Below are positions 1 to 44,402 of a stretch of DNA of 44,402 nucleotides, piece after piece. Source of the stretch: an uncultured Ectothiorhodospiraceae bacterium (lineage in GTDB: Bacteria > Pseudomonadota > Gammaproteobacteria > XJ16 > Halofilaceae); assembly GCA_913055615.1 (NCBI GenBank), contig CAJXKK010000023.1, positions 1 through 44,402 of the forward strand, written 5' to 3'. The position numbers and the translations under genes are program-made. Numbering within the stretch: the stretch's first letter is position 1; each line of letters begins with the position of its first letter. The notes under the pieces are model-generated. The model made no database searches and was not told the DNA's origin. It was given only the letters and a program-made list of their open reading frames with translations.

Positions 1-854
1 GTCTTCTTCTCGCGCGGCTTGACGAACATGGTCTCGGTCTCGCCGTACTCGATGATCTCGCCCATGTGGAAGAAGGCCGTGTAATTCGCGACGCGCGCCG
101 CCTGCTGGAGATTATGGGTGACAATCACGATCGTGTAATTGCTCCGCAGCTCCGCGATCAGTTCCTCGATGGTGGCCGTGGCCACGGGGTCGAGCGCCGA
201 GGCGGGCTCATCCATCAGAATGAGCTCGGGATTGACCGCGATCGCGCGGGCGATGCAAAGCCGCTGCTGCTGGCCACCGGACAGTGCGGTGCCCGGGGTA
301 TCGAGGCGATCCGCGACCTCTTTCCAGAGCCCCGCCCGCCGCAGCGAGTGCTCGACCAGCTCATCCATCTCCGAGCGGTTGCGCGCGAGCCCGTGGATCC
401 GGGGCGCATAGGCGATGTTCTCATAGATCGACTTCGGGAAAGGGTTGGGCTTCTGGAAGACCATGCCGATACGCGAGCGCAGCTGGACGACATCGACCGA
501 GCCCTCGTAGATATCCTGGCCGTCGATCTCCACCCGACCGTTCACGCGCACCGACGGGATCAGGTCGTTCATCCGGTTGAGGCAGCGCAGGAAGCTGGAC
601 TTGCCGCAGCCCGATGGCCCGATCAGCGCCGTCACCTGGCGTTCGACCAGCTGGAGGCTGACGTCGAACAGGGCCTGCGTCTCGCCGTACCACAGGGCAA
701 GGTTTTCGGCGCGGCCCTTGATCGCTTTGCCGCCCGCCTTCTGCGCGGGAGTGCCGACCTCCGGGGTCGTTGCCGGGCTTGCGCTGTCGTGTCGTGTCAC
801 GGTGTCGTTCTCCTCCGCGGCCTGCGGGACTGCCCTGCTCGAAGTGTTCATCAT
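1..854 (-). CDS. pstB: PstB, phosphate ABC transporter ATPase (3' end cut by window)
   Basis: ATP-hydrolysing subunit of the high-affinity phosphate importer PstSCAB, on the cytoplasmic face of PstCA. Seen: Walker [10 protein letters not shown] at about residues 79-87, Q-loop segment [14 protein letters not shown] signature LSGGQQQR, Walker B LILMDEP followed by SALDP, and the switch histidine in IVTHNLQQA. About 45 residues precede the ABC core, longer than the E. coli protein. 284 codons lie in the window, ending at KPREKK; PstB proteins normally end roughly 15 residues later, so little is missing. The start is one of two adjacent ATGs (854 or 851), 22 bp after the pstA stop, with only a weak ribosome site. 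It is the last visible gene of the phosphate cluster. Confidence 0.95.
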
Positions 855-876
855 ATACTTGCTCACGTCGCCGGCG

Positions 877-2061
877 TCACCAGCGCCGCTCGAACCGCCG
901 GCGCAGGTACACCGCGGTCGCATTCAGGGCGATCAGGACGGTCAGCAGCACCAGGATCGCCGCCGCCGTGCGTTCCACGAAGGCCTGCTGCGGCATGCTC
1001 GCCCAGCTGTAGATCTGGGCCGGCATCACGGTCGCGGCGTCGGTCACGCTGCCTGGCACGTCGGGGATATACGCCACCATGCCGATCAGCAGCAGCGGGG
1101 CGGTCTCGCCCATGGCCTGCGCCAGACCGATGATCGTGCCCGTGAGGATGCCCGGCAGCGACATCGGCAGGACGTGGTCGCGCACCGTCTGCCAGCGCGT
1201 CGCGCCCATCGCCAGCGCACCCTCACGGATCGAATGCGGAACGGCGCGCAGGGCCGCCCGGGTGCTGATGATCACGATTGGCAGCGTCATCAGGCCCAGC
1301 GTCAGACCGCCGGCGATGGCCGACGATCGGGGGACGCCGAAGAAGTTGATCATGATCGCCAGTCCCAGCAGCCCGAACAGAATCGAGGGGACGGCGGCCA
1401 GGTTGTTGATATTGATCTCGACCGCCTGGGTGAAGCGGTTATCGGGCGCGAACTCCTCCAGATAAATCGCGCTGAGAACGCCGATCGGAAACGCGAACGC
1501 GAGCGTCAGCGCGAGTACATAGATGCTGCCGACGATCGCGGCCTTCAGCCCGGCCATTTCGGGCAGCTTCGAATCGCCCTCGGTGAACAGCCAGTGGTTG
1601 AAGGTATAGCGGAACCGCCCGGCCTCTTCGAAGCGCTCGACGCGTTCCCGGACCTCCTCATCCAGTGAGCCCTTGCCCTTGCGGAATTGATCGATCTCGG
1701 CTTTGGCCAGCACCCATTCCTCGAAGCGCTTGCCGGCGAGTTCCGGGTTGTTCTCGAGTCGATTGGGCAGCACCCGGGTCACGCCCCGGCTGACGATCGA
1801 GTTCAGTTCGGGGTCAATCGCCCGCCACGCCTGATCCGGATTCGTGAAATCGACTTCGACCTTGACCTCGGTCTGGGTGAAAGCGGGTAGCGCGGCGACC
1901 ACCATGCTGCCCAGGAACAGAACCAGAAAGGCACCGGCCAGGCCCAGCGCACCGATACACACGCCGCGGAACCGGCGCTCGGCACGGTGACGCCGCTGCA
2001 GACGGGCATCGGCGGTCAGCTTGTCGCCGGCGCCATCAGCGCCCGTTTTCTCTTCGTTCAT
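877..2061 (-). CDS. pstA: PstA, phosphate ABC transporter permease
   Basis: Inner-membrane permease that pairs with PstC to form the phosphate channel. Seen: a cytoplasmic N-terminus, one TM segment at about residues 35-58, a long charged periplasmic stretch of about 100 residues, then the usual permease core of five TM helices with an EAA-type coupling loop ([20 protein letters not shown]) that contacts PstB. At 394 aa it is much longer than E. coli PstA (296 aa); the extra N-terminal part resembles the DUF3333-type extension of long PstA proteins (family knowledge from memory). It starts 10 bp after pstC, and pstB follows 22 bp later, so the three are almost certainly co-transcribed. Confidence 0.95.
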
Positions 2062-2071
2062 GCGACTCCCC

Positions 2072-3355
2072 TCACCCGCCGTACTTCTGCTTGAAACGCC
2101 GGATCATGATGGTCGATACCAGATTCAGGCCGAGCGTGATGATGAACAGCGCGAGCCCCAGCGCGAAGGCTGACAGGGTTTCCGCGCTGTCGAAGGAGGT
2201 ATCGCCGGTCAGGGCGGCGACGATGCGCACCGTGACCGTCGTCATGCCCTCCAGCGGGTTCCACGTCATATTCGCCCGCATGCCGGCCGCCATCACCACG
2301 ATCATCGTCTCGCCGAGTGCCCGCGAGACGGCGAGCAGAAAGGCGGAGATGATGCCCGGCGCCGCCGCGGGCAGTAGCACCTGGCGGATGGTCTCGGCGC
2401 GCGTGGTGCCCAGCGCGTACGAGCCCTCGCGCATCGCGTCGGGTACGGAATTGATCACGTCGTCGGACAGCGACGAGATGAACGGGATGATCATCACGCC
2501 CATCACGAGTCCCGCCGCGAGCGCACTGTTGTAAGAAGCGTCGAGGCCGAACAGCCCGGCCGAGTCGACCACGAACGGTGCCACGTACACCGCGGCGAAG
2601 AAGCCGTAGACAACCGTGGGGATGCCGGCCAGCACTTCGAGGGTCGGTTTGGCGATACCGCGGATACGCGAGGACGCGTATTCCGCCATGTAGATCGCCG
2701 AGAGGAGTCCGATCGGCAGTGCCACCATCATCGCGATGATGGTGATCATGAAGGTGCCGGCGAACAGCGGAACCGCGCCGAAACTGGCGTCGGACGCGCT
2801 CTCGTCGCCACGCCCGGCGCTTTCGAGGAAGGAAGAGCCAGGTGCCCAGGTCGTGCCGGTAATGAACTCCCAGACACTGACCGTACCGAAGAAGCGGATC
2901 GACTCGAACAGGATCGAGAGGATGATCCCGAGCGTGGTCAGGATCGATATAAGGGCGGCGCAGAGCAGAAACCGGCGCACGAGCAGGTCGAGCGCGTTAC
3001 GCGCGCGCAGGCCCGGTCGCAGGGTCCGGCGGCCCCACCACATGCCGACGACGGCGACGGCGCCCGCCGTCACCAGGATCGAGGCCTCGACCAGATTCGC
3101 CCAGCCGAACAGTTGTATGAACGCGGCCGCGACCGCGACCAGCAGCGCCGGTACGACCCCCCACGAGGTGACATACCAGCCGTATTGGTGCGGGCGCGAG
3201 TGCAGTACGGCACCGCCACCCTGCGCCGCGAGGGCCCAGCGGCGACCGAGATGGTAGCCCATGTAGCCGAGGGCTATCGTCCCGGCAAGCAACGTGAAAA
3301 TGGTATCGCCGGTACCCACGTCCGCACCGTCTCCAAAGTTCAGGTCCGCGATCAT
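2072..3355 (-). CDS. pstC: PstC, phosphate ABC transporter permease
   Basis: Second permease of the phosphate importer. The ATG at 3355 is chosen (product begins MIADLNFGDG, 427 aa). An in-frame GTG at 3397 would add 14 residues of non-conserved sequence and falls inside the T-run of the preceding hairpin. The N-terminal third (to about residue 130) holds several extra TM segments in a long-PstC architecture. The core begins near the ILFESIRFF segment and contains the coupling loop EGSYALGTTRAETIRQVLLP. The large loop after the first core helix (FITGTTWAPGSSF) is typical of PstC. It lies downstream of pstS across a hairpin that may reduce read-through, and upstream of pstA by 10 bp. Confidence 0.94.
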   Translation of the reverse strand: MIADLNFGDGADVGTGDTIFTLLAGTIALGYMGYHLGRRWALAAQGGGAVLHSRPHQYGWYVTSWGVVPALLVAVAAAFIQLFGWANLVEASILVTAGAVAVVGMWWGRRTLRPGLRARNALDLLVRRFLLCAALISILTTLGIILSILFESIRFFGTVSVWEFITGTTWAPGSSFLESAGRGDESASDASFGAVPLFAGTFMITIIAMMVALPIGLLSAIYMAEYASSRIRGIAKPTLEVLAGIPTVVYGFFAAVYVAPFVVDSAGLFGLDASYNSALAAGLVMGVMIIPFISSLSDDVINSVPDAMREGSYALGTTRAETIRQVLLPAAAPGIISAFLLAVSRALGETMIVVMAAGMRANMTWNPLEGMTTVTVRIVAALTGDTSFDSAETLSAFALGLALFIITLGLNLVSTIMIRRFKQKYGG

Positions 3356-3390
3356 ACCCGTCGCTCGACAGGCACTCCATCCGGCCCCCG

Positions 3391-3428
3391 TTATCACAAA
3401 AGGCCGGGCCGGCTAGGCCGGCCCGGCC
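3391..3428 (-). terminator. Hairpin between pstS and pstC, partial terminator or processing stem
   Basis: A perfect 12-bp GC stem (3402-3413 pairing with 3417-3428) with a 3-nt loop. Read on the minus strand it is followed directly by TTTTGTGATAA. It sits after the pstS stop (3473) and 36 bp before the pstC start (3355). The T-run is short, so it probably attenuates or stabilises the 3' end of the pstS message. That would give more binding protein than permease. Confidence 0.6.
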
Positions 3429-3472
3429 GCGCGCCTTACAGGGCAGTGCTGCGGCCTGCCCCGGCCGGCCCG

Positions 3473-4498
3473 CTACTTCAGGTCGGCCAGCTCCAGCTCG
3501 CCCCGCCGCTCGAAGCGGGCACGCACCCCTTCACGCATTTTCTGCGGCAGCGGAATCAGGCCCTGCCCCTTCAACAGGCCCTGACCGCCGATCATCTGCT
3601 CGCTGAGGAAGAGACTGACATATCCCTCCATACCGGCGACGTGGTCGAAGTGGCTGTTCTTGGTGTAGAAGAACAGGCTGCGCGAGACGGGGTACTCCTC
3701 GGCCGAGATCGCCTCCGGTGTCGGCTCAACGCCGTCGATCGTGACCGCTTCGATCACGTCGGTGTTTTCTTCCAGAAAGCTGTATCCGAAGATGCCGAGG
3801 GCCTCGGTGTCATTCTGGATTTTCTGCACGATCAGGTTGTCGTTCTCACCTGAGTCCACGTACGGGCCATCGTTACGGACCGTCGTGTACGGCTCGTCAT
3901 AACCATCCATTTCCTCGGTCGCGGCCTCCATCACCAACTCCTCGAAGGCATCACGCGTGCCCGAGGTCGACGGCGGACCGTAGACGGTGATCTCGCGATC
4001 CGGAAGCGAACTGTCGATCTCGTTCCAGTTCTCGTACGGGTTATCGACCAGCTTGCCGTTCTTCGGGACCTCGGCGGCCACCGCGAGCGTGAGCTGCTCC
4101 CGGCTGAGGTTCATCGCGGCGTTCGCCGTCGTCTGTGCGATGACGATACCGTCGGCACCGATTACGATCTCGGTGATATCGGTCACGCCGTTGTCAGCGC
4201 AACGCTCGAACTCGCTCGGCTTCATCCGCCGCGATGCGTTGGTGATATCGACGGTGTCCGGGCCATCGCCCTCGCAGAAGATCTTCATGCCACCGCCCGA
4301 GCCGGTCGACTCGATCACCGGCGTCGGGTGTCCGGTCGTGGCACCGAATTCCTCGGCCACGTAACTGGCGAACGGATAGACGGTACTGGAGCCGACGATC
4401 CGGATCTGATCGCGTTCCGCGGCCTGGGCCGCACTACCGGCAGCGGCGACGACGGCGCCGGCGAGGACGCTGGTCATCAATGCACGTTTGTTCATCAT
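3473..4498 (-). CDS. pstS: PstS, periplasmic phosphate-binding protein (soluble copy)
   Basis: High-affinity phosphate-binding protein that delivers Pi to PstCA. Seen: a signal peptide of about 27 residues with a likely signal peptidase I site after AQA; then the PstS signatures IVGSSTVYPF, VIESTGSGGG, ITNASRRMK and STSGTRDAFEEL, which in this family contribute the phosphate-coordinating Ser, Thr, Asp and Arg. 341 aa. The mature protein is strongly acidic, as expected of periplasmic proteins of halophiles. It is a close paralogue of the gene just upstream (4681-5763), with long near-identical blocks, but lacks that gene's lipobox. A Pho box lies about 137 bp upstream of the start. Confidence 0.95.
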   Translation of the reverse strand: MMNKRALMTSVLAGAVVAAAGSAAQAAERDQIRIVGSSTVYPFASYVAEEFGATTGHPTPVIESTGSGGGMKIFCEGDGPDTVDITNASRRMKPSEFERCADNGVTDITEIVIGADGIVIAQTTANAAMNLSREQLTLAVAAEVPKNGKLVDNPYENWNEIDSSLPDREITVYGPPSTSGTRDAFEELVMEAATEEMDGYDEPYTTVRNDGPYVDSGENDNLIVQKIQNDTEALGIFGYSFLEENTDVIEAVTIDGVEPTPEAISAEEYPVSRSLFFYTKNSHFDHVAGMEGYVSLFLSEQMIGGQGLLKGQGLIPLPQKMREGVRARFERRGELELADLK

Positions 4499-4634
4499 CC
4501 TGTTTCATCCCGTGGTTTGACTGTCTGCAGTCGATTACGCGGAGCGGCTACCGCCAGCGCGGGTAGTGACCCGATGGCAGTGCATCCACGGGGCGCATCG
4601 TGGCCGCAGCAGGTTGCGCGGTGATGAATCATGG

Positions 4635-4652
4635 GTGACATTCGTGTGACAG
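4635..4652 (-). promoter_or_regulatory. Pho box upstream of the soluble pstS
   Basis: Read on the minus strand the site is CTGTCAC-ACGA-ATGTCAC. It is a close match to the PhoB-binding consensus of two 7-bp CTGTCAT-like repeats separated by 4 bp. It lies in the intergenic region between the two pstS genes, so the second copy probably has its own PhoB-dependent promoter as well as read-through. A 6-bp stem at 4657-4676 just before it could mark the end of the upstream pstS transcript, but it has no T-run. Confidence 0.75.
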
Positions 4653-4680
4653 CGTGCCGGGCGCCGGCCTGCCCGGAGGC

Positions 4681-5763
4681 TCAGTCCTTGAGCTCTTCGA
4701 GCCGGAGGGACTCGCGCTGCGTGAATCGCTCGCGCACGGTTTCGCGCCGCTCGGCGGACAACGGGATCAGGCCCTCGTTGCGGAGCAGGCCCTGCTCGCC
4801 GATCATCCGTTCGCTGATGAACAGTTCGACGTACTCCGCCATGCCGGGTACCCGGTCGAGGTGGCTGTTCTTCGTGTAGAAGAACAGGCTTCGCGCGACG
4901 GGATATTCGCCGGAAGAGATCGCCTCCGGCGTGGGATCGACGCCATCGATCGTAACGGCGGCCACTGCATCCCGGTTTTCCTCGAGGAAACTGTACCCGA
5001 AGATCCCGACGGCCTCGCGATCGTTCTCGATCTTCTGCACGATCAGATTGTCATTCTCGCCCGAACTCACGTAGGGGCCATCGTCCCGGACCGTGGAGTA
5101 GGGCTCATCGTAGCCCTCCATGTCCTCGGTCGCCGCTTCCAGCACGAGTTCCTCGAACGCATCACGCGTCCCGGAGGTCGACGGCGGGCCATAGACGGTG
5201 ATCTCCCGATCCGGCAGGGATTCGTCGATCTGGTTCCAGTTTTCGTAGGGGTTATCGACCAGCTCACCGTTCTGCGGCACCTGCGCGGCTACGGCCAGCG
5301 TGAGCTGCTCGAGCGAGAAATCGAGCGCGGGCTGGTCTTTGGTCTGCGCGATCGTGATGCCGTCGGCACCGATCGCGATCTCGGTGATCCCGGTCACGCC
5401 ATTGTCGGCGCAACGCTGGAACTCGCTCGGCTTCATGCGCCGCGAAGCATTCGTGATGTCGGCGGTATCGAGGCCATCGCCCTCACAGAAGATCTTGATA
5501 CCGCCACCCGAGCCCGTGGACTCGATGACCGGCGTCGAGTAGTCCGTGGTAGCACCGAACTCCTCGGCAACGTAGCTGGAAAACGGATAGACCGTGCTCG
5601 AGCCCACGACCCGGATCTGGCTACGCTCCGCGGCCGCATCGCCGCCGTCGCCACTCCCATTGCCGTTGTCGTTACCGCCCCCGCCTTCCGTGCAGCCGGT
5701 CACGGCCGCGGCCGCGGCCGCGGCAAAGGCGAGAGGAATCAAACAGATATTCGTGCGTCGCAT
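4681..5763 (-). CDS. pstS: PstS paralogue, phosphate-binding lipoprotein
   Basis: Second phosphate-binding protein. From the ATG at 5763 (AGGGG nine bases upstream) the product begins MRRTNICLIPLAFA and has a lipobox ending VTGC, with the acylated Cys at residue 24. An upstream in-frame ATG at 5784 has no ribosome site and would spoil the short N-region. After the Cys comes a flexible Gly/Asn/Asp linker of about 20 residues, then the same PstS signatures as the neighbour (VVGSSTVYPF, VIESTGSGGG, STSGTRDAFEEL). 360 aa. Inference: this copy is tethered to a membrane and its paralogue is free in the periplasm, the pair arising by tandem duplication. Confidence 0.92.
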   Translation of the reverse strand: MRRTNICLIPLAFAAAAAAAVTGCTEGGGGNDNGNGSGDGGDAAAERSQIRVVGSSTVYPFSSYVAEEFGATTDYSTPVIESTGSGGGIKIFCEGDGLDTADITNASRRMKPSEFQRCADNGVTGITEIAIGADGITIAQTKDQPALDFSLEQLTLAVAAQVPQNGELVDNPYENWNQIDESLPDREITVYGPPSTSGTRDAFEELVLEAATEDMEGYDEPYSTVRDDGPYVSSGENDNLIVQKIENDREAVGIFGYSFLEENRDAVAAVTIDGVDPTPEAISSGEYPVARSLFFYTKNSHLDRVPGMAEYVELFISERMIGEQGLLRNEGLIPLSAERRETVRERFTQRESLRLEELKD

Positions 5764-5828
5764 CGCGCTGTACCCCTGCAACATGAACGGGATCCGGCTA
5801 CCGGCGGCACCGGACAGGCACGAATCGT

Positions 5829-5846
5829 ATGACGGGCATGTTACAG
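5829..5846 (-). promoter_or_regulatory. Probable Pho box upstream of the lipoprotein pstS
   Basis: Minus-strand sequence CTGTAAC-ATGC-CCGTCAT: two 7-bp half sites with the correct 4-bp spacing and one to two mismatches each from the PhoB consensus. It ends 65 bp before the chosen start (5763). It is weaker than the sites before phoB and before the other pstS, but position and spacing support it. Confidence 0.6.
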
Positions 5847-5940
5847 GCGTATTACGGGCCGAGAACGTCCGTGGCCGCGCCCGTCAAGGTGCGGCGGGAA
5901 CCCCGGCGGCCGAAGGCCGGGCCGAACGTGACGGGTCGCA

Positions 5941-6669
5941 TTACGGCTCGGGCGACCCGCCCTTCTCCGGGACGGGTTCCGAGCCTGCCCCCGTGCGACG
6001 ATGGCGGATATTCCGGCCTTCCTCGATGTACACGACCGACTCACACACGTTGCGGGCGTGGTCGGCGATCCGTTCGAGCGCCCGGGCGCACCAAAGGGCG
6101 TGGAGCGCCCGCTGCATCGTGCGCGGATCCTCCATCATGTAGGTGATCAGTTCCCGCATGACGCTGTCGTAATGCCCGCCCACGTGGGCGGCGCCGTCGA
6201 GCACGGCGGTCGCCGCGGCCACATCGGAGCGCGCGAACGCGTCCAACGCGTCCCGAAGGACCGCCCGGACCGCATCCCCGAGGCGCTCCATCCCCTGCAG
6301 CAGTGCGGGCTCGGGCGAGTGCCCTGCCGCGAACTCGACCGCGAAGCGGCCGAGCTTCTCCGCCTCATCGCCGATACGCTCGAGATCGGTGCCGGTGCGG
6401 ATCGCGGCCATCAGCAGCCGCAGATCGGAACCGGTCGGCTGGCGGCGGGCGATGATGTTGGTCGCCTCCTCGTCGATCCGTACCTCGAGCGAGTTGATCC
6501 GGTAATCGGCCGTGCAGACCCGGTCTCCGAGTTCGGCGTCCCGGGTGATCAAGGCCTTCAGGCCATCCGCGAGTTGCCGCTCGACCAGTCCCCCCATCTC
6601 CAGCAGGAGCGTGCGCAGGCCATCGAGTTCCTCGTCGTATTCACTGTGGATATGCCGCCGTTCGCTCAT
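5941..6669 (-). CDS. phoU: PhoU, negative regulator of the phosphate regulon
   Basis: Cytoplasmic three-helix-bundle protein that links Pst transporter state to PhoR and keeps the Pho regulon off when phosphate is plentiful. Seen: two PhoU repeats, each with the metal-site type motif, RTGTDLERIGDEAEKL in the first and WCARALERIADHARN in the second. 242 aa, with an Arg/Gly/Pro-rich C-terminal tail beyond the second repeat. Its ATG overlaps the phoR stop by 4 bp (ATGA), so it is translationally coupled to phoR. In enterics phoU instead closes the pst operon. Confidence 0.95.
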   Translation of the reverse strand: MSERRHIHSEYDEELDGLRTLLLEMGGLVERQLADGLKALITRDAELGDRVCTADYRINSLEVRIDEEATNIIARRQPTGSDLRLLMAAIRTGTDLERIGDEAEKLGRFAVEFAAGHSPEPALLQGMERLGDAVRAVLRDALDAFARSDVAAATAVLDGAAHVGGHYDSVMRELITYMMEDPRTMQRALHALWCARALERIADHARNVCESVVYIEEGRNIRHRRTGAGSEPVPEKGGSPEP

Positions 6670-8003
6670 GACTCCCCACTCCCGCCCAGTGCGCGCGTGT
6701 CGCGCCCGAGCCGTTCGACCCGCTCCGCCGGGAACACGCAGCGGAAAGTGCTGCCCTGCCCGGGCGCTGATTGGATATCCAGTTCGCCGCCATTGCGGGC
6801 GACCGCATGTTTGACCACCGACAGGCCGAGTCCCGTACCGCCGCGGGCACGCGAGCGGCTGGTATCAACCCGGTAAAAGCGCTCCGCGAGACGCGCGAGG
6901 TGACGGCTGTCGATACCGGGCCCCTCATCGTGCACGGCGAACATCGCCGCCCCCGACTCCAGCTTCCATTCGACAGTGATCATCGTGCCATCGGGCGTGT
7001 GCTGCACGGCATTGTTGATGAGATTGGCGAACGCGCTGGCGAGCTCACCGGGAACACCGCGCACGCCCAGGTCGCCATCCAGATCAGTCAGGATCCGATG
7101 ACCCCGCTCACCGGCGACCCCCTCGGCATCCCGCGCCAGTCCGGCGATCAGCTCGGCCGCCGGGACCAGCTCCGCGGCGGCCGGATCGGGTGGTTCCATC
7201 TCAAGCCGCGAGAGCGTCAGCAGATCCTGGACGATGGAGAGCATGCGCCGGGTCTGGCGATCGATCGCGGCGACGCCGTCGCGGACGTAGTCGGATACCT
7301 GCTCGCCATCGAAGGACTCGATATATCCGGTAATCACCGTCAGCGGTGTGCGCAGTTCGTGGCTGACGTTGGCGACGAAATCGCGCCGAACGGCCTCCAG
7401 ACGGCGCAGGGAGCTGGTATCGCGCGCCATCAGCAGGTATTGGCCGTCGCCGTAGGCGACGATGCGGATATTGAGTTCGATGTTGTCACTGATCGGCGAG
7501 GGGATATCGATCGGCTCCTCGAAATCCCCGAGGGTCAGGTAGTCATGGAAGGCCGGGTCGCGCAGGAGGTTGTCGATCCGCTGGCCATGGTCCTGGGGAT
7601 TGCGGATGCCCAGCAGGGTGACCGCCGCCCGGTTGGACCACTCGATCTCGCGCTGTTCGCCGAGGACGACCGCCGCGTCCGGCATCGCCTCCGTGGAGCG
7701 GTGGAAGCGGTTGAGCATGTTGGTCAGGCGCTTCTTCCGGCGCCGGTTGTGCTGCTGCAGGCGGTAGATGTGATGAACGATCTGATCCCATATGCCGCTG
7801 GAATCGGGCGCATGCTTGAGCGATCCGCCGGTCACCAGCCAGCGCTCGACGAGGTACATCTGGCGCAGGTGCCAGGCGACATACAGGATCAGGGCACCGA
7901 GGAAGGCGAGCGACCATTGCCCCGTGAGCAGGGCGGTCGCGAGCGCGGCGCCCAGCGTACCCGCCAGGCGCCAGACCTCGGTGCGCCATGCGTCCGACAT
8001 CAT
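6666..8003 (-). CDS. phoR: PhoR, phosphate-regulon sensor histidine kinase
   Basis: Membrane sensor kinase that phosphorylates PhoB in low phosphate. From the ATG at 8003 (AGGGG just upstream; 445 aa) there are two hydrophobic segments at about residues 13-45 with almost no periplasmic loop, typical of PhoR. A PAS domain follows (about 95-195), then a HisKA domain with VSHELRTPL (phosphoacceptor His about 215). The HATPase domain has the N-box ANLINNAVQHT, G1 box HDEGPGID and G2 GGTGLGLSVV. An in-frame ATG at 8069 would add 22 charged residues and is less likely. The gene lies 95 bp after phoB and overlaps phoU. Confidence 0.95.
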   Translation of the reverse strand: MMSDAWRTEVWRLAGTLGAALATALLTGQWSLAFLGALILYVAWHLRQMYLVERWLVTGGSLKHAPDSSGIWDQIVHHIYRLQQHNRRRKKRLTNMLNRFHRSTEAMPDAAVVLGEQREIEWSNRAAVTLLGIRNPQDHGQRIDNLLRDPAFHDYLTLGDFEEPIDIPSPISDNIELNIRIVAYGDGQYLLMARDTSSLRRLEAVRRDFVANVSHELRTPLTVITGYIESFDGEQVSDYVRDGVAAIDRQTRRMLSIVQDLLTLSRLEMEPPDPAAAELVPAAELIAGLARDAEGVAGERGHRILTDLDGDLGVRGVPGELASAFANLINNAVQHTPDGTMITVEWKLESGAAMFAVHDEGPGIDSRHLARLAERFYRVDTSRSRARGGTGLGLSVVKHAVARNGGELDIQSAPGQGSTFRCVFPAERVERLGRDTRALGGSGES

Positions 8004-8098
8004 AGCCCCTGACCTCCGCGCGCCCCGGGGGTAACCGCTCCGGCAATGCAGTCGTTCATGCGGTACCACTCCCCATCACGGACGATGATACGGCGCAT

Positions 8099-8785
8099 TC
8101 AGCCGAGTGAGAAACGATACCCCACTCCGCGCACCGTCTGCACTGCCTGCTCAAGGCCATGGGGTTTGAGGAGCTTGCGCAGGCGCAGGACATGCACGTC
8201 CACCGTGCGCTCCTCGACGAACACCTCGCGGCTCCAGACGTGGTCCAGCAACTGGGCGCGGCTGTAGACACGCTCCGGGTGGCCCATGAGGAAGCGCAGC
8301 AGCCGGAACTCGGTCGGACCGATCTCGATCGGCTCATCATTGACGAACACGCGATGGGATACGGTCGAGAGCGACAGCGGGCCGGCGGTCAGCGTGCCTT
8401 CCGCATCCTGTCCGGAAGTACGTCGCAGCACGGCGCGGATCCGCGCCGCCAGTTCGCGCGGCGAAAACGGCTTGGTGACGTAATCGTCGGCGCCGCTCTC
8501 AAGCCCATGGACGCGGTCGTTCTCCTCCGCCCGCGCCGTCAGCATGATCACGGGCACGTCGGCGGTCAGTTCGTCACGCCGGCAACGGCGGACGAATTCC
8601 ACCCCGCTGACGCTCGGCAGCATCCAGTCGACCAGCATCAGGTCCGGCACCTGCTCCGAAATGCGCTGATGGCCCTCGGCCGCGTCACCCGCCGTGAGCA
8701 TGTCGAAACCCTCGCGCCCCAGCACGCGGGTCACCATCTCGCGTACCTCGACCTCGTCTTCCACGAGCAGGATCGTTGCCTGCAT
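8099..8785 (-). CDS. phoB: PhoB, phosphate-regulon response regulator
   Basis: DNA-binding regulator that activates Pho-box promoters when phosphorylated by PhoR. The internal ATG at 8785 is preferred over 8809: it has AGGAAGGTG upstream, begins MQATILLVEDE like known PhoB proteins, and gives 228 aa (usual length about 229). Receiver domain: acidic pair near residues 10-11, phospho-acceptor D53 (LVDWMLP), Thr in MLTAR, Lys in TKPFSP. The C-terminal winged helix includes EFRLLRFLM and RTVDVHVLRLRKLL. Tandem Pho boxes lie 45 bp upstream, consistent with autoregulation. Confidence 0.96.
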   Translation of the reverse strand: MQATILLVEDEVEVREMVTRVLGREGFDMLTAGDAAEGHQRISEQVPDLMLVDWMLPSVSGVEFVRRCRRDELTADVPVIMLTARAEENDRVHGLESGADDYVTKPFSPRELAARIRAVLRRTSGQDAEGTLTAGPLSLSTVSHRVFVNDEPIEIGPTEFRLLRFLMGHPERVYSRAQLLDHVWSREVFVEERTVDVHVLRLRKLLKPHGLEQAVQTVRGVGYRFSLG

Positions 8786-8829
8786 CTGCGTCACCTTCCT
8801 GTTGGACATGGCGATTGCACCGCAGTCAG

Positions 8830-8858
8830 GTGACAGGGATATGACGGGCGAATGACAA
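8830..8858 (-). promoter_or_regulatory. Tandem Pho box before phoB (three half sites)
   Basis: Minus-strand sequence holds three 7-bp PhoB half sites with exact 11-bp periodicity: TTGTCAT, CCGTCAT and CTGTCAC, separated by 4-bp spacers TCGC and ATCC. Two overlapping Pho boxes can be read from it. It ends 45 bp before the chosen phoB start and indicates PhoB autoregulation of phoB-phoR-phoU. Confidence 0.85.
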
Positions 8859-8886
8859 ACCGGCTACCATCCGGGATTCCAGTCTT

Positions 8887-9219
8887 TCATCCGATCGCGG
8901 CGCCGTTGTCGACGGCGAAGTCCGGGCGCAGCAGCACCACACCGTGTTCATCGCAGACCGCACCAAGAACCAGTACCTCCGATTTCAAGCCGGCGATCCG
9001 GCGCGGAGGGAAATTCATCACCGCGACGATCTGTCGTCCCACCAGGTCCTCGACCGAGTAATTGGCGGTGAGCTGCGCCGAACTCATCTTTTCCCCCCAC
9101 GACTCGCCGAAATCGATACGCAGAATATAGGCGGGCACGCGGGCTTTTTCGTTCGCTTTCGCTTCAACGATCGTGCCGGTCGCCATCTCGACACGCTGGA
9201 AGTCCTCGAATTCGATCAT
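8887..9219 (-). CDS. csaA: CsaA-like tRNA-binding domain protein
   Basis: Small stand-alone tRNA-binding (OB-fold) protein. B. subtilis CsaA is described as an export-related chaperone with a tRNA-binding fold; the role in proteobacteria is not settled. Seen: 110 aa from an ATG with GGAGG seven bases upstream; motifs VEMATGTIVEA, RIDFGESWGEKMSSAQ and IVAVMNFPPRRIAGLKSEVLVLG, the last being the conserved RNA-binding region of this family. Longer upstream readings in the same frame are unlike protein. It lies between phoB and the Mrp operon, with its own ribosome site. Confidence 0.9.
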   Translation of the reverse strand: MIEFEDFQRVEMATGTIVEAKANEKARVPAYILRIDFGESWGEKMSSAQLTANYSVEDLVGRQIVAVMNFPPRRIAGLKSEVLVLGAVCDEHGVVLLRPDFAVDNGAAIG

Positions 9220-9445
9220 CCAAACGCCTCCGGTTCTGAATGGCCATTCCGGCCGCTGCGATGCGGCGATTGTACGGCACAACCGTCGGGTAGCGACGCG
9301 AGGGAGGGTATTGGCATGGGACATGGTGCTGTACAGCCGGATTGACTCACGGCGCGGAGACGGGACCACCCGCAACGGAACCGCGCCCTCAGCGCTGGGC
9401 CTACCGGGCACCGACATGCCGGCACCGCCCGGCACGAGCGGCCTC

Positions 9446-11128
9446 TTACAGGGCGAACAGCACCAGCAGCACCGCAAGCACGAGCATGGTCCACAGCGCC
9501 ATCGAGCCCGTCGGCCAGCTCTGCGCGAGGCGCCCGCCATGACCGAAGCGCTCGTGGCTTGCCGCCAGCGCCCATTGCAGGGCCTCCATGAAGCGGGCCC
9601 GGAACGACCGGTCAACGGCGGTGACGAAGTCGCGCGCGGCAACCATCAGCACAGGCCCGAGGCGACGGTAGAACCAGTCGGTATCCAGGCTGATCTTCGC
9701 GTCGCCGCCCACGTGTCTGAGCAGCAGGAAGAAGCCGAGGCCCGTAAACAGCAGGAGTTGCATCTCCTTGAGCAGATGCCCGGCCGTGTAGGCGTTGTAG
9801 TCCACCTCATGCGGCAGGATTGCATAAAGCGCCTGCGGGAAGATTCCGATGAGGAAACAGAAGACCGCGGCGATGCCCATCGCGATCAGCATGTTCCGGG
9901 GCGCCTCCCGCGGGCGCAGACCGGAGTCCTTGCCCATGAAGGTGAAGTACGGGAGCTTCAGGCCGGTGTGCAGGAACGTGCCCGCTGAGGCCATGGTGAG
10001 CAGCAGGAAGACCCAGCTCCGGTAATCCACCGCGGCCGCCTCCACGATCATGGTCTTGCTCACGAAGCCGCTGAACAGGGGGAACGCTGAGATCGACAGG
10101 CCGCCCACCATGTAGAGCACGAAGGTGATGGGCATCCAGCGATACAGGCCACCGAGTTCGGTCAGCTTGCTGCGCCCGGTCATGTGCAGGACGGCGCCCG
10201 CTCCCATGAGCAGCAGGGCCTTGTAGAGGATGTGCGTGAACGCATGGGCCGAGACCCCGCTCAGGGCGAGTGTCGTGCCCATGCCCACCCCGGCGACCAT
10301 GTAGCCCACCTGGCTGATGATGTGATACGCCAGCAGCCGGCGGATATCGTTCGCCAGCACCGCGTAGACCACGCCATACAGGGCCATGATCACGCCCAGC
10401 CAAACCAGGATCTCCGTGCCCGGGAAGCCGCGGATCAGCGTATAGACCGCGGTCTTCGTGGTCAGCGCACTGAGAAAGATGGCACCGGTGACCGTGGCCT
10501 CGGGATAGGCATCGGTGAGCCATGCATGCAGCGGCGGCACGGCGGCGTTGATCATGAACGCCACCAGGATCAGGTAGAACGACCAGCCGCGCGTCTCGAA
10601 GGCCTCGAAGGCCATGGAGCCGGTGGCCTGGTAGTGGGCCAGCAGGCCCGCCAGCAGCAGCATCCCGCCGAACGCGTGCACCAGCATATAGCGCATGCCA
10701 GCGCGCCAGGACACATCGGTCCGGCGCTGCCAGATGAGCCACACGGACGAGATCACCATCAGCTCCCAGAACACATAGAGGCTGACGAGATCCCCGGCGA
10801 GTACGACACCCAGGGCACCCGAGGCATACACCATGGCCGCCACATGCTGGACCCGATCGTCCACGTGCAGCGCGTAGATGTTGCCGATAATGAGGATGAT
10901 GCCGAAGATATAGGCGAACACCAGGCTGAGCTTGTCGACCCGGCCGGGCACCAGCTCGAGCGCGCCGAAGCCCATCTGCCCATACAGACCCGGCTCGAGG
11001 CCAAGGATGATCAGCAGCACGAAGGCCGGCAGCGCGATCTGCCAGACCTGCCGTGCACGCCCCTGCAGGACCGCCAGCAGCAGGGCCCCCGCGATCAGGA
11101 CCAGCGACGGATGGATGAAATCAATCAT
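9446..11128 (-). CDS. Mrp/complex-I-like antiporter subunit D, third copy (NuoL-like tail)
   Basis: Polytopic antiporter-like subunit (proton_antipo_M family), last gene of the minus-strand Mrp operon; 560 aa. TM5 glutamate is present (YVFWELM, E122), as is the TM8 lysine (ALTTKTAVY, K225). At the TM7 lysine position the protein has asparagine (FMINAAVPPLHAW, N194), whereas the other four large subunits here have Lys. The C-terminus continues past the core with a long amphipathic stretch and a final TM helix (GSMALWTMLVL), similar in layout to the lateral-helix tail of NuoL and MrpA. Inference: this subunit may take the structural place of MrpA in the complex. It overlaps the preceding small gene by 8 bp. 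Confidence 0.88.
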   Translation of the reverse strand: MIDFIHPSLVLIAGALLLAVLQGRARQVWQIALPAFVLLIILGLEPGLYGQMGFGALELVPGRVDKLSLVFAYIFGIILIIGNIYALHVDDRVQHVAAMVYASGALGVVLAGDLVSLYVFWELMVISSVWLIWQRRTDVSWRAGMRYMLVHAFGGMLLLAGLLAHYQATGSMAFEAFETRGWSFYLILVAFMINAAVPPLHAWLTDAYPEATVTGAIFLSALTTKTAVYTLIRGFPGTEILVWLGVIMALYGVVYAVLANDIRRLLAYHIISQVGYMVAGVGMGTTLALSGVSAHAFTHILYKALLLMGAGAVLHMTGRSKLTELGGLYRWMPITFVLYMVGGLSISAFPLFSGFVSKTMIVEAAAVDYRSWVFLLLTMASAGTFLHTGLKLPYFTFMGKDSGLRPREAPRNMLIAMGIAAVFCFLIGIFPQALYAILPHEVDYNAYTAGHLLKEMQLLLFTGLGFFLLLRHVGGDAKISLDTDWFYRRLGPVLMVAARDFVTAVDRSFRARFMEALQWALAASHERFGHGGRLAQSWPTGSMALWTMLVLAVLLVLFAL

Positions 11129-11402
11129 CGCGGTTCCCCGATTCGCCGTAGTAGTTCTCCTTGCGGTACAGGAAGGCGTAGCCGAGGGCCTTGGACACCA
11201 CGATGATCAGCACACAGGAGATGAAACCGTAGAAGGCCGCGAAACCGCCGATGCCGTCCCACGCAAAGCGCTCGTAGGCGGGCTCCTTGAAGACATCCAC
11301 CACGACCAGCAGCGCCATGATCACGAGCACCGTGTTGCGCAGCGGCCGCCGCCTGGCGACCAGGGCCTCGAGGATATTGCCTGTACGCGTGCTTACACTC
11401 AC
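11121..11402 (-). CDS. Small two-TM membrane protein inside the Mrp operon, unassigned
   Basis: 93 aa, not recognised as any of MrpA-G. Seen: a basic N-terminus (LVARRRPLRN), a TM helix at about residues 23-40, a short charged loop containing FKEPAYERFAWDG, a second TM helix at about 53-77, and an acidic/polar tail ending NRDD. It lies 24 bp after the second D subunit and overlaps the start of the third D subunit by 8 bp, so co-translation is likely. Its place suggests an accessory subunit or assembly factor for the third D subunit. That role is inference from context only. The gene itself is well supported by position, overlaps and hydrophobic pattern. Confidence 0.8.
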   Translation of the reverse strand: MSVSTRTGNILEALVARRRPLRNTVLVIMALLVVVDVFKEPAYERFAWDGIGGFAAFYGFISCVLIIVVSKALGYAFLYRKENYYGESGNRDD

Positions 11403-11426
11403 GATCGCTCCGCTCCGGTGCGCCGG

Positions 11427-12890
11427 TCAGTTGATACCGAGGGACAGCAGCCCGTAGGCGTGGCCGGCGAGGAAGAACAGGACCAGCGTGCCGATGGCGG
11501 TCAGGCACAGCGGCACCACGCACAGCATCGGGGCCTCCTGCATGCCGCTCGGCTCGCCCTCCGGCAGCGGCCGCAGGAAGGCGCGCATCACCGGCGGCAG
11601 CAGGTAGCCGATATTCAGCAGCGTGCTGAGTACAAACGCCACCACCACCAGGCTTTCGCCGGTATCGAGCGCCCCCATGATGAGGTGCATCTTGCTCCAG
11701 ACCCCACCGGTCGGCGGGAGTCCGATCACGCACAGCGCGCCGATGAAGAAGGCCAGCATGGTGAACGGCATCCGGCGGCCGACGCCGTCCAGATCGCTCA
11801 CGTTGGACTTGTGCGTCGCCAGGAAAATGGCGCCGGCACAGAAAAACAGCGTGATCTTGCCAAAGCCGTGCATGAGCATGTGCATGCCGCCGCCAATGGC
11901 GGACCACTGGCTGGCGAGCATGGCGCCGACCACGATGTACGACAGCTGGCTGACGGTGGAATAGGCGAGCCGCGACTTGAGGTTGTCGCGGTGCAGCGCG
12001 ACCAGCGATGCGGCGAGCATGGTGAAGGTCGCCACGTAGAGGACGAAGTCCCGGGTCGCCAGCTCGGCGAGGTAATCCAGGCCAAACACGTACAGCGCCA
12101 CGGTCAGTGCGACGAACACGCCCGCCTTGACGACCGCCACGGCGTGCAGCAGCGCCGAGACCGGGGTCGGCGCCACCATCGCCGCCGGCAGCCAGCGGTG
12201 GAAGGGCATGAGGGCCGCCTTGCCGGTGCCGAACATGAACAGCAACAGCAGCACGGCGCCGGTGCCGGGGCCGACCGCGTCGCCCAGGATGCCGCCGGGG
12301 CGCAGGTCCAGCGTACCGGCGGCGTGCCAGGTCCAGATGATCGCGGGCAGCATGAAGCAGACACTCGTGACCAGCAGCAGCGCGATATAGGTGCGCCCGC
12401 CCTGACGGGCCTTGTCCGTGCCGGTGTGGGCCACCAGCGGATAGGTGGAGACCGACAGGATTTCGTAGAAGATGTAGAGCGTCAGCAGGTTGTCGGCGAA
12501 GGCGATGCCCGCCGCGGCCCCGAGGGCGATGGCATAGCAGGCGAAGAACCGCGCGAGGTTACCGTAGCCCTCGCCGCGCATGTAGCCGATCGCGTACGGC
12601 GTCGCCAGGACCCAGAGCGTGGACGCGAGGATGGCGAACGTAAGGCCCAGGGGCTGCACCGAGAAGGTGATGCCCAGACCGGGCAGTATCTCCACCAGCG
12701 TCTGCGGTGCGAAGCGCCCCTCGAGCACCGGGCCGATCTGGCCGAGCACGCCGATGAAGAACGGAATGGGCGCGAGCCAGCAGAACGCGTCGCGCAGGCG
12801 CGGTGACCGGGCCGCGAGGGCGATGGCCAACGCCCCGATGAAGGGGATGAGCACGACCGTGAACGGATTGAGCGCCGGCGCGAGGCTCAC
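11427..12890 (-). CDS. mnhD: Mrp antiporter subunit D, second copy
   Basis: 487-aa membrane subunit of the proton/cation antiporter family with about 14 TM helices. The ion-pathway residues line up with those known to be essential in MrpD: E143 in TM5 (YIFYEIL), K224 in TM7 (GTGKAALMPFHRWLP), K255 in TM8 (VAVVKAG), and Lys in the TM12 region (GGVWSKMHLI). A methionine/histidine-rich helix (GGGMHMLMHGFGKI) occurs at the TM10 position. Its ATG overlaps the stop of the first D copy (ATGA). Confidence 0.92.
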   Translation of the reverse strand: MSLAPALNPFTVVLIPFIGALAIALAARSPRLRDAFCWLAPIPFFIGVLGQIGPVLEGRFAPQTLVEILPGLGITFSVQPLGLTFAILASTLWVLATPYAIGYMRGEGYGNLARFFACYAIALGAAAGIAFADNLLTLYIFYEILSVSTYPLVAHTGTDKARQGGRTYIALLLVTSVCFMLPAIIWTWHAAGTLDLRPGGILGDAVGPGTGAVLLLLFMFGTGKAALMPFHRWLPAAMVAPTPVSALLHAVAVVKAGVFVALTVALYVFGLDYLAELATRDFVLYVATFTMLAASLVALHRDNLKSRLAYSTVSQLSYIVVGAMLASQWSAIGGGMHMLMHGFGKITLFFCAGAIFLATHKSNVSDLDGVGRRMPFTMLAFFIGALCVIGLPPTGGVWSKMHLIMGALDTGESLVVVAFVLSTLLNIGYLLPPVMRAFLRPLPEGEPSGMQEAPMLCVVPLCLTAIGTLVLFFLAGHAYGLLSLGIN

Positions 12891-14374
12891 GGTGCGCCCC
12901 CCGGAATGCCGCCCATCAGGGCCTCCGCGGCGGCGGTGGCCGCGCCCACGTTGAGCCGGGTATCAATCCCGAAGTAAAAGTTCGCGGCCACCAGCACCCA
13001 GACCGGAATCAAAAGCCGCAACGGCGCCTCGGTGACGGCGGGCGCGTCCTCGGCGGGCTGCCGGAACCAGGCCGCCTCCAGGACCCGCCAGATGTAGATC
13101 AACGCCATCATCGAGGTAATGACGATCAGTGCCACCAGCCAGGCATGACCGGACTCGACGGCGGCACTGATGAGATACCACTTGCTGATGAACCCGGCGG
13201 TCGGTGGCAGCCCGATGAGACTCACCCCGGCCAGCGCGAATGCGGTCAGGGTCCATGGCATGCGTTTGCCCAGCCCCCGGAAGGCCTCGATCCGCACACT
13301 GCCCACCTGGTAGGCGATCGTGCCCAGCGCCATGAACAGCGCGGCCTTCATGAGCGCGTGATTGAACATATGGAGCAGCGCCGCGGTCAGGCCGGTCACG
13401 GACACCAGACTGACACCCAGCACCATGTAACCGACCTGCGCCACCGACGAGTACGCGAGCATGCGCTTGATATTTGCCTGGTAGATGGCGACCCAGGAGC
13501 CCACGACCATCCCGGCGATCGCGAGCGCCATCAGCACCACCGCGAGCGGCAGGGCTACGAAACTGTAGTCCGGCGCGAAAACGGTGAAGGTGAACCGCAG
13601 CAGCACGTAAAGGGCCACCTTGGTGGCTGTGGCCGCGAGAAACACGGAGATGAAGCTCGGCGCATACGTATAGGCGTTCGGCAGCCACAGGTGCAACGGC
13701 AGCAGGGCGAGCTTCAGGCCCATGCCCACGACGATGAACGCGAGCGCCACCTCCACCGTAGCCGTGTCGCGCAGCTCCGGCAGGCGCTGGGCGAGATCGA
13801 CCATGTTGAGGGTGCCGGTCATCATGTAGAGGAAACCGATACCGATCAGCAGGAAGGTCGCGCCGACGGTCCCCATGATCAGGTAGCGGAACGCCGCCAG
13901 CAGGGCCCGCCGGTCCTGGCCGTGGGCGATCAGGGCATAAGTAGCCAGCGAGGAGATCTCGAGGAAGACGAACACGTTGAACGCGTCGCCGGTCAGCGTG
14001 ATGCCCATCAGGCCGGCGAAGGCCAGCAGGAACAGTGCGTAGAACGGCCCCTGGCGCTCCGGCACCTCTTGATCGACGCTCGTTTTGGCCCAGGGCAGAA
14101 TCACCGCCGCCACCGCTGAGACCAGCAGCGCCACGAAGGCATTGGCGGCATCGATGCGGTACTCGATCCCGATCGGCGGTTCCCAGTTGCCGAAGGCGTA
14201 GGACAGAGGCCCATCCATGGCCGCCGCCAACGTGATCGCCGCGATCACCGCACTCGCCGCGGCGGCGGCGAAGGTCAGCAGCCAGGGCCACAACCGCCCC
14301 GGCAGCAGCGCGCACACCGCCGAGGCGATCAGCGGCACAAGCATGCTGAACGGGCTCAGTTCGACGACCGTCAT
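12887..14374 (-). CDS. mnhD: Mrp antiporter subunit D, first copy
   Basis: 495-aa MrpD-type subunit. Key residues are at nearly the same numbers as in studied MrpD proteins: E139 in TM5 (VFVFLEIS), K221 in TM7 (GMGLKLALLPLHLWLP), K252 in TM8 (ATATKVALY). The TM10 helix HALMKAALFM and the TM12 lysine (GFISKWYLI) are also conserved. It overlaps mnhC upstream and the second D copy downstream by 4 bp each. Of the three D copies here it looks most like a canonical MrpD. Confidence 0.94.
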   Translation of the reverse strand: MTVVELSPFSMLVPLIASAVCALLPGRLWPWLLTFAAAAASAVIAAITLAAAMDGPLSYAFGNWEPPIGIEYRIDAANAFVALLVSAVAAVILPWAKTSVDQEVPERQGPFYALFLLAFAGLMGITLTGDAFNVFVFLEISSLATYALIAHGQDRRALLAAFRYLIMGTVGATFLLIGIGFLYMMTGTLNMVDLAQRLPELRDTATVEVALAFIVVGMGLKLALLPLHLWLPNAYTYAPSFISVFLAATATKVALYVLLRFTFTVFAPDYSFVALPLAVVLMALAIAGMVVGSWVAIYQANIKRMLAYSSVAQVGYMVLGVSLVSVTGLTAALLHMFNHALMKAALFMALGTIAYQVGSVRIEAFRGLGKRMPWTLTAFALAGVSLIGLPPTAGFISKWYLISAAVESGHAWLVALIVITSMMALIYIWRVLEAAWFRQPAEDAPAVTEAPLRLLIPVWVLVAANFYFGIDTRLNVGAATAAAEALMGGIPGGAP

Positions 14375-14751
14375 CGGGAGGGCTCGCTTTGCCGGTTCTC
14401 TTCGTCCGCTTCCTGGGCGGCGATACGATCGTCCTCGATGGAGCCGTAGGCCTCACGGATACGGATCGCCAGAGCGAGCCCCACGGCCACCGTGGCCACA
14501 CCGACGACGATGGCGGTGAGGATGAGTACGTGGGGCAACGGGTTCGAATACGCGCTCACCCCCTCACGCAGGATCGGCGTCGATCCGCCGATGATCTTGC
14601 CCGCGGAGATGAAGAGTATGAACACGGAGGTCTGGAAGACATTCAATGCCAGGATCTTTTTGACCATATTGCCGCGCGCGATCACGCCATAGAAGCCGAT
14701 CATCATCAGCACGACCACGATCCAGTAGTTGAAGTGACCCAGCCACTCCAT
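14371..14751 (-). CDS. mnhC: MnhC/MrpC, NuoK-like antiporter subunit
   Basis: 126-aa three-TM subunit homologous to NuoK of complex I. Seen: TM1 WIVVVLMMIGFYG, the conserved segment ARGNMVKKILALNVFQTSVFILFIS, and TM3 beginning NPLPHVLILTAIVVGVA, a hallmark of MrpC. The C-terminal tail is charged and longer than usual. It shares one base with the mnhB stop (TGATG) and overlaps the first D subunit by 4 bp. Confidence 0.93.
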   Translation of the reverse strand: MEWLGHFNYWIVVVLMMIGFYGVIARGNMVKKILALNVFQTSVFILFISAGKIIGGSTPILREGVSAYSNPLPHVLILTAIVVGVATVAVGLALAIRIREAYGSIEDDRIAAQEADEENRQSEPSR

Positions 14752-15209
14752 CAGCGCCCCTCCCCGTCGGCCTCTGCATCCACTTCATCCCACCAGCTGC
14801 GCCGGCGGGCGAACAGCGTGAACACCAGCATCATCACACTGGCCACGGTCACCCCCACGCCGAATTCCACGAGGATGATGCCGGCCTGCTGGGCCGCATG
14901 CGGATCTTCGAGCAGCGGATAGAAATCGAGGAAATGGCCGCCGAGGGCGACGCCCGCGAGTCCCACCAGGCTGTACAGCAGCACGCCGAGCGCCGTCAGC
15001 ACGTACATCACGCGCTCGGGGATCACTTTGAGCCCGAGGTCCAGCCCGTAAATCAGCACGAACAGGATCCAGCCGGCGGCGAAAACGACGCCGGCCTGAA
15101 AGCCGCCGCCCGGCGAATACTCGCCATGGAACTGGATATACAGCCCGAACAGGAGGATCAGGGGAATGACGAACCGGGCGATGACGCGGAGGATGCCGTT
15201 CTCTCTCAC
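14751..15209 (-). CDS. mnhB: MnhB/MrpB antiporter subunit
   Basis: 152-aa, four-TM MrpB subunit. Seen: TM1 with the FHGEYSPGGGFQAGVVFAAG motif characteristic of MrpB (xGPGGGFxxG pattern), a further pair of TM helices, and a last TM segment VEFGVGVTVASVMMLVFTL before a charged tail. The ATG overlaps the DUF4040 gene stop by 4 bp. In the neighbouring plus-strand operon the same domain is fused to the C-terminus of MrpA. Confidence 0.93.
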   Translation of the reverse strand: MRENGILRVIARFVIPLILLFGLYIQFHGEYSPGGGFQAGVVFAAGWILFVLIYGLDLGLKVIPERVMYVLTALGVLLYSLVGLAGVALGGHFLDFYPLLEDPHAAQQAGIILVEFGVGVTVASVMMLVFTLFARRRSWWDEVDAEADGEGR

Positions 15210-15739
15210 GGCGCCTCTTCCCCGTCGCGCGCGCGTGACCGTCGAGCCGGCGGGCGAACGGACAGCAGCGCGAAGACGCCGAGGGCGGCGGTGAAGATCA
15301 CGAACGCCTCCCCGAGCGTATCAATAGAGCGGTAGCTCGCGAGCACCGCCGCCACCATGTTCGGCACGCCGGTGTCCGCGTACGTCTGTTCGGTGTAGTA
15401 ACTCCCCACATGCCCGTGTACCGGGTTATCGGGATCCCCGAATTCCGGCAGGTCCATGCTCGCGTACACCAGCCCCGCACCGGTCACCAGGACCACGGCC
15501 AGCGCAAGCAGGTTATGCCCCGGAACAGGATGTTCCTGACGCCGCGCCAGCGTCAGCACGGCCAGCACCAGGATGGTACTGATACCCGCGCCCACGGCGG
15601 CCTCGGTGAGCGCCACGTCGCCGGCGTCCAGCACCGTGAACAGCGCCGCCGACACCAGCGAATAGATGGCGAACAGCATGGTCGCCGCGAACAGATCGCG
15701 CACCCGGATCACGGCCAGCGCCACCACGACGAGGAACAC
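15206..15739 (-). CDS. DUF4040/MbhD-MbhE-like subunit (stand-alone MrpA C-terminal part)
   Basis: 177 aa from the GTG at 15739. It corresponds to the part of MrpA after the antiporter core: a DUF4040 (MbhD-like) half with LYxLxxA-type helices and the motif DVALTEAAVGAG, then an MbhE-like half ending PNMVAAVLASYRSIDTLGEAFVIFTAALGV. Full MrpA proteins carry PDLAxTQxxVE at the first site; here the acidic residue sits three positions earlier, as in Mbh-type proteins. The GTG start cuts the first TM helix: the open frame continues upstream for IEYLIDIALL to a TGA. A CTG at 15760 overlaps the mnhG stop as CTGA, so the true start may be that non-standard codon. Confidence 0.85.
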   Translation of the reverse strand: MFLVVVALAVIRVRDLFAATMLFAIYSLVSAALFTVLDAGDVALTEAAVGAGISTILVLAVLTLARRQEHPVPGHNLLALAVVLVTGAGLVYASMDLPEFGDPDNPVHGHVGSYYTEQTYADTGVPNMVAAVLASYRSIDTLGEAFVIFTAALGVFALLSVRPPARRSRARDGEEAP

Positions 15740-15756
15740 CAGCAGGGCGATGTCGA

Positions 15757-16107
15757 TCAGGTATTCGATGACTCGGCTCCGTCACGTCTTTCCGCTGCCC
15801 GGTCCGCGTCGCCCTCGGGCTCCAGGCCGTCGGCCATGGCGGCGCGCGCCAGCGCATGGGTCGCGGTCGGCGTGGTGAACAGCAGGAACAGCAGGATGAG
15901 CAGCAGCTTGACCGTCAACAGACTGAACCCGGACTGCAGGACCAGCCCCCCGACGATGAGCAGGGCCGTGAGGGTGTCGGTGATACCGCCCGCGTGCAGC
16001 CGGGTGTAGAAATCCGGGAAACGCACCAGACCGATCCCCCCGATGATGGCGAAGGCGCCACCGGCGAGCAGCAGGATCCCCGAGAGGACATCCAGCAGCT
16101 CAGCCAT
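15757..16107 (-). CDS. mnhG: MnhG/MrpG antiporter subunit
   Basis: 116-aa, three-TM MrpG subunit. Seen: TM1 followed by IGLVRFPDFYTRLHAGGITDTLTALLIVGG, the family signature, then TM3 LLILLFLLFTTPTATHALARAA and a charged tail. It overlaps mnhF by 8 bp. Its stop overlaps the upstream extension of the DUF4040 frame. Confidence 0.94.
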   Translation of the reverse strand: MAELLDVLSGILLLAGGAFAIIGGIGLVRFPDFYTRLHAGGITDTLTALLIVGGLVLQSGFSLLTVKLLLILLFLLFTTPTATHALARAAMADGLEPEGDADRAAERRDGAESSNT

Positions 16108-16393
16108 CCGTGATGTCCCTTCTCCCGGCCTCGGCCAGGTTCCCCATCTTCACGAGTTTCAGCACGGTGACGATGGCGATGAAATTGATCAGGGCATAAA
16201 CCAGGGCGACATCGATCAGGTCCGCATGACCGGTGATGTAGGTGATCAGTGCCACAACGAGGACGGTTTTCGTGCCGAACACGTTCACGGCCACGATCCG
16301 GTCATACACCGTGGGCCCGACGAGGGCACGCAACAGTGCCAGCGCCATGGTCGCCAGTACCGCCAGCGTGGCGATCACCAGCACCGTATTCAC
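16100..16393 (-). CDS. mnhF: MnhF/MrpF antiporter subunit
   Basis: 97-aa, three-TM MrpF subunit. Seen: the conserved segment LVGPTVYDRIVAVNVFGTKTVLVVALI after TM1, and DLIDVALVYALINFIAIVTVLKL in TM3. The ATG overlaps the mnhE stop by 4 bp. Confidence 0.94.
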   Translation of the reverse strand: MNTVLVIATLAVLATMALALLRALVGPTVYDRIVAVNVFGTKTVLVVALITYITGHADLIDVALVYALINFIAIVTVLKLVKMGNLAEAGRRDITDG

Positions 16394-16884
16394 GCGTCGG
16401 CCCCGCTATCCGAGCGCCCGGCCTCGAGCCAGAGGATCCGCTGCGCCATCGCGCCACTCTCGAGGTCTTCCCGGGACGCCGGGTGCAGGGCATGGACCGT
16501 CATCTCACCGGGATTCAGCAACAACGTGACCGTGCCCGGTGTCAGCGTCACCGAATTGGCGTACGTCACCTTGCCGACTGCCGTCTTGTGCGGGACCGGC
16601 ACGCGCACGACACTCGGCCGCAGGCGCGACGGCTGCAGCGCGCAGGCCGCGACCTGGAGGTTGGCGACGATGATCTGCCACAGCAGCCAGCCCCAGTAGA
16701 GGGGCAGCCGCCAGGAATAGAGCGCGGGATTATGCTCGACGCCGACGACGTCCATGCGCCGCGAGATCCACACGACCAGGGCGATGGAAGCCACCCCGAG
16801 CCCCAGGATCAGCGGCTTGTAGACCCCGGAAATGCCCAGCCAGAGCAGAACGAGGATGGTCGTGAGTGACGCGGCGTATCGCAT
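16390..16884 (-). CDS. mnhE: MnhE/MrpE antiporter subunit
   Basis: First gene of the minus-strand Mrp operon; 164 aa from the ATG at 16884 (an in-frame TTG at 16902 would add 6 residues; neither has a clear ribosome site). Seen: two N-terminal TM helices, a third helix with LPLYWGWLLWQIIVANLQVA, and the C-terminal soluble domain with VTYANSVTLTPGTVTLLL, the MrpE signature. The order E-F-G-(DUF4040)-B-C-D-D-x-D differs from the canonical A-G order and is seen, to my knowledge, in archaeal-type and some bacterial Mrp/Mbh-related clusters. Confidence 0.93.
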   Translation of the reverse strand: MRYAASLTTILVLLWLGISGVYKPLILGLGVASIALVVWISRRMDVVGVEHNPALYSWRLPLYWGWLLWQIIVANLQVAACALQPSRLRPSVVRVPVPHKTAVGKVTYANSVTLTPGTVTLLLNPGEMTVHALHPASREDLESGAMAQRILWLEAGRSDSGADA

Positions 16885-16928
16885 GGCGGCGAAGTCTAAC
16901 AACAGTGGTCAAGGACGGACAGGGTCGC

Positions 16929-16957
16929 TTGACCGGCCGCCGGGCAGATTGGATACT
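16929..16957 (+). promoter_or_regulatory. Putative sigma-70 promoter for the plus-strand Mrp operon
   Basis: TTGACC and GATACT with a 17-bp spacer, 140 bp upstream of the fused mnhAB start. It lies inside the only non-coding stretch (16885-17097) between the two divergent Mrp operons, which must hold promoters for both. No clear matching promoter was found for the minus-strand operon. Matches to consensus are 5/6 and 4/6. Confidence 0.4.
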
Positions 16958-17097
16958 CCGGCGAAGAACAAGAACAAGGGGGTGGTTATCGCTTCCCGTT
17001 CGTCCTCCCCGCCCCTGGCCGGCGGCGCACGCTGTTCCGCCATGCCTCGGAGAATCGCCGGGGCCGCCCCGTCCAATGGCGTACGCGGAATGCGGCC

Positions 17098-19956
17098 GTG
17101 AGTCTCGCGCTCATCGTCATCCTGCCGTTCCTCGGCGCCGTCCTGCCGGCGCTGATGATCCGCTCCGGGCGCGCCGCCTGCGCCCTGTCGGCCGCGTGGG
17201 TGACCATCCTCGCCCTCGGCCTCCTGCTCACGCACGTTCCCGCCGTCCTGCGCGGCGAGGTCATCCAGGTCGGCTGGGAATGGATCCCGGCCCTGGGCCT
17301 CAACGTCAACTTCTTCCTCGACGGCCTCGGGCTCCTGTTCGCCGGCCTGATCCTCGGCATCGGCCTGCTGGTCATGATCTACGCCCGGTTCTACCTGGCG
17401 AAAGACGATCCGATGGGCAACTTCTACACCTACCTCCTGCTTTTCCAGGGGGCGATGGTGGGGATCGTGCTGTCGGACAATATCCTGCTGCTGCTGATCT
17501 TCTGGGAGCTGACCAGCCTGACCTCGTTCCTGCTGATCGGCTACTGGCGCCACCTGCCCGAAGGGCGACAGGGCGCGCGCATGGCACTGATCGTCACCGG
17601 CAGCGGCGGCCTCGCGCTGATCGCCGGCATGCTGCTGCTGGGGAATATCGTCGGGTCCTACGATCTGACCGACATCCTCCAGCACGACCCCTACGAGATC
17701 CACAATTCACCACTGTACGTCCCGGCGCTGCTGCTGATCCTGATCGGCTGCTTCACCAAGAGCGCGCAGTTCCCGTTCCACTTCTGGCTGCCGCATGCCA
17801 TGGCGGCACCGACGCCGGTGTCCGCCTACCTCCACTCGGCGACCATGGTAAAGGCCGGCGTGTTTCTGCTGGCCCGCCTCTGGCCGGTGCTGTCGGGCCC
17901 GGATATCTGGTTCTACCTGGTCGCCACGACCGGTCTGGTCACGATGGTAGTCGGCGCGTACATCGCGCTGTTCAAAGACGATCTGAAGGGCCTGCTGGCC
18001 TTCTCGACGGTGAGCCACCTCGGCATGATGACGATGCTGCTCGGTTTCGCCACGCCGATGGCGGCGGCGGTCGCGGTGTTCCACATCATCAATCACGCCA
18101 CCTTTAAGGCGGCGCTGTTCATGAACGCCGGCATCATCGACCACGAGACCGGCACGCGCGACACGAAAAAGCTGGGGGGCCTGCTGCTGCTGATGCCGAT
18201 CACCGCCACGCTGGCCGTGATCGCGGGCGCCTCCATGGCCGGCCTGCCGCCGCTCAATGGCTTCCTGTCGAAGGAGATGATGCTGGCGGAGGTCAACCAG
18301 ACGGCCTGGTTCGGGCAGGGCTGGCTGCTGCCGCTGGTCGTGACCGCGGGTGCGCTGCTATCCGTGGCCTACTCCTTTCGCTATGTCGTCCATGTCTTCT
18401 TCGGTCCGCAGCGCGACGACTACCCGAGCAAGCCGCACGACCCGCCCGCCGGCCTGTGGCTGCCGCCGGCGTTCCTCGTCGGCCTGGTCGTGCTCATCGG
18501 CCTGTTCCCCGACGCCATCGCCGGGGATCTCGTGCGCGCCACCACGGCGGCCGTAACCCAGGGCGGCGCGCCCGATGTGCACCTCTACCTCTGGCACGGC
18601 TTCACGCCGGCGCTGCTGATGTCGGTCATCGCGGTCGCCGGCGGCGCGCTCGCCATATGGCGGTATGAGCGCGTGCGCGCCTGGTGGTACGCCGGACCGC
18701 ATCCCGAGGCCAAGGCGATGTTCGACCGCGTGGTCGCGGCGGCGATCGCCAGCAGCAAGCGGCTCGTGCTTGGCCTCCACAACGGCTCCCTGCAGCGCTA
18801 CCTGGCGCTCATGATCAGCGCGGCGCTGGTCCTCGGGTTCGCCGGCTTTTTCACCGCCACGCACGGCAGCGGCGCCCGCCCGCTGCTGTCCGCATCGCCC
18901 GTGGCCGCGATTATCTGGCTGGTGCTGCTCGCGGGCTGTGGAATGGTCATCCGCTATCAGCGCGACCGGCTGCTCGCGGTCATCGGCGTCGGCGTAGTCG
19001 GCCTGATCGTGGCCGCGATGTTCGTGTACTTCTCCGCGCCCGATCTGGCGATGACGCAGATCTCGGTCGAGGTCGTAACGACGATCCTGATCCTGCTGGC
19101 GCTCTACTTCCTGCCCAAGGAAACGCCAGTGGAAAGCAGTCCGATGCGGCGCCGCCGTGACGCGGTGCTGGCCGGCCTGACGGGACTGGGTACCGGTGGT
19201 CTGGCGTGGGCGGTGATGACGCGCGACTTCACCAGCCTGTCGAGTTTCTATCTGGAGAACGCCCACGATCTCGGTGGCGGCGACAACGTCGTCAACGTCA
19301 TCCTCGTGGACTTCCGCGGCTTCGACACCTTCGGCGAGATCATCGTGCTCGGGATCGCCGGTCTGACGATCTTCGCCCTGCTGCATGCAATGACCCGGGG
19401 CGAGCTCTACCGGCGGCTCGGGGCGTGGCAGCTCGACATGACCAAATCGGCGGACCGCCACCCCATGCTGATGGTGGTGATCACGCGGGTCATGCTGCCG
19501 CTGGTGCTGCTCGTCGGCGTGTACATCTTCCTGCGCGGGCACAACATGCCCGGCGGCGGTTTCATCGCGGGCCTGGTCGTGGCGATCGGGCTGATCATGC
19601 AGTACATGGCCAGTGGCTACGGCTGGGCGGCGCAGCGCATGACGATCAACTACCACGCCTTCATCGGCGGCGGCGTGCTGATCGCAGCCGTGACCGGCAT
19701 CGGCGCCATGATCATCGGCTACCCCTTCCTCACGGGCGCCTTCGACTACTTCTCCCTGCCGGTCATCGGCAAGTTCGAGGTGGCGAGCGCGCTCGGTTTC
19801 GATATCGGGGTATTCCTCACCGTCGTCGGCGGCGTGATGCTGGCGCTGGCGCATCTGTCGGACCTGGGGCGCTGGGTCAGTCACGCGCCGGTCAACGAAC
19901 AGCCGATGGACACGCTGCCGGGCGCCGAGCGACGCCACGGCGAAGGGAGCGAATAG
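17098..19956 (+). CDS. mnhA: MnhA-MnhB fusion, large Mrp antiporter subunit
   Basis: 952 aa, the fused MrpA' of group-2 Mrp operons. N-terminal NuoL-like core: E137 in TM5 (LLIFWELTS), K221 in TM7 (GCFTKSAQFPFHFWLP), K252 in TM8 (SATMVKAG), the LSKEMM Lys-Glu in TM12, and the HNGSLQRY segment before the late helices. Middle: the DUF4040-like part with SAPDLAMTQISVEVV and the MbhE-like VVNVILVDFRGFDTFGEI. C-terminus, from about residue 795: an MrpB domain with RGHNMPGGGFIAGLVVAIG. The start is GTG at 17098. mnhC begins 2 bp after the stop. Confidence 0.96.
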   Translation: MSLALIVILPFLGAVLPALMIRSGRAACALSAAWVTILALGLLLTHVPAVLRGEVIQVGWEWIPALGLNVNFFLDGLGLLFAGLILGIGLLVMIYARFYLAKDDPMGNFYTYLLLFQGAMVGIVLSDNILLLLIFWELTSLTSFLLIGYWRHLPEGRQGARMALIVTGSGGLALIAGMLLLGNIVGSYDLTDILQHDPYEIHNSPLYVPALLLILIGCFTKSAQFPFHFWLPHAMAAPTPVSAYLHSATMVKAGVFLLARLWPVLSGPDIWFYLVATTGLVTMVVGAYIALFKDDLKGLLAFSTVSHLGMMTMLLGFATPMAAAVAVFHIINHATFKAALFMNAGIIDHETGTRDTKKLGGLLLLMPITATLAVIAGASMAGLPPLNGFLSKEMMLAEVNQTAWFGQGWLLPLVVTAGALLSVAYSFRYVVHVFFGPQRDDYPSKPHDPPAGLWLPPAFLVGLVVLIGLFPDAIAGDLVRATTAAVTQGGAPDVHLYLWHGFTPALLMSVIAVAGGALAIWRYERVRAWWYAGPHPEAKAMFDRVVAAAIASSKRLVLGLHNGSLQRYLALMISAALVLGFAGFFTATHGSGARPLLSASPVAAIIWLVLLAGCGMVIRYQRDRLLAVIGVGVVGLIVAAMFVYFSAPDLAMTQISVEVVTTILILLALYFLPKETPVESSPMRRRRDAVLAGLTGLGTGGLAWAVMTRDFTSLSSFYLENAHDLGGGDNVVNVILVDFRGFDTFGEIIVLGIAGLTIFALLHAMTRGELYRRLGAWQLDMTKSADRHPMLMVVITRVMLPLVLLVGVYIFLRGHNMPGGGFIAGLVVAIGLIMQYMASGYGWAAQRMTINYHAFIGGGVLIAAVTGIGAMIIGYPFLTGAFDYFSLPVIGKFEVASALGFDIGVFLTVVGGVMLALAHLSDLGRWVSHAPVNEQPMDTLPGAERRHGEGSE

Positions 19957-19957
19957 C

Positions 19958-20305
19958 ATGGAATTGTTGGTCGCTTCCGCTATCGGCGTCATCATGGCCG
20001 CGGGCGTCTACCTGCTCCTGCGTGCCCGGACGCTGCCCGTGGTGCTGGGCCTGACCCTGGTGACCTACGCGGTCAACCTGTTCCTGTTCGTCACCGGCCG
20101 GCTCACCGTCGATCAGGCGCCGGTGCTGAACCAGGGCCACGAGAGCTTCGCCGACCCGCTGCCCCAGGCACTGGTACTGACCGCCATCGTGATCTCGTTC
20201 GGGATGACCGCCGTGATCGTGGTGATGGCGCTCAAGTCCTATGTCGAGTCCGACAGCGACCACGTTGACCTCGACCCGCAGGACGACGGGGAGGCGGATT
20301 CGTGA
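19958..20305 (+). CDS. mnhC: MnhC/MrpC antiporter subunit
   Basis: 115-aa NuoK-like subunit with three TM helices. Seen: LRARTLPVVLGLTLVTYAVNLFLF, and TM3 in the context FADPLPQALVLTAIVISFGMTAV, the MrpC hallmark. The tail is very acidic. Its end overlaps the mnhD GTG by 4 bp (GTGA). Confidence 0.95.
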   Translation: MELLVASAIGVIMAAGVYLLLRARTLPVVLGLTLVTYAVNLFLFVTGRLTVDQAPVLNQGHESFADPLPQALVLTAIVISFGMTAVIVVMALKSYVESDSDHVDLDPQDDGEADS

Positions 20306-21837
20306 ACCACTGGATCATCCTCCCGCTGCTGCTGCCGGCGCTGGTCGCACCGCTGATCGCCCTGGCGGTGCGCCACGACATCGTACTGCAGCGCATCTTC
20401 TCCGTGTCATCGACCGTGATCCTGCTGGTGCTCGGCGCCATCCTGATGGGGTCGACCGCCTCCGACCCGGTGCAGAGCTACCACCTGGGCAACTGGATCG
20501 CGCCGTTCGGCATCGTGCTGGTGCTCGACCGGCTGTCGGCCATGCTGCTGGTGCTCACCGCTGGCCTCGGTCTCGCGGTGCTGCTCTACGCCATCAACGG
20601 CTGGGACGCCGAGGGCCGGCATTTCCATCCGCTGTTCCAGTTCCAGTTGATGGGGATCAACGGCGCCTTCCTGACCGGCGACCTGTTCAACCTGTTCGTC
20701 TTCTTCGAGGTGCTGCTGATCGCCTCCTACGGCCTGATGGTCCACGCCGGCGGCGCGGCCCGGATGAAGGCGGGCGTGCAGTACGTCACCATCAACCTGG
20801 TCGGTTCGGGGCTCTTCCTGATCGGCGTCGGGCTGATCTACAGCGTCACGGGCACGCTCAACATGGCCCATCTGGCGACCGAGGTCGGCCGGGTGGACGC
20901 GGCCGACCGGGCCCTGCTGGAGATCGGCGGCCTGCTCCTGCTGCTGGTGTTCGCGGTCAAGGCGGCACTCGTGCCGGTGCAATTCTGGCTCCCGGGCACC
21001 TACGCCAACGCGCCGCCCCCGGTCGCGGCGCTGTTCGCCATCATGACCAAGGTGGGCGCCTACGCCATCATCCGGGTGTACACGCTGATCTTCGGTGACG
21101 ACGCCGGGGCCAGCGCGAACCTGGCCGGTCCCTGGCTGCTGCCGGCGGCGCTGGTGACCATGGTCATCGGCATGGCCGGCGTGCTCGCCGCCCGGCGGCT
21201 GGGTGAGGCGGTCGCCTTCGCCGTGATCGGCTCGATGGGTACGCTCCTGGCCGCGGTTTCCGTGTTCACGCAGGAGGCGATGGCGGCCGCCCTCTACTAC
21301 CTCCTGCACTCGACCATCGCCGGCGGTGCGCTGTTCCTGATCGTGGATCTGGTCAATCAGCGCCGAACCGGCTACACCGATTGGCTGCGCGCGGCTCCGC
21401 CGTTCGTCCACACGGGCTTCATCGCGGCATTGTTCCTGCTCGGGGCGATGGCGATGACGGGCATGCCGCCGCTGTCCGGTTTCATCGGCAAGCTGCTGGT
21501 CCTCGACGGCGTGCGCGAATCGTCGTACGCGGTCTGGATCTGGGGCCTCATACTGGGGACCTCGCTGCTGGCGATTGTCGGATTCGCGCGGGCCGGCACC
21601 ACGGTGTTCTGGAAGAGCGCGGCGGTCGGCGGCTACCTGGAGCCGGCCCGCCCGCTGGCGCCGGCCCTGCCGTTCGTCGCCGTCGGCATCCTGCTCGGCG
21701 CGTCGATCGTACTGACCGCCTTCGCCGGCCCGGTCACCGTCTATCTCGACACGGTCGCGGAACAGATCTACAACCCGTCGGGATACATCGAGACCGTGCT
21801 GCCCACGAGCGGGCATCCGGAAGGAGTGCGTCCCTGA
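20302..21837 (+). CDS. mnhD: MnhD/MrpD antiporter subunit
   Basis: 511-aa antiporter-like subunit beginning at a GTG that overlaps the mnhC stop. Ion-path residues: E136 in TM5 (LFVFFEVLL), K220 in TM7 (LVFAVKAALVPVQFWLPG), K250 in TM8 (FAIMTKVGAYAI), Lys in TM12 (GFIGKLLVL). About 14 TM helices. It overlaps mnhE by one base (TGATG). Confidence 0.96.
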   Translation: MNHWIILPLLLPALVAPLIALAVRHDIVLQRIFSVSSTVILLVLGAILMGSTASDPVQSYHLGNWIAPFGIVLVLDRLSAMLLVLTAGLGLAVLLYAINGWDAEGRHFHPLFQFQLMGINGAFLTGDLFNLFVFFEVLLIASYGLMVHAGGAARMKAGVQYVTINLVGSGLFLIGVGLIYSVTGTLNMAHLATEVGRVDAADRALLEIGGLLLLLVFAVKAALVPVQFWLPGTYANAPPPVAALFAIMTKVGAYAIIRVYTLIFGDDAGASANLAGPWLLPAALVTMVIGMAGVLAARRLGEAVAFAVIGSMGTLLAAVSVFTQEAMAAALYYLLHSTIAGGALFLIVDLVNQRRTGYTDWLRAAPPFVHTGFIAALFLLGAMAMTGMPPLSGFIGKLLVLDGVRESSYAVWIWGLILGTSLLAIVGFARAGTTVFWKSAAVGGYLEPARPLAPALPFVAVGILLGASIVLTAFAGPVTVYLDTVAEQIYNPSGYIETVLPTSGHPEGVRP

Positions 21838-22358
21838 TGGCCGAGCACGCGACGGACGATCGGACTTTTGTGCAGCGCTGGCTGCCGCATCCGCTGCTGA
21901 CCCTGGCGGTCGTGGTGATGTGGATGGCCCTGCTGAATGATTTCAGCAGCGGCGGGCTCGTCGTCGGCCTTGTCCTCGGCGTCGTGATCCCGATCCTGAC
22001 CAGCCACTTCTGGCCTGATCGGCCGGCGATCCGTCATTACGGCAAGGCGATCGCCTTCGTCGGTCTGCTGCTGTGGGACGTGGTCGTGGCCAACATCCAG
22101 GTCGCGCGCCTGATCGTCTTTCGCCCCGCCTCGGCCCTGCGCGTACGCTGGGTGGCGGTGCCGATCGAGATGAAGACGCCCGAGGCGATCACGCTGCTGT
22201 CGGCGACCATCACCATGACGCCGGGCACCGTCACGAGCGACATCTCGGCGGACGGCCGCAGCCTCCTCGTCCATTGCCTCGACGCGCCCGACGTCGTGGC
22301 GGCCGTCGAACAGATGAAGAACCGCTACGAGCGGCGCATCAAGGAGTTCCTCGAGTGA
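21837..22358 (+). CDS. mnhE: MnhE/MrpE antiporter subunit
   Basis: 173 aa from the ATG at 21837, which shares a base with the mnhD stop and is preceded by GGAAGGAG. Seen: N-terminal TM helices, LLLWDVVVANIQVARLIVF, and the soluble domain motif ITLLSATITMTPGTVTSDIS. The last helix is charged (MKNRYERRIKEFLE). It overlaps mnhF by 4 bp. Confidence 0.95.
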   Translation: MAEHATDDRTFVQRWLPHPLLTLAVVVMWMALLNDFSSGGLVVGLVLGVVIPILTSHFWPDRPAIRHYGKAIAFVGLLLWDVVVANIQVARLIVFRPASALRVRWVAVPIEMKTPEAITLLSATITMTPGTVTSDISADGRSLLVHCLDAPDVVAAVEQMKNRYERRIKEFLE

Positions 22359-22624
22359 TTGGCTTCGCCCTTGTATTCGGCTTTTTCGCCGCTTCGCTCG
22401 CGCTTGTCTTCAATATCTGGCGACTGGTCGCCGGACCGACGCTGATGGACCGGGTGCTGGCGTTCGACACCATGGTGATCAACTTCATCGCCCTGATCAT
22501 GTTCTGGGGCATGCAACAGGAGACGACGCTCTACTTCGAGTCGGCCCTGCTGCTGTCGATGTTCGGCTTCATCTCCACCGTCGCTTTCTGCCGCTTCCGC
22601 CTGCGCGGCGACATCATCGAATAG
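22355..22624 (+). CDS. mnhF: MnhF/MrpF antiporter subunit
   Basis: 89 aa from a GTG overlapping the mnhE stop (GTGA). Seen: LVAGPTLMDRVLAFDTMVINFIALI, the MrpF signature, then a third TM helix ALLLSMFGFISTVAFCRF. Longer in-frame readings run back through mnhE and are not used. Confidence 0.94.
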   Translation: MIGFALVFGFFAASLALVFNIWRLVAGPTLMDRVLAFDTMVINFIALIMFWGMQQETTLYFESALLLSMFGFISTVAFCRFRLRGDIIE

Positions 22625-22636
22625 GAGGCAGAGGCC

Positions 22637-23050
22637 ATGGCATTCCTGCTCGAGCTGCTGATCGCCTTCCTCATCGTCGTCGGCAGCCTCTTCCTGCTGG
22701 TGGGTTCGGCCGGGCTGATCAAGCTGCGCGACCTGATGACGCGCCTGCACGCGCCGACGAAGGCGACGACGCTTGGCATCGGCAGCATCCTGCTCGCGTC
22801 CATGGTCCACTTCATCGTGGTGCGCGGAGCCGTATCGGTGCACGAGATCCTGATCATGGTCTTTCTCTTCCTGACCGCACCCGTGACCGCCCACTTCGTC
22901 GCCAAGGCGCATCTGCACGAGCATCTGCGCGACGGTTCGGAACTCCCGCCCACGGAACGCGGTTGCGGCTGGAGCACCTTCGATCCCGGCCCCGGCGCGC
23001 CCGATGAGAGCGGCCAGCGACCCGGACCGCGTAGCGACGCGGAAGACTGA
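22637..23050 (+). CDS. mnhG: MnhG/MrpG antiporter subunit
   Basis: 137 aa, last gene of the plus-strand Mrp operon, with a strong ribosome site (AGGAGG) before the ATG. Seen: GSAGLIKLRDLMTRLHAPTKATTLGIGS, the MrpG signature, and TM3 HEILIMVFLFLTAPVTAHFVAKA. A hydrophilic tail of about 40 residues (Pro/Gly/Asp-rich) extends beyond the usual length. Confidence 0.95.
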   Translation: MAFLLELLIAFLIVVGSLFLLVGSAGLIKLRDLMTRLHAPTKATTLGIGSILLASMVHFIVVRGAVSVHEILIMVFLFLTAPVTAHFVAKAHLHEHLRDGSELPPTERGCGWSTFDPGPGAPDESGQRPGPRSDAED

Positions 23051-23057
23051 CGCGCCC

Positions 23058-23067
23058 GGGGGGGGGG
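23058..23067. repeat. G10 homopolymer after mnhG
   Basis: A run of ten G between the mnhG stop (23050) and the next gene (23196). It is not in a coding region, so length change would not shift a frame. It could be a slippage site or a sequencing-length error. Confidence 0.7.
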
Positions 23068-23195
23068 CGGCCCGCGCACGCCCCTCGCCCCGAGCGCAAT
23101 GGTTACACCATCACCCGCCGGTTCGCGGCTGGTTGACGGGGCCCGTCATCGGCTCAAGACTGAGGGTCATTGATCCTGCTGGAGGGTGACGTACC

Positions 23196-24188
23196 GTGAC
23201 ACTGGCGCTCCGCATCCATGAACTCGGCGGTCCCGGGGTACTGCGGCCGGAATCGGTGCAGGTCGGTCACCCGGGCCCGGAAGAGCTGCGCATCCGGCAC
23301 ACGGCGATCGGGCTCAACTACATCGACGTGTACTTCCGGACCGGGTTGTACGCGGGGCCCGATCTGCCCTTTGTGGCCGGGATCGAGGCGGCTGGTGTCG
23401 TTGAAGCCGTTGGCGACAACGTCTCGGAGTTCGCGGTCGGTGACCGGGTCGCCTACGCCTCCGGCCCACTCGGCGCGTACTCGGGAAGCCGCCTCATGCC
23501 GGCGGACCGCGTCGTAGCGCTGCCCGACGGCGTGGACGACCGGACCGCCGCGGCCGTACTCCTCAAGGGCATGACGGCGCAGTACCTGCTCAAGCAGACC
23601 CGCCCGGTCGGCCCGGGAGACACGATCCTGTTCCACGCGGCGTCCGGCGGCGTCGGGCTGCTGGCCTGCCAGTGGGCGCACCACCTCGGCGCCACCGTGA
23701 TCGGCACGGTCGGTTCACACGAAAAGGCGGAGCTGGCGCGTGCGCATGGCTGTCATTACCCGATCGTGTACACGGAGGAAGACTTCGTCGAGGCGGTCGA
23801 TCGGATCACCGAGGGCGCCGGCGTGCCGGTCGTGTACGACTCGGTCGGTCAGGCCACCTTCATGCGCTCGCTCGACTGCCTCGCCCCGCGCGGGCACATG
23901 GTCAGCTTCGGGCAATCCTCGGGTGCGGTCGAGCCCTTCAGTATCGGCATCCTCAGCCAGAAGGGATCGCTCACGCTCACGCGTCCGGTCCTCGGCACCT
24001 ACACGGCCGAACGCGCAGACCTGGTCTCGACGGCCGACGACCTGTTCGATGTCCTCGCCCGAGGGATCCTGCAGGTCAGGATCGGCCAGACCTTCGCGCT
24101 CCATGATGCCCGCAGCGCGCATGAGGCGCTGGAATCCCGCGCGACGAGCGGCTCGACACTGCTGCTGCCCGCGGAGGACGACGCATGA
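23196..24188 (+). CDS. qor: Quinone oxidoreductase (zinc-free MDR family, QorA-like)
   Basis: NADPH-dependent quinone/enone reductase of the medium-chain dehydrogenase superfamily, cytoplasmic. Seen: 330 aa from GTG at 23196 (GGAGG upstream); the Qor-type N-terminal segment GLNYIDVYFRTGLY; substrate-side motif LKGMTAQYLL; dinucleotide-binding AASGGVGLLACQWA at about residues 148-161; and GHMVSFGQSSG typical of quinone reductases. No zinc-binding cysteines of the alcohol-dehydrogenase type are present. The next gene overlaps the stop by 4 bp, suggesting a two-gene operon. Confidence 0.93.
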   Translation: MTLALRIHELGGPGVLRPESVQVGHPGPEELRIRHTAIGLNYIDVYFRTGLYAGPDLPFVAGIEAAGVVEAVGDNVSEFAVGDRVAYASGPLGAYSGSRLMPADRVVALPDGVDDRTAAAVLLKGMTAQYLLKQTRPVGPGDTILFHAASGGVGLLACQWAHHLGATVIGTVGSHEKAELARAHGCHYPIVYTEEDFVEAVDRITEGAGVPVVYDSVGQATFMRSLDCLAPRGHMVSFGQSSGAVEPFSIGILSQKGSLTLTRPVLGTYTAERADLVSTADDLFDVLARGILQVRIGQTFALHDARSAHEALESRATSGSTLLLPAEDDA

Positions 24189-24961
24189 ATCCGCTGCGGG
24201 CGTCCATATGTACCTATAATCTCTGGAACACCCAGCGCTGGCCTGCGCGTGAACCGGCGCTGCGGCAGTTTTTCGGGCGGTTCTCGCCGGACATCCTGGG
24301 CGTACAGGAACTGCGCGCCGAAACGCGCGACTGCATCGACGAGGTCCTGGCCGGACACGAGCGGGTGGATGACGACTTCTACGGCTGGACCTGCGAGAGC
24401 AACCTCTGGTGGCGCGCCTCGCTGTTCGAGTACGGCGGACACGGCGCGGTCGATTACGGCAGCCATGAGATGACGCGGCGCCTGTTCTGGGTGCGCCTCG
24501 CGCGGCGCGACCACCGCGGCACCGTCGTCGTGGCCACCGCCCACCTGACGCACACCAGCCATCCGGACGAGGCGGCCACCGGCCGCTCCCCGCGCATCGA
24601 CCAGACCCGGGCGATCGTCGAGGTGATGGACGGCATCGTGCACGACGGCGAACCGGCCTTCGTGATGGGCGATTTCAACGATGCCTACCACCCCTCGCGC
24701 ATCCTGCACGAGGCCGGCTACGCCTCCTGCTTCGCCGCCCTCGCCCTGCAGCCGCCGGCGACGTTCCCCGCGGTCCCGACGGCGAACCCGGATCCGGGCA
24801 CCCACCAGTACAACGCCTGCTTCGACTGGATCACCGCCAACCGCCACGCCCGGCCGCTCGCGGCACACTCACCGCATTGCTACCACGGCGATATCTCCCC
24901 GTCCGATCATTGGCCGATCGTGGCGGTGTACGAATTGCCGGATGGGGATGATCGCCGCTGA
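24185..24961 (+). CDS. Endonuclease/exonuclease/phosphatase family protein
   Basis: 258-aa metal-dependent hydrolase of the EEP superfamily (DNase I/exonuclease III fold). Seen: TYNLWNTQRW at the N-terminus, metal-binding E42 in LGVQELRAE, GDFND at 162-166, and SDHWPIV at 240-246 with the catalytic Asp-His. A CESNLWWRASLFEY segment is in the middle. No signal peptide or extra DNA-binding domain is visible, so the substrate (nucleic acid, lipid or phosphoester) cannot be told. Its ATG overlaps the qor stop. Confidence 0.88.
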   Translation: MNPLRASICTYNLWNTQRWPAREPALRQFFGRFSPDILGVQELRAETRDCIDEVLAGHERVDDDFYGWTCESNLWWRASLFEYGGHGAVDYGSHEMTRRLFWVRLARRDHRGTVVVATAHLTHTSHPDEAATGRSPRIDQTRAIVEVMDGIVHDGEPAFVMGDFNDAYHPSRILHEAGYASCFAALALQPPATFPAVPTANPDPGTHQYNACFDWITANRHARPLAAHSPHCYHGDISPSDHWPIVAVYELPDGDDRR

Positions 24962-25012
24962 AAACGACCGGGACGGAGCACACGCCGCTTCCCCTGCGAA
25001 CGCGTTCCAGAC

Positions 25013-25243
25013 AGGTTCTAGCCAAGGCGCGAAGAAAACACGGGGACTGTAGGAGCGGGCTTGCCCGCGAACCGTTTTCCCGCAGCCACAGGGGCCGGGC
25101 AATCGACACGGTAGGGCTGTGGTTGGGCGCCACGGACACACGAATGAAATCTGCGAGACGCCAATGCAGTGATCGCCACCGGAGAGCGGTTCGCGGGCAA
25201 GCCCGCTCCTACAGTCCTCCTTCGCGCGCCTTGGCGAGAACCT
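25013..25243. repeat. REP-doublet (REPIN-like) palindromic element
   Basis: Two copies of a 29-bp REP-type sequence (core TAGGAGCGGGCTTGCCCGCG, itself palindromic) lie in perfect inverted orientation at 25046-25074 and 25187-25215. Outside them, 25013-25034 and 25220-25243 are imperfect inverted repeats of each other. Between them, AGCCACAG and CTGTGGTT form a further stem. The whole 231-bp unit can fold into one long structure. The REP core resembles the REP family well known from Pseudomonas genomes (memory, not searched). It fills most of the 24962-25279 gap, the convergent interval between the EEP gene and the anti-sigma gene; nothing else is seen there. Confidence 0.85.
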
Positions 25244-25279
25244 TTTTACGGGCGCTGGACCCACGCCCTCTGAATCGAA

Positions 25280-26113
25280 TCAGGAACTCCGGGCTTCGGG
25301 TTCCGCGACCCAGAGGATGGGATCGCGGTCGGAGACGACCACGCCGCCCGGCGGTTCGAGGGTGACAGCGAACAGGGCGGCCTGGCGGACGGGCAGTTTG
25401 TTCTCGATCGGGATCACGACCTCGCCGGCCTCGTTGCGGCGGGCATCGAACACGCCGCCGTCGACAGGGTGCTCATCGCTGCGCGTGGCATCGAAGACCC
25501 AGAGCTGGTACTGGTGCTCGCCCGGATCATTGTCGGGGATATCCTCGAAGGTCATGTAGCCCTGCTGGCGCTCGTCGCTCCACACGACGTAGCCGCCCTT
25601 GAGCTGCTGCGCGCGTGGATGCTCGGTATTGCTCCAGTCGACCCGGACGGCATCGGGGGCCTCATCCATCAGCGCGTCACGCGCGGCGGTCAGATCCTGC
25701 GCGCCGCGCTCATCCACGCGTGGCCACCAGCCCGTCACCGCCAGCACAAGCGCCGCGGCCGCTGCGATCCAGCCCGTGGCCGCGGCACGGCGGGCCGGGC
25801 GCGGCTGTGTGTGCAGGGGGCGCACGTTATCGCCGGGATGGACATCGTCCGCGCCGCGCTCGCGCGGGGCCGGGGCGCCCGCTTCGAGCGTACGGCGCGC
25901 ACGGGTGGCGACATCCGCCGGCATCGGTTCCTCGGGGGCGCCCGCGGCGACCCACACGGACGCGGCCGCGAGGTCATAGCCCTCGGGATCGTCATGCCCC
26001 AGTCGGGCGAGCAGCGTCTCGAGTTCCGCGGTCTCCGCGGGATCGAGCCCGTCGACGGCCCGATCGAGCAGGAGTTCGTCCAGGCGTTCGCGCTGCGGCT
26101 GATCCGAGTTCAA
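25280..26113 (-). CDS. Anti-sigma factor, RskA type
   Basis: 277-aa single-pass membrane protein that presumably binds and inhibits the sigma factor encoded just upstream. Seen: a helical cytoplasmic N-terminal domain (residues 1-75, including LLLDRAVDGLDPAETAELETLL, typical of anti-sigma domains), an Ala/Arg/Pro-rich linker, one TM helix at about 111-130, and an outside RskA domain with VVWSDERQQGYMTF, YQLWVFDA and FAVTLEPPGG. The start is TTG at 26113, overlapping the sigma stop as TTGA, with GGAGGGG upstream. This arrangement favours balanced synthesis of the pair. The inducing signal is unknown. Confidence 0.9.
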   Translation of the reverse strand: MNSDQPQRERLDELLLDRAVDGLDPAETAELETLLARLGHDDPEGYDLAAASVWVAAGAPEEPMPADVATRARRTLEAGAPAPRERGADDVHPGDNVRPLHTQPRPARRAAATGWIAAAAALVLAVTGWWPRVDERGAQDLTAARDALMDEAPDAVRVDWSNTEHPRAQQLKGGYVVWSDERQQGYMTFEDIPDNDPGEHQYQLWVFDATRSDEHPVDGGVFDARRNEAGEVVIPIENKLPVRQAALFAVTLEPPGGVVVSDRDPILWVAEPEARSS

Positions 26114-26691
26114 CTCGCCGCCCCTCCGCTGTGCCCGACATCCGCGTCATCGGACATCATCTCGCGCAGCCGGATCAGCCCGCGGCGCATGTGGGTCTTG
26201 ACGGTACCGAGCGGCGTGCCGGTCGCCTCGGCGATCTCACGCTGGGTCAGTCCCTGGGTCACGTTCATCTCGAGCACCCGGCGCTGATCGTCGCTGAGCG
26301 ACTGCATCGCCTGTGCCGCCTGCTGCGCGTCCCAGCCGCGTTCACCGGAATCACCCGGATGCTGCAGTTCCGACGACGGCCCGGCCGCCATGGGCTCGAC
26401 CTCGCCGCGGCGCTTGTCGCGTCGCAGACGATCGATGAGGCGGCGGCGCGCGATCATGCTGATGAAAACGCGCTCGGACGCGCGCGCGGACCGGTATCGG
26501 TGCGCGCTCTTCCATACATCGGTGAGAATCTCCTGCACGGCGTCCTCCGCATCGGCGCGCGACCGGCAGAACCGCAGGGCCAGAGACCACACGAGTCCGC
26601 CGTACGCGTTGATCACTTCCTGCGCCGCCCGGTCATCGCCGTCGGCAAGGCGCAGCAGAATACCGTTCTCCTCCCCGGTCGCGGCCGTCAT
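26110..26691 (-). CDS. ECF-type sigma-70 factor
   Basis: 193-aa alternative sigma factor. From the ATG at 26691 the product begins MTAATGEENG; the in-frame region upstream to 26853 is not sigma-like. Region 2: YGGLVWSLALRFCRSRADAEDAVQEILTDVW and the -10-recognising helix ERVFISMIARRRLIDRLRR. Region 4: LSDDQRRVLEMNVTQGLTQREIAEATGTPLGTVKTHMRRGL, a helix-turn-helix for -35 recognition. It is co-translated with the RskA-like anti-sigma factor. No target gene is adjacent, unlike many such modules. Confidence 0.93.
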   Translation of the reverse strand: MTAATGEENGILLRLADGDDRAAQEVINAYGGLVWSLALRFCRSRADAEDAVQEILTDVWKSAHRYRSARASERVFISMIARRRLIDRLRRDKRRGEVEPMAAGPSSELQHPGDSGERGWDAQQAAQAMQSLSDDQRRVLEMNVTQGLTQREIAEATGTPLGTVKTHMRRGLIRLREMMSDDADVGHSGGAAS

Positions 26692-27287
26692 GGACGACCC
26701 CCGGGGAAACGGCGGGAACGGCTTGCGGAACGGCGAACGGACCTGGTCATCGCTGCGTTGGACATCCTGTGCGAGATGGACCGCAGTCTCACCTTGCCTG
26801 AATACGGAGTCAAACGCCGTGCGAATACCTTTCGCTTGTCGCCGGCCGCGCACGTCGTGCGATCTTCAACACGGGCCCGCAAACCGTTCACGCCAGGCAT
26901 TTCGTGGCTCGCGCGGAAGCGGATGCTACGCGGATCAAAAATCACGGTCATGCCCCCTGCGACCCCCAATTAAGATCGTACACAATTGATTGGCGGGCAA
27001 ATTTTTTCAGCGCTCATGATGACGGATCCGATGCGCCGGCGCGCCGACCGCTGGGCGACTGTCGCCCGAAATCGTTCACGACGGTCGCGGGCGGGCAAAT
27101 CGAGCAATTCGGCCGCCAGGACCGCCCCGCTACCGGGTTCGGCCTCAGCACAGGGGCGGCCGGGGTGGAGCGGTCCCCGCCAGGGCGCTGGTTTGTTCGC
27201 GGCGGCCACCGATCGCACGCGGCACAGCGGCGACCCGGTGGACTCGCGGCTCGGACAACCCCGCGATGATGACGCCGGGCGAAGCTT
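26692..27287. other. 596-bp region without a convincing gene
   Basis: It lies upstream of the sigma factor and downstream of the NYN gene, both on the minus strand. Short open frames here show no recognisable protein pattern. There is an AT-rich island at about 26968-27010, including a T6 run at 27002-27007, in otherwise GC-rich sequence. It may hold the sigma-operon promoter, but no -35/-10 pair with good spacing was found. A small 6-bp stem (GGGCGA/TCGCCC) is at 27053-27067. A long 5' leader of nearly 300 nt would separate the island from the sigma start. Confidence 0.5.
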
Positions 27288-28196
27288 TCAGTCATCCGTG
27301 GAATAACTCTGGATGATGTAGCCGCCCGATTTCTCGTCGTGCTGGAGCGTGAGCAGGCCGCGGTCGCGGGCGTCCTCGAGCAACTGGCCGAAACTCCGGA
27401 ATCCGTGGTAGCTCTCGTTGAAACCGGGCTTTCGGCGTTTCAGCGCCTGTTTCACCATCGAGCCCCACACCTTGTCCTCCTCGCCCCGCTCGCGGAACAG
27501 ATCCTCGACCGTGGCCATGACGAGATCCAGCGCCTCCTGCCGACGATCATCGGCACCGCCGTCGTCGCCCGTCTCGGACTCAGTCGCCGTGTCCGCCGCC
27601 TCCACCGTATTTTCCGCGGGCGTTTCGGATGGTGATTCGTTGGCTTCGAACTTCGCGCCCTTCTTCTTCGAGGCCGTCTTTTTCCCGGACCGGCGCTTGC
27701 GCCGCGAGGGCTTTTCGGAATCACGGACCAGGTCGTCGTAGAAGATGAATTCATCGCAGTTGGCGATCAGCAGGTCGGAGGTCGAACTCTTGACCCCTAC
27801 GCCGATCACGACCTTGTCGTTCTCGCGCAGCTTGCTGACCAGCGGCGAGAAATCGGAATCGCCGCTGACGACCACGAAGATGTCGACATGCGATTTCGTG
27901 TAACACAGGTCGAGCGCATCGACGACCATGCGGATATCGGCCGAGTTCTTGCCCGACTGGCGCACGTGCGGGATCTCGATCATCTCGAACGAGGCCTCGT
28001 GCATGGCCGGCTTGAAGTTCTTGTAACGGTCCCAGTCGCAGTACGCCTTCTTGACGACGATATTGCCCTTGAGCAGCAGGCGCTCGAGGACCTTGTTGAT
28101 GTCGAAGGCGGCGTAGCGCGCGTCGAGCACGCCCAGGGCGATGTTCTCGAAATCGCAGAACACCGCCATGCTGCTGGTCCGTGTGTTGTTCGCCAT
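27288..28196 (-). CDS. NYN-domain ribonuclease-like protein with C-terminal OST-HTH/LOTUS domain
   Basis: 302 aa from the ATG at 28196 (GGAG upstream), in the LabA/DUF88 group of PIN-like putative RNases. N-terminal NYN domain with the acidic metal-site residues: D15 (FCDFENIA), D87 (NSADIRM), D113 and D115 (SGDSDFSPL). Then a Lys/Arg-rich stretch (RRKRRSGKKTASKKKG), an acidic Glu/Asp/Thr linker (about 175-220), and a C-terminal OST-HTH domain (about 225-300, with KRRKPGFNESYHGFRSFGQLLEDA) thought to bind RNA. Likely an RNA-targeting nuclease; the substrate is unknown. It starts 20 bp after the adenylyltransferase stop. Confidence 0.9.
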   Translation of the reverse strand: MANNTRTSSMAVFCDFENIALGVLDARYAAFDINKVLERLLLKGNIVVKKAYCDWDRYKNFKPAMHEASFEMIEIPHVRQSGKNSADIRMVVDALDLCYTKSHVDIFVVVSGDSDFSPLVSKLRENDKVVIGVGVKSSTSDLLIANCDEFIFYDDLVRDSEKPSRRKRRSGKKTASKKKGAKFEANESPSETPAENTVEAADTATESETGDDGGADDRRQEALDLVMATVEDLFRERGEEDKVWGSMVKQALKRRKPGFNESYHGFRSFGQLLEDARDRGLLTLQHDEKSGGYIIQSYSTDD

Positions 28197-28216
28197 GATC
28201 GGCTCCATAAAGAGAT

Positions 28217-29068
28217 TCAGCGGCCGGCGGCCGCCGCAAGCAGGGCCAGCGGGCCGCGCGTGCGCACCGTTTTCGCCTGCGTTTCATCGGCGGCGAGCAT
28301 CCAGCCCGCATAACCGAGTGCATTGATCGCCACCCCTGCGATGGACCCGTGGGTCCGTGGTACGGCCCAGACCCGATCGCGCGTCGCGAGCAGGTTGTAG
28401 GCGCCGGGGCGATCCGGCACAGCGGTTGCCCGGGCGCGCCCGATCGCCCCCAGCAGCCGGGTATAGCAGCGATGGAGTTCGTATGCCCCCGTGACCGGGT
28501 CCGTGAGCCAAGTGGGAGGCAGGCGCTCGCCGGCCACCGGGAAAGGCAGTGACTCGCCGGCGGCCACGGCCGCTTCCAGCGGCGGCCGTTCCACCAGCGG
28601 CACCCACTGCAGATGCCGATGCGGCTGGCTCGCGCCGGCGATCTCACCGCCGTTGTAGAACACCAGGCCAGCGCCGGCGCGGAGTATACGCAGGAAAGCC
28701 TCACAATCCGCGACATCGAGCGCGCCGTCCTGGGGCTGGAAGCGGTGGGTGACGATCAGCAGGTGATCATCGAGCACGGGGAACTTGTTCAGCAGGCCGA
28801 CATGCGCCGGCGGCACCGCCCCGACATGCAACCCTTCCTCATAAGGCGGCAGAAACGGATCCTGCTGGAAGCCACCGGCCCGCGCCCTTGCCTGGGCCGC
28901 TTCCTTGCGGGCGAGACTGGCGACAGTACGCAGGCGGAACGCGTAGCCGCCATCGTGCAGGGCTTCCTCGTCTGTACCGATCGGCGCGAGCGCGCCGCTG
29001 GCGAGTGCCCGCCCGGTCGCCGCCTGGACCCGCGGCAACAGCGGACCGGCCGTGATGTCCTCAGCCAT
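28217..29068 (-). CDS. ATP adenylyltransferase (Ap4A phosphorylase type)
   Basis: 283-aa enzyme that splits diadenosine tetraphosphate with phosphate to ATP and ADP (and the reverse) in the APA1/APA2 family of the HIT superfamily. The ATG at 29068 has GGAG seven bases upstream; the open frame continues further back only through trpB2 in another frame. Seen: NKFPVLDDHLLIVTHRFQPQ, FYNGGEIAGASQPHRHLQWVPL with the catalytic HxH at 150-152, and NLLATRDRVWAVPR in the C-terminal domain. It is slightly shorter than yeast APA1. It lies between TrpB2 (32-bp gap) and the NYN protein, probably in one operon. Confidence 0.9.
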   Translation of the reverse strand: MAEDITAGPLLPRVQAATGRALASGALAPIGTDEEALHDGGYAFRLRTVASLARKEAAQARARAGGFQQDPFLPPYEEGLHVGAVPPAHVGLLNKFPVLDDHLLIVTHRFQPQDGALDVADCEAFLRILRAGAGLVFYNGGEIAGASQPHRHLQWVPLVERPPLEAAVAAGESLPFPVAGERLPPTWLTDPVTGAYELHRCYTRLLGAIGRARATAVPDRPGAYNLLATRDRVWAVPRTHGSIAGVAINALGYAGWMLAADETQAKTVRTRGPLALLAAAAGR

Positions 29069-29100
29069 GCGGCATCTCCGGGATCGAGCCGAGCGGCAAT

Positions 29101-30465
29101 TCAGGCCGGCTCGCGTTCGAACTTCGGCAGGCGCCCGAGCGCGGCGGCCACTTCTTCCTCGGGATAGTCGTAATCGTCGAGCTCGCCGGCCAGGTATTTG
29201 TCGTAGGCCGCCATGTCGAAGTGGCCATGCCCGGAGAGTGTGAACAGCAGCGTCTTCGCTTCCCCCGTCTCTTTGCAGCGCAGCGCCTCTTCGATGCAGC
29301 CGGCGGCGGCATGGGCCGACTCCGGTGCCGGGATGATGCCCATGGTCTGGGCGATCAGCTGACCGGCGCGGAAGGTCGCCAACTGCTGCGGGGCGACCGA
29401 CTCGATCACGCCCTCGGCGTGGAGCTGGGAGACGAGCGGCGATACGCCGTGATAGCGCAGACCGCCCGCGTGGATCCCCGGCGGCATGAAGTCGTGCCCC
29501 AGGGTGTACATCTTCATCAGCGGCGTCAGCCCGATCGAGTCGCCCCAGTCCCAGGTATAGCGCCCGCGCGTGAGCGTCGGGCACGAGGCGGGCTCGCAGG
29601 CCACCAGGCGGATCTCGCGGCCGGCGGCCTTGTCCGTAATGAAGGGGAACATCATGCCGCCAACGTTACAGCCACCGCCGCAGGGCGCGAACACCATGTC
29701 GGGGTAGTCGCCGACCTGTTCCATCTGCCGCTTCGTTTCCTGGCCGACCACGGTCTGGTGCAGCAACACGTGATTGAGCACGGAACCGAGCGCGTAGTTC
29801 GTGTCGCCGCGTGCGGCGGCCTCCTCGACGGCCTCGGAGATCGCGATCCCGAGTGAGCCGGGGTTGTCGGCGTCCTGCGCCAGTGCGTCGCGCCCGGCCT
29901 GCGTCCGGTTCGACGGGCTCGGGATGACCTCGCCGCCCCAGAGCTGCATCATCGATTTGCGGAACGGCTTCTGCTCCGCCGACACCCGCACCATGTAGAT
30001 GCGCACTTCCATGTCGAACAGCTGCCCGGCCAGCGACAGCGACGAGCCCCACTGCCCGGCGCCGGTCTCCGTGGTCAGCCGGTGGATGCCCGCGATGTGG
30101 TTGTAATACGCCTGCGGCACGGCCGAGTTCGGTTTGTGCGAACCGGCCGGACTGACCCCCTCGTACTTGAAATAGATCTTCGCCGGTGTGCCGAGCCGCT
30201 CCTCCAGCCGTTGCGCGCGGTACATCGGGGCGGGCCGCCACAGCTTCAGCGCGTCGCGCACGGGCTCCGGGATCGGGATCCAGCGCTGCGTCGACACCTC
30301 CTGCTCCAGGATCCCCGGCGGGAATATGGCCCCCAGGGCGTCCGGCGGCACCGGCTCACCGTCCGCTCCGAGATACGGCGCGGGCGGGTTGGGCATATCG
30401 GCGACCACGTTGTACCAGTGGGTCGGCAGGTCGCTGTCAGGCAGCAGGATCTTCGTTTCACTCAC
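29101..30465 (-). CDS. trpB: TrpB2-type tryptophan synthase beta chain
   Basis: 454-aa PLP enzyme making tryptophan from indole and serine. It belongs to the longer TrpB2 group: LPTHWYNVVADMP at the N-terminus and RPAPMYRAQRLEERL are typical. Catalytic Lys K111 sits in PAGSHKPNSA, the PLP phosphate loop is CGGGCNVGG, and the substrate-side Glu is in LTTETGAGQWG. The start is a GTG at 30465. No trpA or other trp gene is nearby; TrpB2 proteins commonly work without TrpA, perhaps as indole scavengers (family knowledge). First gene of the minus-strand run trpB2-adenylyltransferase-NYN. Confidence 0.94.
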   Translation of the reverse strand: MSETKILLPDSDLPTHWYNVVADMPNPPAPYLGADGEPVPPDALGAIFPPGILEQEVSTQRWIPIPEPVRDALKLWRPAPMYRAQRLEERLGTPAKIYFKYEGVSPAGSHKPNSAVPQAYYNHIAGIHRLTTETGAGQWGSSLSLAGQLFDMEVRIYMVRVSAEQKPFRKSMMQLWGGEVIPSPSNRTQAGRDALAQDADNPGSLGIAISEAVEEAAARGDTNYALGSVLNHVLLHQTVVGQETKRQMEQVGDYPDMVFAPCGGGCNVGGMMFPFITDKAAGREIRLVACEPASCPTLTRGRYTWDWGDSIGLTPLMKMYTLGHDFMPPGIHAGGLRYHGVSPLVSQLHAEGVIESVAPQQLATFRAGQLIAQTMGIIPAPESAHAAAGCIEEALRCKETGEAKTLLFTLSGHGHFDMAAYDKYLAGELDDYDYPEEEVAAALGRLPKFEREPA

Positions 30466-30627
30466 GCTGGCGTACCGTGTGCAGGTGGGTTGTAGCCTCC
30501 CATTCTACCGCAGCGAAAATTTGTGTCCCGGGCACTTGAAGCCGGGACCGCGTGCGTCAACAATATGCAGCGTCCCGCGAACCGCTCGCATGCGATCCGA
30601 ATCGATCGCAAGGAAGCCCGCCCAATC

Positions 30628-32982
30628 ATGAAACGCCTCACCGCCACCCTGCTGGCCGGCCTGTTCCTTGTCTCCACGGCGGGTTTCGCCGCGAACACGG
30701 ATTTCCCGCGGCCACCGGAGATCGAACCCGCCATCCGTTTCTGGACCAGCGTCTACACCCAGGTCTCCACCGATGGGGGCCTGCTGCACGATCGCGATAA
30801 TCTGTCGGTCGTGTACGAGAAAGTCGCGCTCGACAGCCGGTTCCGCGACAAGCGGAGCCGGCAGGTCCGGGCGCGCAAGGCGCATTACCGGGAGGTCCTG
30901 CGGAATATCGCCCGCAAGAATCGCTCGAATCTGGATCAGGAAGAGCGCCGGGTACTCGAACTGTGGCCGGAGGGTGTGAGCGACAGCCGCCTGCAGCGGG
31001 CCGCGAACAACATCCGCTTCCAGCTGGGCCAGTCCGACAAGTTCCGCGCCGGGCTCAAGCGCTCGGGGGCGTGGGAGCCGCATATCCGGCGTACGCTGGA
31101 GGACATGGGCCTGCCGGAAGAACTGGCCGCGCTGCCTCACGTCGAATCGTCGTTCAACCCGGACGCCTGGTCGCGGGTCGGGGCGGCCGGGCTATGGCAG
31201 TTCACGCGCGCGACCGGGCGCCGCTATATGCGCATCGACCATGTCGTCGACGAGCGCATGGACCCGTTCAGATCCAGTATCGCCGCGGCCCGGCTGCTGG
31301 AGCACAACTATTCGGTCACGAACAACTGGGCCATGGCGATCACGGCCTACAACCACGGCCTGGCCGGTATCCGCCGGGCAGCGCGTCAGGTCGGCAGCGA
31401 GAACATCGCCGTGATCATCGACAAGTACTCCAGCCGGACGTGGGGCTTCGCCTCGCGCAACTTCTACGCGGCCTTCCTGGCGGCGGTCGAGGTCGACTTC
31501 AACGCCAACAAATATTTCGGCCTGCTCGAACGCAACGACGCCGTCGTGACCGAGACCATCGAGCTGCCGTTCTACGCCCCGGTCGACGCCCTTACGCAGG
31601 CATTCGACGTGGATCGCGAACGTCTGCGCGACCTGAATCGCGCCCTGCGCGATCCGGTCTGGTCCGGGAACAAGCGGGTACCGCGCGGCTTCAGCCTGCG
31701 CGTGCCGGCGGACCCAGAGCGCCCGCCCGCCGGGCAGCTGCTGGCGCGAGTGGACGAAGGCGCCCGCTATTTCGCCCAGGTCCCGGACCGCTTCCACCGG
31801 GTCCGCCCGGGCGAAAGCCTGTCGGTAATCGCCTCACGCTACGGTGTGTCCAGCAGCGCCATCATGTCGCTCAACAATCTCCGCAGCGCCAATTTCATCC
31901 GCGCGGGACAGACACTGCGGCTGCCAGTCCCGGCGGAGCGGAGTGACGAAGACGGGCGCTTCTACACCGTCAGCCGCGGAGACACCCTCTCGGGCATCGC
32001 CAACCGGGCCGGACTGCGGGTCTCCAGCCTGGCCGCGGCCAATGACCTCGGTGATCAGCACCGCATCTACCCCGGGCAGAAACTGCGGGTGGACGGGCGC
32101 CCGACCGACGCGGTCCAGACGGTCGCGCAAGCGGACACCGGGGCCGACGCGGAAGGGAAAACGCCGGCGGACGACACGGCGACCGCGGCCACGGAAACGT
32201 CGCCCGCGGACGACGGCGATGTCGTCGCGGCGGTCGATGTCGACGCGGCGGTGGCCATCGGCGACACCGCGACGGCGGCGAATGGCACGGACGCAAGCGG
32301 GGAAACGGTGGTCGATGCCGAATCCACCAGCGGGACCGCGGGCGTGACGGGCGATGGAGATCGCGCCGCCGCGCCACAGGAGGACACGGGGAGCGCGGAC
32401 GACACCGGACCGCTGGCGACCCTGCAGGCCAACAACCCCGCCCAGTCGGCGCGCGAAGCGGCCCACCCGGGGCTGTCAGCCGACCCGGCCGACTACAGCG
32501 TCGCGGGCGACGGGACGATCGAGGTACAGGCGGCGGAGACCCTCGGCCATTACGCCGAATGGCTCGACCTGCGGGCCAGCGAACTGCGGCGCGAGAACAA
32601 CATGCGCTACGGCAAGCCGGTCGTCGTCGGCAAGCGGATCAAACTGCGCTTCAGCCGCGTAGCGCCCGCCGAGTTCGAGGAGCGCCGCGAGGCGTACCAC
32701 GAAGAGTTGCAGGCGCGCTTCTTCGAGCAGTTCCGGATCACCGGTACCGAACAGACCACGGTACAGTCGGGCGATTCCCTGTGGACCCTGGCCCGGCGCA
32801 TGGACAATGTGCCGGTCTGGCTGCTGCGCCAGTACAACCCGGACCTCAATTTCGAGGACCTGCACCCGGGTATGCCGGTGTCGCTGCCCACGGTCGAACG
32901 CCAGGCGGACAGCCGGGGTGAAGGCGACGCCGACGCAACCGTCGAGGCGGGCGACGGTGACGCGGGTGCGGGCGGCGCCTGA
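30628..32982 (+). CDS. mltD: MltD-like lytic murein transglycosylase with LysM repeats
   Basis: 784 aa from the ATG at 30628. The signal peptide ends near TAGFA/ANTDF; no lipobox Cys is seen, unlike E. coli MltD. The SLT domain (about 155-300) has catalytic E173 in LPHVESSFNP, GAAGLWQFTRATGRRYM and AITAYNHGLAGI. Two good LysM repeats follow at about 390-435 and 445-490. Next is a 130-residue Ala/Asp/Thr-rich acidic linker, a weak third LysM (about 640-680), and a fourth at about 705-750 (GDSLWTLARRMDNVPVWLL). It cleaves peptidoglycan glycan strands in the periplasm. The linker is far more acidic than in enteric MltD, fitting a halophile. Confidence 0.93.
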   Translation: MKRLTATLLAGLFLVSTAGFAANTDFPRPPEIEPAIRFWTSVYTQVSTDGGLLHDRDNLSVVYEKVALDSRFRDKRSRQVRARKAHYREVLRNIARKNRSNLDQEERRVLELWPEGVSDSRLQRAANNIRFQLGQSDKFRAGLKRSGAWEPHIRRTLEDMGLPEELAALPHVESSFNPDAWSRVGAAGLWQFTRATGRRYMRIDHVVDERMDPFRSSIAAARLLEHNYSVTNNWAMAITAYNHGLAGIRRAARQVGSENIAVIIDKYSSRTWGFASRNFYAAFLAAVEVDFNANKYFGLLERNDAVVTETIELPFYAPVDALTQAFDVDRERLRDLNRALRDPVWSGNKRVPRGFSLRVPADPERPPAGQLLARVDEGARYFAQVPDRFHRVRPGESLSVIASRYGVSSSAIMSLNNLRSANFIRAGQTLRLPVPAERSDEDGRFYTVSRGDTLSGIANRAGLRVSSLAAANDLGDQHRIYPGQKLRVDGRPTDAVQTVAQADTGADAEGKTPADDTATAATETSPADDGDVVAAVDVDAAVAIGDTATAANGTDASGETVVDAESTSGTAGVTGDGDRAAAPQEDTGSADDTGPLATLQANNPAQSAREAAHPGLSADPADYSVAGDGTIEVQAAETLGHYAEWLDLRASELRRENNMRYGKPVVVGKRIKLRFSRVAPAEFEERREAYHEELQARFFEQFRITGTEQTTVQSGDSLWTLARRMDNVPVWLLRQYNPDLNFEDLHPGMPVSLPTVERQADSRGEGDADATVEAGDGDAGAGGA

Positions 32983-32990
32983 GCGCGTAC

Positions 32991-34448
32991 GTGCCGGCCA
33001 GCCGCCGCACACCCGCGGAACCGACCCCGCTCACGGGCAGCTGGGCGTTCGTCGATCTGGAGACCACGGGCGGCAACCCCGCCCGTAACCGCATCATCGA
33101 GGTCGCCGTCGTCGCCGTGGATGACGGCATCGTGGTCGACGAGTGGGCTCGACTGGTCGCCCCCGGCCGGCCGATCCCGCCCTCGATCACCGGCCTGACG
33201 GGGATCGACGATGCGATGCTCGCGGATGCCCCCGCTTTCTCCGGTATCCGGGATGAACTGCTGGAACGCCTGCGCGGGCGCACGGTCGTCGCCCACAACG
33301 CGCGTTTCGATTACGGCTTCCTGCGCCACGAATTCCGTCGCGAGGGGATTACCTTCCGCGCGCCCGTCATGTGCACCGTGCGCCTGTCGAGGGCGCTCTA
33401 CCCAGGCGTCCGCGGTCACGGCCTGGATGCCCTGATCCGGCGCTTTGATCTGCCGCTGGACGCCCGTCACCGGGCCCTCGGTGACGCCCGCGCGGCGCTC
33501 TCCTTCGTCGACGCGGCGACCCGCGACCTCGGCGCCGCGAGCGTCACCCGGGCAATCGAACGCCAGTGCAAAGGCCCGTCACTGCCGCCACAACTGCCCG
33601 CCGATGCGCTTGAAGGATTGCCACACAGCCCCGGCGTGTACCTCTTTTACGGCGAGGATGACGCGCTGCTGTATGTCGGCAAGAGCATCGACCTGCACGA
33701 CCGCGTGCGCAGCCACCTCGCCGGCGATCACCGCACACACACCGCCACCCGGATCGCGCACCGGCTGACGCGCATCGACTGGCAGGAGACCGTCGGCGAA
33801 CTCGGCGCCCTGCTGCGCGAAGCGCGTCTGATCAAACAGCTCCGGCCTCTGCATAACCGGCGCCTGCGAGAGGCCGGCGCGCAGGTCGTGATCGCCGTGG
33901 CCGAAGACGCGGACGGATACCTGGCGCCGGCGATCGTGCCGGCACGGGCCCCGGACGCATGGCCCGGCGACCGCTGGTACGGCCCCTTCGGCGATCGCCG
34001 CTCAGCACGGCGGGAACTCGGGCGCATCGCCGACGAGCACGCTCTGTGCCGTCGCCGCCTCGGCCTTGAGCGGGGACGCGGCACCCGGCCCTGCTTCGCC
34101 TACCAGATCGGGCGCTGCCGGGGGGCCTGTACCGGCGCCGAGGCCGCCGTGCGCTTCAACCTGCGCCTCACCGAGGCGCTCGGCCCGCGGCGCATCCGGC
34201 CCTGGCCCTGGGGCGGTCCGATCGCCGTGACCGAGGAATCGCCGGACGGCAGCCATGGCGAATATCACCTCATCGACCGCTGGCGTTACCTCGGCTCGAC
34301 CCGCACAGAGGCGGACGCCCACGAACTCGCGTCCGACCCGCCCGAGACCCCGTTCGACCGGGACCACTATCGCCTGCTCGTACGCTGGGTCGAGCGACAC
34401 CCACGCAGCGTCGTGCCGCTCGACCTTCCGAACGGGATTCCCGACTGA
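32991..34448 (+). CDS. DEDDh exonuclease fused to a GIY-YIG (UvrC/Cho-like) nuclease domain
   Basis: 485 aa from a GTG 8 bp after mltD. Residues 15-180 form a DnaQ-type 3'-5' exonuclease with the full DEDDh set: D22 and E24 (FVDLETTG), D107 (HNARFDYGFL), H160 and D165 (HRALGDARA). Residues 205-290 form a GIY-YIG domain: GVY at 215-217, YVG at 228-230, catalytic Glu E277 in LLREARLIKQLRPLHN. The C-terminal region has the UvrC-like cysteine segment (RPCFAYQIGRCRGAC). It lacks the UvrC RNase H-like and HhH domains, so it may make a single incision like Cho. Likely a DNA-repair nuclease. Similar fusions exist in actinobacteria and proteobacteria. Confidence 0.92.
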   Translation: MPASRRTPAEPTPLTGSWAFVDLETTGGNPARNRIIEVAVVAVDDGIVVDEWARLVAPGRPIPPSITGLTGIDDAMLADAPAFSGIRDELLERLRGRTVVAHNARFDYGFLRHEFRREGITFRAPVMCTVRLSRALYPGVRGHGLDALIRRFDLPLDARHRALGDARAALSFVDAATRDLGAASVTRAIERQCKGPSLPPQLPADALEGLPHSPGVYLFYGEDDALLYVGKSIDLHDRVRSHLAGDHRTHTATRIAHRLTRIDWQETVGELGALLREARLIKQLRPLHNRRLREAGAQVVIAVAEDADGYLAPAIVPARAPDAWPGDRWYGPFGDRRSARRELGRIADEHALCRRRLGLERGRGTRPCFAYQIGRCRGACTGAEAAVRFNLRLTEALGPRRIRPWPWGGPIAVTEESPDGSHGEYHLIDRWRYLGSTRTEADAHELASDPPETPFDRDHYRLLVRWVERHPRSVVPLDLPNGIPD

Positions 34449-34487
34449 GGTCGCGGGCCCCAGCGGCAGGAAACATCCCGGGGACAG

Positions 34488-36194
34488 TCAGCCCGCGTTG
34501 TCGATCCGGCGCTGCGGTGCGCCCTCTCGCTGCGTCTTCTCCCAGTCGCCCGGGGCGAAGCTGTCGACCCCGGCGGGCGCCAGCGGCTGGCGACCCAGGA
34601 TGTGATCGGCGGCCTTCTCCCCGATCATGATCGTCGGCGCGTTAATGTTGCCGTTGGTGACGTTCGGCATGATGGAGGAGTCGACCACGCGCAGGTTCTC
34701 GACACCGTGGACTCGGCACTCGGGGTCGACCACCGCCATCTCGTCCTTGCCCATGCGGCACGTGCCGCATGGGTGATAAGCCGTTTCGAGGTTCCTGGCC
34801 AGCCAGTGGTCGAGCTCATCGTCGGTCTGCACATCCTCGCCGGGCTCGATCTCCCGGCCGCGATACTCGTCGAACGCGGGTTGGGCGAAGATCTCGCGCG
34901 TAAGGCGCACGCCTGATCGCCAGGCCTCTCGATCCTCTTCCTCGGCGAGATAGTTGAAGAACATGCGCGGCGGTGCCGCCGGGTCCTTGGAGCGCAGGCG
35001 GACCCAGCCGCGGCTCTTCGGCTGGTTGTGCCCGAGGTGGGCCTGGAAGCCGTGGCCCTTCGCAGCCCTGGATCCGTCGTAGGCAATCGCGCCGGCGAGG
35101 AAGTGGTACTGGATATCCGGGTACTTGAGTCCGGCCCGGCTGCGGATGTAGCCGTTGGACTCCATGTGATTCGTCGCCCCGTGACCCCGCCTGCTCAGCA
35201 GCCAGCGCGCGCCGATCCAGGCCTGGCCCAGCGGATTGAGCCAGCCGTTGAGTGTGATCTTTTGCGTGCACTCTTGCTGGATCAGGGCCTCGAGATGATC
35301 GTGCAGATTCTCGCCGACCCCGGGCAGATCGTGCACGACATCGATGCCGTGCTCGCGCAGGTGCTCGCCAGGTCCGATCCCCGACAGCATGAGCAGCTTG
35401 GGCGAATTGAAGGCGCTCGCGCAGAGCAACACCTCCCTGCGCGCTCGCACCCGGAACGTGCGATCGCCCTGGCGGTACTCGACGCCGACGGCTTTTTTGC
35501 CGTCCATGATCACGCGCTCCGTGAGCGCGCGCATCTCCAGATGCAGGTTGCCGCGCTTGAGCGCCGGCTTGAGATAGGCGTTGGCGGTGGATGCCCGAAC
35601 ACCGTTACGCACCGACATGTCCATGCGGCAGAAGCCTTCCTGGCGATAGCCGTTGTAGTCCGCGGTCTCCCCGTAGCCGGCCTGCTCGCCAGCCTTGATG
35701 AAGGCGCGGTACAGCGGGTTCTTCATGTTGTTGCCGTTGCACACGCCGACCGGGCCACTCGCGCCGCGGTACTCATCCTCGCCGTAGACACATTCCTCGG
35801 CGCGCCTGAAGTACGGCACCACATCCTGGTAGTTCCAGCCATCGGCGCCCATCTCCGCCCATTGCTCGAAGTCGCCGCGCGAGCCGCGCACAAACGCCAT
35901 CCCGTTGATCGAAGAGGAGCCACCGATGACCTTGCCCCGCGCCTGGTGGATGGTGCGGTTGTTCAAGCCCGGCTCGGGCTCCGTATACATTTCCCAATCG
36001 AACTTCGGCTTGTTCAACGGGATCGACAGAGCAGTCGGCATCTGAATGAAAATGGAGTTGTCCTTGCCCCCGAACTCCAGGACCAGCACCTCGTGCTGCC
36101 CGTGCGCGCTGAGCCGATCCGCGAGGACCGAACCCGCCGACCCCGCACCCACGATCACGTAGTCGAAAGCCTGATCGAATTCACTGTCGTTCAT
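34488..36194 (-). CDS. betA: BetA, choline dehydrogenase (GMC oxidoreductase)
   Basis: 568-aa FAD enzyme oxidising choline to betaine aldehyde, first step of glycine-betaine synthesis, membrane-associated. Seen: FAD-binding DYVIVGAGSAGSVLADRLS at the N-terminus, GMC signature 1 (GKVIGGSSSINGMAFVRGS), signature 2 near CASAFNSPKLLMLSGIGP, and the C-terminal active-site region YHPCGTCRMGKD and NGNINAPTIMIGEKAAD. AGGAG lies seven bases before the ATG. It is divergent from betI-betB, unlike the usual betIBA operon, sharing a 242-bp control region. It ends 39 bp from the convergent nuclease gene with no clear terminator between. Confidence 0.96.
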   Translation of the reverse strand: MNDSEFDQAFDYVIVGAGSAGSVLADRLSAHGQHEVLVLEFGGKDNSIFIQMPTALSIPLNKPKFDWEMYTEPEPGLNNRTIHQARGKVIGGSSSINGMAFVRGSRGDFEQWAEMGADGWNYQDVVPYFRRAEECVYGEDEYRGASGPVGVCNGNNMKNPLYRAFIKAGEQAGYGETADYNGYRQEGFCRMDMSVRNGVRASTANAYLKPALKRGNLHLEMRALTERVIMDGKKAVGVEYRQGDRTFRVRARREVLLCASAFNSPKLLMLSGIGPGEHLREHGIDVVHDLPGVGENLHDHLEALIQQECTQKITLNGWLNPLGQAWIGARWLLSRRGHGATNHMESNGYIRSRAGLKYPDIQYHFLAGAIAYDGSRAAKGHGFQAHLGHNQPKSRGWVRLRSKDPAAPPRMFFNYLAEEEDREAWRSGVRLTREIFAQPAFDEYRGREIEPGEDVQTDDELDHWLARNLETAYHPCGTCRMGKDEMAVVDPECRVHGVENLRVVDSSIMPNVTNGNINAPTIMIGEKAADHILGRQPLAPAGVDSFAPGDWEKTQREGAPQRRIDNAG

Positions 36195-36377
36195 GTCTAC
36201 TCCTGGTCAAGGGATGCGCGCCCCGGGGGCGGCGCACTGTCGGCCGCCGGCCAACGGCTGAAGAACCACTCATGCGCTCCGGCATCGGCGCGCCGCCCGG
36301 CATCCCCATTGGGCGAGCTTCGGGTCACCTGAAGCGGGTATCGACACCCATGCGACCCGGAGGCAAGCGGTTTTTTA

Positions 36378-36406
36378 TTTGATCGTTCAAAAATAATCGG
36401 TAAGAT
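36378..36406 (+). promoter_or_regulatory. BetI operator and betIB promoter candidate
   Basis: The inverted repeat TTTGA-TCGT-TCAAA (36378-36391) resembles the TTGAACGTTCAA-type sites bound by BetI repressors. It overlaps a promoter-like pair TTGATC and TAAGAT with a 16-bp spacer (36379-36406), 30 bp before the betI ATG. The stretch 36371-36416 is AT-rich against the GC-rich background. Being central to the divergent betA/betIB region, the site could control both directions. Confidence 0.6.
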
Positions 36407-36436
36407 GTATGGTAAATGTGAGGAGACACAGGGGCA

Positions 36437-37066
36437 ATGCCGAAGGTTGGGATGCAACCGATCCGGCGCCGCCAACTGATCGATGCGACCATCCGCACGA
36501 TAGAGGCCCACGGTTTCGCGGACACGACCATTTCCCGCATCAGCCAGGCGGCCGGGCTGTCGAGCGGGATCATCGGCCACTACTTCGGTGGCAAGAATGC
36601 GCTGCTCGAAGCGACGATGCGTTCCGTGCTCACCGATCTGCAGCGCGAGATGGCCCTGCGCCTTCGCCAGGCGCAGGACCCGGTCAGCCGCATCGAGGCG
36701 ATACTCGGCGCCAATTTCGCGACCGAGCAGTCAACGCCGGCGATCTGTGCCGCGTGGCTGTCGTTTTACGCACAGGTGCCGCATTCGCGGCAACTCAGGC
36801 GCTTGCACCGCGTCTATGTCCGGCGCCTGCGGTCGAACCTGCAACATGCGTTCACCCAGCTGCTGCCGCGTGCGGCCGCGGAGCAGGCCGCCGAAGGCAT
36901 GAGCGCGATGATCGACGGCATATGGGTCCGCGCCGCGCTGGCGCGCCGCTCCCCGGATAACGCGGGGGCGCATGCGCTGGCCGACGACTACCTGCGCATG
37001 CTTCTGGAACACCGCCATGCCGACAGGGCCCCCTCAAAAAACGGACGGCCCGCACGGATCTACTGA
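36437..37066 (+). CDS. betI: BetI, TetR-family repressor of choline genes
   Basis: 209-aa choline-sensing repressor. Seen: an N-terminal TetR HTH (residues 8-60: RRRQLIDATIRTIEAHGFADTTISRISQAAGLSSGIIGHYFGGKNALLEATMR), the very conserved BetI recognition helix with GIIGHYF, and the ligand domain with AAWLSFYAQVPHSRQLRRLHRVY. The ATG is preceded by AGGGG. betB begins 17 bp after it. In this family choline relieves repression. Confidence 0.95.
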   Translation: MPKVGMQPIRRRQLIDATIRTIEAHGFADTTISRISQAAGLSSGIIGHYFGGKNALLEATMRSVLTDLQREMALRLRQAQDPVSRIEAILGANFATEQSTPAICAAWLSFYAQVPHSRQLRRLHRVYVRRLRSNLQHAFTQLLPRAAAEQAAEGMSAMIDGIWVRAALARRSPDNAGAHALADDYLRMLLEHRHADRAPSKNGRPARIY

Positions 37067-37083
37067 AAGCGGAGAGGTCTTTT

Positions 37084-38547
37084 ATGCAAGTCGAGTACAC
37101 GAAAATGTTCATCGATGGGTCCTGGTGCGATAGCGACTCAGGTGAGACCTTCGAGAACATCAATGCGGCCAACGGCGAGACGATCGCCCGGATCCCGCTC
37201 GCCGGGCACAGCGATGTCGATCGGGCAGTCCAGGCCGCCGCGCGGGCGCAGCGCGAATGGGCCCGCTGGACGCCGGCCGAGCGCGGTCGCGTACTGCGGC
37301 GTGCCGCGCAACTTCTGCGCGAGAACGTCGAAGAGATTGCGCGACTCGAGAGTCTGGACACCGGTCGCCCGATCCAGGAGACCCCGGAGGCCGATGTCGA
37401 ATCCGGCGCCGCTTGCCTTGAATACTTCGGCGGCATTGCCGCGGGTATCGAGGGTGAATACGGCGACCTCTCGCGAGCGTTCTACTACACCCGACGCGAA
37501 CCCCTTGGCGTATGCGCGGGCATTGGTGCCTGGAACTACCCGTTGCAGATCGCGTGCTGGAAGTCGGCACCCGCGCTGGCGACCGGCAACGCCATGGTCT
37601 TCAAGCCGGCCGAGCTGACGCCTCTGACTGCCACACGTCTCGCCGCCATCTATCGCGAGGCCGGGCTGCCTGACGGCCTGTTCAACGTGGTGCATGGCTT
37701 CGCCGAGACCGGGCAGGCGATGACCGAACACCACGGTGTCGCCAAGGTCTCGTTCACGGGTGAGGCCGGCACCGGCAAGAAGGTGATGGGCAGCGCGGCC
37801 GGCACGCTCAAGCAGGTGACGATGGAACTGGGCGGCAAATCGCCGCTCGTGATCTTCGCCGACGCCAATATCGACGAGGCCGTATCGGCCGCGATGATGG
37901 CCAACTTCTACAGCCAGGGCGAGATCTGCACCAACGGAACGCGGGTGTTCGTGGACGCCTCGATCGAGGAGGAATTCCTCGAACGCCTGCGCCAGCGCAC
38001 CGAGAAGCTCAAGCTCGGCGATCCAATGAACCCGGATACCCAGGTCGGACCACTGATCTCGAAGGAACACATGGAAGTCGTGCTAGGCTACATGGAGGAC
38101 GGCAAGGCGAGTAGCGCGCGCCTGGTAACCGGTGGCGAGCGAGCCACCGGCGGTGAACTCGACAAGGGTGCGTGGGTCCTGCCCACTATCTTCGCCGGCT
38201 GTAGCGACGACATGGAGATCGTCCGCGAAGAGATATTCGGCCCGGTGATGTCGGTACTGACCTTCGACGACGAGGACGAGGTCCTGCGCCGCGCCAACGA
38301 TACGGAGTACGGACTCGCCGCCGGGCTTTTCACACGTGATCTGACGCGAGCCCACCGGGTAGCCGCAGCGCTCCAGGCCGGTGTCGTCTGGGTGAACAGC
38401 TACAACGTCACGCCGATCGAGATGCCTTTCGGTGGCGTCAAGGGCTCAGGAATCGGTCGCGAGAACGGGCATGCGGCGATCGAATTCTATACTCAGCGCA
38501 AGAGCGTATATGTTGAACTGGAAGGCGTGGACTGCGCCTACGACTGA
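37084..38547 (+). CDS. betB: BetB, betaine aldehyde dehydrogenase
   Basis: 487-aa NAD(P)+-dependent aldehyde dehydrogenase converting betaine aldehyde to glycine betaine. Seen: IGAWNYPLQIACWKSAPALATGNAMVFKPAE (cofactor side), the catalytic base E248 in VTMELGGKSP, and the nucleophile C282 in GEICTNGTRVFVD. The C-terminal oligomerisation part has MPFGGVKGSGIGRENG and FYTQRKSVYVEL. The ribosome site is GGAG before the ATG. It forms an operon with betI. Confidence 0.96.
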   Translation: MQVEYTKMFIDGSWCDSDSGETFENINAANGETIARIPLAGHSDVDRAVQAAARAQREWARWTPAERGRVLRRAAQLLRENVEEIARLESLDTGRPIQETPEADVESGAACLEYFGGIAAGIEGEYGDLSRAFYYTRREPLGVCAGIGAWNYPLQIACWKSAPALATGNAMVFKPAELTPLTATRLAAIYREAGLPDGLFNVVHGFAETGQAMTEHHGVAKVSFTGEAGTGKKVMGSAAGTLKQVTMELGGKSPLVIFADANIDEAVSAAMMANFYSQGEICTNGTRVFVDASIEEEFLERLRQRTEKLKLGDPMNPDTQVGPLISKEHMEVVLGYMEDGKASSARLVTGGERATGGELDKGAWVLPTIFAGCSDDMEIVREEIFGPVMSVLTFDDEDEVLRRANDTEYGLAAGLFTRDLTRAHRVAAALQAGVVWVNSYNVTPIEMPFGGVKGSGIGRENGHAAIEFYTQRKSVYVELEGVDCAYD

Positions 38548-38720
38548 ACGAACTGGATCGTGCCGACTCACCGATCATGCGGATGGGCGTGAGCGGCAGC
38601 CAAGGCAGCGCTGACGCGGCGGGCGGAAAGGCCGTACCGCGTCGGCACACCTCACCCCGGCGGGGGTATACAGCCGGGTTTCGCCAGCGGAGCGCAGCGA
38701 CATGTCGCCACGCGCTCCCG

Positions 38721-38739
38721 GATCGGCCGATGGCCGATC
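38721..38739. promoter_or_regulatory. Inverted repeat upstream of choX-like gene, possible operator
   Basis: A perfect 8-bp inverted repeat GATCGGCC-GAT-GGCCGATC, ending 32 bp before the ATG of the choline-binding protein gene. It could be a repressor site or a small hairpin in the leader. It does not resemble the BetI-type site before betI. No good -35/-10 was found next to it. Confidence 0.4.
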
Positions 38740-38771
38740 ACGAACACAACTTCACAAGGGTGGAGGTTTTA

Positions 38772-39743
38772 ATGATGAAACGAACCATTACGGCACTCGC
38801 GGCAACGGCGGCGCTGGCCATCGGCTCCACGGCGTCTGCCCAGGAGGAAGCGTCCTGCGGCACCATTGAGCTCGGCCAGGTGAACTGGACCGGCGTCTCC
38901 GCGAAAACCGAGACGGCCGCCTGGATGCTCGAGGAGATGGGTTATGACGTGAACGTGACGACGGCATCCGTGCCGATCATGTTCCAGTCCATGGCCGGCG
39001 ATGATCTGGACGCCTTCCTTGGTCTGTGGCTGCCGACGCAGCGCAGCATGGTCAAGGAGCATATGGTCAAGGGCGATATCGATATCGTCACGAAGAACCT
39101 GAAAGGCGCCAAGTACACGGTCGGCGTCAACAAGGCCGCCTGGGAAGCCGGGGTACGGCATTTCGAGGACCTGGCGGAGAATGCCGACAAGTTCGACGGC
39201 AGGATCCTCGGGATCGAGGCCGGCAACGACGGCAACCAGATCATCAAGCAGATGATCGAAGATGACGCCTATGGCATGGGCGATCTCGAACTCCAGCCCT
39301 CCAGCGAGGCGGGCATGCTGACCGAGGTCCAGCGGCGGATCGACCGCGACAAATGGGCGGCCTGGCTCGCCTGGGCGCCGCACCCGATGAACATCAACAT
39401 CGACCTCGAGTTCCTCAACGGTGGTGAGGACTACTGGGGCCCGAACCAGGGCGGCGCGACGGTCTACACGCAGACGCGTGAAGGCTATGCCTGGAGCTGC
39501 CAGAATGTCGGCCAGTTCCTCGAGAACTATGAGTTCACGGTCGAGGAACAGTCCACGATGGCGGGCTACGTTATCAACGAAGAAATGGACTACGCCGACG
39601 CCGGCCAGAAGCTCGTCAAGGAGCAGCCGGAACTGCTGGAGCGCTGGTTCGCGCAGGGCGGCACATACCAGACCGGCCCGGTGAAAACCGCTGACGGTGA
39701 GAGCAACGCGAAGGATGCCGTCAGCAAGGCCCTCGGCCTTTGA
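38772..39743 (+). CDS. choX: ChoX-like choline/betaine ABC substrate-binding protein
   Basis: 323 aa from the ATG at 38772 (GGAGG upstream; a second ATG follows at once). The signal peptide ends near STASA/QEEAS; no lipobox. Belongs to the OpuAC/ProX-type binding proteins and looks closest to ChoX: Trp-bearing segments VNWTGVSAKTE, DAFLGLWLPTQRSM and WLAWAPHPMN, plus GIEAGNDGNQIIKQMI, SSEAGMLTEVQRRI and YWGPNQGGATVYTQTREGY. These Trp/Tyr residues form the quaternary-ammonium cage in the family. No permease or ATPase gene accompanies it, so the transporter partner must lie elsewhere. A strong terminator follows. Confidence 0.88.
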   Translation: MMKRTITALAATAALAIGSTASAQEEASCGTIELGQVNWTGVSAKTETAAWMLEEMGYDVNVTTASVPIMFQSMAGDDLDAFLGLWLPTQRSMVKEHMVKGDIDIVTKNLKGAKYTVGVNKAAWEAGVRHFEDLAENADKFDGRILGIEAGNDGNQIIKQMIEDDAYGMGDLELQPSSEAGMLTEVQRRIDRDKWAAWLAWAPHPMNINIDLEFLNGGEDYWGPNQGGATVYTQTREGYAWSCQNVGQFLENYEFTVEEQSTMAGYVINEEMDYADAGQKLVKEQPELLERWFAQGGTYQTGPVKTADGESNAKDAVSKALGL

Positions 39744-39773
39744 TCGCGCATCGCTGAGAAGCGTTTGCGACCG

Positions 39774-39807
39774 ACACCCCGCGCTTCGGCGCGGGGTGTT
39801 TTTGTTT
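39774..39807 (+). terminator. Rho-independent terminator after choX
   Basis: 11-bp perfect stem ACACCCCGCGC / GCGCGGGGTGT around a TTCG tetraloop, followed by TTTTTGTTT. It lies 31 bp after the choX stop codon. A textbook intrinsic terminator, the clearest in the window. Confidence 0.95.
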
Positions 39808-40291
39808 CGGCGTCCCTGCCGAGACCGGTATCACCAGCGGCTGGCCACATTCCGGTACTGCCGTATAATCGCCCCATTCGGACACGGCCTCCGGCATTCC
39901 AATGACGGCTTCGCAAGACCGGATTCACCGCTCCCGTGGCACTCGGCGGCAGTTCCAGCGCGCACAGGCTCGCTACCCGTCCCCGTGAGCGGTACCGGCG
40001 CCACCCGAGGGCCGGGACCATGGGCACGTGCACCAAACGAATAAAATGGCTCACAGCGGAGGCTTGATAAACGGTTGCATCCGTGGCCTGGCAGCCGCCC
40101 GCCACGGACCGCTCGGGCATGAACCCTGAATGCAATGGCCTGAGCGACCTGCAATGCCCGAACACGTAAGCGAACCACATGGCGCAGTCCCCGCGAAACC
40201 GGCCAAAGAGCCGGGTTATTTGATCACCACGGAATTGTCAGCGGCCCGCTGAATGTGATGAGACCAACGGGTTAACGAGGCGCGACCGACT
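39808..40291. other. 484-bp intergenic region with an isolated promoter-like site
   Basis: Between the choX terminator and the channel gene. It contains a perfect TATAAT at 39864-39869 with TGGCCA 16 bp upstream (39842-39847), which would direct plus-strand transcription about 420 bp before the channel start. A short open frame from 39902 encodes only 28 residues and looks unconvincing. A weak stem (AACCGGC/GCCGGGTT with a bulge) followed by ATTTG is near 40195-40220. Together this could be a small non-coding transcript, or a long leader for the channel gene. Confidence 0.35.
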
Positions 40292-40792
40292 ATGGGCGAC
40301 ATCGGCTGGGATGAATGGATGGTAGTCGCTGTTACAGCGGCCATCGTCACGATCGCGGTGACGTTTCACTTCGAGGTGATCAACGTCCTTACGCGCTGGG
40401 CGCACAGACGGGCGCGCAACTCGGCGGCCGGACACGCAAGCCGCATCACCTTGCTGGTGATCATGTTCGCGCTATTGTTAAGCCACATCGTCGAGGTCTG
40501 GCTTTTTGCCGTCGGCTACTGGGGGCTGGCTGCCACCGGCAACCACGGTCACGTCATCGGCTACGAGCAATTCACCCTGCTCGACCATGTCTACTTCTCG
40601 GCGACCAACTACACCACCGTGGGCTGGGGCGATCTCAGCGCCGTCGGTCCGTTACGCTTTCTCGCCGGTACCGAGGCATTGACTGGCTTCCTGCTGCTCA
40701 CCTGGTCCGCCTCGTTTACATTCCTGGTCATGGGCAGGATATGGGGCTACAGGGACACGGAAAAAATCGGCCCCGAAGGCGAAGGGTCCTGA
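40292..40792 (+). CDS. Small potassium-channel-like protein (Ion_trans_2 family)
   Basis: 166 aa. Seen: TM1 at about 9-30, TM2 at about 52-80, a pore loop with TTVGWGD (108-114), and TM3 at about 122-148. The pore unit is thus TM2-P-TM3 with an extra N-terminal helix, no voltage sensor and no RCK/TrkA-N regulatory domain. The selectivity filter has Trp in place of the usual Tyr (GWG for GYG), a variant I recall in small proteobacterial channels of this family. Probable K+ channel in the inner membrane. It stands alone, convergent with the OmpW gene. Confidence 0.82.
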   Translation: MGDIGWDEWMVVAVTAAIVTIAVTFHFEVINVLTRWAHRRARNSAAGHASRITLLVIMFALLLSHIVEVWLFAVGYWGLAATGNHGHVIGYEQFTLLDHVYFSATNYTTVGWGDLSAVGPLRFLAGTEALTGFLLLTWSASFTFLVMGRIWGYRDTEKIGPEGEGS

Positions 40793-40894
40793 ATAAACGG
40801 GGCAAGTCTTACATCAATCAGTTTCGGACCTGCACAATGCGACTTGGCGTGCATTCACGGGATGATTGAACATAAAACCTGCCCCGTCGTGTAC

Positions 40895-41587
40895 TCAGAA
40901 TCGGTAGCCGATGCCGATATTGGTCACCCACGGGTCGATATCGACATCCACTTTTGTGGAGCCCGTCGCGGTCTTGACCTCGGTTTCCGCCTCGATGCGG
41001 ATATAGCGCACACCCGCGTTCAGCAACCAGCCGTTGCCGAGTTCGTAGTCGACACCCACCTGGCCTGCGAAGCCCATCGAGTCGTCGATATCGATATCCG
41101 TCACGCCGGCCGCCGCGGCCTCGGAATCGACGTCCTCGTCCGAGAATATCGTATAGTTCACCCCCACACCCACATAGGGGCGGAACTGCGACCCCGTGTC
41201 GAAGTGATACTGGGCGCTCAGGGTCGGCGGCAGGTGTTTGACCGAGCCGAGTTCCGTTCCGTTCAGTGCCCCGCCATCGATGGACAGATCATGTTCAAAC
41301 TGGGTCGATGCCAGCAGCTCGATCGCGATCTGATCAGTCACGAAATAGCCGGCGGTCAGTCCGAGGCCCGTCTGAGAGTCCACCTCGACATCCGACCCCG
41401 ACAGTGTCGTCGCGAGCTCCCCGCTGACACTCCCCGTGTCGTCGTTCGGGGAGACGTTCGTAATACTGCCACGCACGATCCAGTCCCCGGCCTTCGCCGC
41501 GGTCGCCTGCCCGGCCGCCAGCATGAGAACAGGTGTCGCTACCAGGAGAATCGGCAGGGAATGCTGCCGAATACGGCTGTTTTTCAT
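40895..41587 (-). CDS. ompW: OmpW-family outer-membrane protein
   Basis: 230 aa from the ATG at 41587 (GGAGG eight bases upstream); in-frame sequence further upstream lacks a ribosome site. The signal peptide ends near GQATA/AKAG. The mature part shows the OmpW pattern: GDWIVRGSITNVSPNDDTG, GLTAGYFVTDQIAIELLAST, LPPTLSAQYHF, FRPYVGVGVNYTIF, LNAGVRYI, and a C-terminal NIGIGYRF with terminal Phe for BAM recognition. An eight-stranded beta-barrel for small hydrophobic or charged solutes; expression in this family often responds to salt. The protein is rich in Asp/Glu. Confidence 0.92.
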   Translation of the reverse strand: MKNSRIRQHSLPILLVATPVLMLAAGQATAAKAGDWIVRGSITNVSPNDDTGSVSGELATTLSGSDVEVDSQTGLGLTAGYFVTDQIAIELLASTQFEHDLSIDGGALNGTELGSVKHLPPTLSAQYHFDTGSQFRPYVGVGVNYTIFSDEDVDSEAAAAGVTDIDIDDSMGFAGQVGVDYELGNGWLLNAGVRYIRIEAETEVKTATGSTKVDVDIDPWVTNIGIGYRF

Positions 41588-41844
41588 TGCAATACCTCCG
41601 GTTATCAAATTACGCCCATCAACGACGGGACTGAACATCATTATGTGCCCCGGTCTGCGAGTGGATTTTGATCTCGGTCAACTCGACGTGATGCAGTGTT
41701 CGGTGTCGCCGTGACATCGGTGAGCTCGCTCGCTCAGGCGGGCAATATCGGGTCAGACCAGAGGTGTTGCGGAAAGTTCGCTTATCGGTCATCCTGGACA
41801 CTCAGATCGCCATCCTCCCCATCATCGCCCTCCCCGCCTTCCTC

Positions 41845-42011
41845 CAGGAGCCTGTCCGGGAAATCCGTGCCGTAGCGAGCGCGTGGCACAGCGAGTGTAT
41901 TTTCGCCATCGTGAAACGAGCATGGTGGGTGCCATGTGAGTTGAACGATCGCGAAAAGACGCCGCTGTGGTACGCGCGCAGTAGGTACATGGTTTCCCGG
42001 ACAGGCTCCTG
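41845..42011. repeat. MITE-like element with long inverted repeats
   Basis: Perfect 19-bp inverted repeats CAGGAGCCTGTCCGGGAAA (41845-41863) and its complement (41993-42011) enclose 129 bp. The next 20 or so bases inward are also imperfectly inverted (CCGTGCCGTAGCGAGCGCG against CCATGTACCTACTGCGCGCG), making arms of about 40 bp. No transposase gene is inside and no clear target-site duplication was found. It lies in the 41588-42248 interval between ompW and rsgA. The rest of that 661-bp gap shows no convincing gene; open frames on both strands there look random. Confidence 0.75.
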
Positions 42012-42248
42012 GGCGGATCCGCAGACCAAGGTCGTTGCGCGAGTCCGCGTTGCCGAGGGCCTCGTCGCGGCTGATCCGCCCCGAGCGGCAACGCCAGCCC
42101 ATGGCAGCGCGGCTATGCTTGTGGCACCGATGAAACGCCCATACCTCGATTGTAACAGCGGGCGACGGCACCAGAGCGCAAGTGGAATACCTGCCGGCCC
42201 CACCGCCGTGCGATTATGCGCTGACGGATCGACTCCCGGCGGAACGGC

Positions 42249-43295
42249 ATGGGCAATGACAAACTGAACCGGCGTCAGCGCTGGCGTCTGGCCAAGGTCG
42301 AGGAAGAGCGTGACAAACGTTCGCGTCGCCAACTGGCGGCGCAGGAAGCCGATGTGGCGAGCGACCTCACCGATCCCTGTCCCGGCCTGATTACGGCGCA
42401 CCATGGCGGCAAGGTGGAAGTCCGCGGTGACGATGGCCGGCATCATCGCTGCCACCTCCGTGCCAGCCTCGATCCAGTGGTCGTAGGCGATCATGTGAGC
42501 TGGCGGGCGGCGCGGAACGCGGGCGACGGTGTCGTCGTGGAACTCTCCGCGCGCACGAACGTCATTCGGCGACCGGACCGGTACGGCAAGCTGAAGCCGG
42601 TCGCCGCCAACCTCGATCAGCTGTTCATCGTATTCGCGCCATTGCCGATACCGTCCAGCGAGTTCCTCGACCGCTATCTGGTGGCCGCGGAACTGAGCGG
42701 CGTGCCGCCTCGTCTGATCCTGAACAAGGCCGACCTGATCGATGACAGGACGCGCGTGCGCCTGGACGAACTGTGTGCGATGTACCGGCACATCGGCTAT
42801 CCCGTTCTCGAGGTCTCGGCGACCGAAGGCACGGGTATCGAGCGGCTGACAGAGCGACTCGCCGGGGGCACCAGCGCCCTGGTCGGACCATCGGGGGTCG
42901 GCAAGTCATCGCTTATGAATGCCCTGCTGCCCGATGCCGGCGCGAAAACCGGTGCCTTATGGGCCCAATCGGGTACCGGGCGAAATACCACCCGGGCTTC
43001 GCGCCTGCTCGGCCTACCCAATGAAGGCGATCTGATCGATTCCCCGGGCATCGGGGAGTTCGGCCTGTGGAACGTCGACAGGGAAGACCTGCTGCGTGGT
43101 TACATCGAGTTGCAACCGCTGGCGGGGCAGTGTCGCTTCCGCAACTGCTCCCATCGGCACGAACCGGGTTGTGCCCTGCTCGAGGCGGTGAATCGTGGCG
43201 CCATCAGCCGCGAGCGCCTGGCCAACTTCGAGCGGATCGCCGCCGCCCAGGGCGAGATGGGTCGAAAAGGACGCTGGCAACGCGCGGAGGACTGA
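42249..43295 (+). CDS. rsgA: RsgA, small-subunit biogenesis GTPase
   Basis: 348-aa circularly permuted GTPase that helps mature the 30S ribosomal subunit. Seen: an N-terminal basic segment and OB fold (about 40-110); motifs in permuted order G4 NKAD (159-162), G1 GPSGVGKS (213-220), G2 region GRNTTRAS, G3 DSPG (264-267); and the zinc finger with C295, C300, H302 and C308. Full length. The gene stands alone, with the MITE-like element upstream. The start ATG at 42249 has no strong ribosome site. Confidence 0.95.
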   Translation: MGNDKLNRRQRWRLAKVEEERDKRSRRQLAAQEADVASDLTDPCPGLITAHHGGKVEVRGDDGRHHRCHLRASLDPVVVGDHVSWRAARNAGDGVVVELSARTNVIRRPDRYGKLKPVAANLDQLFIVFAPLPIPSSEFLDRYLVAAELSGVPPRLILNKADLIDDRTRVRLDELCAMYRHIGYPVLEVSATEGTGIERLTERLAGGTSALVGPSGVGKSSLMNALLPDAGAKTGALWAQSGTGRNTTRASRLLGLPNEGDLIDSPGIGEFGLWNVDREDLLRGYIELQPLAGQCRFRNCSHRHEPGCALLEAVNRGAISRERLANFERIAAAQGEMGRKGRWQRAED

Positions 43296-43364
43296 ACAGG
43301 AGGCTGTGCGCTAAACCATCTGCCGGCTGACGTCGGCCACGTCGAGGGTGAAAAGGTCCGCGGC

Positions 43365-43706
43365 TCAGCGGCCCAGAACGACGTCGATACCCTGAAGGAT
43401 CAACCGGAGCCGGGCAGGTGGCAGCCTGCCGACCCATTCATCCAGCACCGAGCGGTCCAGTGTCACTGGTTGCGACACGTTGGCCACGGACTTCTTCGCC
43501 AAACCGCTTTGGCGCGCATTGATGAGCACGTTGCCCGGGGCATCCGCCCAGTGCAGGTTGCTGGTCAGCGGCACGCAGACCACTGTCGCGATGCGGCTTC
43601 GATTAAAGGCATCGCCCTGCACCACGAGCACGGGTCGACGGAGGCCGGGCGCCGAACCGACCGGCTCGGGGAGCTCGGCCCACCAGACGTCGCCCTGTGT
43701 CACCAA
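43365..43706 (-). CDS. mazF: MazF/PemK-type toxin
   Basis: 113-aa sequence-specific mRNA interferase. Seen: MVTQGDVWWAELPEPVGSAPGLRRPVLVVQGDAFN, the MazF/PemK opening; TVVCVPLTSN; and the C-terminal half with the conserved SVANVSQPVTLDR strand. The TTG at 43706 is chosen because it gives the usual MVxxGDVWW start and has AAGGA at the right spacing. A GTG at 43703 is the alternative. The start overlaps the antitoxin stop by 7 bp. Confidence 0.9.
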   Translation of the reverse strand: MVTQGDVWWAELPEPVGSAPGLRRPVLVVQGDAFNRSRIATVVCVPLTSNLHWADAPGNVLINARQSGLAKKSVANVSQPVTLDRSVLDEWVGRLPPARLRLILQGIDVVLGR

Positions 43707-43939
43707 ACGCTGTCCTTCAGCCGACGGCGTGCCGCACTGGCCGTGAACGCGTCGCTGTCCTGACCACCGAGTTCCTCGATGACCTGGTCCAGGGCGCTCG
43801 TTACCGCCTCCGGGTCATGGCGTGCGACGTATTCGCCGAGCGCTTCCGCCACCACCCGACTGCGTGACTTGTGCATCCGCCGGGCCAGCTCATCGGTCTG
43901 CTCGGTCAATTCATCAGGCAGGGATATCGCTATTTTCAT
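43700..43939 (-). CDS. Ribbon-helix-helix antitoxin of the MazF pair
   Basis: 79 aa from the ATG at 43939. The N-terminal ribbon-helix-helix (MKIAISLPDELTEQTDELARRMHKSRSRVVAEAL) is of CopG/MetJ type and binds DNA. The C-terminal half (ALDQVIEELGGQDSDAFTASAARRRLKD) would wrap the toxin. Upstream in-frame sequence to 43996 is not conserved in style. A palindrome overlaps the start codon, suggesting self-repression. Confidence 0.88.
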   Translation of the reverse strand: MKIAISLPDELTEQTDELARRMHKSRSRVVAEALGEYVARHDPEAVTSALDQVIEELGGQDSDAFTASAARRRLKDSVW

Positions 43940-43952
43940 ACCGTTAGTATGA
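43936..43952 (-). promoter_or_regulatory. Palindromic operator at the toxin-antitoxin start
   Basis: Inverted repeat TCATAC-CGTTA-GTATGA, 6-bp arms with a 5-bp spacer, covering the antitoxin start codon. Its position and size fit binding of a ribbon-helix-helix antitoxin (with or without toxin) to control its own operon. Confidence 0.5.
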
Positions 43953-44066
43953 CCGGGCGCGTCGGCGCAGGCAAGCGCTGCGAAGCCCCCTCCCACGGCA
44001 GCCGGGGAGGATCATGCGGCGACCATGACCGGATTCGCGGCCGACCTCATCAGGGACGCTCGGGCA

Positions 44067-44402
44067 TCAGCGTTGACGCTCGGCCAGAAACCCCTTCAGG
44101 ACCCGTGCCGTCTCACTCTTGCGCCTGGTCTTGACCACCTTCTCCGGCGGACCTTCGGCGACAACTTTCCCGCCGGCATCGCCGCCCTCGGGGCCAAGGT
44201 CGATCAGCCAGTCCGCCTCGGCGATGACGTCGAGGTTGTGCTCGATGAGGATGACACTGTGGCCGGCGTCGACGAGGCGATGGAGCACATGGATCAGGCG
44301 TTCCACGTCCGCCATGTGCAGTCCCACCGTGGGCTCGTCGAGGATGTAGAGCGTGTGCGGTTGCTTCTGGCTGCGCAGGTCCGGGCGTGCCTTGGCCAGT
44401 TC
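44067..44402 (-). CDS. uvrA: UvrA, excision-nuclease ATPase (C-terminal part only)
   Basis: The last 111 residues of UvrA, the damage-sensing ABC-type ATPase of nucleotide excision repair; the 5' part lies beyond the window. Seen: Walker [13 protein letters not shown], the H-loop with [25 protein letters not shown], a hallmark of UvrA, and the tail [13 protein letters not shown]. No internal break. Confidence 0.96.

Follow-up and report, generated by a model that had tools for sequence, protein, structure and literature searches.

An antiporter-like subunit with asparagine at the TM7 lysine site in an Mrp-type operon of an uncultured gammaproteobacterium

The D3 gene and its operon

The window, that is the whole stretch of DNA analysed (44,402 nucleotides of contig CAJXKK010000023.1, from an uncultured Ectothiorhodospiraceae bacterium), carries on its minus strand a ten-gene operon with the order E-F-G-A''-B-C-D1-D2-sm93-D3, as assigned by profile matches (Table 1). 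The final gene, D3, is on translation a single open reading frame of 560 amino acids that reads from 11128 to 9446. Its product scores 716 bits against the NF009310/PRK12668 model "Na(+)/H(+) antiporter subunit D" (curated cut-off 564; residues 1-559 on model positions 3-582) and 160.9 bits against PF00361, the profile of the antiporter-like subunits (NuoL/M/N, MrpA/D), whose fold it also has. Elsewhere in the same family, one NF009310 gene (G229:C9:59510-61075) carries one in-frame TGA.

With E, F, G, B, C and D subunit types all present, the D3 operon is, on its gene content, a predicted Mrp-type (CPA3) cation/proton antiporter. There are no redox genes in it, and a NuoL-like N-terminal part of MrpA is absent from its ten genes; the NuoL/M/N-like genes of this genome are on another contig (C2), away from the D3 operon. 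A second, group-2 style Mrp operon, to which A' and D4 (MrpD) belong, starts divergently at 17098. Two different Mrp-type operons of one genome diverge from a gap of ~195 bases (16902-17098).

Table 1. Genes of the D3 operon and features of the D3 protein, in window coordinates
Feature	Position	Strand	Evidence or conservation
D3, NF009310/PRK12668-type antiporter-like subunit with Asn194 at the TM7 lysine site	9446..11128	-	translation, profile score, structure model
sm93, small protein with two TM helices and an EDYYD-like motif conserved at its C-terminus, between D2 and D3	11121..11402	-	
D2, PRK08375-like, K224 kept	11427..12890	-	profile search, alignment
D1, PRK12662-like, K221 kept	12887..14374	-	profile search, alignment
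MrpC/NuoK-like subunit	14371..14751	-	profile search
MnhB-domain subunit	14751..15209	-	profile search
A'', MbhD/MbhE-domain subunit, counterpart of MrpA C-terminal part	15206..15739	-	profile search
MrpG	15757..16107	-	profile search
MrpF	16100..16393	-	profile search
MrpE	16390..16902	-	profile search
D3 Glu122, TM5, retained half of Glu/Lys pair	10763..10765	-	invariant, 112/112
D3 His151, TM6, in every Asn/Gly194 form	10676..10678	-	60/60 + 9/9 + L085
D3 TM7, residues 182-210, broken helix	10499..10585	-	structure model
D3 Asn194, codon AAC	10547-10549	-	
D3 Lys225, TM8, central lysine	10454..10456	-	112/112
D3 His299 to Lys303, counterparts of MrpD His/Asp333 and Lys337 (Lys-His-Lys triad)	10220..10234	-	
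D3 Lys391, TM12, counterpart of MrpD Lys392	9956..9958	-	alignment
D3 lateral helix HL, residues 484-528	9545..9679	-	model; amphipathic moment; aligned to NuoL
D3 C-terminal anchoring TM helix, residues 539-559	9452..9514	-	model, NuoL superposition

The D2-sm93-D3 module

The order D2-sm93-D3 is kept in nearly all of the relatives examined, mostly within the full E-F-G-A''-B-C-D1-D2-sm93-D3 arrangement. A cultured relative, Wenzhouxiangella limi (L022), also has the ten-gene operon. Two alphaproteobacterial genomes (L098 and L161) have instead nuoJ-nuoK-D2-sm93-D3-nuoM-nuoN, the arrangement of the green complex I clusters. Since D2-sm93-D3 is found both in Mrp operons and in green complex I, the module is common to an antiporter and a respiratory enzyme. 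The small protein sm93, of 93 amino acids, shares this double distribution; it has two transmembrane (TM) helices, its C-terminal part carries a conserved R-x-E-D-Y-Y motif, and its counterparts adjoin D3 in ~100 loci. We found no Pfam or NCBIfam family for sm93, and its structure model is of low confidence (pLDDT 74.7, pTM 0.42) with no PDB match. Probably sm93 is a previously undescribed subunit, located where D2 meets D3.

Two loci depart from the common arrangement. In L095:158-7829 (G118 C244) there are two tandem sm93-D3 copies, both with Asn194 and neither with adjoining D1 or D2 genes; the other antiporter-like genes of this genome are on another contig. In L152, from a small alphaproteobacterial genome, a D subunit of the Rickettsiales-type family PRK12664, with the asparagine, directly follows F-G-A''-B-C, with no D1, D2 or sm93 beside it, and D1- and D2-like genes are located elsewhere in the genome.

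Fold and retained conduction residues

The D3 model (AlphaFold2, from an alignment of 84 rows made up of window and locus proteins) has a mean pLDDT of 89.8 and a pTM of 0.87. Over the D3 core it superposes on MrpD with Z 45.4 (438 residues, 2.1 Å) and over its full length (model residues 2-560) on E. coli NuoL with Z 45 (534-540 residues), at an rmsd of 8.6 Å that we attribute to the long helix running differently in the two. The NuoL/MrpA-like tail named in the original prediction, a lateral helix followed by a terminal TM helix, is present. It is, however, common to the whole family, Lys and Asn forms alike, and so cannot explain the asparagine discussed below.

Three of the residues looked for in PF00361 proteins, the TM5 Glu, TM8 Lys and TM12 Lys, are in place in D3 (E122, K225 and K391), the first two as anticipated. 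Glu122, Lys225 and Lys358 are the same in all 112 family sequences, and Lys391 is nearly invariant. By alignment, and in the MrpD numbering of PMC9568556, Glu122 corresponds to Glu137, Lys225 to Lys250, Lys391 to Lys392, Lys303 to Lys337 and His299 to His333; Lys303 and His/Asp299 are retained in the NF009310 proteins and lost in the PRK12664 relatives. TM8 of D3 reads FLSALTTKT, with Lys225 and no histidine; the switch histidine of this helix (His248 of MrpA) is therefore absent.

Asparagine at the TM7 lysine site

The fourth of these residues, the TM7 lysine of the Glu/Lys pair, is replaced in D3 by Asn194. The lysine is kept in the four other large subunits of the window, exactly where it had been reported: K221 in D1 and K224 in D2, which share the operon of D3, and K221 in A' and K220 in D4 of the neighbouring Mrp operon. 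In the model TM7 is broken, with one helix spanning residues 182-194 and a second 202-210, and Asn194 closes the first of them. A misalignment can be ruled out because NF009310 members that keep the lysine can be aligned gap-free with D3 (GIKCAFPFLHNW against INAAVPPLHAW).

Among 103 NF009310-type relatives, residue 194 is Asn in 59, Gly in one and Lys in 43, and it is Asn in 9/9 PRK12664 relatives. Of the 112 family members in all, 68 thus have Asn, 43 Lys and one Gly, a count enriched for Asn because one search used a query peptide containing the NAAVPPLHAW-type motif. In the motif-free, HMM-based searches, Asn forms are outnumbered in the class sample of Gammaproteobacteria and common in the samples of Alphaproteobacteria. 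Asn at the TM7 position is also found in L085, a more distant relative; an alphaproteobacterial relative, L126, has Gly there and retains His151. The database model mixes Lys194 and Asn194 forms and its name is silent on the difference.

A frameshift or sequencing error can be rejected, since the same residue is found in relatives and in a 92.5%-identical D3 copy from a second species of the same genus. Nor does the asparagine depend on the type of operon, being seen in both green complex I and Mrp clusters, and every Lys form examined lies in an Mrp operon of identical gene order. It is likewise not linked to missing lysines in D1 and D2, as these controls from the same operons keep theirs (27/27 for D1, 28/28 for D2). 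All the non-D3 antiporter-like subunits alignable at the TM7 site, from the window and six further genomes, have Lys. On these comparisons Asn194 is, as the original prediction proposed for its NAAVPPLHAW motif, evidently a stable inherited trait of a widespread subfamily and not an error or a private mutation.

A histidine on TM6

One further residue accompanies the loss of the lysine. His151, on TM6, occurs in 70/70 of the non-Lys sequences (60/60 Asn/Gly NF009310 forms, 9/9 PRK12664 forms and L085), down to ~26-29% identity. In the Lys forms this residue is Gln in 39, Lys in two and His in two, and in the other antiporter-like subunits of seven genomes it is Thr, Asn, Gly, Ser or Leu/Phe and never His. 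In NuoL the charge pairs are Lys229/Asp178 and Arg175/Glu144, with Arg175 and Asp178 on TM6 (PMC13144422), which places TM6 at the Glu/Lys pair, and D3 residue 151 aligns one residue before Arg175. Split by clade, the association of His151 with Asn194 comes down to only two independent contrasts (sign test p 0.5). Other candidates for a compensating site (Ser/His269, Asn/Ser272 and His299) were rejected as inconsistent across the Asn forms.

Phylogeny of the Lys and Asn forms

The NF009310 Lys forms all fall on one side of a branch with an SH-aLRT of 99. When the tree is rooted with outgroups, whose branches are long, the Asn forms are basal and the Lys clade is nested among them; this would mean that the lysine had been lost and then regained. 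A single Asn clade is nevertheless not rejected by the AU test (p 0.43).

What D3 might do

What the TM5 Glu/TM7 Lys pair contributes is one of the central disputes over the mechanism of complex I and of Mrp, and one structural paper describes the key lysines as "absolutely conserved" and essential (PMC7419157). A whole subfamily without the TM7 lysine, with a sister clade of the same operon order that keeps it, amounts to a natural Lys/Asn swap with the gene order unchanged.

Our preferred reading, which we hold tentatively and with slightly less than even confidence, is that D3 is an MrpD2-type, NuoL-shaped subunit that would conduct protons by an intact central axis behind a rewired Glu122-His151-Asn194 gate. 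In a complex without the N-terminal half of MrpA, D3 would take that place, and its lateral helix would clamp the neighbouring D2. With the central axis intact, protons would most likely still move along it, and what would be rewired is the Glu/Lys "coupling point" towards the neighbour of D3. Deprived of its permanent cationic partner, Glu122 may instead have its charge balanced by His151, a titratable residue on TM6, while Asn194 serves as a hydrogen-bond partner. The resulting gate at the D2/D3 contact might be weaker or softer than a Glu/Lys pair and more easily opened. The literature offers material on both sides. In isolated Nqo12/Nqo13 the pair has been suggested to be mainly an electrostatic gate whose opening lowers the barrier, and with E123Q/E132Q in Nqo13/12 the opened pair eases conduction (PMC11496545). 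On the other hand, MrpD-K219A and MrpA-K223A of Bacillus pseudofirmus Mrp abolish antiport and leave the complex intact (PMC5703873); simple loss of the lysine is thus not harmless in a standard Mrp. Also against such a gate, the PRK12664 forms lack Lys303 and His299 as well, and two of the Lys forms have His151 too. The broader proposition, of a functional subunit with the TM7 Lys replaced by an Asn/His pair, forming a pH-titratable gate in some Mrp and green complex I enzymes and switching between Lys and Asn within one family, is possible but doubtful.

Perhaps, instead, D3 is only a structural end-cap, a NuoL-shaped clamp that holds D2 and the small subunit and pumps nothing, its coupling point unused for want of a proton-passing partner facing it. 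Its lateral helix and terminal TM helix would suit such a part. So would HycC of E. coli formate hydrogenlyase, which has Leu208 at the TM7 Lys site, keeps Glu135 and has its pair at a membrane-exposed end, and in which H2 production is undiminished by the substitutions E135A, K239A, H328A and K336A (PMC9474812). However, a pure clamp would not need the conserved Glu122, Lys225, Lys358 and Lys391, and the sister clade keeps its TM7 lysine in the same operon order; we therefore consider a clamp unlikely. The original prediction had left the choice between a clamp and a pathway using another residue, and for the latter the invariable His151 of the non-Lys forms is circumstantial support.

Alternatively, the lysine may have been lost once under relaxed constraint, leaving a site that is maintained only structurally, with His151 and the like as hitchhiking markers of the clade. 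The tree allows a single loss, many sites beyond TM6 and TM7 differ between the Lys and Asn clades, and one relative (L126) has Gly. Yet Asn is kept in 68/69 of the non-Lys sequences, among them the PRK12664 forms at ~26% identity, which is better retention than a free position should show, and such drift seems to us improbable. Less probable still is that Asn194 and Glu122 form a Na+ (or K+) site, in which a metal ion would replace the lysine ammonium and D3 would carry the coupling cation instead of or besides protons: a carboxylate freed from Lys and the Asn side chain beside it could plausibly act together as Na+ ligands, work on the Mrp mechanism considers a Na+ position at Glu137 of MrpD (PMC9568556) and several close relatives are recorded from soda-lake-type samples (as judged from isolate names), but the asparagine is also found in green complex I clusters of the rhizobia type and in small-genome alphaproteobacteria and not only in halophiles.

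Comparison with known systems

In the literature searched, which excluded Degli Esposti 2016 (green complex I) and Chadwick 2018 (2M complex I), we found no published description of the Lys-to-Asn/His151 form, and this variant seems to be undescribed. The family itself is already named in the databases, and HycC is a partial precedent for the missing TM7 lysine.

Among the closest known systems is MrpD2 of the rhizobial green complex I. In that enzyme the place of NuoL is taken by two MrpD-like subunits, and a lateral helix has been noted in MrpD2 (PMC9040806). MrpD2 and D3 belong to the same family and share the D2-sm93-D3 module, the lateral helix and Asn194. The module of green complex I, however, lies between nuoK and nuoM, whereas that of D3 ends an Mrp E-F-G-A''-B-C-D1 operon and does not replace nuoL in a nuo operon. 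With MrpD and MrpA of Mrp (7qru, 6z16, 7d3u) D3 has in common the core fold, the TM5 Glu, the TM8 Lys and the TM12 Lys; it differs in having Asn for the TM7 Lys and in that its NuoL-like part is a separate chain and not the MrpA N-terminus. The resemblance to NuoL extends over the full length, including the lateral helix and last TM helix, but D3 lacks the TM7 Lys, the TM8 His switch and the TM6 Arg/Asp pair of NuoL and has the TM6 His instead.

With respect to the broken charge pair, HycC is like D3 in having lost the TM7 Lys, kept the TM5 Glu and in possessing a lateral helix, and unlike it in having Leu rather than Asn, in belonging to a hydrogenase complex and in having its TM5/TM7 end face lipid. 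In DabB2, from the DAB2 CO2-hydration complex, the charge pairs are likewise naturally broken at the same site; DabB2 is the mirror image of D3, the Glu being lost (Ile151) and the Lys kept (PMC13144422).
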